DNA from: Rhodococcus qingshengii JCM 15477
Lineage (GTDB): Bacteria; Actinomycetota; Actinomycetes; Mycobacteriales; Mycobacteriaceae
Assembly: GCF_023221595.1 (NCBI RefSeq)
Contig: NZ_CP096563.1
Coordinates: 2,586,501 to 2,650,500 of the forward strand
DNA: 64,000 nt
Direction of reading: 5' to 3'
Shown: one piece after another, positions 1 through 64,000 of the stretch
How positions within the stretch are numbered: the stretch's first letter is position 1
How the letters are laid out: each line of letters opens with the position of its first letter
Made by a program: the position numbers and the translations under genes
The notes under the pieces: model-generated
Seen by the model: the letters and a program-made list of their open reading frames with translations, nothing else
What the model was told of the DNA's origin: nothing
Databases searched by the model: none

Positions 1-320
1 CCCTTCCAGTAATTCTTCGTCCACGGCCAGCTTTCATCCATGCCGGACCCCCACCATTCGGCCATGCCTACGGGTTCGACTCCCAAGGCGAGCAGTGGTT
101 CGTGATCGGTGTATCCGAGTGTCACTACCCGCTGCGGTTCGGCATCGATTGTCGTCGAACCCTGTGCGTGCTCGATCGTCACGGGGAATGCGTCGTTGCT
201 CTGGGTCGCTGATGCGGTGTCGAAGCCTTGCGAGGTTCCACAGGCGGTCGAGAACCCGATGATCGCGGCCGTCGTGAATAAGGCGGCGAGGATTCGGGTG
301 CTATGTGAGGGCACGTGCAT
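1..320 (-). CDS. Iron-siderophore ABC transporter substrate-binding lipoprotein (5' part, cut by window edge)
   Basis: The N-terminal ~106 residues are visible; the rest lies beyond position 1. A basic start and hydrophobic stretch end in a lipobox (FSTAC), then a Ser/Thr/Gln linker and the opening of the periplasmic FepB/FatB-like fold (PVTIEHAQGSTTIDAEPQRVVTLG), where the first lobe begins. Role by family: binds ferric siderophore outside the membrane and hands it to an ABC permease. ATG at 320 sits only one base after GAAGGAG; the in-frame GTG at 314 has a better 7-base spacing and may be the true start. It diverges from an AraC gene with an iron box between them. It resembles the lipoprotein at 55861-56937 (same PVTI.HA.G.TTID.EP opening). 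Confidence 0.85.
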   Translation of the reverse strand, partial: MHVPSHSTRILAALFTTAAIIGFSTACGTSQGFDTASATQSNDAFPVTIEHAQGSTTIDAEPQRVVTLGYTDHEPLLALGVEPVGMAEWWGSGMDESWPWTKNYWK

Positions 321-388
321 GCTCCTTCGAAGTGGTGGGCGAAGTGATCTGAGGTCCGCGTGAAGTGCTGAGCTGGTCGCGTCAGCAA

Positions 389-407
389 TAAAGTGAGGCT
401 AACCTTT
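389..407. promoter_or_regulatory. DtxR/IdeR-type iron box
   Basis: The core AGGCTAACCT matches the IdeR/DtxR consensus (TTAGGTTAGGCTAACCTAA) and 14 of 19 positions agree by eye. It lies between the divergent siderophore-binding lipoprotein and AraC genes, so iron-loaded repressor could close both promoters. The assignment rests on motif and context only. Confidence 0.6.
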
Positions 408-464
408 GCAGGATCGTCGGTCCATCCTTCAGGATGGACTCGGATACGCCCAGAAAGACGCAAA

Positions 465-1271
465 ATGTCCACTATCGAGTACTCGACTCGCCCAAAGTCC
501 TTGCTAGCGCTGCCCGATAGTCGCGGACGGACATTCAAAGATTTTCAGGTCTACACCAACGTCGTCGAGGGCGTGACCGCGTACGGGGCTCACCGCCACC
601 CGGAGCATCAGATCGCCTGGATGAGTGAAGGGACGATGCAGATTGCTGCCGGGGGCAACGTGTGGCACCTGCACAGCGAGCACTTGGTCTGGTTGCCGGG
701 CACCGTTCTCCACGACATGACGCTTCTGTCGGCGGGATGCATGATCGCGGCCTATGCGCGTCCGGATCTACGCCCTGGCGGGCCCAGGTGGACTCAGCCA
801 CTTGTTCTCGAAGTCGATGCTTTATCCGCTCAATTGCTGCGCCATCTCGCAGATCGGACCATCGACGATGCTCGGCGGTTGATGAGTCAGGAGTTGCTCT
901 ACGACATTCTTGCTGCCGCGCCCGAACGGCACGACGTCCTCGCGGTTCCTCGCAATGCTGCGGCGAGTTCGGTTTCTGCCCGCATCCTTGCCGATCCGGC
1001 AGACTCGCGAACATTAGGGGAGTGGGCGGGTGAACTCGGGGTCAGTTCCAAGACTTTGATGCGTGCCTTTGTCGCCGATACCGGGATTACCTTCGGACAG
1101 TGGAGGACTCGCGCCCGAATGTATGCGTCGCTCGAGATGCTCGCGCGGGGTGAGGGTGTCAACGACGTTGCCCCGCAGGTGGGTTACCGAACCAGTAGCG
1201 GGTTCATCGCCGCATTTCGGGAAACCTTCGGTACGACGCCGGCCCGGTACGGCGGAAAGCTGACGCGGTGA
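465..1271 (+). CDS. AraC family transcriptional regulator of iron uptake (probable)
   Basis: 268 residues. The N-terminal half is a cupin-like sensor (GAHRHPEHQIAWMSEGTMQI). The C-terminal half carries two helix-turn-helix units, seen as LGEWAGELGVSSKTLMRAF and the second-HTH signature ending in VGYRTSSGFIAAFRETFGTTP. ATG 465 (MSTIEYS) was chosen over an upstream in-frame GTG-like extension because the family starts here. It is divergent from a siderophore-binding lipoprotein and has an iron box in its leader, like RipA-type or siderophore-sensing AraC proteins. It is a paralogue of the regulator at 57080-57916 (shared SFAQWRT/TFGQWRT and VGY.TSS.FIAAFR). Role in iron uptake is inferred from context. 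Confidence 0.85.
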   Translation: MSTIEYSTRPKSLLALPDSRGRTFKDFQVYTNVVEGVTAYGAHRHPEHQIAWMSEGTMQIAAGGNVWHLHSEHLVWLPGTVLHDMTLLSAGCMIAAYARPDLRPGGPRWTQPLVLEVDALSAQLLRHLADRTIDDARRLMSQELLYDILAAAPERHDVLAVPRNAAASSVSARILADPADSRTLGEWAGELGVSSKTLMRAFVADTGITFGQWRTRARMYASLEMLARGEGVNDVAPQVGYRTSSGFIAAFRETFGTTPARYGGKLTR

Positions 1272-1326
1272 TTTGCTGATGATTTCTTGAACTCGGTTGA
1301 CGGCAAAGCTTTGTTCGGCAACGTAG

Positions 1327-1370
1327 AAATGGGCCGAGTTGCCAGCATGTGCTGGTGGCTCGGCCCATTT
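1327..1370. terminator. Bidirectional hairpin terminator
   Basis: A perfect 12-bp stem (AAATGGGCCGAG / CTCGGCCCATTT) encloses a second small stem (CCAGCA/TGCTGG). It lies between two convergent genes, with A/T ends on both sides, so it can end transcripts from either direction. Confidence 0.8.
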
Positions 1371-1386
1371 ACTAATCTGAACTGAG

Positions 1387-2121
1387 TCAGCTCATGTTGC
1401 CGAGCACATTGCCCAGGACGCCGCTGATGACATTGGTCATCGACCCCTGCGGGTCGGTCAGGGAGCCGAATACCTGGCCCGATCCGGAGTTGAGCGAGCC
1501 GAAGCCCATGTCTTCGAGGCTTCCGGCGCCGGCCTCGACGGGGTTCGGCTGCCGGATGGTGACACACACGCCCATCGGATTGATGTCCCAGTCGCCCGCC
1601 GCCAGCACAATGTTGGTGCCGGCGCCGCTGTCGAGCTGAGAGCCGACAACTGCGTTATCGGGAACCTTGTAGGTGGTCTCCAATGCGATGATGCCGCCAC
1701 CAGCAGTGGTCCATCCGCCGCCCTTTGCCACCACGGAGTTGTTGCCGACGACGACGGTCTTGGTGACGTCGTCCCACTTCTGGTCGCCGATAAGCCATTT
1801 GACGTTCAGGCGAGCCTTGACCAGCTGGAATCCTGCCGGGTGGAAATCGCGGATCTGATTGACGAGTGCTCCCGAACCGGAAACCTTTGTCAGGTAGGTG
1901 ACCGTCTGTCCCGGGGCGACCTTGCCGTCGCCGACAACCTCCTTGCTGACGGTGTACGGCGTCCCGAGGGAACCGGCCCAACTGTCGGTGGCCGACTGGT
2001 TGAGCGCGCATGCCGGTGCTGCTTGCGCCACCGAGGCTCCAAGTCCAACAGTGACGCCGGCGGCGATGAGAACGAGGGATGTAGTGGTTGCTACTGCGTG
2101 GCGAAGTGAGCGGCGGGCCAT
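1387..2121 (-). CDS. Secreted protein of unknown function
   Basis: 244 residues. A Sec signal peptide is clear: MARRSLRHAV, a hydrophobic core, and cleavage after AQA. The mature part is beta-rich with regular Gly/Val/Thr stretches (e.g. VAPGQTVTYLTKVSG), suggesting an Ig- or DUF11-like surface fold, and ends in a Gly/Ser/Asn-rich low-complexity tail (VISGVLGNVLGNMS). ATG 2121 was chosen: a GGAG six bases upstream fits it, whereas ATG 2133 lacks a ribosome site. Similar secreted proteins are common in Rhodococcus cell envelopes, but I cannot name this one. A DosR-like palindrome lies upstream. Confidence 0.8.
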   Translation of the reverse strand: MARRSLRHAVATTTSLVLIAAGVTVGLGASVAQAAPACALNQSATDSWAGSLGTPYTVSKEVVGDGKVAPGQTVTYLTKVSGSGALVNQIRDFHPAGFQLVKARLNVKWLIGDQKWDDVTKTVVVGNNSVVAKGGGWTTAGGGIIALETTYKVPDNAVVGSQLDSGAGTNIVLAAGDWDINPMGVCVTIRQPNPVEAGAGSLEDMGFGSLNSGSGQVFGSLTDPQGSMTNVISGVLGNVLGNMS

Positions 2122-2176
2122 GTAGAACTCCATTCAGCGGGGTGCGTGACGGTTTGAGCAAAACTGTAACTAGTTC

Positions 2177-2196
2177 TACTGGACTTTCGTCCAAGA
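2177..2196. promoter_or_regulatory. DosR/DevR-like palindrome (candidate)
   Basis: GGACTTTCGTCC forms an interrupted palindrome. Against the mycobacterial DosR consensus TTSGGGACTWWAGTCCCSAA, 14 of 20 positions agree by eye. It lies about 55 bases upstream of the start of the secreted protein gene. Weak evidence. Confidence 0.25.
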
Positions 2197-2387
2197 TGTG
2201 GCTGATTTCAGAAAATTGTCAGGTTTCGGGTCGCCGTTGGTGTGTCGCGCTGCCGAATTCCACAGGTTCCGAGTTGTGAACAGGTTGTTTTCGGATGGCT
2301 TGGTTTTGTGGTGGTGGGTCGAGGGTGGTGGTTGGGACGCGCTTCGTATGGGGCGGGCGCGCGGTCGTGTGAGTGGTGGGGGCTGCG

Positions 2388-2744
2388 ATGGCGAGGAATA
2401 TGGCGTTGGGGGCTCGGGGCGAGGATGTGGCTGTCGAGTTCCTGATCGATGCGGGTTTGGAGATTGTCGAACGCAATTGGCGTTGTCGGTACGGCGAGTT
2501 GGATGTGATTGCGACGTCCGGTGATCGAATTGTGTTCGTGGAGGTGAAGACTCGGTCGGGTGTCGGGTACGGGAGTCCGGCGGAGTCGGTGACGTTCGCG
2601 AAGCAGCGTCGGATTCGGGTGTTGGCGATGCAGTGGCTCACTGATTCGGGTCGGTCGTGGTCGAGGGTGCGTTTTGATGTGGTGGCTGTGTTGATCGGTC
2701 GCGACGGTGTGCCTTCGGTCGAGCATTTTGTGGATGCGTTCTGA
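2388..2744 (+). CDS. yraN: YraN family (UPF0102) putative endonuclease
   Basis: 118 residues with the PD-(D/E)xK-like nuclease core: GARGEDVAVEFL at the start, YGELDVIA, then VFVEVKTR, giving the E-D-EVK ligand set. Family members are small Holliday-junction-type or structure-specific nucleases of uncertain role. ATG 2388 is chosen because family members start MA.N..LG..GE. It overlaps the comM start by one base (TGATG), so the two are translationally coupled; this yraN-comM-dprA order is conserved in actinobacteria. Codon use is strikingly G/T-ending (TTG for Leu), unlike most of the window. Confidence 0.9.
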   Translation: MARNMALGARGEDVAVEFLIDAGLEIVERNWRCRYGELDVIATSGDRIVFVEVKTRSGVGYGSPAESVTFAKQRRIRVLAMQWLTDSGRSWSRVRFDVVAVLIGRDGVPSVEHFVDAF

Positions 2745-4252
2745 TGGCGTTGGGGCGGGCGCATTCTGTTGCGGTCAGTGGTGTGGACGGGCAGATCGTG
2801 GAGATCGAGGCGGATATCGGGCGCGGGTTGCCTGCGGTGCATTTGGTGGGGCTGCCTGATACGGCGTTGCACGAGTCGCGTGATCGGATTCGGGCCGCGG
2901 TGACCAATTCTGGTGAGGAGTGGCCGGACAGCAAGGTGATTTTGGCGTTGTCGCCGGCGACGTTGCCGAAGGTGGGCAGTGTTTACGATTTGGCGTTGTC
3001 GTTGTCTGTTCTCGATGCGGCGAAGAAGTTGCCGCGGAAGTTGTTGCGGGAGACTGTGTTTTTGGGGGAGTTGGCACTCGACGGTCGTTTGCGGACGGTG
3101 CGCGGTGTGTTGCCTGCGGTGCTTGCGGCGAAGCGGGCGGGATGGGGGACTGTGGTGGTTCCAGCTCGGGCGTTGGCAGAGGCGGGCCTGGTCAAGGGGA
3201 TCGAGGTGCTGGGTGCCGATGATTTGTCTGCGGTGATCGGGTGGTTGCGTGGTGAGTTGGCGCTGGCTGTTCCCGATGTCTTCGAGCGCGCTGATGTGGT
3301 GACGGCGCGGGATCTGAGTGAGGTTGTCGGGCAGACGGATGCTCGGTGGGCGATAGAGGTTGCTGCGGCGGGTGCGCATCATTTGATGTTGACGGGTCCG
3401 CCGGGGATCGGGAAAACGATGTTGGCGCAGAGGCTTCCGGGGATTCTTCCACCGTTGACGGAGGGGGAGTCGTTGGAGGTGACGGCGATTCATTCGGTGG
3501 CGGGGGTGTTGCCGGAGGATCGGCCGTTGATCGATATGCCGCCTTTCATTGCGCCGCATCACAGTTCGTCGGTCAGTTCGCTGGTGGGTGGTGGTAGTGG
3601 GATGGCTCGTCCTGGTGCGGTCAGCCGCGCCCATCGCGGCGTGCTGTTTCTCGACGAATGTGCCGAGATCGGGGTGAAGGTGCTCGAAGCGCTACGCACG
3701 CCACTCGAAGACGGGGAAGTGCGAATCGCCCGGCGGGACGGAGTGGCGCGTTATCCGGCGCGATTCCAGCTCATCCTGGCCGCGAATCCGTGCCCGTGCG
3801 CGCCGCCCCGAGACGCGGATTGCGTCTGTGCGCCCGCGGCACGTCGCCGATACCTGGGTAAATTGTCCGGCCCGTTGTTGGACCGGGTCGACATTAGAGT
3901 CCGGATGCAGGCGGTTGCAACCGGAGCGCTGATCGACGAAGTGGGGGAAAGCACCAGCGATGTTCGTGCGCGCGTGGCGGCAGCTCGAGACACTGCGGCC
4001 CAGCGGTGGAGTGAGTACGGGTGGCGGACCAACGCGGAGGTACCAGGGCCGGCGTTGAGACAGAAGTTCAGACTCTCGCGTGCGGCGCTGGCGCCGGTGG
4101 AACGGGCGCTACGTAAAGGGGTGATCACAGCTCGAGGGGCGGACCGAGCGTTGCGGGTTGCCTGGAGTGTCGCCGATCTGGCAGGTGAGGCGATGCCCGG
4201 ACCAGATCAAGTTGTCACCGCACTCGACTTCCGCGACAGGGGATTCCAATGA
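2744..4252 (+). CDS. comM: YifB/ComM family Mg-chelatase-like AAA+ ATPase
   Basis: 502 residues. The N-terminal Lon-like ChlI domain (VDGQIVEIEADIGRGLPAVHLVGLPD) is followed by the AAA+ core with Walker A GPPGIGKTM, Walker B GVLFLDECAEI, and the characteristic Cys-rich ANPCPC loop. ComM is a hexameric helicase that promotes branch migration during integration of transformed DNA; in non-competent hosts the role is less clear. It overlaps yraN by one base and dprA by four (ATGA). Third-codon composition changes inside the gene: up to about 3600 codons end mainly in G/T, afterwards mainly in C/G. Confidence 0.95.
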   Translation: MALGRAHSVAVSGVDGQIVEIEADIGRGLPAVHLVGLPDTALHESRDRIRAAVTNSGEEWPDSKVILALSPATLPKVGSVYDLALSLSVLDAAKKLPRKLLRETVFLGELALDGRLRTVRGVLPAVLAAKRAGWGTVVVPARALAEAGLVKGIEVLGADDLSAVIGWLRGELALAVPDVFERADVVTARDLSEVVGQTDARWAIEVAAAGAHHLMLTGPPGIGKTMLAQRLPGILPPLTEGESLEVTAIHSVAGVLPEDRPLIDMPPFIAPHHSSSVSSLVGGGSGMARPGAVSRAHRGVLFLDECAEIGVKVLEALRTPLEDGEVRIARRDGVARYPARFQLILAANPCPCAPPRDADCVCAPAARRRYLGKLSGPLLDRVDIRVRMQAVATGALIDEVGESTSDVRARVAAARDTAAQRWSEYGWRTNAEVPGPALRQKFRLSRAALAPVERALRKGVITARGADRALRVAWSVADLAGEAMPGPDQVVTALDFRDRGFQ

Positions 4253-5376
4253 CTGCACACGACCCACGACTACTTGCCTGGGCATATCTGTCCCGCGTCG
4301 TGCAAGGGCCCAGCGCGTATATGTCCATGTTGATCGACGAGCTCGGGGTCGAAGAAACTGCGAGGGCGGTTCGCAACGGCGATCTGCCACCCGCGATCGA
4401 GGAGAAGACGCGAGCCCGCGCTCACATCGACACAGCCCAACGAGACCTCGACCTGATGGAGGCGATGGGTGGCAGACTCGTAACACCGAACTGCGCCGAT
4501 TGGCCGGCGTGGCGAATGCTTTCCTTTGACGGACTCGATCCCTCCGGGGGTGAGACGGCACCATTTGTGTTGTGGGTGTTGGGGTCCGGGGATTTGGTTG
4601 ATCTGACCGAGAGATCGGTTGGAATTGTGGGCACGCGGGCATCTACTGCGTACGGCGAACACGTGACGGCAGAGATTGCCGGTGACCTGGCTGTCGACGG
4701 GTGGACCGTGATTTCCGGGGCGGCCTTCGGTATCGACGGGGCCGCGCACCGCGCTGCATTGGGCGTAGGTGGAACCACACTGGCTGTCTTGGCCTGTGGG
4801 GTCGATCGAGCGTATCCGTCAGGGCATGCGCGACTACTCAAACAGATAGCGAGTTCGGGTGCAGTGATAAGTGAATATCCACCGGGCACAACACCTGCAA
4901 AGTTCCGGTTTCTGGCAAGGAATCGACTGGTAGCTGCGTTGTCGGATGGAGTAGTGGTGGTCGAGGCGGGTTGGCGCAGTGGTGCACGCAATACCGCCAA
5001 TTGGGCTCGGAAGTTAGGCCGTCCCGTGATGGCGGTGCCCGGACCGGTTACCTCGGCATCGTCGACCGGATGCCACCGGATGATCCGAGAAGGTGAAGCG
5101 CAACTCGTTTCCAATGCCGTGGATGTAGTCGAAGCGTCAGGCCCATTTGGTGTCGGGGATTCCGCGGAGGATGCGGCCGCGACGCGTGACATCGACGCAT
5201 TGCGAGGCAATTCTCGATTGGTATACGAAGCATTGCCGGGAACGGGGTCTCGCAGTACGCGTGAGTTGTCCGAGGAATCGGGATTGCTCATAGCTCAGGT
5301 TCGTGCCACTCTTCCTCTGCTCGAACTGGAGGGATTTGCAAGTTCTGATTCGAGTGGTTGGTTTCGGACGCGGTAG
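4249..5376 (+). CDS. dprA: DNA-processing protein DprA
   Basis: 375 residues. The Rossmann-like DNA_processg_A core is clear: VGIVGTRASTAYG, TVISGAAFGIDGAAHRAAL, AVLACGVDRAYP, SEYPPGTTPAKFRFLARNR and VVVEAGWRSGARNTANWA. A C-terminal winged-helix segment follows (TRELSEESGLLIAQVRATL). DprA loads RecA onto incoming single-stranded DNA and is broadly conserved even where natural competence is unknown. The ATGA overlap with comM implies translational coupling. The next gene downstream is 461 bases away, so the transcript probably ends here, although no strong terminator is visible. Confidence 0.96.
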   Translation: MTAHDPRLLAWAYLSRVVQGPSAYMSMLIDELGVEETARAVRNGDLPPAIEEKTRARAHIDTAQRDLDLMEAMGGRLVTPNCADWPAWRMLSFDGLDPSGGETAPFVLWVLGSGDLVDLTERSVGIVGTRASTAYGEHVTAEIAGDLAVDGWTVISGAAFGIDGAAHRAALGVGGTTLAVLACGVDRAYPSGHARLLKQIASSGAVISEYPPGTTPAKFRFLARNRLVAALSDGVVVVEAGWRSGARNTANWARKLGRPVMAVPGPVTSASSTGCHRMIREGEAQLVSNAVDVVEASGPFGVGDSAEDAAATRDIDALRGNSRLVYEALPGTGSRSTRELSEESGLLIAQVRATLPLLELEGFASSDSSGWFRTR

Positions 5377-5837
5377 TACGTGAACTACTTCTGCGCCCGT
5401 CAGACCATGCGTGGCGATGCTCACTAATCGTTTGCGAAGACCGTGAATCGTCAATACCCGCAGCGCATCGGAAATGGCACGTCAGGGCTATTTTTCACGA
5501 ATTTGCTCGACTGTGTGCAATGTAATTCTCGATGCGTTTCGCCGACCCGACCTGCAAGTTCGACGGGTCTCAGGAAAGCCTCAGGTCAATGTGCATGGAA
5601 GTCCGATTAGTCTGGATCACGATGACGGCGGGCATTGATTGACACCCGGCATCCGAGGGATGAATGTGCAGAATTTTCAGGGTCGTGTTCGGTCGAGGCA
5701 ATGCCGCTAACCCGCTGCTAATTCGGACCATTGAGTCTGTTCGGAAACGGTGAAGGCTTTCGAACTTCTTTTGTTCATCAACGCTCTATCTGTGTATTGT
5801 GAAGGAGAATTGAATCGATCATTGAAAGAGGAGTGCA
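5377..5837 (+). other. 461-base AT-richer intergenic leader of lsr2
   Basis: No coding frame is supported on either strand. Base composition is visibly richer in A/T than the flanks (for example around 5500-5530 and 5760-5830). It contains a plausible promoter near 5771-5800 and a good ribosome site (AAAGAGGAG) directly before lsr2. Since Lsr2 binds AT-rich DNA, the region may be an autoregulatory binding site. Confidence 0.55.
5771..5800 (+). promoter_or_regulatory. Candidate lsr2 promoter
   Basis: TTGTTC (-35-like) at 5771 and TATTGT (-10-like) at 5795 are separated by 18 bases, placing a start of transcription about 30 bases before the lsr2 ATG. Visual match only. Confidence 0.35.
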
Positions 5838-6197
5838 ATGGCTGAGAAGCTGATTCGGCAACTCATCGACGACCTTGATGGTAAGCCGATTGACGATGGA
5901 TTCGGTGATCGAATTGAGTTCTCTTACCAGGGAACGGATTACGTGATTGATCTGCGCGCCACCAATGCAGAGAAGTTCGACGCTGCGGTGAAGCCGTTCG
6001 TCGAGGCTGCTGCGAAGGTGAGCGGGAAGCGCGGCAAGAAGGCTCAGGCTGCATCTCCGCAGGCCACATCAGGTTCCGGACGCTCCAAGGAGACGCTCCA
6101 GGCCATCCGTGACTGGGCAGGTAAGAACGGTTACGAAGTTGCTCCGCGTGGGCGTATCAAAGCGGAAATCATCGACGCTTTCGACGCTGCACACTAG
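5838..6197 (+). CDS. lsr2: Lsr2 nucleoid-associated protein (H-NS-like silencer)
   Basis: 119 residues. The N-terminal dimerisation half (IDDLDGKPIDDGFGDRIEFS, then YVIDLR) and the C-terminal DNA-binding half with the minor-groove RGR hook at residues 104-106 (VAPRGRIKAEI) are both intact. A basic linker (GKRGKKA) joins them. Lsr2 bridges AT-rich DNA and silences horizontally acquired genes in mycolata. In M. tuberculosis lsr2 is elsewhere, next to clpC1, so a copy between dprA and the viuB-like gene is a lineage feature and could be a second paralogue. It has its own promoter region and a strong terminator, so it is transcribed alone. Confidence 0.96.
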   Translation: MAEKLIRQLIDDLDGKPIDDGFGDRIEFSYQGTDYVIDLRATNAEKFDAAVKPFVEAAAKVSGKRGKKAQAASPQATSGSGRSKETLQAIRDWAGKNGYEVAPRGRIKAEIIDAFDAAH

Positions 6198-6205
6198 ATT
6201 GAATT

Positions 6206-6256
6206 AAATACACCTCTGGCTCTCGGCGAACTCGCCGGGAGCCAGAGGTGTATTTT
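6206..6256 (+). terminator. Strong terminator after lsr2
   Basis: A perfect 17-bp stem (AAATACACCTCTGGCTC and its complement) with a GC-rich inner loop is followed by TTTT. It begins nine bases after the lsr2 stop codon. Confidence 0.9.
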
Positions 6257-6457
6257 ACTGTTGCTTTGCCGAGTTCTCGGACAGCTTTGTCCGACAGGTC
6301 GTCCGTGTGAAGCAGATCAAATAATTCGTCTAAACAGCACCGAATTTACCCAGCAGATTGGTCGGTTTCTTTCGCTCTGTACAAAGGTCGACAGAGCGCT
6401 GTGTGGAGTCGCCGGCGAGGTATTTCGCCCTCGTGCTGCAATTGTCGTGTACATTAG

Positions 6458-6476
6458 TTAGGTAACACTAACTTTC
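6458..6476 (+). promoter_or_regulatory. DtxR/IdeR-type iron box before the siderophore-interacting protein gene
   Basis: TTAGGTAACACTAACTT-type sequence agrees with the iron-box consensus at about 13 of 19 positions, with both half-sites (TTAGGT and CTAAC) recognisable. It ends 14 bases before the GTG start, so a bound repressor would block transcription or initiation. Confidence 0.65.
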
Positions 6477-6490
6477 GGAAGGATCTTTCT

Positions 6491-7261
6491 GTGGCCAAGC
6501 CGACAACTGCATTGACGGTTCTGCGGACCGAACAATTGACCCCCCATATGGTACGAGTGTTTCTCGGGGGACCAGGCTTCGAGTCGTTCACTCCCAGCGA
6601 ATACAGCGATTCCTATGTAAAGATCGAATTCGGCACTCCTGATCAGCCGACACTGCGCACCTACACGATTCGTTCGTACGATCTTGATGCCAAAGAGATT
6701 GCAATCGATTTTGTCGTCCACGGCGACATGGGTGTCGCAGGTCCGTGGGCCGCGTCAGTTCAGCCGGGCGCTGAGATTACTCTGCGGGGACCTGGTGGCG
6801 CGTTTTTGCCGTCACCAACCGCTGATTGGTATCTCTTCGTCGGAGACGAGACCGCAATACCCGCTATTTCCGCGTCGATAGCGCGATTGGCGCCGAATGC
6901 GGTCGGCTACGCCGTTGTCGAAGTCGGGGGACCGGAAGACGAAATCGCGCTCGATGCCCCAGAAGGTATTGCCGTGACCTGGCTACATCGCGGGGCATCG
7001 TCCGATGCGGTCGGCGAAGAATTAGCGGGCGACAACGCTCCGGTTGTCGCCGCGGTCAAGGCACTCGAATGGTTGCCGGGCGAACCGCACGTGTTCATTC
7101 ACGGTGAAGCACAAGCCGTCATGCACAACCTCCGACCGTACATTCGCAAGGAACGAAATGTCCCGGCGTCGGCTGCTTCTATTTCCGGCTATTGGCGTCG
7201 TGGTCGCACCGAAGAGGGCTTCCGGGTCTGGAAGTCCGAACTCGCCGCGGCCGAAAACTAA
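6491..7261 (+). CDS. viuB: Siderophore-interacting protein, FAD/NAD(P)H ferric-siderophore reductase (ViuB family)
   Basis: 256 residues from a GTG start after GGAAGGA. It shows the SIP fold: FAD-binding barrel with RTYTIRSYD and the DFVVHGD.GVAGPWA motif, then the C-terminal SIP domain (FVGDETAIPAI, EVGGPEDE, HGEAQAV, SGYWRRGRTEEG). The enzyme reduces ferric siderophore in the cytoplasm to release iron. M. tuberculosis has viuB (Rv2895c) in the same position between dprA and xerC. An iron box directly upstream supports iron regulation. Its last four bases overlap the end of the convergent MFS gene. Confidence 0.93.
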   Translation: MAKPTTALTVLRTEQLTPHMVRVFLGGPGFESFTPSEYSDSYVKIEFGTPDQPTLRTYTIRSYDLDAKEIAIDFVVHGDMGVAGPWAASVQPGAEITLRGPGGAFLPSPTADWYLFVGDETAIPAISASIARLAPNAVGYAVVEVGGPEDEIALDAPEGIAVTWLHRGASSDAVGEELAGDNAPVVAAVKALEWLPGEPHVFIHGEAQAVMHNLRPYIRKERNVPASAASISGYWRRGRTEEGFRVWKSELAAAEN

Positions 7262-8454
7262 CTCGCGGCGGCCGTGCCGCGAGTCAGCAACACGAGCGCA
7301 ACGGCCGCGAGAACTCCGAAGGTGGGAATTGCGATTGCCATCGGAACTGCCGTGTCTTCTCCCGCAATTCCCACCAACGGCGAAACCAGCGCCGCCAAGC
7401 CGAACTGGCCCGCTCCCATCAGCGCTGAACCGGTCCCGGCCGCGTTGGTGACCTCTCCTTGGGCGAGAGCGGTCGCATTGCCCATGATGAACCCGATGCT
7501 CGAAATTGCCACGAACAGTGGGACCAAGATCAACCAGGTATTCGTGGAACTGAAAACCACGCTGGTGCAGAACAATACGGCGCCGCCCATGAGGAGTAGG
7601 CACACCCCGAAACGCAGCAGCGTGCGTGCTCCGACGCGACCGAGCAGGCGAGTGGTGATCATCGCTGCCGTGACCATTCCGGTGGCGTTCACTGCGAACG
7701 CGATCGAGAATTGTGACGGACTCAGCCCGAGAACGTTCTGAACGACGAACGGTGACGCGGAGATGTACGCGAACAAGGCGCCGAATCCGAAGACGAATGC
7801 GAGCGCATATCCGAGGTAGTGCCGATTGCGGACCACGTATCGCAGATTCGAGATCAGGGCCTTCAATCCGCCGCCGTGGCGTCGCTCGGGCGGAAGTGTC
7901 TCGGGAACGAGCAAAACGACACCAGCCACCATTACAGCGCCCGCGACCGCCAGGACCCAGAAGATCCCGCGCCACCCGACGGGGCCGAGAAGTGCGCCGC
8001 CGATCAGTGGCGCGACCACGGGAGCGATACCGCCGATGATCATCATGATGCTGAAGAGCTTCGCTGCGTCGTCGCCGCGCGCTCGGTCGGCAATACAAGC
8101 GCGGGCAAGAACGATGGCAGCGCCTCCACTCAAGCCCTGGACGAGTCGTGCACCGATGAGAAACTCGATGTTCGGCGCCACCGCGCATGCCGCGCCGCTC
8201 AGTGCCGTGATGATTGTCGCGGCCAGCAGTATTCGTCGCCTGCCAAGTCCGTCGGAGATCGGACCGATGATCAGCTGGCCGATTCCGAGGCCTGCCATGA
8301 AGGTGGTCAGCGTGAGCTGAACGCTGGCCGCAGTAGTGTCGAGTGCATCCGCCATCAACGGTAGGCCGGGCAGGTACATGTCGATGGACAGTGGAGCGAT
8401 TGCGGAAATCAGTGCCAGTACGCACAACATCTTCACAGGAATTGCTCGATTCAC
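7258..8454 (-). CDS. MFS transporter, Bcr/CflA drug-resistance type
   Basis: 398 residues with about 12 membrane segments. Family signatures are visible: [16 protein letters not shown] in helix 1, [20 protein letters not shown], then [10 protein letters not shown] in the helix 2-3 loop. The exporter would expel drugs or metabolites by proton antiport. GTG 8454 gives the usual N-terminus although no ribosome site is obvious; an in-frame ATG at 8430 would cut off little. It is convergent with the siderophore reductase gene, so a link to siderophore export is possible but speculative. Confidence 0.9.
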
Positions 8455-8514
8455 CGATCAACCCTATCGGCGAGGGAGCTTGCAGTTTCAATCGCGGCGA
8501 GCGAGCGTGTGTTC

Positions 8515-9441
8515 ATGACTGACGCATTGCCGGCGAGCTTGAGCGTTCACCTCGATGCGTATGCCGAGCACCTCCGACTGAGCCGAGGCCGGTCGGAACA
8601 CACGATCCGCGCCTACGTCGGTGACGCGCGGGCATTGCTGACCCATTTCTCCGCGGGTTCGGAGAATGCAGATCTCGACCGCCTCGACCTAAGTGTCATG
8701 CGTTCGTGGTTGGCCGCCCAGAATGCCGTAGGAACAGCCCGTACGACGGTAGCTCGACGGGCTTCTTCGGCGCGTGGGTTCACTGCGTGGCTCGCGCAGA
8801 CCGGACGCATTTCCGTCGACCCGGGCACACGTCTGGCGGCTCCACCCGCTCGCCGGACGCTGCCGACGGTGCTGCGTCAGAGCCAGGCCCTCGACGCAAT
8901 GGATGCGGCGGAAAGCGGTGCGCAGCAACAAGAGCCGCTCGCCCTGCGAGACCGACTCATCGTGGAATTGTTGTACTCCACCGGAATTCGCGTCGGCGAG
9001 TTGTGTGGACTGGACGTCGAGTCGGTCGATGCCGATCGACGATTGCTTCGTGTTCTCGGCAAGGGGAACAAGGAGCGGTCGGTGCCATACGGCCTGCCCG
9101 CAGAATCGGCACTGAACGGCTGGCTGGAGCACGGACGACCCGCGCTGTGTTCGGATCGGTCCGGGCGAGCGTTGCTCCTCGGAGTTCGAGGCGGCCGGCT
9201 CGATCAGCGTCAGGCGCGTTCGGTGGTCCACGAAACCATGGCTGCAATTCCAGGGGCTCCCGACATGGGTCCGCACGGGCTTCGGCACTCGGCTGCGACA
9301 CATTTGCTGGAGGGTGGTGCGGACCTTCGTGTGGTCCAAGAACTCCTCGGTCATGCGAGTTTGGCGACCACTCAGCTGTACACGCACGTGTCGGTCGAAC
9401 GGCTTCGATCCGTCCACGATCAGGCCCATCCGCGCGCCTGA
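8515..9441 (+). CDS. xerC: Tyrosine recombinase XerC
   Basis: 308 residues. The N-terminal SAM-like domain ([22 protein letters not shown]) precedes the catalytic domain with R159 (STGIRVGEL), K183 (GKGNKER), H254/R257 ([10 protein letters not shown]), H280 ([11 protein letters not shown]) and nucleophile Y289. With XerD it resolves chromosome dimers at dif. Conserved position downstream of viuB marks it as housekeeping, not a phage integrase. A GTG at 8509 is an alternative start two codons upstream. Confidence 0.95.
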
Positions 9442-9564
9442 TTTGTGGAGCGACGCGAGTTCTCGGCTGGTATTTGGTAGCGTCGCAGCTCAGAAGAGTG
9501 AACAATCGGCAAAGTTCGATCGTCGTATCGAGACACTCGATTACATGCGATATCCGGGGGATTC

Positions 9565-10674
9565 GTGAACCGCCAAGATGTGAAGCACCTGCCGAACAGC
9601 GGCCAACCAGCCTGGCTGTCCGAATCGCCGCAACCGGCTCCCGAGCCGGCGCCGACGCCGGAGCCTGTGGCGCGACTGCAAGAGGTCTGGTCCACGCCAC
9701 CGCCACCGTCGAGCCAACAGCAGGTGACAAACCAGGATCTGGTTGCCGAAGCTTTACTGAAACGCCCGAAACGGACGCCGCGTGGCGGCTGGCGTAGGGG
9801 ATTGCATCGTGCGACCGGAGGTGTGGTCAATCTGGGGGATTCGACCAACGAACAGCGCAACCGTGCACTGGCCGCCCGAATCGAGCAGCCGATCCGCAAC
9901 GACTACCGAGTCGCTCTGCTCTCGCTCAAAGGGGGAGTGGGCAAGACGACGGTCACGGTCGGACTCGGTGCGACGTTTGCTTCGCTGCGTGGTGACTGCG
10001 TCGTGGCGGTTGACGCCAATCCCGATTTCGGGACCTTGGCACAACGTGTTCCGCTGCAGACCAATTCGACAGTGCGCGATCTGATTGCTGCTAGACCGGA
10101 CATAAAGAGCTATTCGGACGTTCGAGTGCACACATCCCAGTCGTCGAGTCGTCTCGAGGTGCTGGCGAGTGAGCAGGATCCGGCGATTTCGGAGGCATTC
10201 AGCGAGGCCGACTATCGCCAGGTCATCGACATCTTGCAGGTCTACTACAACATCATCCTCACTGATTGCGGTACCGGGATCATGCACTCGGCGATGAACG
10301 GCGTTCTCGATCTTGCCAATTCGTTGGTTCTGGTCAGTTCGCCGGCAATCGACGGAGCGCGCAGTGCGGCGGCAACGCTCGATTGGCTTCAGTTGCACGG
10401 ATACGGCCATCTGGTCGAGCGGACCGTCGTCGTCATCAGCGCCGCCCGACCAGGGTCGAGCGTCATCGACATGGACGCGTTGGTGGACTATTTCATGCGT
10501 CGATGCCGCGCCGTCGAGGTCATTCCTTTCGACGAGCATCTCGCGGAGGGGTCGGTGATGGACCTCGAATTGATGCGACCGGCCACCAGACGAGCGTTCA
10601 TGGAACTGGCAGCGATGGTGGCCGACGACTTCGCGGACGCTGTGGGTCGGCACGCCGTCTCCGAGTGGCACTGA
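9565..10674 (+). CDS. MinD/ParA-family ATPase with Pro-rich N-terminus (EspI-like)
   Basis: 369 residues from GTG. The first ~100 residues are disordered and Pro/Gln-rich (PQPAPEPAPTPEP), then basic (KRPKRTPRGGWRRGLHRATGG). The deviant Walker A LKGGVGKTT lies near residue 125, followed by VVAVDANPDFGTL and the switch ILTDCGTGI. The layout matches EspI and related ATPases of type VII secretion or membrane-targeted MinD proteins. No ESX genes are in the window, so partner and membrane role are unknown. It is transcribed alone between xerC and a convergent M23 peptidase gene. Confidence 0.82.
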   Translation: MNRQDVKHLPNSGQPAWLSESPQPAPEPAPTPEPVARLQEVWSTPPPPSSQQQVTNQDLVAEALLKRPKRTPRGGWRRGLHRATGGVVNLGDSTNEQRNRALAARIEQPIRNDYRVALLSLKGGVGKTTVTVGLGATFASLRGDCVVAVDANPDFGTLAQRVPLQTNSTVRDLIAARPDIKSYSDVRVHTSQSSSRLEVLASEQDPAISEAFSEADYRQVIDILQVYYNIILTDCGTGIMHSAMNGVLDLANSLVLVSSPAIDGARSAAATLDWLQLHGYGHLVERTVVVISAARPGSSVIDMDALVDYFMRRCRAVEVIPFDEHLAEGSVMDLELMRPATRRAFMELAAMVADDFADAVGRHAVSEWH

Positions 10675-10699
10675 TTCTGCGACCGATTTCTGCGACCGA

Positions 10700-11194
10700 T
10701 CAGCCTCCTTTCAATGGCTTGAGCCTGAGCGGTTGCGACCGAACCAGTCCGAGTGGATCGAGATACTCGCGTCCTCTGCGCAAGCCCCAGTGCAAACATG
10801 CTTCGACAGCGCACCCTTCGTGCCCGGTTTCAAGGGTTCCGATCACTGACCTGGCTGCGACGCGTTCACCTGTGCGAACGACTGCGGTGACGGGTTCGTA
10901 GGTCGTGCGTAGGCCGCCGGAATGATCGATCGACACCGTCGGCTTTCCGGCGACCACTCCCGCGAACACCACGATGCCGTCGCCGGCCGCGAGGACGGAT
11001 TGGCCGGCGCTGCCGCCGAGATCGACCCCGCGATGACCCGGCAGCCAGTTCTCGGCCGGTTTGTCGAAAGCGCGTTCCACGTGCGGCCGAGGAGCGAGCG
11101 GCCAGTCGAATCGCGTGTCTGCTGACGCCGTGCCTACGGCGACACAGCAGGAGATCACGGCAAAGACCACGCCTCGTCGAGCTCCGCGCAACAT
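10700..11194 (-). CDS. Secreted M23 (LytM) family peptidase
   Basis: 164 residues. A signal peptide (MLRGARRGVVFAVISCCVAV, cut after ASA) precedes a compact M23 domain with zinc ligands in GHRGVDLGG and CLHWGLRRG; the lysostaphin-type beta core lies between (VLAAGDGIVVFAGVVAG). Such enzymes cleave peptidoglycan cross-bridges or act as non-catalytic adaptors. ATG 11194 was chosen because AAGGA is six bases upstream; ATG 11200 is too close to it. In M. tuberculosis a homologue (Rv2891) also sits divergent to rpsB. Confidence 0.9.
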   Translation of the reverse strand: MLRGARRGVVFAVISCCVAVGTASADTRFDWPLAPRPHVERAFDKPAENWLPGHRGVDLGGSAGQSVLAAGDGIVVFAGVVAGKPTVSIDHSGGLRTTYEPVTAVVRTGERVAARSVIGTLETGHEGCAVEACLHWGLRRGREYLDPLGLVRSQPLRLKPLKGG

Positions 11195-11507
11195 CGTCAT
11201 TCCTTGATCTTGCGTGGAGTAGCGCACGCTTCAATGCAGATCAGACGGGTAATCCACAAGGTAGCCACCGATCCACAACCGCCGGTTCGGTCTGTTGCTT
11301 CCGGGGTGGTTATGGCATCGGGGGACGAGGACGTACACTTGTCGAGCGGTCTGTGCTCGCACAGTCCGACTTCGCGCGCCCGCGCACGTTTTCCGGCCTC
11401 GGCTGGTCCTGGTTCTCACGAAACAGGTCCGACGGCCGTGCGGGTGCCAGGGCAGGGATCACCCGATCGCCTGCATCAACCGGATTGAAAGTTTGAGGTA
11501 CACAGCC
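11195..11507 (+). other. Divergent promoter region and rpsB leader
   Basis: 313 bases between the M23 gene and rpsB with no supported coding frame. The base directly before rpsB is a weak ribosome site (GTTTGAGG). The length suggests a long 5' leader for rpsB, the usual place for S2 autoregulation, but I recognise no defined RNA structure. Confidence 0.5.
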
Positions 11508-12365
11508 ATGGCTGTCGTAACCATGAAGCAGATGCTCGATAGTGGAACCCACTTCGGACATCAGACTCGTCGCTGGAACCCGAAGATGAAGCGATTCATC
11601 TTGACCGACCGCAACGGCATCTACATCATCGACCTCCAGCAGACGCTGACGTACATCGACAAGGCGTACGAGTTCGTCAAGGAGACCGTTGCCCACGGCG
11701 GCACAGTTCTCTTCGTCGGTACCAAGAAGCAGGCGCAGGAGTCCATCGCTTCCGAAGCGACTCGCGTCGGAATGCCCTACGTCAACCAGCGTTGGCTCGG
11801 CGGCATGCTCACCAACTTCACCACCGTTCACAAGCGTCTGCTTCGCCTCAAGGAGCTCGAGGCAATGGAGCAGACCGGTGGATTCGAAGGTCGCACCAAG
11901 AAGGAAATCCTCATGCTCACGCGTGAGATGACCAAGCTGGATCGCACCCTCGGTGGTATCCGCGACATGGCCAAGGTTCCTTCCGCGGTGTGGATCGTCG
12001 ACACCAACAAGGAGCACCTGGCAGTTGCCGAGGCTCGCAAGCTGAACATCCCGGTCATCGCGATCCTGGACACCAACTGCGACCCCGACCTCGTCGACTA
12101 CCCGATCCCGGGCAACGACGACGCCATCCGTTCCGCAGCACTGCTGACCAAGGTTGTCGCTTCCGCGGTTGCCGAAGGTGTGCAGGCACGTGCAGGACTG
12201 AGCGCCGACAAGGACGCGAAGCCCGAAGCCGGCGCAGGCGAGCCCCTCGCCGAGTGGGAGCAGGAACTGCTCTCGCAGGCAGCTCCGGCCGCAGAGGCTG
12301 AGGCAGCTCCGGCTGCAGAGGCTGAGGCAGCCCCCGCCGCAGAGGCACCGGCCACCGAGGCCTGA
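11508..12365 (+). CDS. rpsB: 30S ribosomal protein S2
   Basis: 285 residues. Canonical start [20 protein letters not shown] and both signature regions ([35 protein letters not shown]) are intact. It binds the 30S head and recruits S1-like partners. The C-terminus is extended by a low-complexity tail of repeated PAAEAEAA units (from about residue 260), made by tandem DNA repeats. rpsB-tsf order is universal; here a terminator-like hairpin and an 18-bp tandem repeat lie between them. Confidence 0.99.
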
Positions 12366-12377
12366 TTCGTTGAAACC

Positions 12378-12409
12378 GGCCCTGACCAAGAGTTCTTTTG
12401 GTCAGGGCC
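12378..12409 (+). terminator. Hairpin (attenuator/terminator) between rpsB and tsf
   Basis: Perfect 12-bp stem GGCCCTGACCAA / TTGGTCAGGGCC with an eight-base loop, 13 bases after the rpsB stop. A short T run (GTTTC) follows. It may give partial termination and so uncouple tsf level from rpsB. Confidence 0.7.
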
Positions 12410-12413
12410 GTTT

Positions 12414-12480
12414 CACCGTTAGGCCCGAGCACCACCGTCAGGCCGTGCTTCACCGTTAGGCCGTGCTTCACCGTTAGTCC
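12414..12480. repeat. 18-bp tandem repeat in rpsB-tsf spacer
   Basis: About 3.7 copies of CACCGTTAGGCCGTGCTT in head-to-tail array; the first copy is diverged, the second has one change (GTCAGG), the third is exact and the fourth partial. It lies directly before the tsf ribosome site. Confidence 0.85.
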
Positions 12481-12517
12481 TAGGTCCGAAACAGACACAT
12501 GAGGAGGCTCGCTAATC

Positions 12518-13345
12518 ATGGCGAACTACACCGCCGCTGACGTCAAGCGGCTCCGTGAGCTCACCGGCTCCGGAATGATGGCATGTAAGAACGCACTCGC
12601 AGATGCAGACGGCGATTTCGACAAGGCCGTCGAGCAGCTGCGCATCAAGGGCGCGAAGGATGTCGGAAAGCGCGCAGAGCGCACCACCGCTGAGGGTCTC
12701 GTCGTCGCCAAGGACGGCGTCATGATCGAGATCAACTGCGAGACCGACTTCGTGGCCAAGAACGACGAGTTCATCAAGCTGGCCGACGAGATCGTGACCG
12801 TCGCTGCTGCTGGTAAGCCTGCTGACCTCGACGCTCTCAAGGCGCTCGAGCTCGACGGCAAGACCATCGACACCGTCATTGCGGAGCAGTCCGCGAAGAT
12901 CGGTGAGAAGCTCGAACTGAGCCGCGTCGCTTCCTTCGACGGCCCCGTTGCCGTTTACCTGCACAAGCGCAGCTCCGACTTGCCGCCCGCTGTCGGCGTT
13001 CTCGTCGAGTACACCGGTGAAGGCGATGCTGCTGCTGAGGCCGCTCGCGGCGCTGCAATGCAGGTCGCAGCACTCAAGGCGAAGTACGTCACGCGTGACG
13101 AGGTTCCCGAGGAGATCGTCGCTTCCGAGCGTCACATCGCCGAAGAGACCGCCCGCGCAGAAGGCAAGCCCGAGCAGGCACTGCCGAAGATCATCGAAGG
13201 CCGCGTCAACGGTTACTTCAAGGACGTCGTTCTGACCGAGCAGTCTTCGGTCACGGACTCCAAGAAGACCGTCAAGGCGATCCTCGACGATGCAGGCGTG
13301 ACCATCAAGCGCTTCGTGCGTTTCGAGGTCGGCGCCTCCGCTTAA
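12518..13345 (+). CDS. tsf: Elongation factor Ts
   Basis: 275 residues. The UBA-like N-terminus ([27 protein letters not shown]) and the core with TDFVAKN are intact, as is the C-terminal module. It exchanges GDP for GTP on EF-Tu. It has a strong AGGAGG site eight to ten bases upstream. A terminator follows. Confidence 0.99.
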
Positions 13346-13364
13346 TTCGGAGCCCGCACACATG

Positions 13365-13402
13365 GACCCCGCCTGAAGAGCATTTGCTCTACCGGCGGGG
13401 TC
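13365..13402 (+). terminator. Terminator after tsf
   Basis: Stem GACCCCGCC / GGCGGGGTC with an inner stem AGAGCA/TGCTCT, 20 bases after the tsf stop. It separates rpsB-tsf from pyrH. Confidence 0.75.
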
Positions 13403-13545
13403 TACGTGTACCTGGGGCCTCCGATGAGGCAGGATGAGAGTGCCTCGGGACGAGTCCCGGGGGCTTTCCTATGCCGCGGTGTCCGATTCGGCGGCAGAAG
13501 AAGAATGAAGGACCTACAAGGTCTTGTATCGAACTGAGGAGAACA

Positions 13546-14274
13546 ATGTCCGAACCAGCCAACGAACGTCCAGGATTCAAGCGGGTCCTGCTCAAACTCG
13601 GCGGCGAAATGTTCGGAGGCGGCAAAGTCGGTCTCGATCCCGACGTGGTCACCAAGGTGGCTGAGCAGATCGCAGAGGTCGTTCGATCGGGCGTACAGGT
13701 TGCAGTGGTCATCGGCGGCGGAAACTTCTTCCGCGGAGCGGAACTGCAGCAGCGTGGCCTCGATCGCGCGCGCTCCGACTACATGGGCATGCTAGGCACC
13801 GTCATGAACTGCCTCGCTCTGCAGGATTTCCTGGAGAAGGCGGGCGTCGATTCTCGCGTGCAGACGGCCATCACCATGGGCCAGGTCGCCGAGCCGTACC
13901 TCCCCCTTCGCGCACGCAGGCACCTCGAGAAGGGGCGCGTAGTCATCTTCGGTGCCGGGATGGGTATGCCCTACTTCTCGACTGACACCACTGCTGCGCA
14001 GCGCGCGCTGGAGATCGGTGCCGAGGTAGTGCTGATGGCCAAGGCTGTCGACGGCGTCTACTCGGCCGACCCGCGTCTCGACCCGGACGCGACGATGTAC
14101 GAACAGATCACGCACCGTGAGGTCATCGAACGTGAGCTCAAGGTCGCGGACGCGACGGCATTCAGCCTGTGCATGGACAACTCGATGCCGATGATGGTGT
14201 TCAACCTCCTCACCGAAGGAAACATCGCTCGCGCGGTGTCCGGTGAGAAGATCGGCACCCTGATCAAGTCGTGA
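13546..14274 (+). CDS. pyrH: Uridylate kinase
   Basis: 242 residues, amino-acid-kinase fold: [46 protein letters not shown], and [14 protein letters not shown]. It makes UDP from UMP. ATG 13546 is preceded by GAGGAGAACA; longer upstream frames are not needed. It forms an operon with frr 43 bases downstream, as in most actinobacteria. Confidence 0.98.
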
Positions 14275-14317
14275 GTGACACCCAAAAAATGATGCAGAAC
14301 AACATGGAGGAACAGCC

Positions 14318-14875
14318 GTGATCGATGAAGCGCTCTTCGAGGCAGAAGAGAAGATGGAAAAGGCTGTCACGGTAGCCAAGGACGATCTCGGCTCGGTTCG
14401 CACCGGACGCGCGAACCCCGGTATGTTCTCGCGCATCGTGATCGACTACTACGGTTCGATCACGCCGATCACGCAGCTCGCGAGCATCAACGTCCCCGAG
14501 GCCCGCATGGTCATCGTCAAGCCGTACGAGGCCTCGCAGCTCAACGCGATCGAGACGGCGATCCGCAACTCGGATCTCGGGGTGAACCCGTCCAACGACG
14601 GCAGCATCATCCGCATTTCGGTTCCGCAGCTCACGGAAGAGCGTCGACGTGAACTGGTGAAGCAGGCCAAGTCCAAGGGCGAGGATTCCAAGGTCACGCT
14701 GCGCAACATCCGCCGCAAGGCGATGGACGAACTCGGCCGGATCCAGAAGGACGGTGAAGCCGGCGAGGACGAGGTCGGTCGCGCAGAGAAAGAACTCGAC
14801 AAGACCACGGCGAAGTACGTGCACACGGTCGAGGAACTCGTCAAGCACAAGGAAGCAGAGTTGATGGAGGTATAG
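14318..14875 (+). CDS. frr: Ribosome recycling factor
   Basis: 185 residues from GTG 14318, with GGAGGAACAGCC directly upstream. Family features: three-helix bundle start ([20 protein letters not shown]), RTGRANP, and the domain II hinge ([26 protein letters not shown]). With EF-G it splits post-termination ribosomes. cdsA follows 48 bases later. Confidence 0.99.
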
Positions 14876-14923
14876 CCTCCTCATTTGCAGTGTTTGTCGT
14901 CGGGAGTAGATCAGGGAGTTTGG

Positions 14924-15820
14924 GTGCACGCACAAGAGGGAACCGCCGGTGGTCCCGTCACGGACGGGCCTACGGGCGGCGCTGAGGGCGCGCAACCGCC
15001 GAAGTCGAAGGCGGGCAGGAACCTACCTGCCGCCATCGGCGTCGGAGCTGGCCTCGGCGCCTTGGTCATCGGCACTTTGATCTTCCTGCCCCCCGGATGG
15101 ATCGCCGTCGTTGCGATCGCGATGTTCATCGCGACGTGGGAGGTCACCACGCGGCTTCGTGAAGCCGACATCGAGGTGCCGCGAATTCCGCTTCTCGTCG
15201 GCGGGCAAGCCACGATCTGGCTCGGCTGGCCGTGGGGACCGGTCGGGGTGCTCAGCGGATTCACCGCGACCGTCCTGGTATGCATGGTGTGGCGGTTGTT
15301 CGACCACGGCCTCAAGGCGACCCCGAAGAACTTCCTGAGAGACACCTCCATCACGGTGTTCGTTCTGGCGTGGATCCCGCTGTTGGCGTCATTCGGTGCG
15401 TTGATGGTGCTCGAAGACGACGGCCCCGGTCGCGTCTTCGTCTTGATGATCGGTGTCGTGTGCTCCGACATCGGCGGCTACGCGGCTGGAGTGCTGTTCG
15501 GGAAGCACCCGATGGTGCCGGCTGTGAGCCCGAAGAAGTCCTGGGAAGGATTCGTCGGCTCCCTCATTTTCTGCGTCATCGGCAGTCTGCTTTCGGTGAC
15601 GTTGATCCTCGACGCGAATTCGATGATCGGCGTCCTGCTCGGTGTCGTCCTGGTGGTAGTCGCGACGGTCGGCGACCTGATCGAATCGCAGATCAAGCGT
15701 GAACTCGGCATCAAGGACATGGGAACCTTGCTTCCCGGCCACGGCGGAATCATGGACCGCCTGGATTCACTCCTGCCTTCGGCATTTGTCACCTGGCTGA
15801 TTCTGTACGCACTCGTCTGA
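14924..15820 (+). CDS. cdsA: Phosphatidate cytidylyltransferase
   Basis: 298 residues with about eight membrane helices. The CTP-transferase signature near the C-terminus (SQIKRELGIKDMGTLLPGHG, GIMDRLDS) is present. It makes CDP-diacylglycerol, precursor of PI, PE and cardiolipin. GTG 14924 (CAGGGAG upstream) is chosen; an upstream TTG at 14885 lacks a site. The first ~45 residues are a Gly/Pro-rich cytosolic tail. The methyltransferase gene starts six bases after its stop. Confidence 0.97.
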   Translation: MHAQEGTAGGPVTDGPTGGAEGAQPPKSKAGRNLPAAIGVGAGLGALVIGTLIFLPPGWIAVVAIAMFIATWEVTTRLREADIEVPRIPLLVGGQATIWLGWPWGPVGVLSGFTATVLVCMVWRLFDHGLKATPKNFLRDTSITVFVLAWIPLLASFGALMVLEDDGPGRVFVLMIGVVCSDIGGYAAGVLFGKHPMVPAVSPKKSWEGFVGSLIFCVIGSLLSVTLILDANSMIGVLLGVVLVVVATVGDLIESQIKRELGIKDMGTLLPGHGGIMDRLDSLLPSAFVTWLILYALV

Positions 15821-15826
15821 TTTCTC

Positions 15827-16555
15827 GTGCGTGATTTCTTCTCCGGCCGATCCAAGCCCATTCCCAGTCCGAACATCTGGCATTGGCCGGACGTCTACGA
15901 GGTCGAGAACCGCGCGCAGGACGTCGACGGTTCCCTCTGGGCCGCGATGGGAGCCCAGGTCGACTGGTCTGGACGCGATGTCGTCGATGTCGGCTGTGGG
16001 GCAGGGTTCCATCTACCGGAGTTCGCTCGTACCGCGCGTCGTGTTGTCGGAGTGGAGCCGCACGCACCGCTGGTGAAGGCCGCGCGGGAACGAACCTGCG
16101 ATTCGGCGTCGATCGACGTAGTCCAGGGTTCAGCAGAGTCCACGGGTCTGGTGGATGCTTCAGTCGATCTCGTTCATGCCCGTACGGCGTACTTTTTCGG
16201 CAAAGGCTGCGGCCCGGGAATTCGTGAAGCCATGCGGATCCTGAGGCCAGGGGGAGCCCTGCTGATCGTGGATCTCGATGTGAGCGCCGGCCCGTACGGG
16301 GAGTGGATGAGGGCGGATCTGCCCAAATACGATCCCGCGGCGGTCGAAGGATTCTTCGAGGCTCAAGGGTTCTCGCTCACGCGTGTCGACGCCCGGTGGG
16401 AGTTCGAGAATCGAGACGATATGCGGCGGGTACTCGGAATCGAGTTCACCGAGAAGACTGCCGAGCGTGCGTTCTCGCAAGTGACAGGGCTTGCCTTCTC
16501 GGTGCGATACCGGATCCATGTTCGGTCCAAACCACGATCACTCGAACTTGCGTGA
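15827..16555 (+). CDS. Class I SAM-dependent methyltransferase
   Basis: 242 residues from GTG. Motif I DVVDVGCGAGFH, a Glu at VVGVEPHAPLV, and the post-I motif (DVVQGSAE) mark a Rossmann methyltransferase of the UbiE/BioC type (Methyltransf_11). Substrate is unknown. It sits six bases after cdsA and so is probably co-transcribed with frr-cdsA. The gene ends before a strong terminator. Confidence 0.88.
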   Translation: MRDFFSGRSKPIPSPNIWHWPDVYEVENRAQDVDGSLWAAMGAQVDWSGRDVVDVGCGAGFHLPEFARTARRVVGVEPHAPLVKAARERTCDSASIDVVQGSAESTGLVDASVDLVHARTAYFFGKGCGPGIREAMRILRPGGALLIVDLDVSAGPYGEWMRADLPKYDPAAVEGFFEAQGFSLTRVDARWEFENRDDMRRVLGIEFTEKTAERAFSQVTGLAFSVRYRIHVRSKPRSLELA

Positions 16556-16573
16556 AGGCGGGCTCAAAAGACG

Positions 16574-16608
16574 AACGTCAGGCGCTCCGACTTGAGCGCC
16601 TGACGTTT
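16574..16608. terminator. Bidirectional terminator
   Basis: Perfect 14-bp stem AACGTCAGGCGCTC / GAGCGCCTGACGTT with a T run on the plus side; it separates the methyltransferase gene from the convergent lyase gene. Confidence 0.85.
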
Positions 16609-16634
16609 TCTGCACCGATTCAGTAGTAAAAAAA

Positions 16635-17489
16635 TCAGTGATCGGTGGGGATGTGGAACAGGGTGGCGAGCTTGTGAATCTTCTTCGCCTTGGCGAGCTT
16701 GGGCAAGTCGCTGCCGTCGCGCACGCGTGAGCCGTCTTCGCCGAGATCGTCGATGACATTCTGAGCCCAGATCGCGTCGGCTACAGAGGGACTCAGTCCT
16801 GCGTTGACGGGGGCAGTCTGCGCGGTGGTCATGCAGAGTTTGCCGGCCATGCCGAGTGACAAGGTGATCGCACAGTCTCGGGCGAGCAGATCCAGATCGG
16901 GGCCGAGCGTGGGACCGTCGATCGGCGGAGCGATGCGTGCCGCGCGGCTGGCGATGGTGAGCCGCGAACGCGGGTACGACATCGACGTGGGGGAGTCGTC
17001 CATCCCAGTGTCGCGCCGGAAGTCGCCGCTGCCGAATGCGAGACGGAAGATGCCGTCAGTGCGTGCGATCTCGGGCGCAGCCTCGAGTCCCACCGCGGAT
17101 TCGACGAGAGCAAGAATCTTGGTGCCGTCGGGAAGTCGCTCGGCCGTGGCGTCGGCCTGCTGACCGCTTTCGGTCTTTGCGAGCATGACACCCTCGAGTC
17201 CGGGGAGGCCCGCGAGTACGGCCAGATCCTCTTCCCAGAACGGTGTCGTGGCGTCGTTGATCCGAACCCAGGCGTGATTGTGTTCGCTCAGGAATGCGGC
17301 GACATCGCGGCGGGCAGCTGGTTTGTTGGGTGCGGTGACGGCATCCTCGAGGTCGAGAATGACGGCGTCGGCCGCACTCGCGAGTGCGGCGTCGAAGGTG
17401 TCCGGTTTGGACGCGGGGACGAGGAGCCAGGATCTTGCCTGCTGCGGGGCAATTCGCGAGGTCACAGGTCTCTCCATGTGAGTAGTCAC
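16635..17489 (-). CDS. HpcH/HpaI-CitE family CoA-ester lyase
   Basis: 284 residues. CitE-type signatures: SWLLVPASKPDTFDAAL, DAVILDLEDAV (metal site), ARRDVAAFL, WVRIND, KTES, LALVESAVGL and FGSGDFRRDTG. The fold is a TIM barrel that cleaves or makes C-C bonds in malyl-, citramalyl- or citryl-CoA-like esters with Mg2+. Without CitD/CitF neighbours this is a stand-alone CitE-like enzyme; the precise substrate cannot be read from sequence. An ATG at 17477 is an alternative start. Confidence 0.87.
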   Translation of the reverse strand: MTTHMERPVTSRIAPQQARSWLLVPASKPDTFDAALASAADAVILDLEDAVTAPNKPAARRDVAAFLSEHNHAWVRINDATTPFWEEDLAVLAGLPGLEGVMLAKTESGQQADATAERLPDGTKILALVESAVGLEAAPEIARTDGIFRLAFGSGDFRRDTGMDDSPTSMSYPRSRLTIASRAARIAPPIDGPTLGPDLDLLARDCAITLSLGMAGKLCMTTAQTAPVNAGLSPSVADAIWAQNVIDDLGEDGSRVRDGSDLPKLAKAKKIHKLATLFHIPTDH

Positions 17490-17572
17490 ATCAGGGCCTT
17501 TCCGGTGATTTCCACGACATCAATGATGCCTGCTGGCCCATCGATCGACCCAATTGCGTAACTAGATTTCAG

Positions 17573-17983
17573 TCACATCTGCCGCTTCGCTGCGCGCCGG
17601 ATCTGAATGATGCGAACGCCGCCTGCCAACGCCATGATCAATGCGCCCGCGATGGCGGAAAGCAGGATCGTGATTCCGAGCGGAAAGTCGATCTGCCAGG
17701 CGAGGATCTTGACGGAGACGCTCTCGAGGTTCTGCAGGATGAACACCAGCAGTAAGATCAACACGATTGCACCTATGACCAGGCCAACCCAGGTCGTGGC
17801 GGCTCTGGTTCGGTCGGTGACCGACGTTCCGGTCGGCACCGGTTCAGGCGCCGGTGTCGGTTCCGGATCGTGTTTTTCCACTGCCTTGTTCTCGTCCACC
17901 TTCGGAAGTTCCGGATCGGGGCCGAAACCGTCGGCTGGGCCGTACACGGGGGAATTCGACGGATCCTCTGGTGTGGTTGACAT
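17573..17983 (-). CDS. LapA (lipopolysaccharide assembly A)-domain membrane protein
   Basis: 136 residues. A Pro/Glu-rich cytosolic N-terminus (residues 1-65; [12 protein letters not shown]) is followed by two membrane helices ([20 protein letters not shown] and [20 protein letters not shown]) and a basic tail (RAAKRQM). The ILQN.ESV.V..L.W....PL pattern matches the LapA/DUF1049 family. ATG 17983 (MSTTPEDP) is chosen; longer frames upstream look like noise. Function in actinobacteria is unknown. It is divergent from rlmN with about 100 bases between. Confidence 0.82.
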
Positions 17984-18085
17984 GACATGATCATCACTCA
18001 ACCTGCGCGAAGTTGCACGGGTAATCCGGCCACAATCGGGTGGCAGTGGGGTAGCACCCCAAAACAATGGGACAATGGTGTAACT

Positions 18086-19195
18086 ATGGCTGCCTCTCTT
18101 CCCCTCGTTTTCACTGCACCCAAGCGCGGAATGCCTCCACGGCACCTCGCCGATCTCGATTCCGCCGAGCGCAAAGAAGCGGTGAAAGAGCTCGGCCTTC
18201 CGGCTTTCCGGGCCGATCAGCTGGCGCGCCAGTACTACGCGCGGCTCGAAGCCGATCCGGAGAAGATGACCGATCTCCCCGCATCGGTGCGCGAGAAGGT
18301 GGGGGAGTCGCTGTTCCCGACCTTGTTGACCCCGATCAAGCACCTCGCGTGCGATTCGGGCGACACTCGCAAGACCCTGTGGAAGGCACATGACGGAACG
18401 CTGCTCGAAAGCGTCCTGATGCGTTATCCCGATCGGGCGACACTCTGTATCTCGAGTCAGGCGGGCTGCGGAATGGCCTGCCCGTTCTGTGCGACGGGTC
18501 AGGGCGGCCTCGACCGCAACCTCTCGACCGCCGAGATCGTCGATCAGGTTCGCGAGGCAGCGGCCGCCATGCGCGACGGCGAAGTCGCCGGCGGCCCCGG
18601 ACGCCTCTCGAACGTCGTGTTCATGGGTATGGGCGAGCCTTTGGCGAACTACAAGCGTGTGGTGGCAGCGGTACGACGGATCACCTCGCCTGCACCCGAC
18701 GGCCTCGGCCTGTCTCAGCGGTCCGTCACGGTCTCGACCGTCGGCCTAGCTCCCGCTATCCGCAAGCTCGCTGACGAAGGCCTGAGCGTCACGCTGGCGG
18801 TATCGCTGCACACACCGGACGACGAACTGCGCGACACTCTTGTCCCGGTCAACAATCGCTGGTCAGTGTCGGAGGTACTTCAGGCTGCCCGGTACTACGC
18901 AGACAAGACCGGTCGCCGTGTGTCCATCGAGTACGCGATGATCAAGAACGTCAACGATCAGCCGTGGCGCGCGGACATGCTGGGCAAGAAGCTGAAGAAA
19001 GCACTCGGCGGGTTGGTGCACGTCAACCTGATTCCGCTCAACCCGACTCCGGGCAGCGAGTGGGACGCGAGCCCCAAGGACGTCGAGCGTGAGTTCGTGC
19101 GTCGGGTCATCGCCCAGGGCGTCTCGTGCACGGTGCGCGATACGCGCGGTCAGGAAATCGCCGCAGCCTGTGGCCAGCTGGCAGCCGAGAACTGA
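18086..19195 (+). CDS. rlmN: 23S rRNA (adenine2503-C2)-methyltransferase RlmN
   Basis: 369 residues. Radical-SAM motif CGMACPFC binds the 4Fe-4S cluster; the accessory GMGEPL and [11 protein letters not shown] regions and the catalytic Cys near the C-terminus ([14 protein letters not shown]) are present. It methylates A2503 of 23S rRNA and A37 of some tRNAs. The ATG at 18086 has no ribosome site and follows TAACT closely, so a leaderless mRNA is likely. Confidence 0.96.
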
Positions 19196-19218
19196 AACGT
19201 TTCAGGCCTGAAACACGT

Positions 19219-19264
19219 AAAGAGAAGGCCTCCACGAACTTTCGTTCGTGGAGGCCTTCTCTTT
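19219..19264. terminator. Bidirectional terminator after rlmN
   Basis: A perfect 21-bp stem (AAAGAGAAGGCCTCCACGAAC and complement) with a four-base loop, ending in TTT. It serves rlmN and the convergent DUF2631 gene. Confidence 0.92.
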
Positions 19265-19273
19265 GTCAGGTTT

Positions 19274-19543
19274 CTAGCGCGGGCGGCGACGGATGACGAT
19301 GTCGCGGACCAGAATGAAGATCATCAATCCGGCGGTGCCGATGAGCCACAGATCCTCGACCTTGCCGTGATGGTTTCCGATCATCATCAGAAGCAGGAAT
19401 ATTGCGAAGAACCATCCGAGGAAACGGAAAAACTTGAGTCCTTCACCACTCCACCCCCATGCGGCAGAGGGAACCTCGGCCTCATCGACGTGCGAGACCA
19501 CGACGGGGGCGCTGGACTTGACGTCCAACTGGGTATCGGCCAC
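19274..19543 (-). CDS. DUF2631 membrane protein
   Basis: 89 residues. N-terminal soluble part ([21 protein letters not shown]), two helices ([20 protein letters not shown] and [20 protein letters not shown]) and a basic end RRRPR. Family DUF2631 occurs in mycolata next to dxr. It is divergent from dxr with 120 bases between. No function known. Confidence 0.85.
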
Positions 19544-19663
19544 GGTCGATCCTCCTGCTCATTCGGTTGCACTACTGCCCAATATGGTGACATACGACTG
19601 CCTGTCGTACGTAGTTGGGCGTCGATAAGGTTGTTCTCAGGTGTTATCAGGAACAATGGGCGA

Positions 19664-20821
19664 GTGCAGGAAACCACACGTACCCGCGTCCTCCTCCTCG
19701 GCAGTACCGGTTCGATCGGTACCCAAGCGCTGGAGGTCATCGCTGCCAACCCCGACCGTTTCGAAGTAGTCGGTCTTGCAGCGGGCGGCAACAACGTCGA
19801 GTTGTTGGCCGAACAGATTCGTGCAACCGGCGTCACGGACGTCGCCGTCGCCGATCCTGCAGCGGCATCGGCGCTGGAATCGGTAACCGCCCGTTCGGGA
19901 CCGAGCGCCGTGACGGAACTGGTTCGGGACAGCGGTGCCGATGTTGTCCTCAATGCGCTCGTCGGTTCTTTGGGACTCGAACCGACACTGGCGGCTTTGA
20001 ACTCGGGAGCGCGCCTGGCGCTGGCGAACAAGGAATCGCTTGTCGCCGGCGGAGCGCTGGTGACGAAAGCCGCCGCCCCCGGTCAGATCGTGCCGGTCGA
20101 CTCGGAGCATTCGGCGCTTGCCCAGTGCCTACGTGGTGGAACAGGCGACGAGGTGGCCCGGTTGGTTCTCACCGCTTCGGGTGGGCCGTTCCGTGGCTGG
20201 AGCGCCGAGGAGCTCGAAAGTGTGAATCCGGCTCAGGCAAAAGCGCACCCCACCTGGTCGATGGGCCCCATGAACACCCTCAACTCGGCAACTCTGGTCA
20301 ACAAGGGCCTCGAGTTGATCGAGACGAACCTGCTGTTCGGGATCGACTACGACCGCATCGACGTCACCGTGCATCCGCAATCGATCGTGCACTCCATGGT
20401 GACCTTCTTCGACGGATCGACGCTGGCACAGGCGAGTCCACCGGACATGAAGCTCCCGATCGCTCTCGCTCTCGGCTGGCCGGACCGCATCGAAGGTGCG
20501 GCGTCGGCATGCGACTTCACCACCGCCTCCACCTGGGAATTCGAGCCGCTCGATTCGTCGGTGTTCCCAGCCGTCGATCTGGCGCGAAGCGCAGGAAAAT
20601 CCGGAGGTTGCTTCACCGCGATCTACAACGCGGCCAACGAAGTGGCGGCTCAGGCATTCCTCGACGGTGTCATTTCCTTCCCGGCGATCGTCCGCACGGT
20701 GGCTGCTGTTCTCGACGATGCAGGTCAATGGTCCGCAGAACCGGTTACCGTGGACGACGTTCTGGCCGCAGACGGCTGGGCACGCACACGAGCGCGTCAG
20801 CTCGTGAAGCAGGAGGGCTAG
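19664..20821 (+). CDS. dxr: 1-deoxy-D-xylulose 5-phosphate reductoisomerase
   Basis: 385 residues from GTG ([20 protein letters not shown]). NADPH-binding Rossmann start, the [12 protein letters not shown] catalytic loop, PVDSEHSA metal site, and the SGGPFRG/HPTWSMG substrate region are intact. It makes MEP from DXP in non-mevalonate isoprenoid synthesis. It is followed eight bases later by rip1 and shortly by ispG (another pathway enzyme), a conserved actinobacterial operon. Confidence 0.98.
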
Positions 20822-20828
20822 AGCTTTC

Positions 20829-22046
20829 ATGGTTTTTGCACTGGGCGTAGTGCTGTTTGCCCTCGGCATCGGCGTGTCCATCGCCCTGCACGAAGCCGGT
20901 CACATGTGGACGGCCAAGGCTTTGGGAATGAAGGTTCGCCGCTACTACATCGGCTTCGGACCGAAAATCTTCTCGTTCCGTCGAGGTGAGACCGAGTACG
21001 GCCTCAAGGCGCTGCCGCTGGGCGGATTCTGCGACATCGCGGGCATGACGGCCCTCGACGAGATGACGCCTGAAGAAGAGCCGCACGCGATGTACAAGAA
21101 GGCGGCGTGGAAGCGCGTCGTCGTCATGTCCGGCGGTATCGCGATGAACTTCATTCTCGGGTTCCTCCTGATCTACGCATTGCTCCTCGGTTGGGGTCGA
21201 ACCAGTACGGAGCCGGCACCGCCTGTTGTCAAGGGCGTGACGTGTGTTGCTCCGACGCAGCTCGGACAGGATCAGGGGTGGAAACTCGCGGATTGCACCG
21301 GTACCGGCCCGGCGGAGGCAGCCGGAATTGCTGCCGGCGATCGGATCGTCGCGGTGGACGGTCAACCGACGGACACTTTCGCCAAGGTTTCCGCGGCGAT
21401 CCGCGACAAGTCCGGGACAGTCACGCTCACAGTCGAGCGCGGCGACGAGACTGTTCAAGTTCCGGTCGACGTATCGCCGGTTGAGCGTTACGTAGCCAAA
21501 GACGGCAGCACAACGCCGGAACTGGCAAAGGTAGGCGCTGTCGGAATTGAGGGTGTCAGCAATCTGATCGAGTACAACGCGCTCACTGCTGTTCCGGCGG
21601 CCTTCGACTTCACCGGCCAGATCATGGTCGACTCGGTAAAGGCGTTGGCTGACATTCCGTCGAAGGTGGGGGCTCTGTGGGAGTCGATCACGGGCGGCGA
21701 ACGCGCCCAGGACACACCGATCAGCGTGGTTGGTGCCAGCGTGATCGGCGGTGAAGCGGCGGACCGTGCACAGTGGGCGACGTTCGTCGGACTGCTCGCA
21801 TCGATCAACTTCTTCCTCGGTGTTTTCAACATTCTGCCGCTGTTGCCGCTCGACGGCGGTCACATCGCGGTGGTCTTCTACGAGAAGATCCGTGATTGGT
21901 TCCGCGCCCGCCGAGGCTTGATTCCCGGCGGCCCGGTCGACTACACCAGACTCCTTCCGATTACTTACGTATTCATCGTGATCGGTGGCGCGTTCATGTT
22001 GCTGACACTCACGGCTGACATCGTCAATCCGATCAAGATCTTCTGA
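20829..22046 (+). CDS. rip1: Site-2 intramembrane metalloprotease Rip1
   Basis: 405 residues. Zinc motif HEAGH at residues 21-25 in the first helix, PDZ domain in the middle (AEAAGIAAGDRIVAVDGQPT), and the third ligand motif in LLPLDGGHIAV. In mycobacteria Rip1 cleaves anti-sigma factors and PbpB and controls envelope composition. Gene order dxr-rip1-ispG is conserved. The PDZ region carries two Cys (KGVTCVAP, LADCTGTG) that may form a disulphide. Confidence 0.96.
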   Translation: MVFALGVVLFALGIGVSIALHEAGHMWTAKALGMKVRRYYIGFGPKIFSFRRGETEYGLKALPLGGFCDIAGMTALDEMTPEEEPHAMYKKAAWKRVVVMSGGIAMNFILGFLLIYALLLGWGRTSTEPAPPVVKGVTCVAPTQLGQDQGWKLADCTGTGPAEAAGIAAGDRIVAVDGQPTDTFAKVSAAIRDKSGTVTLTVERGDETVQVPVDVSPVERYVAKDGSTTPELAKVGAVGIEGVSNLIEYNALTAVPAAFDFTGQIMVDSVKALADIPSKVGALWESITGGERAQDTPISVVGASVIGGEAADRAQWATFVGLLASINFFLGVFNILPLLPLDGGHIAVVFYEKIRDWFRARRGLIPGGPVDYTRLLPITYVFIVIGGAFMLLTLTADIVNPIKIF

Positions 22047-22133
22047 CCGTGTGAGAAGGGTGACGGTTGCCGCGCGGTAGTGCGGCGATCGCCCGGCTAA
22101 ACTTGCAGTGAAGCTATGAAAGAAGGCACAGAC

Positions 22134-23291
22134 GTGACCATCCCTATCGGACTGGGAATGCCCTCGGCACCCGCAGCGATTCTTGCTCCTCGACGCAAGA
22201 CACGGCAGCTGCAGGTCGGCACGGTAGGTGTGGGCAGCGATTTCCCCATCTCGGTGCAGTCCATGTGCACCACGAAGACGCACGACGTCAATGCAACGCT
22301 GCAGCAGATCGCGGAACTGACCGCGTCCGGTTGCGACATCGTTCGTGTCGCCTGCCCGCGTCAGGAAGACGCGGACGCTTTGTCGATCATTGCGAAGAAG
22401 AGCCAGATCCCGGTTATCGCCGACATCCACTTCCAGCCGCGCTACATCTTCGCGGCAATCGATGCGGGATGCGCTGCGGTGCGCGTCAATCCGGGCAACA
22501 TCAAGGAATTCGACGGCCGTGTCAAAGAGGTGGCCAAGGCTGCCGGTGACGCAGGCATTCCGATCCGTATCGGTGTCAACGCGGGATCGCTCGATCCTCG
22601 GTTGATGGAGAAGTACGGCAAGGCGACGCCCGAAGCGTTGGTCGAGTCCGCGCTGTGGGAGGCCGGGTTGTTCGAAGAGCACGGCTTCGGTGACATCAAG
22701 ATCTCCGTCAAGCACAACGATCCGGTGATCATGGTCGAGGCTTACCGCCAACTCGCCGCCAAATGCGATTACCCGTTGCACCTCGGCGTCACGGAGGCAG
22801 GGCCGGCGTTTCAGGGCACGATAAAGTCCGCGGTCGCCTTCGGTGCGCTGCTCGCGGAGGGTATCGGCGACACGATCCGGGTTTCGCTCTCGGCCCCGCC
22901 GGCCGAGGAAATCAAGGTCGGTAACCAGATTCTGCAGTCTCTGAACCTGCGTCCCCGCAAGCTCGAGATCGTCTCTTGCCCCTCGTGTGGCCGTGCACAG
23001 GTCGATGTCTACACCCTTGCCGACGAGGTCTCTGCCGGCCTCGAAGGCATGGAGATCCCGCTGCGCGTGGCAGTCATGGGTTGCGTTGTGAACGGACCGG
23101 GCGAAGCGCGTGAGGCCGACCTCGGTGTGGCGTCCGGCAACGGCAAGGGCCAGATCTTCGTCAAGGGCAAGGTCATCAAGACGGTGCCCGAGGCACAGAT
23201 CGTCGAGACGTTGATCGAAGAGGCGATGAAAATTGCCGAAAGCATGGAGGGTGACGCCTCGGAGGGTGCGCCGGTCGTCACCGTGAGTTGA
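22134..23291 (+). CDS. ispG: 4-hydroxy-3-methylbut-2-enyl diphosphate synthase
   Basis: 385 residues from GTG 22134 ([11 protein letters not shown]), after AAAGAAGGCAC; ATG 22116 is an alternative that adds six residues. The TIM barrel ([39 protein letters not shown]) is followed by the 4Fe-4S domain with Cys in [11 protein letters not shown] and [12 protein letters not shown]. It converts MEcPP to HMBPP. Confidence 0.98.
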
Positions 23292-23402
23292 GTGATTGCC
23301 GGATGAATCTTCCCCGTCGGTGTCAGGTTCGTGGCAATCTGAGTGCATCATGATCGGGTAGTGATATTCGTGGACGCGCAGTCGAGTCGAGGGGGTTGAC
23401 GG

Positions 23403-24239
23403 ATGCTCAAACTCCTCGGAGCCAAGCAGGTCGGAAGTCGAGATCTCGAAGACGTCCGACGGGTACTCGACGCCGATCCGGTGGCGGCCTGCATGATTGC
23501 CGCGCGCGTCGAAGAATGCGGCGTCGACCCACGAATGATTCACGGCGAGCTGTGGAGTCGAGGCGGGCCGTTGTCCTCACTGTGCTTTGCCGGGGCGAAC
23601 CTGGTTCCGCTTCGAGGCGATCCGGATGACATTCGGGCATTCGCCGACCGTGCCTGTCGGATTCCGCGCATGTGCTCGTCGGTGGTCGGCCGCGCCGAAT
23701 TGGCGTTGCCGCTGTGGGAGATGCTCGAGCTCGACTGGGGAACTGCGCGGGAGGTTCGCCCCGAACAGCCGTTGCTCGCGGTTTCCGAGCCGCTGGCGTG
23801 CCCGTCGGATCCACTGGTCCGGCAGGTTCGCTCGGACGAACTCGAGATCTATCTGCCTGCCGCGATCGCGATGTTCATCGAAGAGGTCGGAGTCGACCCG
23901 CGTGCCAACGACGGTGGGCGCGGATACCGGCACCGTGTCGCTAGCCTGATCGCCGCTGGTCGAGCGTGGGCGCACATCGAGGACGGCCAGGTCGTTTTCA
24001 AGGCGGAGGTCGGTTCGATGTCTGCTCGCTGTGGCCAGATCCAGGGTGTGTGGGTCAACCCGGAATTTCGTGGGCAGGGCTTCGGCGTGACCGGTACAGC
24101 GGCTGTAGCGGAGTCGATCATGGCGACCGGTCGCATTGCGAGCCTGTACGTCAACAGCTTCAATACGATTGCGCGGTCGACCTATTCGCGGGTGGGGTTC
24201 CGACAGGTCGCGACCTTCTCGACGGTGCTGCTCGACTGA
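23403..24239 (+). CDS. GNAT acetyltransferase with DUF4081 N-terminus
   Basis: 278 residues. N-terminal half is DUF4081-like (RRVLDADPVAACMIAARVEE); C-terminal GNAT domain shows V.V.PEFRGQGFGVTGTAA and ending SFNTIARSTYSRVGFRQVATF. M. tuberculosis has a homologue (Rv2867c) in the same place after gcpE. Substrate unknown. Two-domain layout suggests an intramolecular regulatory or peptide-binding lobe. Confidence 0.9.
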   Translation: MLKLLGAKQVGSRDLEDVRRVLDADPVAACMIAARVEECGVDPRMIHGELWSRGGPLSSLCFAGANLVPLRGDPDDIRAFADRACRIPRMCSSVVGRAELALPLWEMLELDWGTAREVRPEQPLLAVSEPLACPSDPLVRQVRSDELEIYLPAAIAMFIEEVGVDPRANDGGRGYRHRVASLIAAGRAWAHIEDGQVVFKAEVGSMSARCGQIQGVWVNPEFRGQGFGVTGTAAVAESIMATGRIASLYVNSFNTIARSTYSRVGFRQVATFSTVLLD

Positions 24240-24308
24240 CCGTACAAGCTGCGTGCAATGGTCGCGCCTACGCTGGGTGGAGCATTTGTCGCCCTACTAT
24301 GGGGCTCG

Positions 24309-26123
24309 ATGAACACTCGGCATTTCTCTCGTAGTCGCTCGGCCCAACTGTTGGCCTCCTGCACCGTGATTTTCTTGGCGGTGGGGATCAGTTCGTGTAC
24401 TCCGAAACCCGCCGGCCCCGAGCCCGTCGCGCAGCAGTTCCTGAGTGCGTTCGGTGACAGGGATATCGACGAGGCAGCAAAACTGACGGACCGGCCTGAC
24501 TCCGCGGGTCCTGTATTGAGTGACACCTGGGATGCGCTCCAGGCCGAGTCGATGACTGCCGAGACCACGTCGGTGAAGATGAACGGTGACACAGCGACGG
24601 TCGGCTACACCTACGAGTGGCACCTTCCGAAAGACCGCGTGTGGACGTACGACGGCGAGCTGCAGATGGGACGCAAGGACGGCGACTGGTCCGTCCGGTG
24701 GAGTTCGACGGACGTTCACCCGCGCCTCGGTGACAAGCAGACGATGTCGTTGCGGGCAACCGCGGCGCCGCGAGCGCGGGTCAACGAGCATTCGGGCACG
24801 GATGTCCTGGTGCCGGGAATTGTCTACCGAGTGAAGTTCGATCGCTCCAAGAGCAACGACATCATCGGTTCCGCAAACAATCTCGCAAGTGTTCTCGGTC
24901 GGTTCGATTCTTCGCTGACGGGTCAATCGATCGCCGAATCCTCGACGGCCGTCAAGGGCGACTATCTGGTGACCCGCCTGCGCAGTGACGACTACGACCA
25001 GGTATCGGCGCAACTGGGAGCCATCTCGGGAGTATCTGTCTCGGACGAATCGGATCTCGTCTCGACGGACCCGGAGTTCGCGCCGGACCTTCTCGGGCAG
25101 ATCAAGAAGACGATCATCGACGAGGTCGACGGCAAAGCCGGCTGGAGTGTCGTCACGGTCAACCAGAACGGCGTCGACACCGATGTGCTGACCGAGACTG
25201 CGCCGCAACCTGTTCCGTCGTTCAGTATCAGTTTGGACCGCAACATTCAGATCGCTGCTCAGCGTGCCGTGAACGTGAACAAGGATCAGGCGATGATGGT
25301 GGTCATCGAACCGTCGAGTGGGGCGATCCTGGCTGTCGCACAGAACAAGGCAGCAGACCGCGACGGACCGGTCGCGACGATGGGTCAGTACCCGCCCGGT
25401 TCGACGTTCAAGATCATCACGGCAGGCGCCGCAATTTCGACCGGTCAGGCGACCCCCGACACGATGGTGCCATGTCCTGGCCGGATCGAGATCGGTGAGC
25501 GCAGCGTCCCCAACTACAACGAGTTCTCACTCGGCACGGTGCCGATGGCAACGGCCTTCGCGCGTTCGTGCAACACGTCCTTCGCCAAGCTGGCCAGCGA
25601 GATGCAACCAGACACGTTGACCACTGCCGCAGCGCAGTTCGGCATCGGCCAGGACTACAACGTGGTGGGATTGCCGATCGATTCCGGTTCGGTGCCGCCG
25701 GCGTCGGACCTGGTGCAGCGGACCGAAGACGGGTTCGGTCAGGGAAAGGTCGTGGTCAGTCCGTTCGGAATGGCGATGGCAGCGGCGACGGTCGCGAACG
25801 GTTCGACTCCGGTGCCGCAACTGATTTCAGGGCGCGAAACCACCATCGACGGTGAGCGCCCGGCGATCTCGCCCGCCATGGTCGACGGCCTGCGCGGAAT
25901 GATGCGACTCGTGGTCACCAGCGGTACTGCAGAACGCGTCGAAGATCAGGGTGAGGTGTACGGCAAGACCGGGGAAGCCGAGGTCGAAGGGGGATCGCAC
26001 GCGTGGTTCGTCGGCTATCGCGGGAACCTGGCCTTCGCGACTCTGGTTGTGCGGGGCGGAAGTTCGGACAACGCCGTCGCAGTCACCCGCGACATGCTCA
26101 CCGCCCTGCCTGAAGGCTACTGA
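24309..26123 (+). CDS. Penicillin-binding lipoprotein (class B PBP, PbpLipo type)
   Basis: 604 residues. Lipobox VGISSC near residue 30, then an NTF2-like MecA-type domain (EPVAQQFLSAFGDRDIDEA...), a dimerisation domain, and the transpeptidase core with STFK (PPGSTFKII), SCN (ARSCNTSFAKLA) and KTG (YGKTGEAE). It cross-links peptidoglycan on the outer face. ATG 24309 (MNTRHFSRSR) gives a proper lipoprotein signal. It corresponds to Rv2864c of M. tuberculosis. It ends five bases before the convergent LuxR gene. Confidence 0.95.
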   Translation: MNTRHFSRSRSAQLLASCTVIFLAVGISSCTPKPAGPEPVAQQFLSAFGDRDIDEAAKLTDRPDSAGPVLSDTWDALQAESMTAETTSVKMNGDTATVGYTYEWHLPKDRVWTYDGELQMGRKDGDWSVRWSSTDVHPRLGDKQTMSLRATAAPRARVNEHSGTDVLVPGIVYRVKFDRSKSNDIIGSANNLASVLGRFDSSLTGQSIAESSTAVKGDYLVTRLRSDDYDQVSAQLGAISGVSVSDESDLVSTDPEFAPDLLGQIKKTIIDEVDGKAGWSVVTVNQNGVDTDVLTETAPQPVPSFSISLDRNIQIAAQRAVNVNKDQAMMVVIEPSSGAILAVAQNKAADRDGPVATMGQYPPGSTFKIITAGAAISTGQATPDTMVPCPGRIEIGERSVPNYNEFSLGTVPMATAFARSCNTSFAKLASEMQPDTLTTAAAQFGIGQDYNVVGLPIDSGSVPPASDLVQRTEDGFGQGKVVVSPFGMAMAAATVANGSTPVPQLISGRETTIDGERPAISPAMVDGLRGMMRLVVTSGTAERVEDQGEVYGKTGEAEVEGGSHAWFVGYRGNLAFATLVVRGGSSDNAVAVTRDMLTALPEGY

Positions 26124-26127
26124 CCCG

Positions 26128-26985
26128 TCAGGGGAGCAGTCCCAACCTCCGGGCGGTCACCACGGCTTCGTGGCGTGAGCTCGCGTCCAGCTTTCCCATC
26201 GCGCTTCGCAGATAGCTCTTGACTGTTTCAGGGCGAAGGGAAAGCCGTTGGCCGGCTTCGATGTTGGTGCAGCCGAGTGCGACCTGAGAGAGAACATCCA
26301 CTTCACGCGGTGTGAGCGTGACGTCGGATTCGGCGTCGGCGGTGGGACGCAGCAGGTTGGCCAAACGCTGGGAGAGTCCGCGGAGTTTGGTCTGCAAGTC
26401 GGTGTCGGTGACGGTCTGGGCGACACTGCGTAGTTCGGCGTGGACTCCGCGGATCTCTTCCGAAGACATACCGTCGGCGGTAGTCGCGGCGGCGGCCTGC
26501 AGTAGTTGCAGGCGACGATCGACTTCGTCGCGGATGGCGAACTCCATCCCGAGACGCCGGGATGCGCCGACCATGACGTCTGCTGTGCGGTCACCCAACG
26601 GAGCGGAATCGCGGATCGCGGCGTAGAGCACAGCGCGCGATTTTCCCGAAACCATGACCGGAACGGCGATGATCGAATGCAGGCCCTCGCTGAGAACAGG
26701 ACGGTCGAAGTGATGAGTGATGGACTGCGAATTGCCGTAATCGTTGACGGTGATCGGTGAACCCTGGGCTACGACGCGTCCGCCCATGCCCGAGCGCGGC
26801 GGGATGGCCAAGCCCTTGAGGTTGTTGGTGCGGGTGCCGACGAATTCGCTCAGGTGCAGGGTTCCGTCCTGGACCTCGCCTCCGAACAGCACGGGAACAA
26901 CGCCCTGAGCTGCGATTGTTCGGAGTTCACCTCGCATTGCGTCCCCGTCGCGGGGGCGCAGAAGTGACGAAGCATGTCGGTTCAC
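26128..26985 (-). CDS. LuxR-type regulator with GAF sensor domain
   Basis: 285 residues from GTG 26985 (AAAGGGG upstream). GAF-like domain around residues 60-190 (GMGGRVVAQGSPITVNDYG, HSIIAVPVMVSG) and a C-terminal LuxR HTH (TPREVDVLSQVALGCTNIEA, then ETVKSYLRSAMGKLDA). It is divergent from an acyl-CoA synthetase gene with a GlxR/CRP-like site between. GAF ligand is unknown; acyl-CoA or redox signals are possible. Confidence 0.88.
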   Translation of the reverse strand: MNRHASSLLRPRDGDAMRGELRTIAAQGVVPVLFGGEVQDGTLHLSEFVGTRTNNLKGLAIPPRSGMGGRVVAQGSPITVNDYGNSQSITHHFDRPVLSEGLHSIIAVPVMVSGKSRAVLYAAIRDSAPLGDRTADVMVGASRRLGMEFAIRDEVDRRLQLLQAAAATTADGMSSEEIRGVHAELRSVAQTVTDTDLQTKLRGLSQRLANLLRPTADAESDVTLTPREVDVLSQVALGCTNIEAGQRLSLRPETVKSYLRSAMGKLDASSRHEAVVTARRLGLLP

Positions 26986-27020
26986 GCAGGTACCCCTTTC
27001 TGGGGGTAGTGAAGTTCTCT

Positions 27021-27036
27021 TGTGAGCTAGATCATA
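27021..27036. promoter_or_regulatory. GlxR/CRP-type cAMP receptor site
   Basis: TGTGAGCTAGATCATA fits the palindromic GlxR/CRP consensus TGTGANNTANNTCACA at 11 of 12 defined positions. It lies 80 bases before the acyl-CoA synthetase ATG and 36 before the LuxR GTG. In corynebacteria and mycobacteria such sites control acetate and fatty-acid genes by carbon source. Confidence 0.6.
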
Positions 27037-27115
27037 GGGGGTGAACAGTACGTATGACGAGCCGCCAACGTAACCGGTCGGGCCAACCATACGACGATCG
27101 ATAAGGAGCAAGTTG

Positions 27116-28738
27116 ATGAGCACCGATCCCACCGCACGGGTGCGCGAGCTGCTGGACCAGTACGACACCCCGCATGCCAGCGCCGCAGAATTGCTCTGCG
27201 ATCGGCATCCCGCGGATGGCGTTGCATTCACCGTCGTCGAGGCAGACCTTAGCTCGGTGGACCTCACTTACGGTCATCTACGTGAGCAGTCGGCGCGTTT
27301 CGCGGCAGCTCTGGCCGACCTCGGAGTCGAGCCGGGTGACAACGTCGCGACCTTGATGGGTAAGTCTGCGGACCTGGTGGTCGCGCTCCTCGGTATCTGG
27401 CGCCGCGGAGCGGTCCACGTGCCCTTGTTCACGGCGTTCGCTTCGCCGGCCATCGCTTTCCGCTTGACGGCCAGCGGCGCGAAGGTGGTCATTTCCGACG
27501 CCAATCAGCTCGAGAAGCTCGCGCCGGGAGAGGACATCCCCGCCGACGCAGCGTGGCAGGTCATCGTCGCGGGCGGCGCGGCCGGTGACGAGTTGGACTT
27601 CGACGCACTTGTCGCAGCTCAGGATGCCGAAGACCCGAAGGGCGCTGCTCAGGCAGTCGGCGGCAACGCACCGATGGTGCAGTTGTTCACCAGTGGCACC
27701 ACGGGAACACCCAAGGGCGTGCCGGTTCCGGTGCGCGCGCTCGCCTCGTTCCACGCATACCAGGAGTTCGGCCTCGACGTCCGAGAGGACGACGTGTTCT
27801 GGAACGCCGCAGACCCGGGCTGGGCGTACGGGCTGTACTACGCGTTGCTCGGCCCGCTTGCCGCCGGCACGCGAAGCTTGCTGCTGCACGCCGGATTCTC
27901 CGCGCCGCTGACGTGGCAGATCATCGAGAAGTTCGGTGTCACCAATTTTGCCGCCGCTCCGACTGTCTACCGCAGTCTGCGTGCCGACAAGGCTCCCGTT
28001 CCGGAAGGCATCTCGCTGCGCCGCGCTTCCTCGGCCGGTGAGCCCTTGACTCCGGATGTTGTTGCGTGGTCGAAGAACTCGTTGGGCGTCGAGGTCCGTG
28101 ATCACTACGGCCAGACCGAGCACGGCATGTTCATCGTCAACGCCTGGGCCGACGGACTTCGCGACGATGTCCGTCCCGGATCCATGGGCCGTGCGTTGCC
28201 GGGTTGGTCTGCCGCTGTGCTGGAAGACAATTCGGATGACATCGCACCGGCCCGCACTCAGGGCCGCGTGGCGATCGATACTCACAACAGCCCGTTGATG
28301 TGGTTCACCGGGTACGTCGATGCGCCGGAGAAGACGAAGCAGCGATTCAGCGAAGACGGCCGCTGGTACATCACCGGTGATGCGGGAATGACGGACGAGG
28401 ACGGATTCTTCTTCTTCTCCTCGCGCGACGACGACGTCATCATCATGGCGGGCTACCGCATCGGTCCCTTCGACGTCGAGAGCGTGCTGGTCATGCACGA
28501 GCACGTCATCGAGGCCGCCGTGGTGGGCATGCCCGACGAGTTGCGTGGTGAGGTTCTCGAGGCGTTCGTCGTTCTTCGCGAAGGTGTCGACGGTGACGAC
28601 GAACTCGAGAAGGAACTGCAAACCCTGGTGAAGAAGAAGTTTGCAGCGCACGCATACCCACGCACGGTGCACTTTGTTCCGAACCTGCCCAAGACCCCGA
28701 GTGGCAAGGTTCAGCGGTACATCTTGAGGAAGGGATAA
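27116..28738 (+). CDS. AMP-forming acyl-CoA synthetase
   Basis: 540 residues. Adenylating-enzyme motifs: P-loop LFTSGTTGTPKGVPV, ATP-binding DHYGQTEHGM, hinge YITGDAGMTDEDGFFFFSSR, and the acyl-transfer Lys in TPSGKVQRYILRK near the end. Size and motifs fit the medium-chain/acetyl-CoA synthetase (MACS) group. ATG 27116 follows AAGGAGCAAG. Substrate chain length is inferred only. It is divergent from a GAF-LuxR regulator and followed by a strong terminator. Confidence 0.92.
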   Translation: MSTDPTARVRELLDQYDTPHASAAELLCDRHPADGVAFTVVEADLSSVDLTYGHLREQSARFAAALADLGVEPGDNVATLMGKSADLVVALLGIWRRGAVHVPLFTAFASPAIAFRLTASGAKVVISDANQLEKLAPGEDIPADAAWQVIVAGGAAGDELDFDALVAAQDAEDPKGAAQAVGGNAPMVQLFTSGTTGTPKGVPVPVRALASFHAYQEFGLDVREDDVFWNAADPGWAYGLYYALLGPLAAGTRSLLLHAGFSAPLTWQIIEKFGVTNFAAAPTVYRSLRADKAPVPEGISLRRASSAGEPLTPDVVAWSKNSLGVEVRDHYGQTEHGMFIVNAWADGLRDDVRPGSMGRALPGWSAAVLEDNSDDIAPARTQGRVAIDTHNSPLMWFTGYVDAPEKTKQRFSEDGRWYITGDAGMTDEDGFFFFSSRDDDVIIMAGYRIGPFDVESVLVMHEHVIEAAVVGMPDELRGEVLEAFVVLREGVDGDDELEKELQTLVKKKFAAHAYPRTVHFVPNLPKTPSGKVQRYILRKG

Positions 28739-28742
28739 ACCC

Positions 28743-28790
28743 TGCTGTGCGCCTTTATTAACCCCCGGCGGTTAATAAAGGCGCACAGCA
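28743..28790. terminator. Bidirectional terminator
   Basis: Stem TGCTGTGCGCCTTTATTAAC with perfect complement around a short GC loop; AT-rich inside and G/C outside. It separates the acyl-CoA synthetase from the convergent phosphonate operon end. Confidence 0.85.
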
Positions 28791-28793
28791 AGG

Positions 28794-29579
28794 TCAGCGC
28801 CGACGAATTCTGCCGACCACCATGAGGGCGACCAGGGTGACTGCGAGCAGCAGTGTCGTATTTGCTGCGGCAAGAAATACCTGGCCACGGTCGGTGAGTC
28901 CGAAGATGCTGACCGGCAAGGTCTTCCATGTCGCCGGGTAGACCATGACCGTTGCGCCCAGCTCACCCATCGACAGTGCGATGGAAAGCCCGGCGGCCGC
29001 ACCCAACGCTGGGAGCAGCAGCGGTAGCGTTACCCGTGTCAGCACCCGCACCGGGCCGGCGCCGAGTGATTCGGCAGCTTGACGGTAGGCGGGATCGAGC
29101 CGTTCGAGCGCGGCCGATACGGAACTGAAGGCAAAGGCAAGCACCAAAACCGTGTGAGCGAGAATCACGATCCACTTGGTGCCGCCGAGCAGTAGCGGGC
29201 GCTCGTTGAAAGTGATGAGCAGACCCAAGCCGATCGAGACCGACGGAACCGCAATCGGTAAATGGAATACGGCATCGGTGATGCGCCGCAGCCACATCGG
29301 TGCCTCACGCGAGGCCAGCGCGGCCCACGTTCCGACGATCAATGCCAATGCCCCCGCGATGAATGCAGTCTGCAAACTGACGATCAGGCTGGCGAAGTGC
29401 TCATCGGACAGCGCCGTGGAGAAGTTCTTGCCGCCGAGATTCGACGGGAGTGGACCGGTCCACGATCCGGCCAAGGCAGCCGCGACGACGGTGGCGATGG
29501 GCGCGACGAAAACCACCGCGACGACCAGGGTGAAGAATCCGAGTACGAGGGCCCTAGAGCTTCGTGTCCACAGCAGCAC
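28794..29579 (-). CDS. Phosphonate-type ABC transporter permease (PhnV-like)
   Basis: 261 residues, six membrane helices. The inner-membrane EAA loop (RQAAESLGAGPVRVLTRVTLPLLLPAL) contacts the ATPase. Starts at GTG 29579, overlapping the preceding permease gene by 26 bases, so coupled. It is the last gene of the operon FAD oxidoreductase-PhnX-like-binding protein-ATPase-permease-permease. Family members in this arrangement import 2-aminoethylphosphonate (AEP) or close analogues. Confidence 0.87.
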   Translation of the reverse strand: MLLWTRSSRALVLGFFTLVVAVVFVAPIATVVAAALAGSWTGPLPSNLGGKNFSTALSDEHFASLIVSLQTAFIAGALALIVGTWAALASREAPMWLRRITDAVFHLPIAVPSVSIGLGLLITFNERPLLLGGTKWIVILAHTVLVLAFAFSSVSAALERLDPAYRQAAESLGAGPVRVLTRVTLPLLLPALGAAAGLSIALSMGELGATVMVYPATWKTLPVSIFGLTDRGQVFLAAANTTLLLAVTLVALMVVGRIRRR

Positions 29580-30456
29580 GGCTGCCTCCCATCAATCTGT
29601 TGAAGGTGAATCGGTAGAGGCAGTACAGGCCGAGTGAGAGTGCGACCTGGACCGTCGCGATCACTGCCGCGCCGGGCAAGTCGAAGGTGACAATGCCGCG
29701 GGTGTAGATGAGGACCGGCAGAGTTACGACGTCTTTAGCCCCGGTGAAGAGCACGATGCCGAATTCATTCAGCGTCATCAGAAGCACGAGCGATCCACCG
29801 GCCAGGAGGGCCGGCCACGCTTCCGGCATCACCACCTGCCGCAGAACTCGGACGGGTGACGCGCCGAGACTGGCTGCCACGTCGAGTTGTTCACGCGGAA
29901 TCTGGGTGAACGCTGCCAATAGCGGACGCACGACAAAGGGTGTGAAGAAAGTGATTTCGGCCGCGATCACACCGAACGGAGTGTTGAGGAAATTCAGTGG
30001 GCCGCTCGCATCGCCGGTGATGCGGACGATCAAGGCGTTGACGGCGCCGGCTGTCCCGTACAGGAACGTGAACGCCAGCGTGATCAGGAAAGACGGCAGG
30101 GCGAGCACCGTGTCGATCAATCGCCCCACCACCTTGGATCCGGCGAACGGAACGAAGGCAAGCACCAAGGCGAGGAAGGTTCCCAGGATCAGGCAACCCA
30201 GGGTCGACGCCACGGCGATTTGGATGGTCCGCCAGAGCGCGGTTCTGAACAGTTCCGAACCGAGCACCGAAGACCACGTGGACAACCCGGTGCCATCTGC
30301 GGTGCTCAGAGATTCCGTGAGGACACGTGCGGTGGGATAGACAGCAAACACGAGGACAAGAAGCAGTGGTGGCAGCGTCCAGCCGATCCGGCGCCACGCG
30401 ATCGGGTCTTTGTGCTGGGGCGCAGCGGTTTCGGGGCGTTCCAGGGTTGTCGTCAT
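29554..30456 (-). CDS. Phosphonate-type ABC transporter permease (PhnU-like)
   Basis: 300 residues. N-terminal tail then six helices; EAA loop VAASLGASPVRVLRQVVMPEAW. Start ATG 30456 (MTTTLERPETAAP) overlaps the ATPase stop as ATGA. Together with the next permease it forms the channel of the AEP-type importer. The first ~20 residues are cytosolic and hydrophilic. Confidence 0.88.
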   Translation of the reverse strand: MTTTLERPETAAPQHKDPIAWRRIGWTLPPLLLVLVFAVYPTARVLTESLSTADGTGLSTWSSVLGSELFRTALWRTIQIAVASTLGCLILGTFLALVLAFVPFAGSKVVGRLIDTVLALPSFLITLAFTFLYGTAGAVNALIVRITGDASGPLNFLNTPFGVIAAEITFFTPFVVRPLLAAFTQIPREQLDVAASLGASPVRVLRQVVMPEAWPALLAGGSLVLLMTLNEFGIVLFTGAKDVVTLPVLIYTRGIVTFDLPGAAVIATVQVALSLGLYCLYRFTFNRLMGGSRAAVDTKL

Positions 30457-31628
30457 GGGTGGCGATCCGCCGGAACCAGGACACTGCCGTCCGTGGGCAG
30501 GACGACGCCCACTTCGGTGTCGACCGGTCGTTCGTCGTGCCCTGGAACATCCGCGTCGACGCGGACATCGTCGAGGCCACGTACAGCCAGCGTCAGACGC
30601 GTCGTGGAACCGCGCCAGACGCTCGAGACGATGCGCGCCGGGAATGATCCTCGTGCGCCGAGGCCGGTTACGGCTACCGCGTGTGGACGAACACACAGGT
30701 AGGCGTCCATGTCGGACTCCCATTCGATGTGCCCGATCTCGGGCTGCGGGGCGTGAGCAGTGAACGGCGTGCCACCGATCGAGACCAGCGCGGAGGTGCC
30801 GATGACGCGTGTGACGGTGCAGGGCAGCAGGTTGGCACCCCCGAGGAACGCCGCGGTGAAGCTGGACGGCGGACGTTTCCACAAGGCCTCAGCGGTGTCG
30901 ATGTCCGCGAGTCTGGCGTTGCGCATCACTGCGATTCGGTCTGCGAGCGCCAGGGCTTCACTCTGATCGTGCGTCACATAGAGCATGGCTGTGTCAGGTA
31001 GTGCTGCGCGCAGTCTCGCCAGTTCGCCGAGCATGCTCTCGCGAAGTTGAGCATCCAGGGCGGCCAACGGTTCGTCGAGGAGGAGTACTCCAGGGCGAAT
31101 TGCCAACGCTCGGGCAATGGCGATTCGCTGCTGTTGACCGCCGGAAAGTTCACGGGGAAGCCGCTTTCCGTACGCCGACATCCCGACCATGTCGAGGGCT
31201 TCGGCCACGCGAGGGCCGATCTCCGACCGCGGCACGCGATGGGCTCGGAGTCCGAAGGCTACGTTTTCGGATACTCGCATGTGCGGGAAGAGAGCGTACG
31301 ACTGAACGACGACGCCGATACCGCGTTGTGCGGGAGGCAGATTGGTGATGTCTCGGGTGCCGAGCTTGACGGAACCGGACGTGGGGCGGACAAATCCCGC
31401 GAGGGCCTTCAGAGCGGTCGACTTGCCGGATCCACTGGGCCCCAGCAGTGCCACAGTTTCACCCGGCGCCACTCGTAGATTGAAATCGACGAGTGCATGG
31501 GTTGCGGTCTTCCCGCGGCCGTAGGCGACGTTGACGCGATCGAACGTGATGGCCGGAGCAGAATGTTCGATCGCTCCGTGAACACCGACGGTCTCGGGGA
31601 GCGTCCGCCCCAGTCTGGTTCTTGCCAT
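30453..31628 (-). CDS. ABC transporter ATPase (PhnT-like)
   Basis: 391 residues. Walker A GPSGSGKST, Q-loop SYALFPHM, signature LSGGQQQR, Walker B LLLDEPLAALD and His loop THDQSEA, then a C-terminal TOBE-type domain (around residues 290-391). It energises uptake of the phosphonate. Start ATG 31628 follows the binding-protein gene by two bases, so the operon is tight. An upstream in-frame extension to 31709 is rejected. Confidence 0.9.
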   Translation of the reverse strand: MARTRLGRTLPETVGVHGAIEHSAPAITFDRVNVAYGRGKTATHALVDFNLRVAPGETVALLGPSGSGKSTALKALAGFVRPTSGSVKLGTRDITNLPPAQRGIGVVVQSYALFPHMRVSENVAFGLRAHRVPRSEIGPRVAEALDMVGMSAYGKRLPRELSGGQQQRIAIARALAIRPGVLLLDEPLAALDAQLRESMLGELARLRAALPDTAMLYVTHDQSEALALADRIAVMRNARLADIDTAEALWKRPPSSFTAAFLGGANLLPCTVTRVIGTSALVSIGGTPFTAHAPQPEIGHIEWESDMDAYLCVRPHAVAVTGLGARGSFPARIVSSVWRGSTTRLTLAVRGLDDVRVDADVPGHDERPVDTEVGVVLPTDGSVLVPADRHP

Positions 31629-31630
31629 GA

Positions 31631-32680
31631 TCAGCTCCCGGTGGCTTTCTGGTAAGCGGCGATGTCGGCGTCGAGCGAGCTGAGGACGTCGTTCCAGTTC
31701 GGGGTCCACACGTTGACGCCCTGCAGAACTCCGGAAGGCGTGTTCTTGTCGGTGGATTCACCGGCAGCGCTTCGGACGTCCTCGCGGACCGATACGCCGA
31801 GTGCATCGGTGGCGACGGTCTTCTGGGATTCTTCGGAGAGCAGGAACTCCATCAACTTCTTGGCTTGTTCGCTGCTCGGTGCGCTCTTGGCGAGGCCCAT
31901 CACGTAGGGCAGTGCAATGGTGGTGCGAGTGCCGTCGGCTCCAGCGGGGAAGAAGATGTCGAACTTCGATCCGTCGTCGGTGATGGAGGCGAGGTTCATC
32001 TGGACGTCACCGTTGGCGACCAGCAGCTCTCCGTTACTGACCTTGGGCTGGAGCTTTCCGGTGGAAGACGAGGGTCCGACGTTGTTGGCCTGGAGCTTTC
32101 CGAGGTAGTCGAGTGCTCCTTCCTTACCCATCAGGTGCTGGAGCAGCAAGAGCACCGCGGTACCGTCGCCGGCCTGGCCGGGCGTGGAGTACTGCAACTT
32201 GCCCTTGAACTGGTCAGTGAGCAGATCGTCCCAAGATTGTGGGGCGGGTGATGCAGTCGGATTGGCGATGAACGAGAGGTAATTCTCGACGACGGGTACG
32301 TACTTGCCGGCGTCGTCCTTCTCGTCGGTAGGAACGGCGGAGGTGTCGATTCCGCTGGGCTCGAGCAGACCTTGGGCGTCGGCCTTCTGGATGAACGGGG
32401 GCAGCGTGATGATCACGTCTGCCTGTGGGTTGGACTGCTCCTTTTCGACGCGGGAGACGACCTCGCCGGATCCGGCTTCCACGAGGTTGACGGCGATACC
32501 GGTCTGCGCGGTGAAGGCGTCGAATCTTCCCTTGTACCAACCGGACAGGCCGTCGGCGCTGTATACGGTGACGGTCTCGGTGTCTGATCCGGCAGCAGTG
32601 CCGGTGCCACCGCAGGCAGTGGTGAACGAAAGAACGGACACGGCGAGAGCGGCCGCAGCGATGCTCGGGCGTAGACGCAT
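31631..32680 (-). CDS. Phosphonate (2-AEP type) ABC transporter binding lipoprotein (PhnS-like)
   Basis: 349 residues. Lipobox at Cys23 (LSFTTACGG), then a class of extracellular binding fold (TVTVYSADGLSGWYKGRFDA, VISRVEKEQSN, WDDLL). Family homologues are named AEP ABC transporter substrate-binding. It feeds the permeases encoded downstream. A HAD phosphonatase-like gene lies 26 bases upstream in the same operon, supporting the phosphonate role. Confidence 0.88.
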   Translation of the reverse strand: MRLRPSIAAAALAVSVLSFTTACGGTGTAAGSDTETVTVYSADGLSGWYKGRFDAFTAQTGIAVNLVEAGSGEVVSRVEKEQSNPQADVIITLPPFIQKADAQGLLEPSGIDTSAVPTDEKDDAGKYVPVVENYLSFIANPTASPAPQSWDDLLTDQFKGKLQYSTPGQAGDGTAVLLLLQHLMGKEGALDYLGKLQANNVGPSSSTGKLQPKVSNGELLVANGDVQMNLASITDDGSKFDIFFPAGADGTRTTIALPYVMGLAKSAPSSEQAKKLMEFLLSEESQKTVATDALGVSVREDVRSAAGESTDKNTPSGVLQGVNVWTPNWNDVLSSLDADIAAYQKATGS

Positions 32681-32705
32681 GACGATTCCTTTTTCGGAGG
32701 TGAGA

Positions 32706-33383
32706 TCAGGAGTGGGTGAGGAGTTCGGCGAACTCCGTCACGGACGGGACGATGTGGGTGGCTCCGGCGTCGCGAAGCTGTTGCTCGTCGTGTGCGCCGG
32801 TCAGAGTTCCGGCGACGATGGATGCGCCGGAACGAATGCCGCTGAGCACGTCGTTGGACGTGTCGCCGAGTACGGCGATCTGGTGGACGTCGTCGATCGA
32901 AAGTTTGAGCAGGGCAGCCAGAATCAGGTCCGGGTGCGGTCGACCGCGACCGGCCTCGGCGGGGGAGAGGGTGAGATCGGCGAGGGTTTCCCAGCCGAGC
33001 GCGACGAGGAGTTTGTCCTGCGTCGATCGGCTGAACCCGGTGGTCAAGGCAACTTTGATGCCGGCCTCGCGCAAAGTGGTGATGGCTTTCTCGGCGCCGG
33101 GGATCGGCTCGGCCAGGCCCTGGTCGATGAGGGAGTCGTACGTGGTTTCGAAGGCGGCGTTCGCGGCCTGGGCGCGGTCTTCGTCACCGAAGATCGCCCG
33201 GAACACGACGATCTTCGACTGGCCCATCGTGTCGAGGACGTACTGGCGAGCGGCGTCGGCTTCCGGGCCTTCGGCGGGCAGTCCGCCGGCTTCAGCGGCG
33301 GCAGCGAAGGCGCGAAGAACCAGTCCGTCGTCGGCGACGGTGGTGCCGGCCATGTCGAGAACGGCAAGGGTGATCGGAGACAT
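32706..33383 (-). CDS. Phosphonatase-like HAD hydrolase (PhnX-like)
   Basis: 225 residues. The HAD nucleophile is D10 in LDMAGTTV: the second position is Ala (A12), as in phosphonoacetaldehyde hydrolase, not Asp. K57 in the cap (DTMGQSKIV) aligns with the Schiff-base Lys of PhnX (MGLLKI). R in AGRGRPHPDL and GDTSND in motif IV are also present. These fit C-P bond cleavage of phosphonoacetaldehyde or a close analogue. It is shorter than classical PhnX. Operon partner of an FAD oxidoreductase instead of the usual PhnW transaminase. Confidence 0.88.
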   Translation of the reverse strand: MSPITLAVLDMAGTTVADDGLVLRAFAAAAEAGGLPAEGPEADAARQYVLDTMGQSKIVVFRAIFGDEDRAQAANAAFETTYDSLIDQGLAEPIPGAEKAITTLREAGIKVALTTGFSRSTQDKLLVALGWETLADLTLSPAEAGRGRPHPDLILAALLKLSIDDVHQIAVLGDTSNDVLSGIRSGASIVAGTLTGAHDEQQLRDAGATHIVPSVTEFAELLTHS

Positions 33384-33408
33384 GAGAAGTCTTTCTTGTC
33401 GGAGAGAT

Positions 33409-34536
33409 TCAGAGACCGAGCTGGTCGGCGGTTTGTTCCGCCAGTGCCGGGCCGAGCGTCATACCGCGGCCACCGGGGCCGGCAACCACCCAGACGTTGT
33501 CGGCGGCTTGTGCGCGGTGAACAAGTTGTGAGGGGTCGATGCACTGGCTGTAGACGCCCGCCCAACGCTTGACGATTGGCGGAAGATCGCGTCCCAGAAG
33601 TGTTTCCACGACTCCGGACAGATGGCGATAGGGCGCCTCGTCGACATCGAAGTCGAAGGGTTCCTCGTATTCGTGGGTGTCGCCGATGGTCAGCCCGCCG
33701 TGCAAGCGCTGCACGCACAGGAGTTGCATGCGGTGCTCCTCGGCAGTCGGTTCCTGCGGCTGCACTGTACGGAGGTGATCGAGGGCAGATCCGGCGAAAC
33801 CCGGGTAGTAGCGGAAGCTGTCACCGTCAGCGATTGCGGTGGTGAGCTTTTCGCCGAGTGGGGCGCTCTGCATCATCTGCAGGCGCACACGGCGCAACGG
33901 GAGATCGCCGGCGAGATCGCGAGCCAATCCGCCGAGTGTTGCTCCGGGGCAGACGATCACGAGATCGGCGTCGAAGCTGCGACCGTGGTCGTCGCGGATG
34001 TGTGCGCCGGAGGTGGTCGTCGTGATCTCGCGGGCTTCCGTTCCGGCGTGGAAGGTGTAACGGCCAGTGGATTCGAGGTAAGAACGGATGGCGGGGAGCG
34101 CTTGCCGTGACTCGACAGCGGCGTCCAGCGTGCAGTGCAGTCCGCCGAGAAACTTGCCCCGGAGCGCGGGGTTGACGACGCGAACGGCGTCGGGATCCAG
34201 AAGCGCGAACCCTCGGTTGTCGGCGTCCGGCCGAGAGAACGCTTCCTGCGCGACCGCGACCTCCTCCTCGGTGCGCATGAGGGTGATGGAGCCGGCTGGG
34301 CGGTATCCGACGCCGGGGACACGGGCGGCAAGGTCTGCCCACAGTTCGCGCGAGCGCAGCGCAGCTTCGAGTTCGTGCGGGGCTCGCCCGGATACCCAGA
34401 CGAGGCCGAAGTTCCGTACCGTGGCACCGCGGGCTTCGGGCTCACGTTCGAGATGGATGACGTCGTGTCCCCGACGGATTGCCTCGTCGGCGTGCGCCGT
34501 TCCGAGGATCCCTCCGCCCACAATCAAAATTCGCAT
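33409..34536 (-). CDS. FAD-dependent amine oxidoreductase of phosphonate cluster (TIGR03364 type)
   Basis: 375 residues. Rossmann GGGILGTAHADEAIRRGHDV and ADE-rich FAD dinucleotide site, then DAO-like fold with ending VVAGPGGRGMTLGPALAEQ. Such DadA-like enzymes next to PhnX-like hydrolases are proposed to deaminate oxidatively an aminophosphonate (2-AEP, an N-methyl or a hydroxy variant), giving the aldehyde for the hydrolase. The first gene of the operon; PhnF-like operator 17 bases upstream. Confidence 0.87.
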   Translation of the reverse strand: MRILIVGGGILGTAHADEAIRRGHDVIHLEREPEARGATVRNFGLVWVSGRAPHELEAALRSRELWADLAARVPGVGYRPAGSITLMRTEEEVAVAQEAFSRPDADNRGFALLDPDAVRVVNPALRGKFLGGLHCTLDAAVESRQALPAIRSYLESTGRYTFHAGTEAREITTTTSGAHIRDDHGRSFDADLVIVCPGATLGGLARDLAGDLPLRRVRLQMMQSAPLGEKLTTAIADGDSFRYYPGFAGSALDHLRTVQPQEPTAEEHRMQLLCVQRLHGGLTIGDTHEYEEPFDFDVDEAPYRHLSGVVETLLGRDLPPIVKRWAGVYSQCIDPSQLVHRAQAADNVWVVAGPGGRGMTLGPALAEQTADQLGL

Positions 34537-34552
34537 GTAGAGATAGTGACGT

Positions 34553-34566
34553 TTGGTCTAGACCAA
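34553..34566. promoter_or_regulatory. PhnF-type operator 1
   Basis: TTGGTCTAGACCAA, a perfect 14-bp palindrome, 17 bases before the start of the phosphonate operon. It resembles the TGGTATAGACCA repeats bound by PhnF of M. smegmatis. Confidence 0.8.
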
Positions 34567-34599
34567 TAGGGGGAATCGAGACGAACTCCAGGTTAACAA

Positions 34600-34613
34600 T
34601 TGGTATAGACCGA
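34600..34613. promoter_or_regulatory. PhnF-type operator 2
   Basis: TTGGTATAGACCGA matches operator 1 at 12 of 14 positions and lies 47 bases from it, 20 bases before the regulator start. Two sites suggest that the repressor controls both its own gene and the operon. Confidence 0.78.
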
Positions 34614-34632
34614 ATTCTTGTACGCTTGCGCC

Positions 34633-35376
34633 ATGAATCAGCAGACGTCCACCGGGCCGGGGACCTCGAGCGTCGTGATCGAACCGGAGTTGAAGTACTA
34701 CCGGGTGCGCACCGAGATCGAGACCATTCTCAGTGGGCTCGAGGAGGGCGACGCAGTCCCGTCCGAGCGGGAATTGGCGGCGCGGTTCACAGTCGCTCGC
34801 GAGACGGTCCGTCAAGCGCTTCGTGATCTTCTTGTCGAAGGGCGAATCGAGCGGCGGGGGCGGGGCACTGTCGTCGCGAGTCCGAAGTTGGTTCAGCCGC
34901 TATCGATTCGTTCCTATACCGAAGGTGCTCTGAGCGCTGGGCGAGTACCCAGTCGTAAGGTTGTGACCTTCGAACGAATGTCGGCCGACGACGGTCTCGC
35001 CACGGAATTGGGTATCGAACCAGGTGACAGCGTCGTTCATCTCGAGCGTGTTCTCTTCGCCGACGGAGAGAAGATCGGACTCGAATCAACGTTCCTGCCG
35101 GACAGCAGGTTCGGTGAGATGCTCGACGCTTTCGATGCGACGACGTCGCTGTACGCGGCTATCCGTTCCATCGGCGTGGTCTTTGCCTCCGCAACCGAAC
35201 GGATCGAGACGGTGCTCGCTTCACCGCGGGAGGCAACCCTCGTCGAGTCCACCACCTCGATGCCGATGCTTCTATTGCACCGGACGTCTGTCGACCCGGA
35301 CGGTGTGCCGATCGAGCGCGTTCGTTCGCTCTACCGCGGCGACCGTATTGCCTTCTTGACGACTCTTCGCGAGTAG
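34633..35376 (+). CDS. phnF: GntR/HutC family repressor of phosphonate operon (PhnF-like)
   Basis: 247 residues. N-terminal winged helix (PSERELAARFTVARETVRQA, LRDLLVEGRIERRGRGT) and C-terminal UTRA ligand domain (SIRSYTEGALSAGR, VVHLERVLFADGEKIGLEST). It is divergent from the phosphonate operon with two operators in the 97-base spacer. Start ATG 34633 (MNQQTSTGP) is chosen; the upstream frame runs through the operator. Probable ligand is the aminophosphonate or its product, as in PhnF (phosphate response) and AEP regulators. Confidence 0.88.
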   Translation: MNQQTSTGPGTSSVVIEPELKYYRVRTEIETILSGLEEGDAVPSERELAARFTVARETVRQALRDLLVEGRIERRGRGTVVASPKLVQPLSIRSYTEGALSAGRVPSRKVVTFERMSADDGLATELGIEPGDSVVHLERVLFADGEKIGLESTFLPDSRFGEMLDAFDATTSLYAAIRSIGVVFASATERIETVLASPREATLVESTTSMPMLLLHRTSVDPDGVPIERVRSLYRGDRIAFLTTLRE

Positions 35377-35478
35377 GAGGGGCGTCGAGGGGGTCTGCTG
35401 TTACCGGGAACGATAGGCACTCCCAGGCCCGTGGAATCTGTTCTGTACTGGACTCCATCAAACGGGAGGACAGTGAAC

Positions 35479-36330
35479 ATGGGTGACAAGAAGGTCTGGT
35501 TCGTAACCGGCGCAGGCCGGGGGATGGGAGTCGATATTGCTCAGGCGGCTCTTGCCGCCGGGCACGCGGTGGTGGCAACGGGGCGTGATGCGGACCGTGT
35601 TTCTGCAGCGATCGGTGCGCATGACGACCTGTTGGTGATTGCCTTGGACATCACCGACGATCAAGCCGCATATGCTGCGGTGGACACGGCAGTTGCACGA
35701 TTTGGTGGAATCGATGTACTGGTGAACAACGCCGGAAACTTCTACGCCGGGTTCTTCGAGGTTGTCAGTCCGGCGCAACTTCGCGCTCAGATGGAGACCA
35801 ACTTTTTCGGGCCGATCAATGTGACACGGGCGGTGTTGCCGGTAATGCGTAGGCAACGGAGTGGACGTGTCGTGACTGTCAGCTCGCTTGCGGGCCTGGT
35901 TGGTCAGGAGTTTTGCGCAGCCTACGCGGCGTCGAAGTTTGCGCTGGAGGGTTGGATGGAATCATTGCAATTCGATGTCGAACCGTACGGAATCGGGACG
36001 ATGATCGTGGAGCCGGGATTCTTCCGGACCGAACTGCTTGTCGAGGGTGCGTCGTCGGTCTGGCCGGAATTGTCGATAGACGATTACGACGCTCGGACCG
36101 GCGAGACCGTCGAAGCGTGGAAGAGTATGAACGGTGCCCAGGGCGGGGATCCGGTGAAACTTGCCGCGGCACTTGTGGCACTTGTCGATTCGCCGCTACC
36201 CCCACGTCGTTGGGTCGCCGGTGCCGATGCAGTGTCCGTGGTTGAGCAGAAAGCCCACCAACTACTCGATCAAGTTGAAGCCCATCGCGGTTTGTCCTCG
36301 TCGCTTGCCCACGTGGACGTGACGACCTGA
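35479..36330 (+). CDS. Short-chain dehydrogenase/reductase
   Basis: 283 residues. Classical SDR signatures: TGAGRGMG coenzyme loop, NNAG, catalytic Ser (VTVSSLAG) and YAASK. Residues TGRDADRV suggest NADP preference (Arg after the second strand). Extended C-terminus (about 190-283). ATG 35479 is preceded by GGGAGGACAGTGAAC; GTG 35473 is another option. Substrate is unknown; flanked by the phosphonate regulator and a TetX-like monooxygenase but on separate transcripts. Confidence 0.9.
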   Translation: MGDKKVWFVTGAGRGMGVDIAQAALAAGHAVVATGRDADRVSAAIGAHDDLLVIALDITDDQAAYAAVDTAVARFGGIDVLVNNAGNFYAGFFEVVSPAQLRAQMETNFFGPINVTRAVLPVMRRQRSGRVVTVSSLAGLVGQEFCAAYAASKFALEGWMESLQFDVEPYGIGTMIVEPGFFRTELLVEGASSVWPELSIDDYDARTGETVEAWKSMNGAQGGDPVKLAAALVALVDSPLPPRRWVAGADAVSVVEQKAHQLLDQVEAHRGLSSSLAHVDVTT

Positions 36331-36345
36331 TCCGAGTTTGTCAGG

Positions 36346-37473
36346 TCACGGGAGTGAGGTGAACATGTCCACGAGCCCCTGGGGTGCGTTCTCGCCGAAG
36401 CACATGTCCAGTCCATCAGCGGACTGTTGTGCCGCCGCGGCGCTGCGTGGGAATAGGCGCTCTTCGTAGACAGCTAGCCCTTCCTCCGTGCTGCTGTGCG
36501 ACGCGATCGCCTGGCCGAGTTCCGCGCCGTCGAGCATTGCCAGGTTCGCACCCTCTCCGGCAAACGGCGACATGACGTGTGCCGCGTCCCCGAGCAGAGT
36601 GACCCCGGGAGTACGGCTCCAACTGTGGCCGATGGGAAGGGTATGGATGGGGCGAGGGGTCAGCGAGCTGTCGGCTTCGACGATCAGTGAACGCAGTGAC
36701 TCGTCCCAGTCCGAGAAGTGTTCCAGCAGAACCTTCTTCGCGATGTGATCGTCGGAGAAGTCGACACTCGCTGCCCAGCTCTCGGGAACTCGCAGGGCGG
36801 CATAGATGTGCAGACTGTTGTCGGTCTCACGGTGGGCGAGGAAGCCCTTGTCGGCACTGAGTGCGAACATCATTCCGCCGCCGACGGTTTCAGCGGCATC
36901 CACGTGCTGGTTGTCGGCGTCGTGAAGGTCGAACTCCACGAAAGATATTCCGGTGTACGCAGGAGTGTCGTTTGAAACCAGTGGACGGATTTTCGACCAC
37001 GCACCGTCGGCGCCGACCAGGAGATCGGTGGTGAAGTGGGTGCCATCCGCGAGGTGAACTTCGTGTCGACCATCCGGCAACGGATGAGCACTGCGGACCT
37101 TGGCTCCCCAGTGGAGTGTTTCCTTCGGAATTGAGCTGAGCAGTAGGTCACGCAGCTGGCCGCGGTCGATTTCCGGGCGGTCGCCGTCTCCGGTGTCCTG
37201 CTCGCTCAGGTGCACGACGGCATTTCGATCGAGGACGCGTGTCTCTTCCCCGCCTTGATGAACGAGGGCGCGGAACTCCTCATAGAGGCCGGCGGCACGA
37301 AGCGCGATCTGACCCGAGTCTTCGTGGATGTCGAGCATCCCGCCTTGAGTTCTGGCTGTCGGTCCGGATTCGAGATCGAATACCGCCGAATCGATTCCGC
37401 GGAGATGGATGACTCGGGCGAGGGTGAGGCCGCCGAGGCCGGCGCCGATGATTGCGATGGGGTAGTGGTTCAT
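36346..37473 (-). CDS. FAD-dependent monooxygenase, TetX/PHBH-like
   Basis: 375 residues. Rossmann GAGLGGLTLAR, the DG motif LLVGADGAWSKIR, and GDAAHVMSPFAGEGANLAM; all FAD-binding elements of group A flavin hydroxylases. Sequence resembles tetracycline-modifying TetX and related hydroxylases, but substrate is undefined. It is in an operon downstream of its TetR regulator (37483-38169; gap about nine bases) under a double palindromic operator. Confidence 0.88.
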   Translation of the reverse strand: MNHYPIAIIGAGLGGLTLARVIHLRGIDSAVFDLESGPTARTQGGMLDIHEDSGQIALRAAGLYEEFRALVHQGGEETRVLDRNAVVHLSEQDTGDGDRPEIDRGQLRDLLLSSIPKETLHWGAKVRSAHPLPDGRHEVHLADGTHFTTDLLVGADGAWSKIRPLVSNDTPAYTGISFVEFDLHDADNQHVDAAETVGGGMMFALSADKGFLAHRETDNSLHIYAALRVPESWAASVDFSDDHIAKKVLLEHFSDWDESLRSLIVEADSSLTPRPIHTLPIGHSWSRTPGVTLLGDAAHVMSPFAGEGANLAMLDGAELGQAIASHSSTEEGLAVYEERLFPRSAAAAQQSADGLDMCFGENAPQGLVDMFTSLP

Positions 37474-37482
37474 GGTGGGTTC

Positions 37483-38169
37483 CTAAGAAGTGAGTGGGGT
37501 GTTCTCGATGCCCGTGATGAGCGTGCGGAATCCCCAGGAGAGGCGCGCGGTGGGTTCACCGGCAAGTAGAGCTGTTGCATGGCCTGCGACGAGTGGGTGC
37601 GTCTGCGGGTTTGCGTTCTGGATTGCGTCGGTCAGCGCGCTCCATTGGGCATCCGCGTCGGCGGAATTGTTCGGCGCAGAGTGTTCGGCGGCAGTGGACG
37701 TCGCGTACTGCAGTAGCAAGTCCACGCCCCACGCGGCCTGACCTGGAGGGACTTCGCCTTCGTCGAGCAATGCCAGCAGGCGCTCGAGCAGGCGCACGTA
37801 GTGAACTCCGCTGGGCCGGGAAACGAGAGCCGACTGGGCGAGGCCGGGATGATCGAACAGCACGGCCGTGTACGAGGTCAACACCCGTTCAAGGCGAGCT
37901 TGCCAAGTGCCGGAGGAATTTTCGGCGAGGTCCACGACTCCGAGGAGTTCGTCGAGAACCGCGGCATGCAGTTCGACTGTGTTGCGCACGTACACATACA
38001 TCGATGCCGGCCCGGTGTCGAGTTCGAGGGCGAGTCGACGCATCGTCAATTTCTGCAAGCCCTCCGACCGCAAGATTTCCACCGCGGTACTGACGATGCC
38101 CTCGCGTGTCAGAGCGGGTTTGGCCGGACGATTGCGACGGCTCGACGGACTTGTTGGCTGAGTGGGCAT
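37483..38169 (-). CDS. TetR family repressor
   Basis: 228 residues. HTH LTREGIVSTAVEILRSEGL then LTMRRLALELDTGPASMYVYV. The C-terminal ligand domain is TetR_C-like. Start ATG 38169 (MPTQPTSP); an extension to 38232 would run across the operator. It is promoter-proximal in an operon with the monooxygenase gene, a familiar self-regulated detoxification layout. Confidence 0.9.
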   Translation of the reverse strand: MPTQPTSPSSRRNRPAKPALTREGIVSTAVEILRSEGLQKLTMRRLALELDTGPASMYVYVRNTVELHAAVLDELLGVVDLAENSSGTWQARLERVLTSYTAVLFDHPGLAQSALVSRPSGVHYVRLLERLLALLDEGEVPPGQAAWGVDLLLQYATSTAAEHSAPNNSADADAQWSALTDAIQNANPQTHPLVAGHATALLAGEPTARLSWGFRTLITGIENTPLTS

Positions 38170-38182
38170 GATTTCACCGTAC

Positions 38183-38211
38183 ACGAACATGTTCGTAACG
38201 AACATGTTCGT
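38183..38211. promoter_or_regulatory. Double TetR operator
   Basis: Two perfect palindromes ACGAACATGTTCGT at 38183-38196 and 38198-38211, centre to centre 15 bases, 14 bases upstream of the tetR start. Confidence 0.85.
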
Positions 38212-38256
38212 TGAGTCACGTGCTGATGTCACGAATCACATGCTGATGTGAATGGG

Positions 38257-38364
38257 CTACATGCCCGTACCGCCGGAGAGCATTGCGATCGTCAGCAGGA
38301 TGCCGCCGACTATGCCCACGAGCGGGCTATCGCTGTTGAGTGGCCAGTCGTTCAACGATCCCAT
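38257..38364 (-). CDS. Small membrane protein, 35 residues
   Basis: ATG 38364 follows GAAAGAGGCGCTC. The product begins MGSLNDWPLNSDSP, then one hydrophobic segment (LVGIVGGILLTIAMLSG) and ends GGTGM. It is orphan in context, lying between the TetR operator and a terminator-like inverted repeat. Strong ribosome site and one clear helix favour a real microprotein. Function unknown. Confidence 0.55.
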   Translation of the reverse strand: MGSLNDWPLNSDSPLVGIVGGILLTIAMLSGGTGM

Positions 38365-38375
38365 GAGCGCCTCTT

Positions 38376-38425
38376 TCGGGTTTCGATCTGTCGACGGTCG
38401 AGCCTATCGACAGATCGAAACCCGA
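38376..38425. terminator. Perfect 19-bp inverted repeat
   Basis: TCGGGTTTCGATCTGTCGA at 38376-38394 and its complement at 38407-38425, 12-base loop. It lies 41 bases downstream of the beta-lactamase-family stop codon and just upstream of the microprotein start, so it is a terminator for the former and perhaps a 5' leader hairpin for the latter. Confidence 0.7.
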
Positions 38426-38466
38426 GATGTCACTTTCGTCCGAATTGTGGATCGGACCCGAGGTGA

Positions 38467-39615
38467 TCAGCCGTAGACGTTGCCCGGGCTGATCAACTTG
38501 GTGATCGGCACCATCAAAGCACTGGTCAGGTCGGTCTCTCCGTCGATGTCGGTGTTGATGAAGACGACCAGGGTTGTGTCCTTCTCGGGCAAGTAGACCG
38601 AGACTGTCTTGTAGCCGGGCAGGCTTCCGTTGTGACCGATCCAGCCGCCGCTGTTGAACAAACCGAGTCCGTAGCCGGAGCTGTCGTCCCCTTCGCTCAA
38701 GCTCACGGTTTGCAGGCGCTGCTTCTGAGTGGCGTCGGTCAGGAGATCGCCTTTGGCCAGCGCCGGAACCCAGATGCGCATGTCGTCCAACGACGAGATC
38801 ATTGCACCCGCGGCGCCGCCCCACGACGGATTCCAGTCCGTCGCCGCGGTCACGGCTCCGTCGAGCGTTTGGTTGGTGTACCCCTGAGCGTGTGGTGTCG
38901 GGAACGCGTTGGTGGTGGGAAAGCTGGTGTGCTCCATTCCGAGTGGTGTCGTGATCTTGGTGTCGATGACGTCCGACAGTGTTGAGCCGGAGACCTTTTC
39001 GATCACCATGCCCAGCAGAACAGTGTTGGTGTTCGAGTAGTCGACGGTGGTCCCTGGTCGAAGTTGGAGTGGGAGGTCCTTGATGTATCCGACGAGTTCC
39101 TCCGGTGTGAAAGTTCGGCGGGGATCCGAAAGATATTCCATCACAAACTGTTCGGACGTCGTGTAGTCCACGAGGCCGCTGCGCATTCCTGCCAGGTGAC
39201 GCAAGCTGATCGCATCACCTTCCATGACGCCGTCGACGTACTTGGAGATCGGATCATCGAGACCGATCTTTCCCTCGTCGACCAATTGCAGCAGGGCGGT
39301 CACGGTAAATGTTTTGGTGACGCTGCCGATCCGGTGGTAGAAGTCGGTTTCCATCGGCGCTTTGGTTGCCGTATCCGAGACTCCTGCAACCTTGACGTAG
39401 TTGCCGTCGGGCCCCCAAATGCCCACCATCGCACCGGGAATCCCGGTCGAATTCACCGCTGCGTCGACGATCGAATCGAGCTGGTCGGTGATGGTCGAGT
39501 CCATGATCTTGTCGGATGTGTCTGTGGATTTGTCCGTGCTGCAGCTGATTACAGCTCCGACAACCATGGCGCTGCACAGGCCGACAAGCAGGATGCGTCT
39601 TGCTCCGGTTTTCAT
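38467..39615 (-). CDS. Serine hydrolase lipoprotein, beta-lactamase/D-Ala-D-Ala carboxypeptidase family
   Basis: 382 residues. Lipoprotein signal (VVGAVISC, Cys25), then a class C-like fold with catalytic S98-V-T-K101, YSN (DYSNTNTVL), and HNG (GWIGHNGSLPG). Such proteins hydrolyse D-amino acid peptides, esters or lactams at the cell surface. ATG 39615 (MKTGARR) chosen over a longer frame. No regulator adjoins it. Confidence 0.9.
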   Translation of the reverse strand: MKTGARRILLVGLCSAMVVGAVISCSTDKSTDTSDKIMDSTITDQLDSIVDAAVNSTGIPGAMVGIWGPDGNYVKVAGVSDTATKAPMETDFYHRIGSVTKTFTVTALLQLVDEGKIGLDDPISKYVDGVMEGDAISLRHLAGMRSGLVDYTTSEQFVMEYLSDPRRTFTPEELVGYIKDLPLQLRPGTTVDYSNTNTVLLGMVIEKVSGSTLSDVIDTKITTPLGMEHTSFPTTNAFPTPHAQGYTNQTLDGAVTAATDWNPSWGGAAGAMISSLDDMRIWVPALAKGDLLTDATQKQRLQTVSLSEGDDSSGYGLGLFNSGGWIGHNGSLPGYKTVSVYLPEKDTTLVVFINTDIDGETDLTSALMVPITKLISPGNVYG

Positions 39616-39673
39616 GAGTCGAACTCTGCCCGTCCGAGGGCACTCACACATCGACCCCGGGTACGGCAGACGC

Positions 39674-39710
39674 AGTCCCCAGGTACCTCCTCAACCGGTA
39701 CCGGGGGACT
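39674..39710. terminator. Hairpin after the repeat-containing membrane protein
   Basis: AGTCCCCAGGTACC and GGTACCGGGGGACT pair with one mismatch around a nine-base loop. Between the upstream edge of the beta-lactamase-family gene and the stop of the membrane protein gene at 39742. No clear T run. Confidence 0.6.
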
Positions 39711-39741
39711 ACGGAACCCTGGCCTGAACCCTTGGCTTGGG

Positions 39742-40662
39742 TCAGATTCCGCCGTCGAAGAACGCCGCCAGCGCGGGTGCCGGGTCTGCCGCGGTGCCCA
39801 TATTTGCTACGCCGACAACGATCAATCCCAGCGTGAACAGTGCAGTGAGAAGACCGATCGACCCCGACACGAATCTCGTCCGTCGCTCGGATCGCGCCGT
39901 TCTCGCGAAGCGTGCCCACACGACCACAGTCACGGTCAGTGATATTGCTGCCGCGATCAGCGCGATCACCGCCATGGCCAAGTGATACCGCGCGAAGTCG
40001 CTGATCATCAGTTCGAGGACAGGGCTTTGCTGGTTTCCGGTGCCCGTCGACTGAGCGAGCTGTTGGCGGACCTGCCCGACAGTGTCGCCAAGTGCCCCAT
40101 CCGCCTGGGCCACGGGCAACATCGAGATCAGCGAAGAGAAGGGTGCAACGACACCTTGGATATTTGCCATCACGAGTACCGAGGAAAACATCGCGAGGAG
40201 CGTGACCAGCCCTCCCGCCGAGGCGAATGCGAGTTTCTTTCCAGCCGTCAGAGGGCCGGCGTTCACGAACGACGCCTTGAGCATCCGGCCGAGTGCGAGC
40301 AGAACCGACAGCAGGATTACCGCGATCACGGCCTTGGCCACGTGGTACCGCAGCCAGTAGTCGACAGCGGACTCCAAGCTCGGCGAGAAGGCTTGGACAC
40401 CGGAACTCCAGTATTCGACGAACGCGGCGCGGACCGTCTCGACGAGTTCTCCCTGGTCTGCGTACCCATCACCCGGCCTACTCGTCAGCATGCCCGGGGC
40501 GAGAACGAAGGCAGCGGAGAAACCGGCGACCAACGCGATCAACGCGGCGATCTTGCGACCTGAGGACTGCGTCGAGCGCGACGGCCCCGCAGTGTTGTGC
40601 CGTGAAGAATTGTGCAGTGGGATTCCTCCAGCGTGATGAGCGATCATCTGGTCACCGTCCAC
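39742..40662 (-). CDS. Unknown membrane protein with exact 120-residue internal duplication
   Basis: 306 residues from GTG 40662 (an ATG five codons in is possible). One helix at ~37-58, then two homologous units offset by exactly 120 residues: SP at 93/213, RYH at 105/225 followed by VAKAVIAV or LAMAVIAL, a long helix, then F.S...LLT.. and ANI/ANM at 166/286, ending in P at 174/294. Each unit appears to hold two or three helices. No family recognised. The conserved RYH just before a helix is a candidate functional site. No obvious operon partner; transcribed alone. Confidence 0.78.
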   Translation of the reverse strand: MDGDQMIAHHAGGIPLHNSSRHNTAGPSRSTQSSGRKIAALIALVAGFSAAFVLAPGMLTSRPGDGYADQGELVETVRAAFVEYWSSGVQAFSPSLESAVDYWLRYHVAKAVIAVILLSVLLALGRMLKASFVNAGPLTAGKKLAFASAGGLVTLLAMFSSVLVMANIQGVVAPFSSLISMLPVAQADGALGDTVGQVRQQLAQSTGTGNQQSPVLELMISDFARYHLAMAVIALIAAAISLTVTVVVWARFARTARSERRTRFVSGSIGLLTALFTLGLIVVGVANMGTAADPAPALAAFFDGGI

Positions 40663-40773
40663 AAAGTCATGTCACCGAGTGTAGAAATCGGTACACCGGA
40701 CTTCATCGTTCGAGAGGATGATATTTCCGGCGACGGCGTCCGCCCGCCCTCGCCGCTGCCGTCGACATCCTCC

Positions 40774-42132
40774 TCAGCACTCGACGACATTGACGGCGAG
40801 CCCGCCTTCACTGGTTTCCTTGTAACGCACGGACATGTCGTTTCCGGTTTGGCGCATGGTTTCGATGACGGTATCGAGGCTCACCACATGCGTCCCGTCA
40901 CCGAGGTATGCGAGCTGAGCTGCGGTGACTGCAGTCGAGGCGGCTACGGCATTTCGTTCGATGCAGGGGATTTGGACCAGGCCACCAACCGGATCGCAGG
41001 TCAGCCCCAGATGGTGTTCCATGGCAATCTCAGCTGCATTCTCGATTTGTCGTGGTGATCCGCCCATGACAGCGCACAAGCCGGCTGCCGCCATCGCGCA
41101 GGCAGCTCCGACCTCGCCTTGGCACCCCGCCTCCGCGCCCGAGATCGAGGCATTCGCCTTGATGATCGATCCGATTGCGGCAGCGGTGAGGAGAAAGGTT
41201 CGAACGTCGTGAACGCCGGCGCCCGTAGCGCGTATGTGGTGATAGAGCACCGCCGGCACGATGCCCGCAGCGCCGTTCGTCGGAGCCGTTACCACGCGGC
41301 CACCTGCTGCATTTTCTTCGTTGACCGCCATGGCGTAGACGGTCAGCCACTCGCGTGAGGAGGGGGCGCAGTTACGTTGTTCCAGTTGAATGTTCGCAGA
41401 CCGTGCTCTTCGGCGAACTCCGAGACGCCCGGGCAATACACCTTCGGTCTGGGTGCCGCGTTCGATGCATGTGCGCATCGCGGACCAGATCGCGTCGATG
41501 CCGGTGAATGCCCGATCCTGGCCGTGCATCGCGATTTCGTCCGACAGTGCCAACTCGGCGATAGTTCCGGAGCCGCATTCCGCCAGTAGCTCTTTCGCGG
41601 TTCGATAGCGTGAGTTGATCGAATGCGCGCTTGCTTGCGTCTCCGTTCCGGCGCGCAGTACGAATCCGCCACCGATCGACAGATATGTACTCGTACAGAC
41701 GATTTCGCGACCGCTTAAGGCGGTCAGTGTCATCGAGTTGGGGTGCCCGTGACGGCGAACGAGCGGCTCGAACACCATGTCCTCGTGAGTGAACACAACG
41801 TGCCTGAGTGAGCCGCCGACGAGCTTCACCGATCCGCCGTCCGAGAGCTCGGCCCAACGCCCGTGAACGTCGTTCGGCTCGCACGTTTCAGGATCCAACC
41901 CACGAAGTCCCGCGATCACCGCGTCGGGAGTGCAGTGCCCTATTCCGGTGGCGGCGAGAGAGCCGTGCAGATTGCAGCGAATACGGTCGACCGACGCGGT
42001 CACGCCGGCGTCGGAGAGCTCGCCGACAAAAGTGCGGGCGGCTCGCATCGGACCGACCGTGTGTGAACTGGAGGGCCCGATGCCGATGGAGAAGAATTCG
42101 AGCGCGGAAACATAGACGCCGGTGGTGCTCAT
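40774..42132 (-). CDS. sdaA: L-serine ammonia-lyase, iron-sulphur type
   Basis: 452 residues, single-chain beta+alpha form. Start region [21 protein letters not shown] is the beta-domain substrate site; later N-and Cys-rich regions and the end ([20 protein letters not shown]) match. It converts serine to pyruvate and ammonia with an oxygen-labile 4Fe-4S cluster. Its ATG overlaps the M20D amidohydrolase stop (ATGA), so it is the last gene of a catabolic operon DUF3100 transporter-M20D-sdaA. Confidence 0.95.
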
Positions 42133-43343
42133 TCGGCGCTCGTGACGGTAGTCGCTCCTGACTCGCGCTGGGCCGCAATCGTCAGGAGGTTGGAGCGCGA
42201 GTCCCCGGTGGCGGCTCGGATCACAGTGCGCGCCATTGCAATTGCTCCGTGCAGAACAGCTTCGTCGCCCGCTGCGGAGCGGGCATCAGCGGCAAACTCG
42301 ATCGTGTGAGGAACTCCGGTAACGCCGCGTAACGCGATCATCGGGTGGATCGAGGGAACCACCTTCGACACGTTGCCCATGTCTGTCGAGCCGCCGGTCA
42401 GGGGAGTTCGGGCGGCCGCGGTGCGGCCCAGGCTCGCGATCTCCTCGTCCCAGATCGTCGCCAGCACGCGATGTTGAACAAGCTCCTCGTAGCGCGGTTC
42501 GGCGCGTTCGGTCGACCAGGAGCAGTCGCTGGCCACAGCTGCGCCCTCGAAGCAGGAGAGCATACGACGCTTGGCGTCCAACAGCACGTCGAGTTCTGCG
42601 GCCCGAACTTCCGCTCGCACCAACGTCGAGGCCGGAATGATGTTTGTTGCTTCGCCGCCGTGCTCGACATAGGCGTTGAGCCTGACGTCGGACGGAAGTT
42701 GTTGACGGAGAAGTCCGATGGCGACCAAGGCGATCGTGGCGGCGTCACCTGCGTTGATGCCCTTGTGTGGCGCAGCGGCCGCGTGTGCGGCTCTTCCGGT
42801 GTAGGTCACGTCGAACCGGTCGACTGCCTGCGTTCCGGTGACGGTGCAACTGACGTCTTCACCTGCAGCGCCGTGGACCATGATCGACATCGCCGCGCCC
42901 TCCCATGCGCCACGTTCGAGCAGCAAGACTTTCCCGCCGCCATGTTCTTCGGCCGGCGTACCGAGAAGGACGACGGTCAGGCCGTGTTCCTCCGCGACCT
43001 CTCCGAGCGCGATCGCTGCTCCCAGTCCGGCAGCGGCGATGACATTGTGTCCACACGCATGACCGATGTCGGGAAGGGCGTCGTACTCGGCGCAGACGAC
43101 GACGCGGAAAGGGCCGGAGCCCCGCACCGCTTCGAATGCCGTCTCGAGGCCGTAGGCGGCGCGAGTAACCGTGAAGCCGGCTTCCTGCGCGGCGTCCGCC
43201 AAGAGGGCCGACGCATGATGCTCTTCGAATGCCAGCTCTGGGTGAGCATGGATCGTGTGGCTGACGTCGATGAGGCGTGATGCCCACTTCTCGATCGTGC
43301 TCGAAACCGAGTCTGTGCGGGTGCGGGGGTCAGCGATGGACAT
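42129..43343 (-). CDS. M20D family metal-dependent amidohydrolase
   Basis: 404 residues. Metal and catalytic motifs: HAHPELAFEEHHA, CAEYDALPDIGHACGHN, GTPAEEHGGGK, AHAAAAPHKGINAGDA dimer domain, and HTIEFAADA at the end. M20D enzymes remove acyl or amino acid groups (N-acyl amino acids, hippurate, p-aminobenzoyl-glutamate). Position between a transporter and serine deaminase suggests release of serine from an N-acylated or peptide-bound form. Confidence 0.92.
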   Translation of the reverse strand: MSIADPRTRTDSVSSTIEKWASRLIDVSHTIHAHPELAFEEHHASALLADAAQEAGFTVTRAAYGLETAFEAVRGSGPFRVVVCAEYDALPDIGHACGHNVIAAAGLGAAIALGEVAEEHGLTVVLLGTPAEEHGGGKVLLLERGAWEGAAMSIMVHGAAGEDVSCTVTGTQAVDRFDVTYTGRAAHAAAAPHKGINAGDAATIALVAIGLLRQQLPSDVRLNAYVEHGGEATNIIPASTLVRAEVRAAELDVLLDAKRRMLSCFEGAAVASDCSWSTERAEPRYEELVQHRVLATIWDEEIASLGRTAAARTPLTGGSTDMGNVSKVVPSIHPMIALRGVTGVPHTIEFAADARSAAGDEAVLHGAIAMARTVIRAATGDSRSNLLTIAAQRESGATTVTSAE

Positions 43344-43395
43344 GGGTATTGGTTCCTTTCAACATCTTTGGTTCTCAGCGTTTTCGGGTGCAGTT

Positions 43396-44739
43396 CTAGT
43401 GCCAGAGGCCCAGCGCGAACTCCGCGACGACCACGGAAAGTAGGTAAGAGGCGAGGATCGCGACGATTCCGACGGGCACGATCTTCCAGCCGATCGTCTT
43501 GAGCAAGGGAAGGTCCTTGCCGAGGCTGAGACCTGCGACAGTCAAGGTGAGGGTGCAGATCGAGAGAAAGTCGACAGTCCCGACGGTGCTCGAGACGAAA
43601 TCACCGATGGGGGACCACGGTGTTGTCGCCAAGGCGCCGATGGTGATGATTGCGATCATCGCCGCGATCTTGCCGCGGGTCAGGCGGGCCACGCCGACGC
43701 CCAGGAGCAACAATCCGGTGAGGATCAAGTAACCGACGATGATCGATCGAGATACGCCACCCGCTGCGATCGAGGAGACGATGACCCCACCGACGAACAG
43801 AATCGGAACGATCGTGGTCAGCGGCACGGTGACGCTCGGCGCAACCGCTCGTGGGGCAGTGTCGGCTTTCCGTTCGCTGGTCGTCTTCGAGCGCTTGGTG
43901 AGTGCGCCGTAGATTCGATCAGCAAGGGGGAGTGCGACATACATGCCGACATACACGCCGAGGAGGCCGGTGATGATGTTGGATGTGGCCGCCACGGCGA
44001 GTACCTGGTCGGCCATCTCGGGGTGCGCCGAAACGACGCTGGCGGCAGCGGCAGCCATCATCGAGCCGGATCCGACGCCGGCACCCATCGCCAATGCGAG
44101 GGGGTCGAAGATGTTGAAGGATGTAGCCAGTGACGCAATCAGGCTGATCAGCACGGCACCGAACAGAGTGCCGAAGACGTACATCGACAGGACTCCACGG
44201 TACTGGTCGGAATCGGGGCCGTAGCGTTCGCTGACCATCGCGAAGGAACCCTCGCGGTCGATGGAGAAGGTTGCTCCGACGGTGGCCGGCCCCATCCGAA
44301 GGAGTACCGCCAGCGGGAGTGCGAGAGCGATAGTGCCGAACAAGTGCCCCAATTCCTGCAGTAGCAGTGCGGGGCCCGCCTCGAACAACAATTGGATGTT
44401 CGGGCCGATGGTGAAAGACAACCTTGCACAAAGCAAGAGAACAGCCAGGCCCATGATTGCCGAGGCCGCAGCCTGAAGGTCGAGGCCGAGTGGTTTCCAC
44501 TTCTGGCTCGAGACGACACCGCCGGCAATCAGTCCCCACACCATGGGCAGGATCGTGATGGCGGCAGCGCCGACGGGAATCACTGCGGGGCCGATCAGTT
44601 GCGCGCCTGCCGCAAGCCCGAGGAGCAGAATCACCACGATCCACAGCCGTGGCGACCGCATGGCGAAAACGACTTTTTGCGTCGCGGTTTGATCGCTGAC
44701 TGGGGAATCGTCATGCGAGACAGGGAATGCTTCGGTCAT
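43396..44739 (-). CDS. DUF3100 family membrane transporter
   Basis: 447 residues with about ten helices. Glycine/alanine-rich half-helices ([43 protein letters not shown]) resemble substrate-binding loops of secondary carriers. DUF3100 members are often next to M20 peptidases and are presumed importers of their substrates. First gene of a three-gene operon, divergent from a double-unit Lrp regulator. The actual substrate is unknown. Confidence 0.85.
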   Translation of the reverse strand: MTEAFPVSHDDSPVSDQTATQKVVFAMRSPRLWIVVILLLGLAAGAQLIGPAVIPVGAAAITILPMVWGLIAGGVVSSQKWKPLGLDLQAAASAIMGLAVLLLCARLSFTIGPNIQLLFEAGPALLLQELGHLFGTIALALPLAVLLRMGPATVGATFSIDREGSFAMVSERYGPDSDQYRGVLSMYVFGTLFGAVLISLIASLATSFNIFDPLALAMGAGVGSGSMMAAAAASVVSAHPEMADQVLAVAATSNIITGLLGVYVGMYVALPLADRIYGALTKRSKTTSERKADTAPRAVAPSVTVPLTTIVPILFVGGVIVSSIAAGGVSRSIIVGYLILTGLLLLGVGVARLTRGKIAAMIAIITIGALATTPWSPIGDFVSSTVGTVDFLSICTLTLTVAGLSLGKDLPLLKTIGWKIVPVGIVAILASYLLSVVVAEFALGLWH

Positions 44740-44887
44740 GTCGGTGTCTTTCTCGAGGGGGCGAACGAACGCAAGAAGTAAGGGTTCTCGAGGCTCAGGA
44801 TTTGGTGGACTATTGATGTGATGAAGTTAGGATCGACGCGTTTCGATCCTGTTTCGGTGCAGCATTCTTCTGAAAGTGAGGTCCTCG

Positions 44888-45874
44888 GTGCAGGATCAGA
44901 TGCTCAAGGACGACGATCTTCGGCTGTTGAACGCACTGCAGATCAGGCCGCGAGCGTCGTGGTCCGAGCTTTCACGCGCGATCGGTTCCGACCCGGTCAC
45001 CCTGACCAGGCGTTGGGAGCGTCTGCACTCGCAAGGAATAGCGTGGATCGCTGCGTACCGTGGTGGACCCATCGTGTCGGCGACCGCACTTCTCGAGATC
45101 GAATGCGCACCGGCACAGACCATGAGCGTTGCCGAACAGATCGCGCACGATCCCGAAGTTCTCACAGTCGATCTCACAACCGGCAATCGGGATCTGCTCG
45201 TCACGCTCACCTGCACTGACCTCGATCAATTGTCCAGGTACGTGTTGGAGCGAACACAATCCCTGCCGATGATCACCGCGATGCGAACTCAGATCGTGTC
45301 CTCGGCGAACTCCGACGCGAGGAACTGGCGTCTACGTGCTCTCGATGCGGAAGAAATTGCCGCGCTCGAGTCGGCCCCGGCGGGAAAGATTCGTGGTGTA
45401 CGCGCCGGCGAAGAGGAACAGTCGCAGCTGTTCGACATTCTTTCTCGCGAACCACGTGTCACCGTCTCGGCACTCGCTGCGGCCCTCGGAGTCACGCCGG
45501 CTCGCGCTGGGGCGCTCCTTTCTCACGAGCTGTCGACGGGGCGACTGGTCGTCCGCACGGAGATTGCTCGGCCCTACTCCGGCTGGCCGGTCTACGCCTG
45601 GTACTTCTTACGTCTCGACGGGCGAAAGGAGGCAATTGCTCAGCGCCTTTCGCACCTGCGTGAGGCGAGGCTTGTTGCTTCTACGATCGGCAGCTACGAC
45701 ATCGCATTGGCGGTGTGGCTGCGCTCGATCGACGACGTGCAGCGTCTGGAAGGTTATCTCGCCGACCAGTTTCCGGGCGTATCCGTGGTGGACCGGTCGA
45801 TCGTCCTGCGTACGCCGCATCACCTGCATCGGACGATCGATGTGTCGGGTCGAAGCATGCCGAAGCACGGGTGA
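44888..45874 (+). CDS. Lrp/AsnC regulator with two HTH-RAM units
   Basis: 328 residues from GTG 44888 (GAGG six bases upstream). First unit: HTH at ~5-55 (DDLRLLNALQIRPRASWSELS) and effector part to ~145; second unit: HTH from ~180 (FDILSREPRVTVSALAAALG) and a second RAM-like domain. Divergent from the DUF3100-M20D-sdaA operon, so it probably activates that operon in response to the amino acid. Confidence 0.88.
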   Translation: MQDQMLKDDDLRLLNALQIRPRASWSELSRAIGSDPVTLTRRWERLHSQGIAWIAAYRGGPIVSATALLEIECAPAQTMSVAEQIAHDPEVLTVDLTTGNRDLLVTLTCTDLDQLSRYVLERTQSLPMITAMRTQIVSSANSDARNWRLRALDAEEIAALESAPAGKIRGVRAGEEEQSQLFDILSREPRVTVSALAAALGVTPARAGALLSHELSTGRLVVRTEIARPYSGWPVYAWYFLRLDGRKEAIAQRLSHLREARLVASTIGSYDIALAVWLRSIDDVQRLEGYLADQFPGVSVVDRSIVLRTPHHLHRTIDVSGRSMPKHG

Positions 45875-45910
45875 TCCGCAACGCGTTCGCGCGGGTCGGG
45901 TGCTCTCCGA

Positions 45911-46876
45911 CTAGTTGGGGATCGCCACGTCGACGATCAAGCCGAAGTGATCGGAACCTTCGATGTCGATCCGCTCGAGTGACTTCGCCTGTCCGCCCCG
46001 CAGAAGTACATGGTCGATGCCGACGATCGCGGGAAATTTCTTGTCCGCCGGATAGGTGCGCACGATGCCTACTCCCAATTGGTCTGCGGCATCGGAGTAG
46101 CCGACATCGAGGAGGTCACGGAATTGCTTGTGCGTGAATGTGGTGTTGAAGTCGCCACTGACGATGACGGTTTCCTCGGCGGCAGCAGCGTCGAGCGCGT
46201 TTCGCAAAGTGCTCAGCTCGGCAGTCCACACGTCGGGCGGGGTCACGTACGCCGGTCCGGGGTGAACCGCCAGAAGGGTGAACGGAGTCGAGAAGCCTAC
46301 TTCGGCAACAAGATTGGTCGGTCCGAATCCGTTCAATTCCCGAGTGTCCGTCAGCGGATAACGGCTGTAAATACCGGCGCCACCCCCGCCGGCCTCGTCC
46401 GGTACCAAGTAGTGATGCGGCAGCAGTTGCTCGAGTCCTTGATCTCTGAGAGAGCCTTCGAGTGATGTGGTCAGTTCCTGAACCGTCAGGACGTCGACTG
46501 CCTTCTCGCGCACCGTCGCAGTCAAACTGGCGGGATCTGCCTGCCCGAAGAGAAGGTTTGCTTGCATTACGCGCAGAGTCGGCCCGTCGATTTCGGAACT
46601 GTTTGCCACATACAGTGGACTGATCACCGACGCGCCCACCGCAATCAGTACCACCGAGATCGCCAGCAGGATCCAGCGGCGAAAGACCAGGCATATCAGG
46701 GACGCTGCGAGTGTGACCGCAAGCAGTATCGGGACGAAGGAGGCCACGGCGATCAACGGGTTGATCGGCTTGGTGGAGTACAACGCGATCAGCGAGACAA
46801 CGCCGACGGCGATACCGCCCACGCCGGCGACCTGAGCGATACGGCGTGCCGGAACATTGTCCGTCGTGAATCCCAT
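45911..46876 (-). CDS. Membrane-anchored endonuclease/exonuclease/phosphatase family protein
   Basis: 321 residues. Three N-terminal helices (~13-90), then an EEP domain: RVMQANLLFGQ, VLTVQELT, VIVSGDFNTT, and GSDHFGL. Active-site Asn, Glu, Asp-Asn and Asp-His all present. Extracellular EEP domain may act on phospholipids, nucleic acids or phosphoesters. No conserved neighbours in the window. Confidence 0.88.
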   Translation of the reverse strand: MGFTTDNVPARRIAQVAGVGGIAVGVVSLIALYSTKPINPLIAVASFVPILLAVTLAASLICLVFRRWILLAISVVLIAVGASVISPLYVANSSEIDGPTLRVMQANLLFGQADPASLTATVREKAVDVLTVQELTTSLEGSLRDQGLEQLLPHHYLVPDEAGGGGAGIYSRYPLTDTRELNGFGPTNLVAEVGFSTPFTLLAVHPGPAYVTPPDVWTAELSTLRNALDAAAAEETVIVSGDFNTTFTHKQFRDLLDVGYSDAADQLGVGIVRTYPADKKFPAIVGIDHVLLRGGQAKSLERIDIEGSDHFGLIVDVAIPN

Positions 46877-46924
46877 ACCAAACGGTACCCAATGCAGCCA
46901 CGGTTCCCGACTGCCTGGCGTTTG

Positions 46925-48619
46925 TCAGTCGCCGGTTCGGGTGCGGAATGCGTTCACGGCGGCTTCGACGGTCGGGTAGAAGTGCGTCGAATCGAATCGA
47001 TCCCCGACTCCGAATCGGATGAGTCGATCCTTGATCGGACCTTTCATCTCTGCGAATGCCAACCGAATTCCTTTGCCTTCGAGGAATGTATCCAGATCGA
47101 CGAGTTCGTCGACTGCCGTTGTGTCGAGTCCGGTGATCGGTTCGGCGGCTATAACCACCCAGTCGACCGGATCTGGCGCCTTGGCGACGACGGAGCGAAC
47201 GTATTCGTCGAAGATCTCGCCGTTCGCGAAAAACAGTGGCGCGTCAAACCTCACCAACACCAGGCCGGGGATGCGATGCCCATCTGGATGGCGTTCGATG
47301 TCGTGGAATCCGGTGGGTTCGCCCGTCTCGACGAGTTCGGTTCGATGTGGCTGCCATACCTGCGCGATGACCGCTGCGAAGGACAGTCCGATCGCAACAA
47401 GGATGCCTTGTAGCACACCGACCAGGGCGACGCCCAGAAACGCCGCGACGGCGAGGCCGAATTCCACGGTGCTCATGCGCCACATGCGGACCATGCCGCC
47501 CACGTCGATCAGTGCACACGCGGCGACGATGACGACGGCGGCCAGTGTTGCATCGGGCAGATATGCCGTGAGTCCGGGAGCGACGAGGACGAACACCAGG
47601 ACCGCGAGCGCCCCGACGACGCCGGCCAATTGTGTGTGCGCCCCACTCTGTTCGGCTACCGGAGTTCGTGACCCGCTCGCCGAGATCGGAAACCCGCCGA
47701 ACAGTCCGCCGGCCACGTTCGCGACACCGATCGCCTTCATTTCGGTACTGCCGTTCACGTCCTCGCCGTGGCGGGCGGCGAAGGTGCGCGAGAGAACGCC
47801 GGTGTCGGCGAAGGCAATCAATGCGATACCGGCGGCGGGCCCGATCAGATGGCCGACGTCCTGCCAGGTGACTCCACCGACGGAAGGGAGGGGGAGTCCT
47901 TCCGGCAGTGCGCCGACCATGCCGATGTCATCGGTGAGACCGGCGGCAGCGGACAAGACTATGGCCGCGACAACGGCCACCAGAACGCCGGGAACAACAG
48001 GTACCCAGAGCCGGAAGGCGACTATGACGACTAGCGAACCGACACCGATGGCGGCAGCGAGGGGGTCGACGTCGCCACCCACCAGGGCCTTTGAGATCCC
48101 GCCGATTTCACCGAGTAGACCGGACGCGTCGACGGAGAATCCGAGCAGCTTGGGAATCTGACCAACTACGACGACGAGTGCAATGGCGTTGAGGTAGCCG
48201 AGGCGGATCGGTTTCGAGAGGAGTTCGGTCACGAAGCCGAGACGAAGGAATCCGCCGATCACGAGGATGAGTCCGACAAGAATGGCGAGAACACCGGCTA
48301 GTGCAAGCGCATTCTCCGAATCGCCGACCACTGCCAGCGGTATGACCGCGGCGGCAATCAGCGGCGCCAGTGACGAATCAGGTCCGAGTACAAGGATTTT
48401 CGAGGGCCCGACTACCGCGTAGGCGAGCAAAGGCACGATGGTGGCGTACAGCCCGGCGTACGCAGGCAACCCGGCGGCCTCGGCGTAGCCCATGCCTGCC
48501 GGGATGAGCAGGGCAGTCAAGACGAGTCCGGCAGTGACGTCTGTTCGCAACCACTCGCGGCGATACCCACGGGCAGTCGCGACGCCCGGTAGCCGACCTA
48601 GACTCTCCGCCCACATCAT
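46925..48619 (-). CDS. SulP family anion transporter with STAS domain
   Basis: 564 residues. SulP membrane domain begins WLRTDVTAGLVLTALLIPAGMGYAEAAGLPAYAGLYA; C-terminal STAS domain (HRIPGLVLVRFDAPLFFANGE ...). SulP carriers move sulphate, bicarbonate or dicarboxylates. Start ATG 48619 (MMWAESLG) with GGGAGG upstream; 18 bases from the ATPase stop, thus the last gene of ppk2-ATPase-sulP. Confidence 0.93.
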   Translation of the reverse strand: MMWAESLGRLPGVATARGYRREWLRTDVTAGLVLTALLIPAGMGYAEAAGLPAYAGLYATIVPLLAYAVVGPSKILVLGPDSSLAPLIAAAVIPLAVVGDSENALALAGVLAILVGLILVIGGFLRLGFVTELLSKPIRLGYLNAIALVVVVGQIPKLLGFSVDASGLLGEIGGISKALVGGDVDPLAAAIGVGSLVVIVAFRLWVPVVPGVLVAVVAAIVLSAAAGLTDDIGMVGALPEGLPLPSVGGVTWQDVGHLIGPAAGIALIAFADTGVLSRTFAARHGEDVNGSTEMKAIGVANVAGGLFGGFPISASGSRTPVAEQSGAHTQLAGVVGALAVLVFVLVAPGLTAYLPDATLAAVVIVAACALIDVGGMVRMWRMSTVEFGLAVAAFLGVALVGVLQGILVAIGLSFAAVIAQVWQPHRTELVETGEPTGFHDIERHPDGHRIPGLVLVRFDAPLFFANGEIFDEYVRSVVAKAPDPVDWVVIAAEPITGLDTTAVDELVDLDTFLEGKGIRLAFAEMKGPIKDRLIRFGVGDRFDSTHFYPTVEAAVNAFRTRTGD

Positions 48620-48636
48620 CGTTTGATTTTCCTCCC

Positions 48637-51378
48637 TCAGTGGAGCGAACGGGCGCGCTCGGGGGCAACCGCGGTGGTCGCAGGGAGTGGCGCAGGTGCC
48701 TGTGCGAGGCGGCGGCGTCGAATTGCCTTGTCCAACTCGACGACAACCGGGATGATCAGCGACCAACCCAGGCAGGCGAGCCACTGGGCGCCGGTCAGTG
48801 AGGTTGTCATGAGGAGGTCCTGGAGGACGCCCGCCTCGACGGCGAATACGGTCACGACCGTGGGGATCGTCAAGATCTTGATGGCACCGAGAACCGGTGG
48901 AACCACGCCGGACTCGGGATCACGCCGCATGGTAAGCCCCGCGAGAATCGAACCGAGAGAGAGCACTACGAATGCTGTGGTCATGGGAACATTCGCCTCG
49001 GAAGTACTCATTTCACCGGGTGCGAGAAGCATCGCCGCGAGTGTCACGGCAAATTGCAGGACACCGTACGCGAGCCACTGAGCGACTGCGCTTCGATGTG
49101 CGATCGGCATCTTGGGATCGCGCGGAGGCTTGTTCATCAGATCCGGTGGCGGCGGGTCGAGCATGATCACGGCGACGGGGAACAGTGTGATGAAGAAGTG
49201 CTGGAACAGCACCATCAGTGGCGTCAGTGCCACACCCTCGTTGATGTTGAAGATGCTCGCAGCGAGGAAGAGGAGAACCAAGGAGAAGAGTTTCGACATC
49301 TGGTAGCGGATGTACGAGACGATTTTTCCGTAGATGTTGCGGCCCAAAGTGATCGCGGTGATGAGGGTGCCGAAGTTGTCGTCGGTGAGCACCATCTTGC
49401 CCGCCTGTTTGGTCACCTCACTGCCCGAGCCCATGGCGACGCCGATGTCTGCCTTCTTCAACGCGGCGGCGTCGTTGACCGCGTCTCCGGTCATCGCGAC
49501 GACGGCGCCACCGCTCTGCATGACATCGACCAAGCGAAGTTTGTCCTGCGGAGTGACGCGGCCGAACACGTGCAGGTTCGGCAACGCGGTCGACAGTTCT
49601 TCATCGGTCATCGCTTGCAACTCGCCGCCGCCCACCGAGCCCGGGCCGAGTCCGAGTTCGGCACCGATCGCTGCGGCGGTGGTGGCATGGTCGCCGGTGA
49701 TCATGCGGACCTCGATGCCGGCCCGGTGTGCGGTTCGCACCGAATCGACCGCCTCCGGACGCAGCGGGTCGATGATGCCTGCCATACCGACAAACGTCAG
49801 GTCCTCGACAAAGGACATGGGGTCGGCCACGACAGCATCTTCCCGTCCGTCGAGGCGTCTGACCGCGAATGCCAGCACCCGAAGACCCTTTTCGGACATG
49901 GACTGATTTGCTGCCGTGAGTTCGTCTCGGACTTCCTCGATCGGGACCTGCCGACGGCCGGGGAGAAAGGCCGAAGAACACCGAGCGAGGACGACATCGG
50001 GTCCGCCCTTGACCAATCCGACGAACTGACTTACGCCGTCGACTTCGAGATGGTGGTACGTGGCCATGAACTTGTACGCGGAATCGAACGGAACCGTCGC
50101 CACCCGCGGGTAGGTCCGTCTGGTCAGTGGGGCGTCGGCACCGATCTTTGCCGCGAGCACCACGAGCGCGGCCTCGGTCGGGTCGCCGACAACTTCCCCG
50201 GAATCGGAAACCGTTGCATCGCTGTCGAGACACAGTCCGTATGCGAGAAGGGTGAAGTCGGGCGGCGCCTCGCCGGCAACCTGCGTGATCCTTCCCGCTT
50301 TGGCGTAGCCTTCGCCGTCGACCGTGTACCAACGGCCGTGGACGTACAGCGATCGGACGGTCATCTGGTTCATGGTCAGCGTGCCGGTCTTGTCCGAGTT
50401 GATTGCACTGGTCGCGCCGAGTGTTTCGACGTCGGTCAGGTTCTTCACGACGGCCTTGGCGTCGGCCAGTTGACGGGCACCGTAGGCCAGCATCGCCTGG
50501 ACGAATGTTGGCAGGCCGGTCGGAATCGCGGACACTCCCATTGCGATACCAAGGAGCAGAAGCGTAGTCAGGTCCTGCCCACGAAGGAGCCCGATGACGA
50601 CGATGACGATCACTGCCGTCCACGCGATGATTCCGAGAAGTTTGGTGAGAGAGTCCAATTCACGTTGAAGTGGCGACTTGCCAGGGGCGACCGCCGACAA
50701 CATCGACGCGATCTGGCCTATCTGCGTCTGCATCCCGGTCTCGGTGACCACCATGGTCGCCGTGCCGCGGGTGACCGAGGTGTTCTGGAAGACCAGATTG
50801 CTGCGGTCTCCGAGCGGAATATCCGCGTTGTTCAGCGTATTCGGGTCCTTCGGTATCGGCGCGCTTTCCCCGGTCAATGCGGCTTCCTGCGTCTCCAGGG
50901 TGGTGGTGGCGAGTAACCGTCCGTCGGCAGCGATGATGTCTCCTGCCTCGACTTGGACGATGTCACCCGGCACCAGTTCGGTAGCGTCGAGTTGAATCAG
51001 GTTCCCGTCACGAATGACCCGTGCTTGGGGCGTCTGCATCTTGGCGAGGGCGTCGACGCTGGCCCGTGCCTTCAACTCCTGTCGAGTTCCGAGGACGATG
51101 TTGAGCACGACGAGCACCGCCACCACGATTGCTGTCGGCACTTCACCGATGGCGATGCTGACCGCGGCCACGGCGACGAGCATCAAGTTCATCGGATCTT
51201 TCAGCTGCAACAGCGCGATCGACCACGTCGACGGCGGTGGCGTCGAGGTGATTTCGTTCGACCCGTAGCGTCGTCGCCGTTGGTCGGCCTCATCCGACTG
51301 CAGTCCGCGCTCCGGGTCCGACTGCAGTACGGACACGACTGATTCGCCACTCTGCGCATGCCACGGCGTGGGGCTCAT
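48637..51378 (-). CDS. P2-type cation ATPase with altered ion-binding motif
   Basis: 913 residues. N-terminal cation ATPase domain, actuator LTGES at 169-172, phosphorylation site SDKTGT with Asp329, then nucleotide-binding and hinge (MTGDAVNDAAALKKADIGVAM). The M4 segment reads AIPTGLP at 284-290 where Ca2+ pumps have PEGLP. In M6 the usual N..TD (NLVTDGLPA) is replaced by FQHFFITLFPVAV. So at least three Ca2+ ligands are missing and the cargo is unclear. Operon with PPK2 and SulP. Confidence 0.9.
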   Translation of the reverse strand: MSPTPWHAQSGESVVSVLQSDPERGLQSDEADQRRRRYGSNEITSTPPPSTWSIALLQLKDPMNLMLVAVAAVSIAIGEVPTAIVVAVLVVLNIVLGTRQELKARASVDALAKMQTPQARVIRDGNLIQLDATELVPGDIVQVEAGDIIAADGRLLATTTLETQEAALTGESAPIPKDPNTLNNADIPLGDRSNLVFQNTSVTRGTATMVVTETGMQTQIGQIASMLSAVAPGKSPLQRELDSLTKLLGIIAWTAVIVIVVIGLLRGQDLTTLLLLGIAMGVSAIPTGLPTFVQAMLAYGARQLADAKAVVKNLTDVETLGATSAINSDKTGTLTMNQMTVRSLYVHGRWYTVDGEGYAKAGRITQVAGEAPPDFTLLAYGLCLDSDATVSDSGEVVGDPTEAALVVLAAKIGADAPLTRRTYPRVATVPFDSAYKFMATYHHLEVDGVSQFVGLVKGGPDVVLARCSSAFLPGRRQVPIEEVRDELTAANQSMSEKGLRVLAFAVRRLDGREDAVVADPMSFVEDLTFVGMAGIIDPLRPEAVDSVRTAHRAGIEVRMITGDHATTAAAIGAELGLGPGSVGGGELQAMTDEELSTALPNLHVFGRVTPQDKLRLVDVMQSGGAVVAMTGDAVNDAAALKKADIGVAMGSGSEVTKQAGKMVLTDDNFGTLITAITLGRNIYGKIVSYIRYQMSKLFSLVLLFLAASIFNINEGVALTPLMVLFQHFFITLFPVAVIMLDPPPPDLMNKPPRDPKMPIAHRSAVAQWLAYGVLQFAVTLAAMLLAPGEMSTSEANVPMTTAFVVLSLGSILAGLTMRRDPESGVVPPVLGAIKILTIPTVVTVFAVEAGVLQDLLMTTSLTGAQWLACLGWSLIIPVVVELDKAIRRRRLAQAPAPLPATTAVAPERARSLH

Positions 51379-51405
51379 GACCGCACATCCTTTCCTTGGC
51401 GATCG

Positions 51406-52260
51406 TCAATACCGGGTCGGAATCCAGTGCAGCGGTTGTTTGGGCGTCTGGTAGCCGTGAGCCTTCTGCCGTTTCGGTAGGGTGATGTCCGTAAATTGCA
51501 CGGGCTCGTAGGGGATCTGACTCAGAATGTGGCTGATGATGTTGAGTCGTCCGCGTTTCTTGTCATTGTTGTTTGCGACATACCATGGCGCCCAGCCGGT
51601 GTCGGTGAAGCGAAACATCTCGTCGCGGGCACGCGAGTAGTCGTACCAATGACTGAACGACTTCAGATCGAGATTCGACAGCTTCCAGATCTTTCGAGGG
51701 TCGTCGATCCGGCTCTGCAGACGTAAGAGCTGCTGTTCTTCGCTGACCTCGAGCCAGTACTTGAGCAGAATGACTCCCGATTCGACGATCGCGCGTTCGA
51801 CGGTCGGAATGAGCTGGAGAAATTGATGTGCTTGTTCTTCGGTGCAAAAGCCCATTACTCGTTCTACACCGGCACGGTTGTACCAACTTCGGTCGAAGAT
51901 GACGATCTCACCGGCAGCCGGAAGATGCGGGACGTAGCGCTGGACATACATCTGCGAATGCTCTCGCTCGGTCGGGGCGGGTAACGCAACGACCCGGAAC
52001 ACTCGCGGACTCACTCGCTCGGTGATGGCTTTGATGACACCGCCCTTCCCCGCGGTATCTCGACCTTCGAATACGATGCAGACCTTGGCTCCAGACGATT
52101 TGACCCACTCCTGCAAAGCCACGAGTTCGCCGTGCAACGGCTTGAGTTTGCGGCGGTACACCTTGTTCTTCATCGGCTTTTCTGCCAAGGGCGGCGCGTC
52201 GTCGGTAAGGGTCGACGGGGTGTCGTCGTGAAGAATCCGAGCGTTCTTTCCCACTTCCAC
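51406..52260 (-). CDS. ppk2: Polyphosphate kinase 2
   Basis: 284 residues, class I PPK2. Walker A FEGRDTAGKGGVIKAITE, basic lid and Walker B FDRSWYNRAGVERVMGF are intact. It makes ATP or GTP from NDP and polyphosphate. GTG 52260 with GGGAG near; GTG 52254 is an alternative. Precedes the ATPase gene by 27 bases; it may supply nucleotide to the pump during energy stress. Confidence 0.95.
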   Translation of the reverse strand: MEVGKNARILHDDTPSTLTDDAPPLAEKPMKNKVYRRKLKPLHGELVALQEWVKSSGAKVCIVFEGRDTAGKGGVIKAITERVSPRVFRVVALPAPTEREHSQMYVQRYVPHLPAAGEIVIFDRSWYNRAGVERVMGFCTEEQAHQFLQLIPTVERAIVESGVILLKYWLEVSEEQQLLRLQSRIDDPRKIWKLSNLDLKSFSHWYDYSRARDEMFRFTDTGWAPWYVANNNDKKRGRLNIISHILSQIPYEPVQFTDITLPKRQKAHGYQTPKQPLHWIPTRY

Positions 52261-52427
52261 TCCCTGGCATCATGAGCGCAACGCGAGCGCGCGGGGAACC
52301 GTCCGCCCTTATGTGTATGCCCCATATTCGGTGAACCTATTCTCTTCGCAATCGAGACCCGAATCGTGTTGTTTTCGAACCCTTTCCGAGTCTTGACGTG
52401 CTCGGCTGGACGGACGACCATTAATGG

Positions 52428-52679
52428 ATGACTGGCGACGAAGAGTTGCTCCACGTCGAGCGGGTGATCACTCGCCTGATTTCCCGCTATCCCGCCGTTC
52501 CTCCACCGGAGATCGAAAACAGAGTGCGAACAATTCACCAGCGTTTTGCGGGATGTCGGATCCGCGACTTCGTGCCTCTTCTGGTCGAAAAGGCGGCCAG
52601 ACAAGAGATCTCGGATCGGAGAATAGTGATTCCGATAATGGATGAGCGGTCGGCGAGTCTGAACTCTCTCGAGCTGTAG
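52428..52679 (+). CDS. Three-helix bundle dimerisation domain protein
   Basis: 83 residues: ELLHVERVITRLISRYPAVPPPEI, then HQRFAGCRIRDFVPLLVEKAARQ. This matches the small three-helix bundle family found in mycolata, where it is stress or dormancy linked. Divergent from ppk2. Function unknown. Confidence 0.8.
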   Translation: MTGDEELLHVERVITRLISRYPAVPPPEIENRVRTIHQRFAGCRIRDFVPLLVEKAARQEISDRRIVIPIMDERSASLNSLEL

Positions 52680-52812
52680 CCGGAACGGGGATCGTCGGCG
52701 CATACTGAAATGACCTTGGACCAGGGAGTTCTGGCCGAATGCAGGAGCTCAGGCGCGGAACGTCAGCCTCCCGAACTCCTGATGTGTAAAACCGAGTACA
52801 GGGAGCGTTGAC

Positions 52813-53190
52813 ATGGAAGGCTTCTGGGAATTCTTCTGGTTCATCTTCGTCTGCTTTGCCTTTGTGGCGTACTTGAGCGTGTTGTTCTCGATCATCACCG
52901 ACTTGTTCCGTGATCACGAGACTTCGGGCTGGGCCAAGGCGTTGTGGATGATATTCCTCTTCGTCATTCCATTCCTGTCCGCGATGATCTACGTGGTCGT
53001 CAAGAATGACGGAATGACGAGGCGGTCGATGGAAGCCGCTCAACAGCACATACACGCGCAGAGTGATTACATTCGAAAGGTCGCCGGGAAATCGCCGACT
53101 CAGCAGATCGCCGACGCCAGAGAGCTTCTCGACTCAGGCGCGATCAACGAAGAGGAATTCCAGGCTATCAAGGCAAAGGCGCTGGCGTAG
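52813..53190 (+). CDS. PLDc_N/SHOCT membrane protein
   Basis: 125 residues with two helices in a PLDc_N-like part (FWFIFVCFAFVAYLSVLFSI; ALWMIFLFVIPFLSAMIYVV) and a C-terminal SHOCT domain (QIADARELLDSGAINEEEF). Such proteins are envelope stress-associated. Its 3' end overlaps the convergent 53168-54613 gene by 23 bases. Confidence 0.87.
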   Translation: MEGFWEFFWFIFVCFAFVAYLSVLFSIITDLFRDHETSGWAKALWMIFLFVIPFLSAMIYVVVKNDGMTRRSMEAAQQHIHAQSDYIRKVAGKSPTQQIADARELLDSGAINEEEFQAIKAKALA

Positions 53191-54613
53191 TTTTCGTATC
53201 TTCTGCCCCGGGCCTGGCGTCGTCGGTTCCGCCGTCGTCAGGCGCGGCGTCCTGCGCGGCGGCGCGTGCGGGACGAACCAATACTTCCAGTGCGACGAGA
53301 GCAACGAGCGCAATGACGACGATCCAACCAACGACCAATCCGGTGGGGTAGCGCCAGAAGAGCAGCAACAGTGCGGCGATGCCGATGATGGCACAGCGCA
53401 GTGGGACACGAAGCTGATTGGCCCACCGCTCCACCTGATTCGGCGTTCGGCCGCTTGCAGAATGCCGGACGAAGTCCAACGCCTGCCCGTAGCCTCGACG
53501 AACGGCGATCGCCGACGACGACCCACCGATCAGGTAGGCGCCGAGCCCCACCACCACACCGAGGACCGCAACCGCGCGAAGGCTCGTCCGAAGCGGAACC
53601 AGAACTGTGTCGATGACAGCGGTGGCGGCGTCTGGCGAGAGGATATCGGTAGGGACACTGTCGAGGTAGATTGCACGTCCGATCAGAATTCCGATCGCAA
53701 GAACAAGCATTCCCAACGCAATCGACAGACCGACCAGGGACAGCGTACGAAGCCTGCGACCGGTTGGCGCAACGGCGACAGCGGCTGCTGCGCAAGCGAT
53801 TCCCAACCACGGCAGCACCGCCGAGACCTTGTCGAGTGCCGAGACGGCTCGCTGCGCCTTCACCAGCTCGGGGGACTGGAAGAGAACAAACTCCTTGTCC
53901 ACGGACGGGATTTTGTCTGCGAAAGCGAAGCCGCGGTCGGTCAGCGCCGTTTTCACCCGGTCGATGATCGTGCTCAGTGAAATGCTGACCGTTCCGCTCT
54001 GGTCGACCTCGACCGAGTCGGGTCCGTAGTTTCCGGTCATGACGGCGACGAGGGAGTTGTGCGCCGCTCGGTTCGCCTGAATCCAAAGGTCTTCGAACTG
54101 CTGCGTCCGAACGAGCGAGGCCACTGTGTCGTGGACGAAACTCTTCGCCTGGCCGGCGATCACCGGTGCCAAACCCACCAACGCCTGGTCCACGCGAGGG
54201 GCGTTGGCTTCGAGATTCGACACGTCCGTCAATGCTGTGAGTGCCTCGGTGGTGAGCCCTTCGACGTCGACGCGATCGAAGATCTCGTCCGTGACTTGAT
54301 TCGTGATCTCCGCTTGCACGGCTGGATTCTCACCCAGTGGCGCTACCGTGCTGACGTAGCGGTCCGTGTCGAGGATCTGACTACGTACGAAGCGGGTGGT
54401 TACCGACAAGACTGCGAGCAGTGCGACCAGCACCAGCAGGATTGTCACCGCGGTCCACCGCAGCCCATGTCGAGGTGGTCGGGAGACTTTCTCGACGGTC
54501 GTTTCGCGGGCGCTGGGAGTCTGCTCGCGAAGTGTTGCTACCTCTTCGCGCAACCGGGCTAGTTCGGCACGTTCGTCCTCCTGGAGTGGTCCGTCGCTCG
54601 TGCCGTTTGCCAT
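53168..54613 (-). CDS. Membrane protein of unknown function with coiled-coil N-terminus
   Basis: 481 residues. A coiled-coil (ERAELARLREEVATLREQ, residues ~14-32), one helix (WTAVTILLVLVALLAVLSV), a long extracellular region (~75-265), then three or four helices (IACAAAAVAVAP..., LSIALGMLVLAIGILIG, AVAVLGVVVGLGAYLIG, IIGIAALLLLF, VVGWIVVIALVALVALEVLV) and a Pro/Asp-rich tail. The extracellular part contains many Val/Asp/Thr-rich helical segments. No family recognised. Confidence 0.8.
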   Translation of the reverse strand: MANGTSDGPLQEDERAELARLREEVATLREQTPSARETTVEKVSRPPRHGLRWTAVTILLVLVALLAVLSVTTRFVRSQILDTDRYVSTVAPLGENPAVQAEITNQVTDEIFDRVDVEGLTTEALTALTDVSNLEANAPRVDQALVGLAPVIAGQAKSFVHDTVASLVRTQQFEDLWIQANRAAHNSLVAVMTGNYGPDSVEVDQSGTVSISLSTIIDRVKTALTDRGFAFADKIPSVDKEFVLFQSPELVKAQRAVSALDKVSAVLPWLGIACAAAAVAVAPTGRRLRTLSLVGLSIALGMLVLAIGILIGRAIYLDSVPTDILSPDAATAVIDTVLVPLRTSLRAVAVLGVVVGLGAYLIGGSSSAIAVRRGYGQALDFVRHSASGRTPNQVERWANQLRVPLRCAIIGIAALLLLFWRYPTGLVVGWIVVIALVALVALEVLVRPARAAAQDAAPDDGGTDDARPGAEDTKTTPAPLP

Positions 54614-54688
54614 GATGGTCCTCCCGGGACGGAAACTACTGGCGCACAGTTGAAATGCTGAACTGCGAAGATGATTCGGCGGGTGACC

Positions 54689-55087
54689 TCAGATGACCTC
54701 GGGATTCCAGGTCGCGACGGCCCAGATGACGAATACGTCGAGCGCGATGATGATGATCGACCACCACGGCGAGTGGGGTAGCCACAGGAAATTCGCGAGG
54801 ATCGACAGAGAACAGATGACTATCGCGCCTACCCGTGCCCACGTCGCGCCGGTGAAGAGCATGATTCCGACAGCGGTGACGAGCACACCGAGTACGAGGT
54901 GGATCCATCCCCACGAAGTGAGGTCGAATTGGTACGTGTATTCCGGGCCGACGACTGTCACGTCGTCCTCCGATATCGCCGAGATGCCTTGGAGGATTTC
55001 GAGCACGCCGACTGTGATGAGGAGAACGGCTCCGCCCAGCGCGCTTCCTTTTGCCACACCCTGCTTTACCAGTGAATCCTCGGACAT
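54689..55087 (-). CDS. DUF7144 family membrane protein
   Basis: 132 residues with four helices; sequence contains the paired GAVLLITVGVLEILQGISAI and WGWIHLVLGVLVTAVGIMLFTG, typical of small mycolata membrane proteins of this family. Function unknown; likely stress-associated. Start ATG 55087 (MSEDSLVKQG). Confidence 0.82.
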   Translation of the reverse strand: MSEDSLVKQGVAKGSALGGAVLLITVGVLEILQGISAISEDDVTVVGPEYTYQFDLTSWGWIHLVLGVLVTAVGIMLFTGATWARVGAIVICSLSILANFLWLPHSPWWSIIIIALDVFVIWAVATWNPEVI

Positions 55088-55249
55088 GACCGCCCCTAGA
55101 TTTCAAGCGCGAAATAGCCTGGCATATTTCCCTGTCCCGACCTTTTACGGTGGTGAAGTAGCCCGTCGGAGGGCAAATCAAACATTGAGCGCTGCACAGC
55201 ATTGCGATATTCATTCGCCTACGAATTCGAAAGAACCTACCGTGACGGC

Positions 55250-55843
55250 ATGGATATGGCGGACGTAGGTGTGGCGATGAGGCCTGCACCGGGTGTGATC
55301 CGGACGGACCGGCTGGTGCTCCGTACCTACCGCCCAGGCGATCACCGGGATCTTCTCACCTTCTACGGGCGCAGCGACGTATGCCGATATTTGCTCAACG
55401 AACCCTGGAGTCTCGCGGAGGCTCGGGAGGCCGTGCAGACCAGAATGTCTCGCCGCGACCTGGCATCGGGCGCGGTGGCACTTGTTGTCGAGTACGGGGG
55501 CCGGGTTGTCGGAAGCGTGAGTGCTTGGCGAGTCGAAGAATCTGATTGCACAGCCGAAGTCGAGCACACCGCCGAACTCGGGTGGGCATTTTCGCCCGAG
55601 TTCGGCGGCCGAGGATTCGCGACGGAAGCAGTGACCGCTCTGATCGACCTCGCGTTCGCGACACCCCGATTGCGCCGCGTGGTCGCGCGAATGGATTCGA
55701 GAAACGAATCCTCGGCGCGACTCGCGCAGCGGATCGGTATGAGGCGAGAGGGACATTTTCGGCAGAACGCGTGGATCAAGAACGAGTGGACCGACACCGT
55801 GGTTTTCGCGACACTTCGCGGTGAGTGGCCTTCAGTTGCTTGA
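55250..55843 (+). CDS. GNAT acetyltransferase, RimJ/RimL type
   Basis: 197 residues. TDRLVLRTYRPGD.RDLLTF start, LGWAFSPEFGGRGFATEAV CoA loop, and RVVARMDSRNESSARLAQRIGMRREG end. N-acetylates protein N-termini or small amines; substrate unknown. ATG 55250 is chosen without a ribosome site (possibly leaderless); an ATG at 55202 would add an atypical tail. Confidence 0.88.
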   Translation: MDMADVGVAMRPAPGVIRTDRLVLRTYRPGDHRDLLTFYGRSDVCRYLLNEPWSLAEAREAVQTRMSRRDLASGAVALVVEYGGRVVGSVSAWRVEESDCTAEVEHTAELGWAFSPEFGGRGFATEAVTALIDLAFATPRLRRVVARMDSRNESSARLAQRIGMRREGHFRQNAWIKNEWTDTVVFATLRGEWPSVA

Positions 55844-55860
55844 TCAGACCGAGCGGGCTG

Positions 55861-56937
55861 CTATTTTGCGACCAGTTCGGTCAACTGTGGCACGAGTTCG
55901 TCGGTCGCCCACGGAACACTCAGAAGGCTGACGTACATTGTCGCCGCAGTCAGGCGATTGTCGGTGATCCACAGGTCCTTGCCGTTGGCGATGACCGGCC
56001 ACCGCGAGAACAGAGTGTTGGCCAATGTGCTGTCGACTTCCGACTGATCGCTTGCCCAACCGAGATACACGTCGGTGTCGATCGTGTCGAGCTTTTCCAT
56101 ACTGATGCCGAAAAGGAACGAGTCGCCGGCAAAGTTCTTGGCGCCGTTCACCACGTCGGGAGCGACTGTGAGCCCGAGGTTTTCGACAAACTTGACGCGC
56201 GGATCGTCCGGACCGTAGATGGCGGTTTCGGTTTCTCCTTCACGGATGTAGGAACCGAAGGCGAAAGTGACTCCGTTGAATTCGGGATGACTCGCCTTCG
56301 ATTCCTGGACCGATTCCTCAACCGATTTGATCAGCGCCGCGGTCTGAGCGGGACGCCCGAGTGCCTTGCCGACATCGGTGGCGAGGTTTTGCCACGAGCT
56401 GGGCTGATACGGCTTGGTGTCGTACGGGAGGGTCGGGGCGATCGAGCTCAGGCGCTGGTAATCCTGCTCGGAGAAGCCCGAGTACGGGGCAAGAATCAGA
56501 TCAGGCGCGGCATTGAGAATCTGCTCGAACAGTAGCTCGCCGCTGTCGGAGTAGTACGGCGCAGGCGTGGGCAGCGTCTGGCCCGACTTTTCGAGTTCGG
56601 CGCGGGTCCACGGCAGGAACCCGTCGGCGTCGCCGGCCCAAGAGTCCTTCTGCATCGCGATCGGAGTGACACCCAGGGCGATGACCGTGTCTGCCGCTGC
56701 GGAATCGAGGGTGAGGATCCGTGTCGGCTCCTTGTCGATGGTGGTCCCGCCGAAAGCGTGCTTGATCGTCACGGGATAGGCGCCGTCCTCGACGGCGGAT
56801 GCCGATGAATTGTTTTCCTGGGCGTCCGATGACGACTGTGTGCAGGCGGTCAGAGGCAGTGCCGCCGCCAGCATGAGCGCAACAACGATTCGTCGCCTCC
56901 GCTGGGGACGAATTCTCTGACGGGCAGATCTGAACAC
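55861..56937 (-). CDS. Iron-siderophore ABC transporter substrate-binding lipoprotein
   Basis: 358 residues from GTG 56937 (GAGGAG six bases upstream). Signal with RIRPQRRRRIVVALMLAAAL and Cys32 (LTACTQ), then the FepB-like fold: YPVTIKHAFGGTTIDKEPTRILTLDSAAADTVIALG. It captures ferric siderophores. Permeases are not adjacent, so it must feed a distant transporter. AraC regulator upstream and an iron box between the two genes. Confidence 0.92.
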   Translation of the reverse strand: MFRSARQRIRPQRRRRIVVALMLAAALPLTACTQSSSDAQENNSSASAVEDGAYPVTIKHAFGGTTIDKEPTRILTLDSAAADTVIALGVTPIAMQKDSWAGDADGFLPWTRAELEKSGQTLPTPAPYYSDSGELLFEQILNAAPDLILAPYSGFSEQDYQRLSSIAPTLPYDTKPYQPSSWQNLATDVGKALGRPAQTAALIKSVEESVQESKASHPEFNGVTFAFGSYIREGETETAIYGPDDPRVKFVENLGLTVAPDVVNGAKNFAGDSFLFGISMEKLDTIDTDVYLGWASDQSEVDSTLANTLFSRWPVIANGKDLWITDNRLTAATMYVSLLSVPWATDELVPQLTELVAK

Positions 56938-56995
56938 GCGAAACTCCTCGGGATTGATCAGGGAAGTGCTTGCACGACTCAGCGCAGTACGCACG

Positions 56996-57014
56996 TGAGA
57001 GCAGGCTTACCTAA
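56996..57014 (-). promoter_or_regulatory. DtxR/IdeR-type iron box
   Basis: AGGCTTACCTAA core matches the consensus at 11 of 12 positions; 14 of 19 overall. It lies about 60 bases before the siderophore-binding lipoprotein start. Confidence 0.68.
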
Positions 57015-57079
57015 GTGAATGTAGGGCGCGTGCGTGTAGCGAAGGGGCCAGCCGATGTCGACAACAGGTCAGGCTCGAG

Positions 57080-57916
57080 TCAGTTGACAGCGGCGAGCGC
57101 ATTGCCGGGGGTGTAGCCGACCGTCTTGCGAAAAGCGGCGATGAAGGAACTCGACGTCCCGTAACCGACACGGCGGCTGACGGCGTTCACACTCATTCCG
57201 GTCCCGAGCATGCCGAGGGCCGTGCTCATGCGAACCAGAGTGCGCCACTGCGCAAAGCTCAAGGCGAGTTCCGCGGCAAAAATCCGGGTGACCGTACGTC
57301 GGCTGAGATTGAGAACGTGAGCCCACTGATCGAGTGATCGATCGTCGGCGGGATCCGACAGCACTTTGTCGACGAGCATCCGTAGCCGCGGATCTCGGGG
57401 GATCGGTACGTCGAAGTGAGGTGCCGATGCCGGGGTGAGGAGATCGACACAAACCTGCTGTGCCCGAAGGCGTTGTTCTGCAGGCATTCCGGTGTGGGCG
57501 AGGTGTATCAGCAGTGCCCGGGCTGCCTCACTCAGTGTCACGATGCACGGTTCGTTCCAGGCGGGAGTCCACAGCTCGGGGGTGAAGAGCGTGGCGCGGA
57601 ATGCGACGTGGGGATTTGCCTGACCTTCGTGGAGGACCCCGCGGGGGATCCACAGGCCGACGCCGGGCGTGACGGTCCAGAGTTGATTGTCGATGATCAT
57701 GTTGACGACACCGCGGTCGGACCAGATCAGTTCGTGCTCGACGTGAGCGTGCTCTGGCCACCGGGTGATGTGGTCGGTCTCGACGATGTACGTCGTGAGT
57801 TGGAACGGCGCCGGGACGGCGCGCGCCATCGGAGTGTGGCGGTCGGATTCCCGTAAGTGGGAATCGTCGTCCAGCTGTGGACCGTCGGCGATTTCACGAA
57901 GGGCAGGGATCAGCAC
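57080..57916 (-). CDS. AraC family regulator of siderophore uptake (probable)
   Basis: 278 residues from GTG (GGAGGT upstream). Cupin-like N-terminal sensor (HAHVEHELIWSDRGVVNMII) and C-terminal double HTH (LDQWAHVLNLSRRTVTRIF; VGYGTSSSFIAAFRKTVGYTP). It is upstream of and in line with a siderophore-binding lipoprotein gene and has iron boxes on both sides. Paralogue of the AraC gene at 465-1271. Likely activates siderophore uptake when its ligand is present. Confidence 0.88.
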   Translation of the reverse strand: MLIPALREIADGPQLDDDSHLRESDRHTPMARAVPAPFQLTTYIVETDHITRWPEHAHVEHELIWSDRGVVNMIIDNQLWTVTPGVGLWIPRGVLHEGQANPHVAFRATLFTPELWTPAWNEPCIVTLSEAARALLIHLAHTGMPAEQRLRAQQVCVDLLTPASAPHFDVPIPRDPRLRMLVDKVLSDPADDRSLDQWAHVLNLSRRTVTRIFAAELALSFAQWRTLVRMSTALGMLGTGMSVNAVSRRVGYGTSSSFIAAFRKTVGYTPGNALAAVN

Positions 57917-57939
57917 CGTGGACTACCTCCAGAGCAAAG

Positions 57940-57958
57940 TTAGGTAAACCTTACACTG
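57940..57958 (-). promoter_or_regulatory. Iron-box-like site before AraC gene
   Basis: AGGTTTACCTAA (minus strand) matches the conserved 12 at 10 positions; 12 of 19 overall. About 25 bases before the AraC start. Confidence 0.5.
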
Positions 57959-57971
57959 ATGTGTGCAGCGA

Positions 57972-58298
57972 TCAGTGACTCGCACCGAGTTCGATGAGAA
58001 GCACGCCTGCCGCGATGAGGCCGATCCCGACCATCATGAGCCTGGTCAGCGGTTCGCGAAAGAGAATGCGGGATGCGATTGCCGTCAACGCCACTCCACA
58101 TGCGGTCCAGATTCCGTATGCGACGCCGATGGTGAGGCCCGCGTCGAGCGCGAGGGTCAGGAAGGCGAAAGCGGCGAGATACCCCACGGTGACAACCGCG
58201 AGCCATCGTTTGTCGCTGCCGTCCTGCGACGCCATCCGTAGTGACAACGTCGCGGTGACCTCGGAAATAATTGCAGCGATCAGAAATACGAAGGTCAT
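57972..58298 (-). CDS. Small multidrug resistance (SMR) transporter subunit B
   Basis: 108 residues and four helices. E14-like Glu in AAIISEVTATLSLR, then GVAYGIWTACGV and LFREPLT motifs. Overlaps the previous SMR gene by four bases, so a heterodimer (as EbrAB or YkkCD) is probable. Drives proton-coupled export of cations or drugs. Confidence 0.9.
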   Translation of the reverse strand: MTFVFLIAAIISEVTATLSLRMASQDGSDKRWLAVVTVGYLAAFAFLTLALDAGLTIGVAYGIWTACGVALTAIASRILFREPLTRLMMVGIGLIAAGVLLIELGASH

Positions 58299-58645
58299 GC
58301 TGGGTCCGCCGGCCCGCTGTCGGCGGCAGCCTGAGAGCCGAGTTCGACGCACAGCACTCCGCCGATGACCAGTGCAATCCCGATGCCCATGGTGGCCGTC
58401 AGAGGATCTCCGAAAAGGAAAGTTGCGAATACTGCGGTCAGGACAACTCCGGTTGCGCCCCAGATTCCGTATGCAACACCGAGTCCCATGCCCTCCCGCA
58501 GGACGAACGACAAGGCGGTGAATGCTGCGAGATATCCGCCGACGACCACGATGTACCAAGCCGGGTGATCGAGGGCGGCGCGCAACGACAGCGTCGCAGA
58601 CACCTCGGTGAGGATCGCGGTGATCAACAACAGCCATTTCTTCAC
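58295..58645 (-). CDS. SMR transporter subunit A
   Basis: 116 residues, GTG start 58645. Similar motifs ITAILTEVSATLSLRA and GVAYGIWGATGV. Long hydrophilic C-terminus (QAAADSGPADPA), absent from the partner. The pair may be antiparallel subunits. Confidence 0.9.
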   Translation of the reverse strand: MKKWLLLITAILTEVSATLSLRAALDHPAWYIVVVGGYLAAFTALSFVLREGMGLGVAYGIWGATGVVLTAVFATFLFGDPLTATMGIGIALVIGGVLCVELGSQAAADSGPADPA

Positions 58646-58698
58646 GGTTGGGATTCTGTCAGGCTCCACCGATTCCGGTCGCGCACTACGGTTGAGAC

Positions 58699-59418
58699 AT
58701 GACGTGCGTACTGCTCGGTGGAATCCGCAAAGGTGACATCCGCCACGACGCGTCGGGTGGCGATGTGGCCGCAACTCCGATCCTCGACTGGGGCCACGAC
58801 GACGTGGCCCGCCTCTACGAGGACATTGCAGAAGGTGCGATCCAGTCGGCGCAGGAGTTCCTGGTGTCGGCGCATCGCAGCGTCGCTGCAAATATTCGGC
58901 CGGTGTACGGCCTCGACGACCGGCAACCCGTCTCGGTGACATTGAGTCGAGGGCGCGGATCCTGCAGTCAGAGACTGGCTATCGTCGAAGCGTTGGCTCG
59001 CCGCCGAGGAATCGCCACCCGAGTACGCGGTCTCGTACTACGCGGGGAATTCTGGTACCCGAGATTTCGGCGTCTACATGCGGTGATTCCGAAGTCAGTG
59101 CTGCTGGCGTGGCCGGAATTTCTGGTCGACGGACGCTGGCAGGACATCTCCGAGATCGTTTCACCTGCGGTGGTCTCAGCGCTCGAACCGTTCACGAGCA
59201 CCGGCGAGGAGACACTGTTCGACGCGATCGGACGCGCTCCGATCAGTTGGGGCAAGTCTGTTTCGTGTGATTGCTTGGACTTCTCCGAATTCGTCGACCG
59301 CGATCTGGGCACCTTCGAATCTCGCGACGTGCTCTTCGAGGAATTCGGACAGACGATGTCGACCCCCGTCAGAATTCTCGTCGACCCGGTTTTCCGGAAC
59401 TGGAGTGCATCCGGCTGA
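58699..59418 (+). CDS. Transglutaminase-like superfamily protein
   Basis: 239 residues. The Cys-His-Asp pattern is visible as [26 protein letters not shown] and GRWQDIS. Family includes cysteine proteases and cross-linkers in bacteria. It lies 53 bases from the SMR pair and precedes mapB by 29 bases. Function unknown. Confidence 0.7.
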
Positions 59419-59447
59419 CGCGCGACGCGAGGTCTAGGCTGTTCTGC

Positions 59448-60305
59448 ATGTCTGTGCGTACCCCATTGGTCCCTGGAACCGTCTCTCCCGTCCTCGCTGT
59501 GCCCTCGAAGATCGAGCGGCCCGAGTACGCGTGGAAGCCGACCGCCAAAGAGGGCAACGAGCCCTGGGTTCAGACGCCGGAAACGATCGAGGCGATGCGC
59601 ATCGCCAGCAAGATCGCTGCAGGCGCGCTGCAGGAAGCCGGCAAGGCTGTCGCTCCCGGTGTCACGACCGACGAACTCGACCGCATCGCACACGAGTTCA
59701 TGCTCGACCACGGTGCATACCCGTCGACGTTGGGCTACAAGAGCTTTCCCAAGTCGTGCTGCACGTCTCTCAACGAGGTGATCTGCCACGGAATCCCCGA
59801 CTCGACTGTGATCCAGGACGGCGACATCGTCAATATCGACGTCACCGCGTACATCAACGGGGTACACGGCGACACCAATGCGACATTCCTCGCCGGTGAC
59901 GTGTCCGAAGAGAACCGCTTGCTCGTCGAGCGCACACACGAGGCAACGATGCGGGCCATCAAAGCCGTCAAGCCCGGCCGCGCGCTCAACGTGATCGGAC
60001 GTGTCATCGAGTCCTACGCCCATCGGTTCGGGTACGGCGTCGTCCGGGACTTCACCGGACACGGAATCGGCGAGACCTTCCACAACGGCCTCGTGATCCT
60101 GCACTACGACGAGCCCGCGGTCGAGACGATCATCGAACCGGGCATGGTCTTCACGATCGAACCGATGATCAACCTCGGTGGTATCGACTACGAGATCTGG
60201 GAGGACGGTTGGACCGTCGTCACCAAGGACCGTAAGTGGACGGCGCAGTTCGAGCACACCTTGGTGGTCACCGAGACCGGTGCAGAGATTCTCACCCTGC
60301 CTTGA
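59448..60305 (+). CDS. map: Methionine aminopeptidase type I (MapB)
   Basis: 285 residues from ATG 59448 ([10 protein letters not shown]). Metal ligands are in [20 protein letters not shown], the GHGIGETFH region, [11 protein letters not shown] and ETGAE. A long N-terminal extension contains the SH3-binding-type linker characteristic of actinobacterial MapB. Removes initiator Met. No ribosome site; TAGGCT upstream suggests leaderless mRNA. Confidence 0.96.
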
Positions 60306-60313
60306 GTTCGGAG

Positions 60314-61825
60314 ATGCGCGGCGCTTTGCTGGTAGCCGGCACTACTTCCGACGCAGGCAAGAGCGTTCTTGTGGCCGGATTGTGTCGCATGTTGGCGCGT
60401 CGAGGCGTCCGAGTGGCGCCGTTCAAGGCGCAGAACATGTCGAACAACTCCGTGGTCACGCTGGACGGCGGAGAGATCGGCCGTGCGCAGGCACTTCAGG
60501 CGCGTGCATGCGGTCTGGAGCCGAGTGTTCGATTCAATCCGGTGCTGCTCAAGCCTGGAAGTGACCGCACGTCGCAATTGGTTGTTCGGGGCAAGGCGAT
60601 GACCACAGTGGGTGCTCGCGACTACATGCAGCATCGGCAGTGGCTTCGCGCCGTCGTGGCCGAAGATCTCGAATCGCTTCGATCCGAGTTCGACGTCGTG
60701 ATCTGTGAAGGCGCCGGTTCACCGGCCGAAATCAACTTGCGCGCAACGGATCTTGCCAACATGGGATTGGCTCAGGCTGCGCGGATTCCGGTCGTCGTCG
60801 TCGGTGACATCGATCGCGGCGGCGTCCTGGCCCATCTGTTCGGGACCGTTGCTGTGCTCTCGCCCAGCGACCAGGCATTGATCGCGGGATTTGTGATCAA
60901 CAAATTCCGCGGTGACGTTGCACTGTTGGAACCCGGACTGGAACAACTGCGCAGCCTCACCGGTCGACCCACTCTCGGAGTGATCCCGTTTGCCGACGAT
61001 CTTTGGCTCGACGCCGAGGATTCGCTTGGCGTCACCGGCAATGCCCCGGTAGGGCGCCCGGGCCCACCCGTCGGTTCGGCCTGGCTCACCGTTGCTGCGG
61101 TTCGGCTCCCGCGTATCTCCAACTCCACGGACGTCGAGGCACTGGCATGTGAACCGGGCGTGGCAGTTTCGTGGGTGACCGATCCGTCGCGAATTCGCGA
61201 CGCGGACCTCGTGGTGATCCCCGGTAGTAAGTCCACCGTGAGTGACCTCGAGTGGTTGCGAAGTACCGGCCTGGCCGACGAGATCGTCGCGCGAGCAGGT
61301 CGCGGGCAAGCAGTCCTGGGAATCTGCGGCGGTTACCAGATGCTGGGTAATTCCATCGTCGACGACGTCGAATCAGGATCAGGGACCACCGCGGGACTGG
61401 GTCTGCTGGACCTCGATGTCGAGTTCGCTCCGGACAAGGTGCTGGCGCAGATGACCGGTACGGCAGACGGTATCTCGGTGTCCGGGTACGAGATTCATCA
61501 CGGACGCGTCGTGCGCAACGGGGACCACCCATTGCTGGCGGACTCGAGCGGTATGCCGGAAGGCAGTGTGCGAGGGCCTGTTCGAGGGACACACTGGCAC
61601 GGTCTCCTGGAAAGTGACGACTTTCGGCGCAGCCTGCTGCGTGAGCTCGCGGTTCCCGGTTTTGTTGCTGCACCCGACACCGCGGTTGCCGCGGTGCGAG
61701 AACAACAACTCGACCTTCTCGCTGATCTCGTCGAGCAGCACCTCGATCAGGATCTACTCGAGAAACTGATCAACGGTGGGGCGCCTATCGGGCTCCCCGT
61801 CATTGCTTCCGCACTCGAAGCCTGA
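60314..61825 (+). CDS. cobQ: Cobyric acid synthase CobQ
   Basis: 503 residues. P-loop [25 protein letters not shown], the GERG-type region ([12 protein letters not shown]), and the GATase class I Cys in [12 protein letters not shown] with catalytic His in YEIHHGRV. Amidates four carboxyls of adenosylcobyric acid precursor in B12 synthesis. ATG 60314 is chosen; a TTG at 60302 overlaps the map stop. Alone here without other cob genes. Confidence 0.96.
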
Positions 61826-61909
61826 GAGCGCTCCCGCGGGTGTCGACGTGGACGCGGTAGAATAGCCAGGCCTCACTCCCGCGACGGCTCCCTAGTAGGA
61901 GTGTGCGCG

Positions 61910-62479
61910 GTGACAGATCAATTCGACGGCTTGCTGACGGACTTCAGTGACGAGGTGCTGGTCGACTCGGCAATGCTCGGCGATCACGCGGCCTTCGACG
62001 TCATCGTCCGCCGATACGGCCCGCACTTGTATCGATTTGCCCGTCGACTGCTCGCGAGCGAGAGTGACGTCGACGACATCGTCCAGGAAACCTGCGTCGC
62101 TGCGTGGCGCCAACTTCCGGGGTTTCAGCGGCGCTCGAGCGCCAAGACCTGGTTGTTCGCGATCTGTTCTCGCAAGATCTCGGATTTCTATCGAAAAGTC
62201 GGCTCCTGCGCCGCCGATCTGGACGAACTCGGGGAAGAAGCTGATCCCCGTTTGCGTGATCCGAGCGAAGAAGTCTGCGGCACAGCATTTCTCGACGCCC
62301 TGGAATCCGAACTCGATCGCCTGCCACTGCGTCAGCGTGCTGCCTGGGTCTTGCGAGAAGTGGAGGGCATGACGTATCCGCAGATCGCTGTTGTCCTGGA
62401 ACTGAGTCCGGACGCGGTTCGTGGCCAGCACACTCGGGCGAGGCGGAATCTCGGTGTCGCACTCGATCGATGGCGATGA
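61910..62479 (+). CDS. ECF-family RNA polymerase sigma factor
   Basis: 189 residues from GTG 61910 (AGGA nine bases upstream; GTG 61901 alternative). Sigma region 2 (FDVIVRRYGPHLYRFARRLLAS, DDIVQETCVAAWRQLPGF) and region 4 (LPLRQRAAWVLREVEGMTYPQIAVVLELSPDAVRGQHTRARRNL) are complete. No anti-sigma gene is adjacent; a GAF-ANTAR gene overlaps its end. Confidence 0.93.
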   Translation: MTDQFDGLLTDFSDEVLVDSAMLGDHAAFDVIVRRYGPHLYRFARRLLASESDVDDIVQETCVAAWRQLPGFQRRSSAKTWLFAICSRKISDFYRKVGSCAADLDELGEEADPRLRDPSEEVCGTAFLDALESELDRLPLRQRAAWVLREVEGMTYPQIAVVLELSPDAVRGQHTRARRNLGVALDRWR

Positions 62480-63389
62480 CGACTCGGCGGTTTGCCGGGG
62501 TCTGTCACCGAACTCACTCTCCTTGGTGCCCGTGAAACTGGAAGAATGCTTCGTCGTGGATACCGCTTTCGACCCCAGAGGCTTCGACCCGAGAACCGAG
62601 GATTCGGTGCCGTCGGTACTGCCGGACGATGCGACGGCAACTGGTGCTGACGTCGCCGTCGAGGCTGCGGAAACTCGGCTGACGGCACGTGCGGTCAGAG
62701 AGTTGCTGGCAGCGCTCGGGGGAAGTATCGGCGACGAGGACGAACTCGTGGTTCTGCTCCAGCGCGCCGTCGAAATCGCGAACGACGCCATCGACGGCGC
62801 CGACAGCATCGGCGTCACCATCGATCTTGCCGGGCAGACCTACACCGCCGTTCACACCGATTCGCGGACCCTGCGCGTCGACATCGAGCAATACGACGCC
62901 GGCGACGGACCATGTCTGCACGCGGCTCGAACCGGTGAAACCGTAGTCGTTGATTCCGAGACCAGCGCAGAACGCTGGCCGCGGTTCGCGGCGGCCGCGA
63001 AGGACGAAGGGATCAAGTCCTTTCTCGCGGCGCCGCTCTTCACGCCGGATCAGCGACTCGGTTCGTTCAACCTGTACGGACGTGCCCCAGCGGCCTTCGA
63101 CAGCGTCGACGCGGAAGTCATGGAGATTCTCACGACAACAGTCTCACGCGCGATCGGAGACTTCTCCCGTTTCAAATCTGCCAAGGCGGTAGCTGACGCC
63201 CTGCAACGCGCGCTCGAGACTCGGGCGCCGATAGAACAGGCCAAAGGCATGCTGATGGCCATCCATCGGATCGACGCCGACACCGCATTTCACATGCTGC
63301 GCAGGCAGTCTCAGACCACGAACACCAAGTTGCGTGACGTGGCAGCCGAGATCGTCGAGACGTATTCCGCGCCGCCTACCGCGGTCTAG
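62454..63389 (+). CDS. GAF-ANTAR RNA-binding antiterminator
   Basis: 311 residues from GTG 62454 (AGGCGG upstream; later GTG codons possible). GAF domain around 95-235 (AGQTYTAVHTDSRTLRVDIEQYD, ERWPRFAAAAKDEGIKSFLA) and ANTAR domain at the end (IEQAKGMLMAIHRIDADTAF, HMLRRQSQTTNTKLRDVA). ANTAR domains bind two-hexaloop RNA to block terminators. Overlap of 26 bases with the sigma gene suggests coupled expression. Confidence 0.9.
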   Translation: MSHSIDGDDDSAVCRGLSPNSLSLVPVKLEECFVVDTAFDPRGFDPRTEDSVPSVLPDDATATGADVAVEAAETRLTARAVRELLAALGGSIGDEDELVVLLQRAVEIANDAIDGADSIGVTIDLAGQTYTAVHTDSRTLRVDIEQYDAGDGPCLHAARTGETVVVDSETSAERWPRFAAAAKDEGIKSFLAAPLFTPDQRLGSFNLYGRAPAAFDSVDAEVMEILTTTVSRAIGDFSRFKSAKAVADALQRALETRAPIEQAKGMLMAIHRIDADTAFHMLRRQSQTTNTKLRDVAAEIVETYSAPPTAV

Positions 63390-63811
63390 TTCGACGGAGA
63401 CCGACGTACGGCCTCGAGCGCGACGACCACGCTCGCGGCGACAACCACGTGCATCAGCGCGAGCGTGACCGTGCTGGCGGCGTCGAAGTCCGCGGCGATC
63501 GTCAGGGCGATGGTGCCGAGCGCAAACACTGCACCCACGACCTGAGCGATGCGGATGATCGGCTCCCACTTCAGTGAGATCAACATTGCGAGCGACAAAC
63601 CGACCAGCAACGGCACTACCGTAAGTGTGATGACCCCGCCGGGAGCTACGCTCGCCATCTTTCCCTGATCTGTCATCTCGAACGATCCGCCCGATGCCAG
63701 GCCGATCAGCCACAGGATCAGGTTGGCGACGAGGGCCATGACCGTGGCCCCGAGTACGGCGCGCGGCTTGGTGAGGTGGAGGTTGTGTGCGGTTGAAGCG
63801 ATTGCAGACAT
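63386..63811 (-). CDS. DUF6069 family membrane protein
   Basis: 141 residues, four helices; GATVMALVANLILWLIGLA start and Pro-Gly loops (VAPGGVITLTVVPLLVGLSLAML). Common in actinobacteria; unknown function. Ends overlap the ANTAR stop by four bases. Confidence 0.8.
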   Translation of the reverse strand: MSAIASTAHNLHLTKPRAVLGATVMALVANLILWLIGLASGGSFEMTDQGKMASVAPGGVITLTVVPLLVGLSLAMLISLKWEPIIRIAQVVGAVFALGTIALTIAADFDAASTVTLALMHVVVAASVVVALEAVRRSPSN

Positions 63812-63896
63812 GATGTTCTCCCGGCTCGATGCGATGGTCTTGTGACGTCGCTCTGGTGAATAGACCCGCCGGCCGGGAGAAACTCATCGCTGGTGG

Positions 63897-64000
63897 TTAC
63901 CGGGGGTCGTCTGTCGGCACGGCGGTGCCGGTGACCGCGATACCGCCGTCGACCGGGATCTCGACCGCGAGAACGCTGGGTCGCCCGACGTGTCGGCCCT
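63897..64000 (-). CDS. PhzF family protein, C-terminal end (cut by window edge)
   Basis: Only the last 34 codons are inside. The end reads HVGRPSVLAVEIPV, then DGGIAVTGTAVPTDDPR, fitting the (M)GRPS...V...G...V.G.AV end of the PhzF/isomerase family. Stop TAA at 63897-63899. Short visible part limits certainty. Confidence 0.55.
   Translation of the reverse strand, partial: GRHVGRPSVLAVEIPVDGGIAVTGTAVPTDDPR

Follow-up and report, generated by a model that had tools for sequence, protein, structure and literature searches.

Gene organisation of the locus

Our analysis concerns a gene cluster within a 64,000 nucleotide stretch of Rhodococcus qingshengii JCM 15477 DNA (contig NZ_CP096563.1; hereafter, the window). 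Seven reading frames were confirmed between positions 28794 and 35376. Six are on the minus strand (28794-34536), opposite a gene encoding a GntR-type regulator (Table 1). The intergenic gaps between the six genes are 25, 25, 2, -4, and -26 bases, and the start of the PhnU-like permease gene overlaps the ATPase stop codon as ATGA. An earlier note, made from the sequence alone, had described six tight genes facing a regulator. This description is confirmed, and family searches agree with the labels it gave. No RNA element was found, at the gathering threshold, between positions 26000 and 38500.

Table 1. Genes and operator-like sites of the cluster, with positions in the window and family scores in bits
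Feature	Position	Strand	Evidence
FAD-dependent amine oxidoreductase, PbfD/HpnW type, 375 aa	33409..34536	-	TIGR03364, 349.5 (cut-off 285.1)
HAD hydrolase, phosphonatase-like, 225 aa	32706..33383	-	TIGR03351, 235.2 (cut-off 218.9)
2-aminoethylphosphonate-type substrate-binding lipoprotein (PhnS-like)	31631..32680	-	NF011620, 487.7 (cut-off 310)
ABC ATPase (PhnT-like)	30453..31628	-	TIGR03258, 346.5 (under cut-off 499.2); start read from sequence
ABC permease (PhnU-like)	29554..30456	-	NF011624, 418.6 (cut-off 247); TIGR03226, 288.6 (cut-off 283.5); both scored from 30444
ABC permease (PhnV-like)	28794..29579	-	TIGR03255, 224.3 (under cut-off 358.7)
GntR/HutC-type regulator with UTRA domain, PhnF-like, divergent	34633..35376	+	PF07702 and PF00392; start read from sequence
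Operator-like palindrome TTGGTCTAGACCAA	34553..34566		No other exact copy found across the 7.5 Mb genome
Second operator-like site TTGGTATAGACCGA	34600..34613		Start 47 bp from start of first site

Similar clusters occur elsewhere. We selected 80 named loci by their match to the FAD gene; note that some are cut by contig ends. A HAD match is present at 77 of these (at L089, only as an 80 aa piece), a GntR match above 150 bits at 72, and all four transporter parts at 52. Such an arrangement is far beyond chance. The transporter at FAD loci alternates between PhnSTUV and PhnCDE types. At 26 of the 80 named loci there is no match to the binding protein of the 2-aminoethylphosphonate (AEP) type; some have PhnCDE and some are truncated. 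In the window, the binding protein (NF011620) and one permease exceed the cut-offs of AEP importer families. The ATPase and second permease do not, though their best matches are phosphonate families. Against a stricter PhnS model (TIGR03227) the binding protein scores 360.6, under the cut-off of 395.3, and it matches a solved relative, 4r6y, with an E value of 4.6e-91.

The regulator and paired operator-like sites

The regulator had been called a PhnF-like repressor. The divergent GntR assignment stands, and the best match is still to a phosphonate family, but the score against the PhnF model TIGR02325 (116.8) is under the cut-off of 156.8. The protein matches 3f8m with an E value of 2.6e-62. 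Two operator-like sites precede the operon, between it and the GntR gene. Exact sites are upstream in 48 of the 80 named loci, at 3.82 per kb compared to 0.0069 per kb in the remainder of these loci (a background counting exact sites only). At 17 of the 80, the site is absent even with one mismatch allowed. The 47 bp spacing is repeated in the Nocardia, Rhodococcus, and Prescottella loci listed with two sites, while the mycobacterial loci listed mostly have one. With up to two mismatches, the 14-base site occurs 20 times genome-wide, and a reversed control 26 times. Since relaxed matches are no commoner than the control, only the exact copy, the pairing, and the conservation carry weight.

A similar layout is described in Mycobacterium smegmatis, where a divergent GntR repressor, PhnF, binds two sites in the promoter region shared with phnDCE (PMC7866108). 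That operon differs in importing phosphate, and the regulator of the window falls under the PhnF model cut-off.

A probable FAD oxidase in place of PhnW

Replacement of PhnW by an oxidase is a concept already in print for other bacteria. Published PbfD oxidases (TIGR03364) convert N-methyl-AEP, their best published substrate, and also AEP, to phosphonoacetaldehyde (PAA); PbfD1 and PbfD2 were tested, and sarcosine did not react (PMC10590968). Hence, the oxidase of the window, for which the earlier note stressed the lack of PhnW, is of a known kind. It has a fold of the glycine/sarcosine oxidase type. The PbfD1-type protein of Acinetobacter baumannii record L031 also exceeds the TIGR03364 cut-off (296.8). 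The note had named N-methyl and hydroxy AEP as possible substrates. The first gains from these published activities. The second derives from old speculation in the TIGR03364 annotation, which authors writing in 2023 replaced with N-methyl-AEP; the accessible text of their paper contains no hydroxy-AEP result for a PbfD enzyme (PMC10590968). Hydroxy-AEP is thus a possible, though unsupported, substrate.

The absence of PhnW was borne out: no match exceeded the cut-off in the genome of the window (best 57.1 of 400.8 bits) or in any of the 18 genomes searched, a set in which all 14 control genomes were below the cut-off and so gave no positive control. PhnX was likewise over cut-off in 0 of the 18, own genome included, again with no positive control among the 14. 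PhnJ, of C-P lyase, was found in two of the 18, E. coli being the positive control and the genome of the window not among them. We therefore rejected the idea that PhnW, PhnX, or PhnJ matches exceeding these cut-offs are encoded elsewhere in the genome. Synthesis of a phosphonate by this bacterium was rejected too, PEP mutase scoring 128.4 bits, under the cut-off of 319.6.

The HAD hydrolase lacks two residues of PhnX

The residues D10, A12, and Lys57, highlighted in the note, are indeed kept, and correspond in the alignment to D12, A14, and K53 in the PhnX of Bacillus cereus. Similarly, R148 and D174 match Arg160 and Asp186; M53, T115, and D178 are also kept in the alignment. The label PhnX-like holds to this extent, with TIGR03351 over its cut-off and the lysine in place. 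What the note missed is that V60 and F117 occupy the positions of PhnX His56 and Tyr128, two residues to which the activation of water in Schiff-base hydrolysis has been attributed (PMC7916636). The protein scores just 69.1 against the PhnX model TIGR01422 (cut-off 220; the PhnX of L031 scores 353.8). Because the lysine is kept but His56 and Tyr128 are absent, the enzyme is not simply PhnX, and we rejected this assignment.

The same pattern extends across the FAD-linked members of the family. In 90 distinct FAD-linked HADs, using PhnX numbering, the Schiff-base lysine, Ala14, Thr126, Arg160, Asp186, and Asp190 are each found in 90, Met49 in 89, and Asp12 in 88 (the remaining two rows are gapped there). 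Conversely, His56 and Tyr128 are found in none, and in 7/7 PhnX rows. Cys22 is also missing from all 90. However, since PhnX rows themselves have Cys (2/7) or Ser (5/7), we no longer count this as a sharp difference. Note that the 90 derive from 91 aligned rows, after dropping L157 (identical to L055). They include L090, where 4.4 kb separate the end of the HAD gene from the FAD gene, and L156, where the FAD gene is broken; L089, the HAD-less loci L076, L102, and L122, and later loci L183-L211 were left out. Constraint is relaxed in 24 FAD-less HADs, one of which (L217) is poorly aligned: the lysine is found in 17 and the methionine in 4. Within this group, L232 retains Met and not Lys, while L233 retains both, without an FAD gene or clear phosphonate gene.

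The predicted structure (pLDDT 92.4) is nearest in fold to C1-cap phosphatases. The top Foldseek hit was a PhnX chain, with others almost level, and VIA-align placed AlnB first. Ordinary phosphatases have a D-x-D motif, with a role for its second Asp. The D-x-A motif here argues against an enzyme of that type. Our literature search found no biochemistry for TIGR03351.

Distribution and exchange of partners

We scanned 394 Actinomycetes genomes, scoring only the best 4 and best 7 first-look candidates per genome. On this basis, 68 of the 70 genomes with the FAD gene also have the HAD gene, so that both genes of the pair are in 68 of the 394. A TIGR03351 HAD lies within 7 kb at 70 of 73 FAD places. 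The HAD also occurs outside the pair: at 24 of 94 TIGR03351 places, an FAD gene is lacking within 7 kb.

On a tree of FAD proteins (62 rows from 142 loci, or 133 distinct proteins, omitting L156), there are at least three changes of partner class between TIGR03351 and PhnX. Branches are long at L031/L034 and L037, and seven of the rows have an odd composition. In this tree, which lacks PbfD2 as well as an outside group, a branch of 1.83 separates the clade of the window from the PbfD1 type of L031. The partner swaps favour PAA as the shared intermediate, which would make it the common product of FAD oxidases with either hydrolase.

Proposed pathway and alternatives

The gene set, the family memberships, the residue patterns, the co-occurrence, the partner swaps, and the conservation of paired sites were observed directly; substrates, product, acceptor, inducer, and repression are inferred, as follows. 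The PhnSTUV-like importer would take up AEP and/or N-methyl-AEP. The PbfD-type flavoenzyme would oxidise the amine to an imine, hydrolysis of which would yield PAA and ammonia or methylamine; oxygen is the likely acceptor, with H2O2 formed. PAA would form a Schiff base with Lys57 of the HAD, and attack on phosphorus by Asp10 would produce acetaldehyde and phosphate. The Schiff base would then have to be freed without the two residues credited with this step in PhnX. The GntR protein may repress the gene set via the paired palindromes, with either the phosphonate or a pathway intermediate probably acting as inducer. We put the probability that the operon encodes this PhnW-independent, hydrolytic PbfD/TIGR03351 route for AEP and/or N-methyl-AEP at about 0.7. 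The suggestion that oxidative deamination by the FAD enzyme feeds a Schiff-base hydrolase is supported.

More tentatively, TIGR03351 could be a mechanistically separate phosphonatase. It would use a Lys/Met/Asp core to break the C-P bond in PAA or a closely related compound, and resolve the Schiff base by other means than His56 and Tyr128, perhaps with Asp18 or Ser56, which are the family's own. Together with its FAD partners, which are of two very different kinds, it might form a main hydrolytic route for aminophosphonates in Actinomycetes. It could also account for AEP degradation by Streptomyces for which no gene is known.

Alternatively, loss of His56 and Tyr128 in all 90 FAD-linked HADs may reflect a pocket reshaped for a hydroxyl group. 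The substrate would then be (R)- or (S)-1-hydroxy-2-aminoethylphosphonate, oxidised to 1-hydroxy-phosphonoacetaldehyde, from which the HAD would release phosphate and glycolaldehyde. This substrate is proposed in the TIGR03364 family note, as quoted in PMC10590968, and HpnZ-type alcohol dehydrogenases are found at some loci. However, the PbfD enzymes tested yield PAA, hydroxy-AEP has its own lyase route to PAA via PbfA (PMC12366243), and true PhnX interchanges with TIGR03351 on the FAD tree. We consider this explanation unlikely. Less probable again is another amine-bearing phosphonate of the kind suggested for HpnW of Achromobacter, such as aminomethylphosphonate or a compound resembling glyphosate. 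In Achromobacter, growth on glyphosate induces the phosphonatase whose gene adjoins hpnW, and simulation favoured glycine derivatives for HpnW (PMC11203657), in keeping with the oxidase fold. Conversely, sarcosine is unreactive with tested PbfD enzymes, and the binding protein of the window is well over the AEP-type cut-off.

The least probable reading makes the HAD a phosphatase or other hydrolase, and gives the FAD gene a role unrelated to C-P cleavage. The C1-cap fold would fit, as would the FAD-less TIGR03351 group, near which no phosphonate genes were found. Against this are the D-x-A motif, the Lys57 and Met53 kept in FAD-linked HADs and relaxed in FAD-less ones, and an operon carrying phosphonate transporter parts with a PhnF-like regulator.

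Significance and relation to known systems

According to the accessible text of a 2021 review, Streptomyces extracts degrade AEP, but this activity was not followed up biochemically or genetically, and enzyme systems besides the enterobacterial one cannot be excluded (PMC7866108). The FAD/HAD pair is a concrete candidate for this activity. Less expected is a putative phosphate-releasing enzyme from TIGR03351, lacking active-site residues of PhnX. The residue pattern raises the question of how the Schiff base is resolved in a phosphonatase that lacks the residues held responsible. Should the oxidase behave like the tested PbfD enzymes, the pathway would produce H2O2 and require oxygen, unlike PhnWX.

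The pbfD2-phnX cluster of Mariniblastus fucicola similarly has a PbfD-group FAD oxidase in place of PhnW, a PAA intermediate, and, per the paper, a genome apparently without phnW; its hydrolase is called PhnX, whereas that of the window is TIGR03351 without His56 and Tyr128 (PMC10590968). In Achromobacter, hpnW-phnX-phnSTU likewise groups a TIGR03364 flavoprotein, a hydrolase, and an AEP-type ABC importer, with phnW elsewhere in the chromosome. However, that cluster has a true PhnX with His56, a LysR regulator, and PhnHD, rather than TIGR03351 and a GntR-type regulator (PMC11203657). A Tsukamurella tyrosinosolvens plasmid cluster (L032) shares TIGR03364, TIGR03351, GntR, and the AEP-type ABC importer with the window; the gene order differs, and the FAD and HAD proteins are 34% and 37% identical to those described here.

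Relation to known aminophosphonate operons

The concept behind the operon is known already. Judged by its sequence, the operon differs from the known kind in that its hydrolase belongs to a different family, with a changed catalytic set. We found no tests of TIGR03351 hydrolases in the literature searched, and a 2021 review (PMC7866108) terms aminophosphonate use in Actinomycetes unclear. We count the operon as a new variant because of the different hydrolase family, the changed catalytic set and the candidate genes it offers for this use in Actinomycetes, with growth, substrates and mechanism predicted.

Gene identities and other phosphonate routes

The genome holding the window is 7.5 Mb. 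Spacings within the operon are 25, 25, 2, -4 and -26 bases. NCBIfam labels the products as a TIGR03364 flavoprotein (FAD), a TIGR03351 phosphonatase-like hydrolase (HAD), a 2-aminoethylphosphonate-type binding protein, an ATPase and two permeases. Of these six products, four pass a family cut-off; the ATPase, the last permease and GntR all score below theirs. A protein of Rhodococcus sp. NPDC055024 is 96% identical to the window FAD protein. The earlier note had placed D10, A12 and K57 in the HAD, and residue alignment agrees. Note that the window also encodes a FAD monooxygenase. Its best likeness is Tet(X), at 157.5 bits (far below the cut-off of 750), and it is probably a general hydroxylase.

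Features of the window
Feature	Position	Strand	Basis
Six-gene operon	34536 down to 28794	-	gene reading
GntR gene	from 34633	+, opposite to operon	gene reading
Tet(X)-like FAD monooxygenase gene	36346-37473
Frame adjoining the monooxygenase gene	37483-38232

None of 18 genomes, the window's own included, passed the cut-off for PhnW (the transaminase) or for PhnX (true phosphonatase), and no control genome was positive for either. The PhnX model does detect PhnX of a relative's locus, L031 (353.8 vs cut-off 220). The cut-off for PhnJ, a C-P lyase marker, was passed by two of the 18, the window's own not among them; E. coli, the positive control, was detected.

FAD and HAD genes occur together

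We sampled 394 Actinomycetes genomes (FAD, E <= 1e-60; HAD, E <= 1e-45). The FAD gene was present in 70, the HAD gene in 89 and both in 68 (Fisher p 1e-54, uncorrected for relatedness). A HAD gene lies within 7 kb at 70 of 73 FAD places. Starting from the HAD, a FAD gene lies within 7 kb at 70 of 94 places and within 3 kb at 66. One of the three FAD places lacking a HAD, in genome G243, adjoins a broken HAD gene. That pair, with its HAD gene in pieces, is G243:C1:602136-603820; at G248:C1:54076-55240 it is the FAD gene that is in pieces.

Hydrolase partners change on the FAD tree

Of 142 FAD loci, 119 had a TIGR03351-like HAD nearby, 13 had PhnX and 10 had none (110, 13 and 10 for the 133 distinct FAD proteins). 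A tree of 62 FADs calls for three changes to explain the PhnX partner, each forced by starred branches. A single clade of PhnX-partnered FADs was rejected (AU p 4.8e-10, with the caveat of long branches). The HADs of loci L158 and L159 are 55% identical to that of the window, yet their FADs are only 33-34% identical to the window FAD. Assuming that one oxidase family works with both hydrolases, and that one hydrolase works with oxidases of two distant clades, phosphonoacetaldehyde would be the simplest shared intermediate of the FAD/HAD pairs. It is possible that gene exchange accompanied by substrate change explains the partner swaps instead. A second TIGR03364 gene (L184/L234, G406:C5:303425) groups on the tree as sister to that of Gloeocapsa; TIGR03351 was absent from the 13 kb fetched, and PhnX from 1.5 kb flanks.

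HAD copies without a FAD gene

Residue alignment of 24 FAD-less HADs (L217 aligns poorly) found Met49 retained in 4 and Lys53 in 17. Both residues are kept at L155 and L219, where PhnD and PhnC matches adjoin, and at L233, which has no clear phosphonate gene nearby. L232 retains Met, not Lys; L153, adjoined by an HpnZ-type dehydrogenase, retains Lys and has lost Met. From this retention pattern and the neighbouring genes, the Met/Lys pair mostly, not strictly, tracks a phosphonate setting; this is indirect evidence for a catalytic role of the two residues there. L155 and L219 have no FAD gene within 7 kb, nor at E <= 1e-60 anywhere in the genome.

Fifteen FAD-less Actinomycetes copies (L161, L162, L165, L218, L220, L221, L223-L231) share the motif HRSRGCP[KTQ]I[ED]. 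Arg replaces Met throughout, and Thr or Gln replaces Lys in four. Scores are 199-213 bits, slightly below the TIGR03351 cut-off, and the neighbourhood search gave no clear phosphonate genes. This group probably has another function.

Transport genes and putative operator sites

All four PhnSTUV-type transport parts are present in 52 of 80 named loci. Other loci carry PhnCDE-type genes, and some have an HpnZ-type dehydrogenase. Among example loci scanned, L159 PhnE (TIGR01097) and PhnC (TIGR02315) exceed their cut-offs, as do the L153 and L159 dehydrogenases (TIGR03366); L085 PhnD falls short (173.6 vs 261.1). Three plasmid-filed records, those of L031, L039 and L177 (4.1, 11.9 and 4.1 Mb), appear chromosomal, with few genes listed per record (37, 10 and 45).

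The stretch separating the operon from the GntR gene contains TTGGTCTAGACCAA and TTGGTATAGACCGA, with starts 47 bp apart. A genome-wide count gave one exact copy of the 14-mer. In M. smegmatis, according to PMC7866108, PhnF has two binding sites in a divergent promoter. Of 80 loci, 48 carry an exact GGTNTAGACC-type site upstream of the FAD gene, rising to 63 with one mismatch allowed; 34 have at least two sites. Exact sites number 3.82 per kb upstream of the FAD gene, compared with 0.0069 per kb in the remaining locus sequence.
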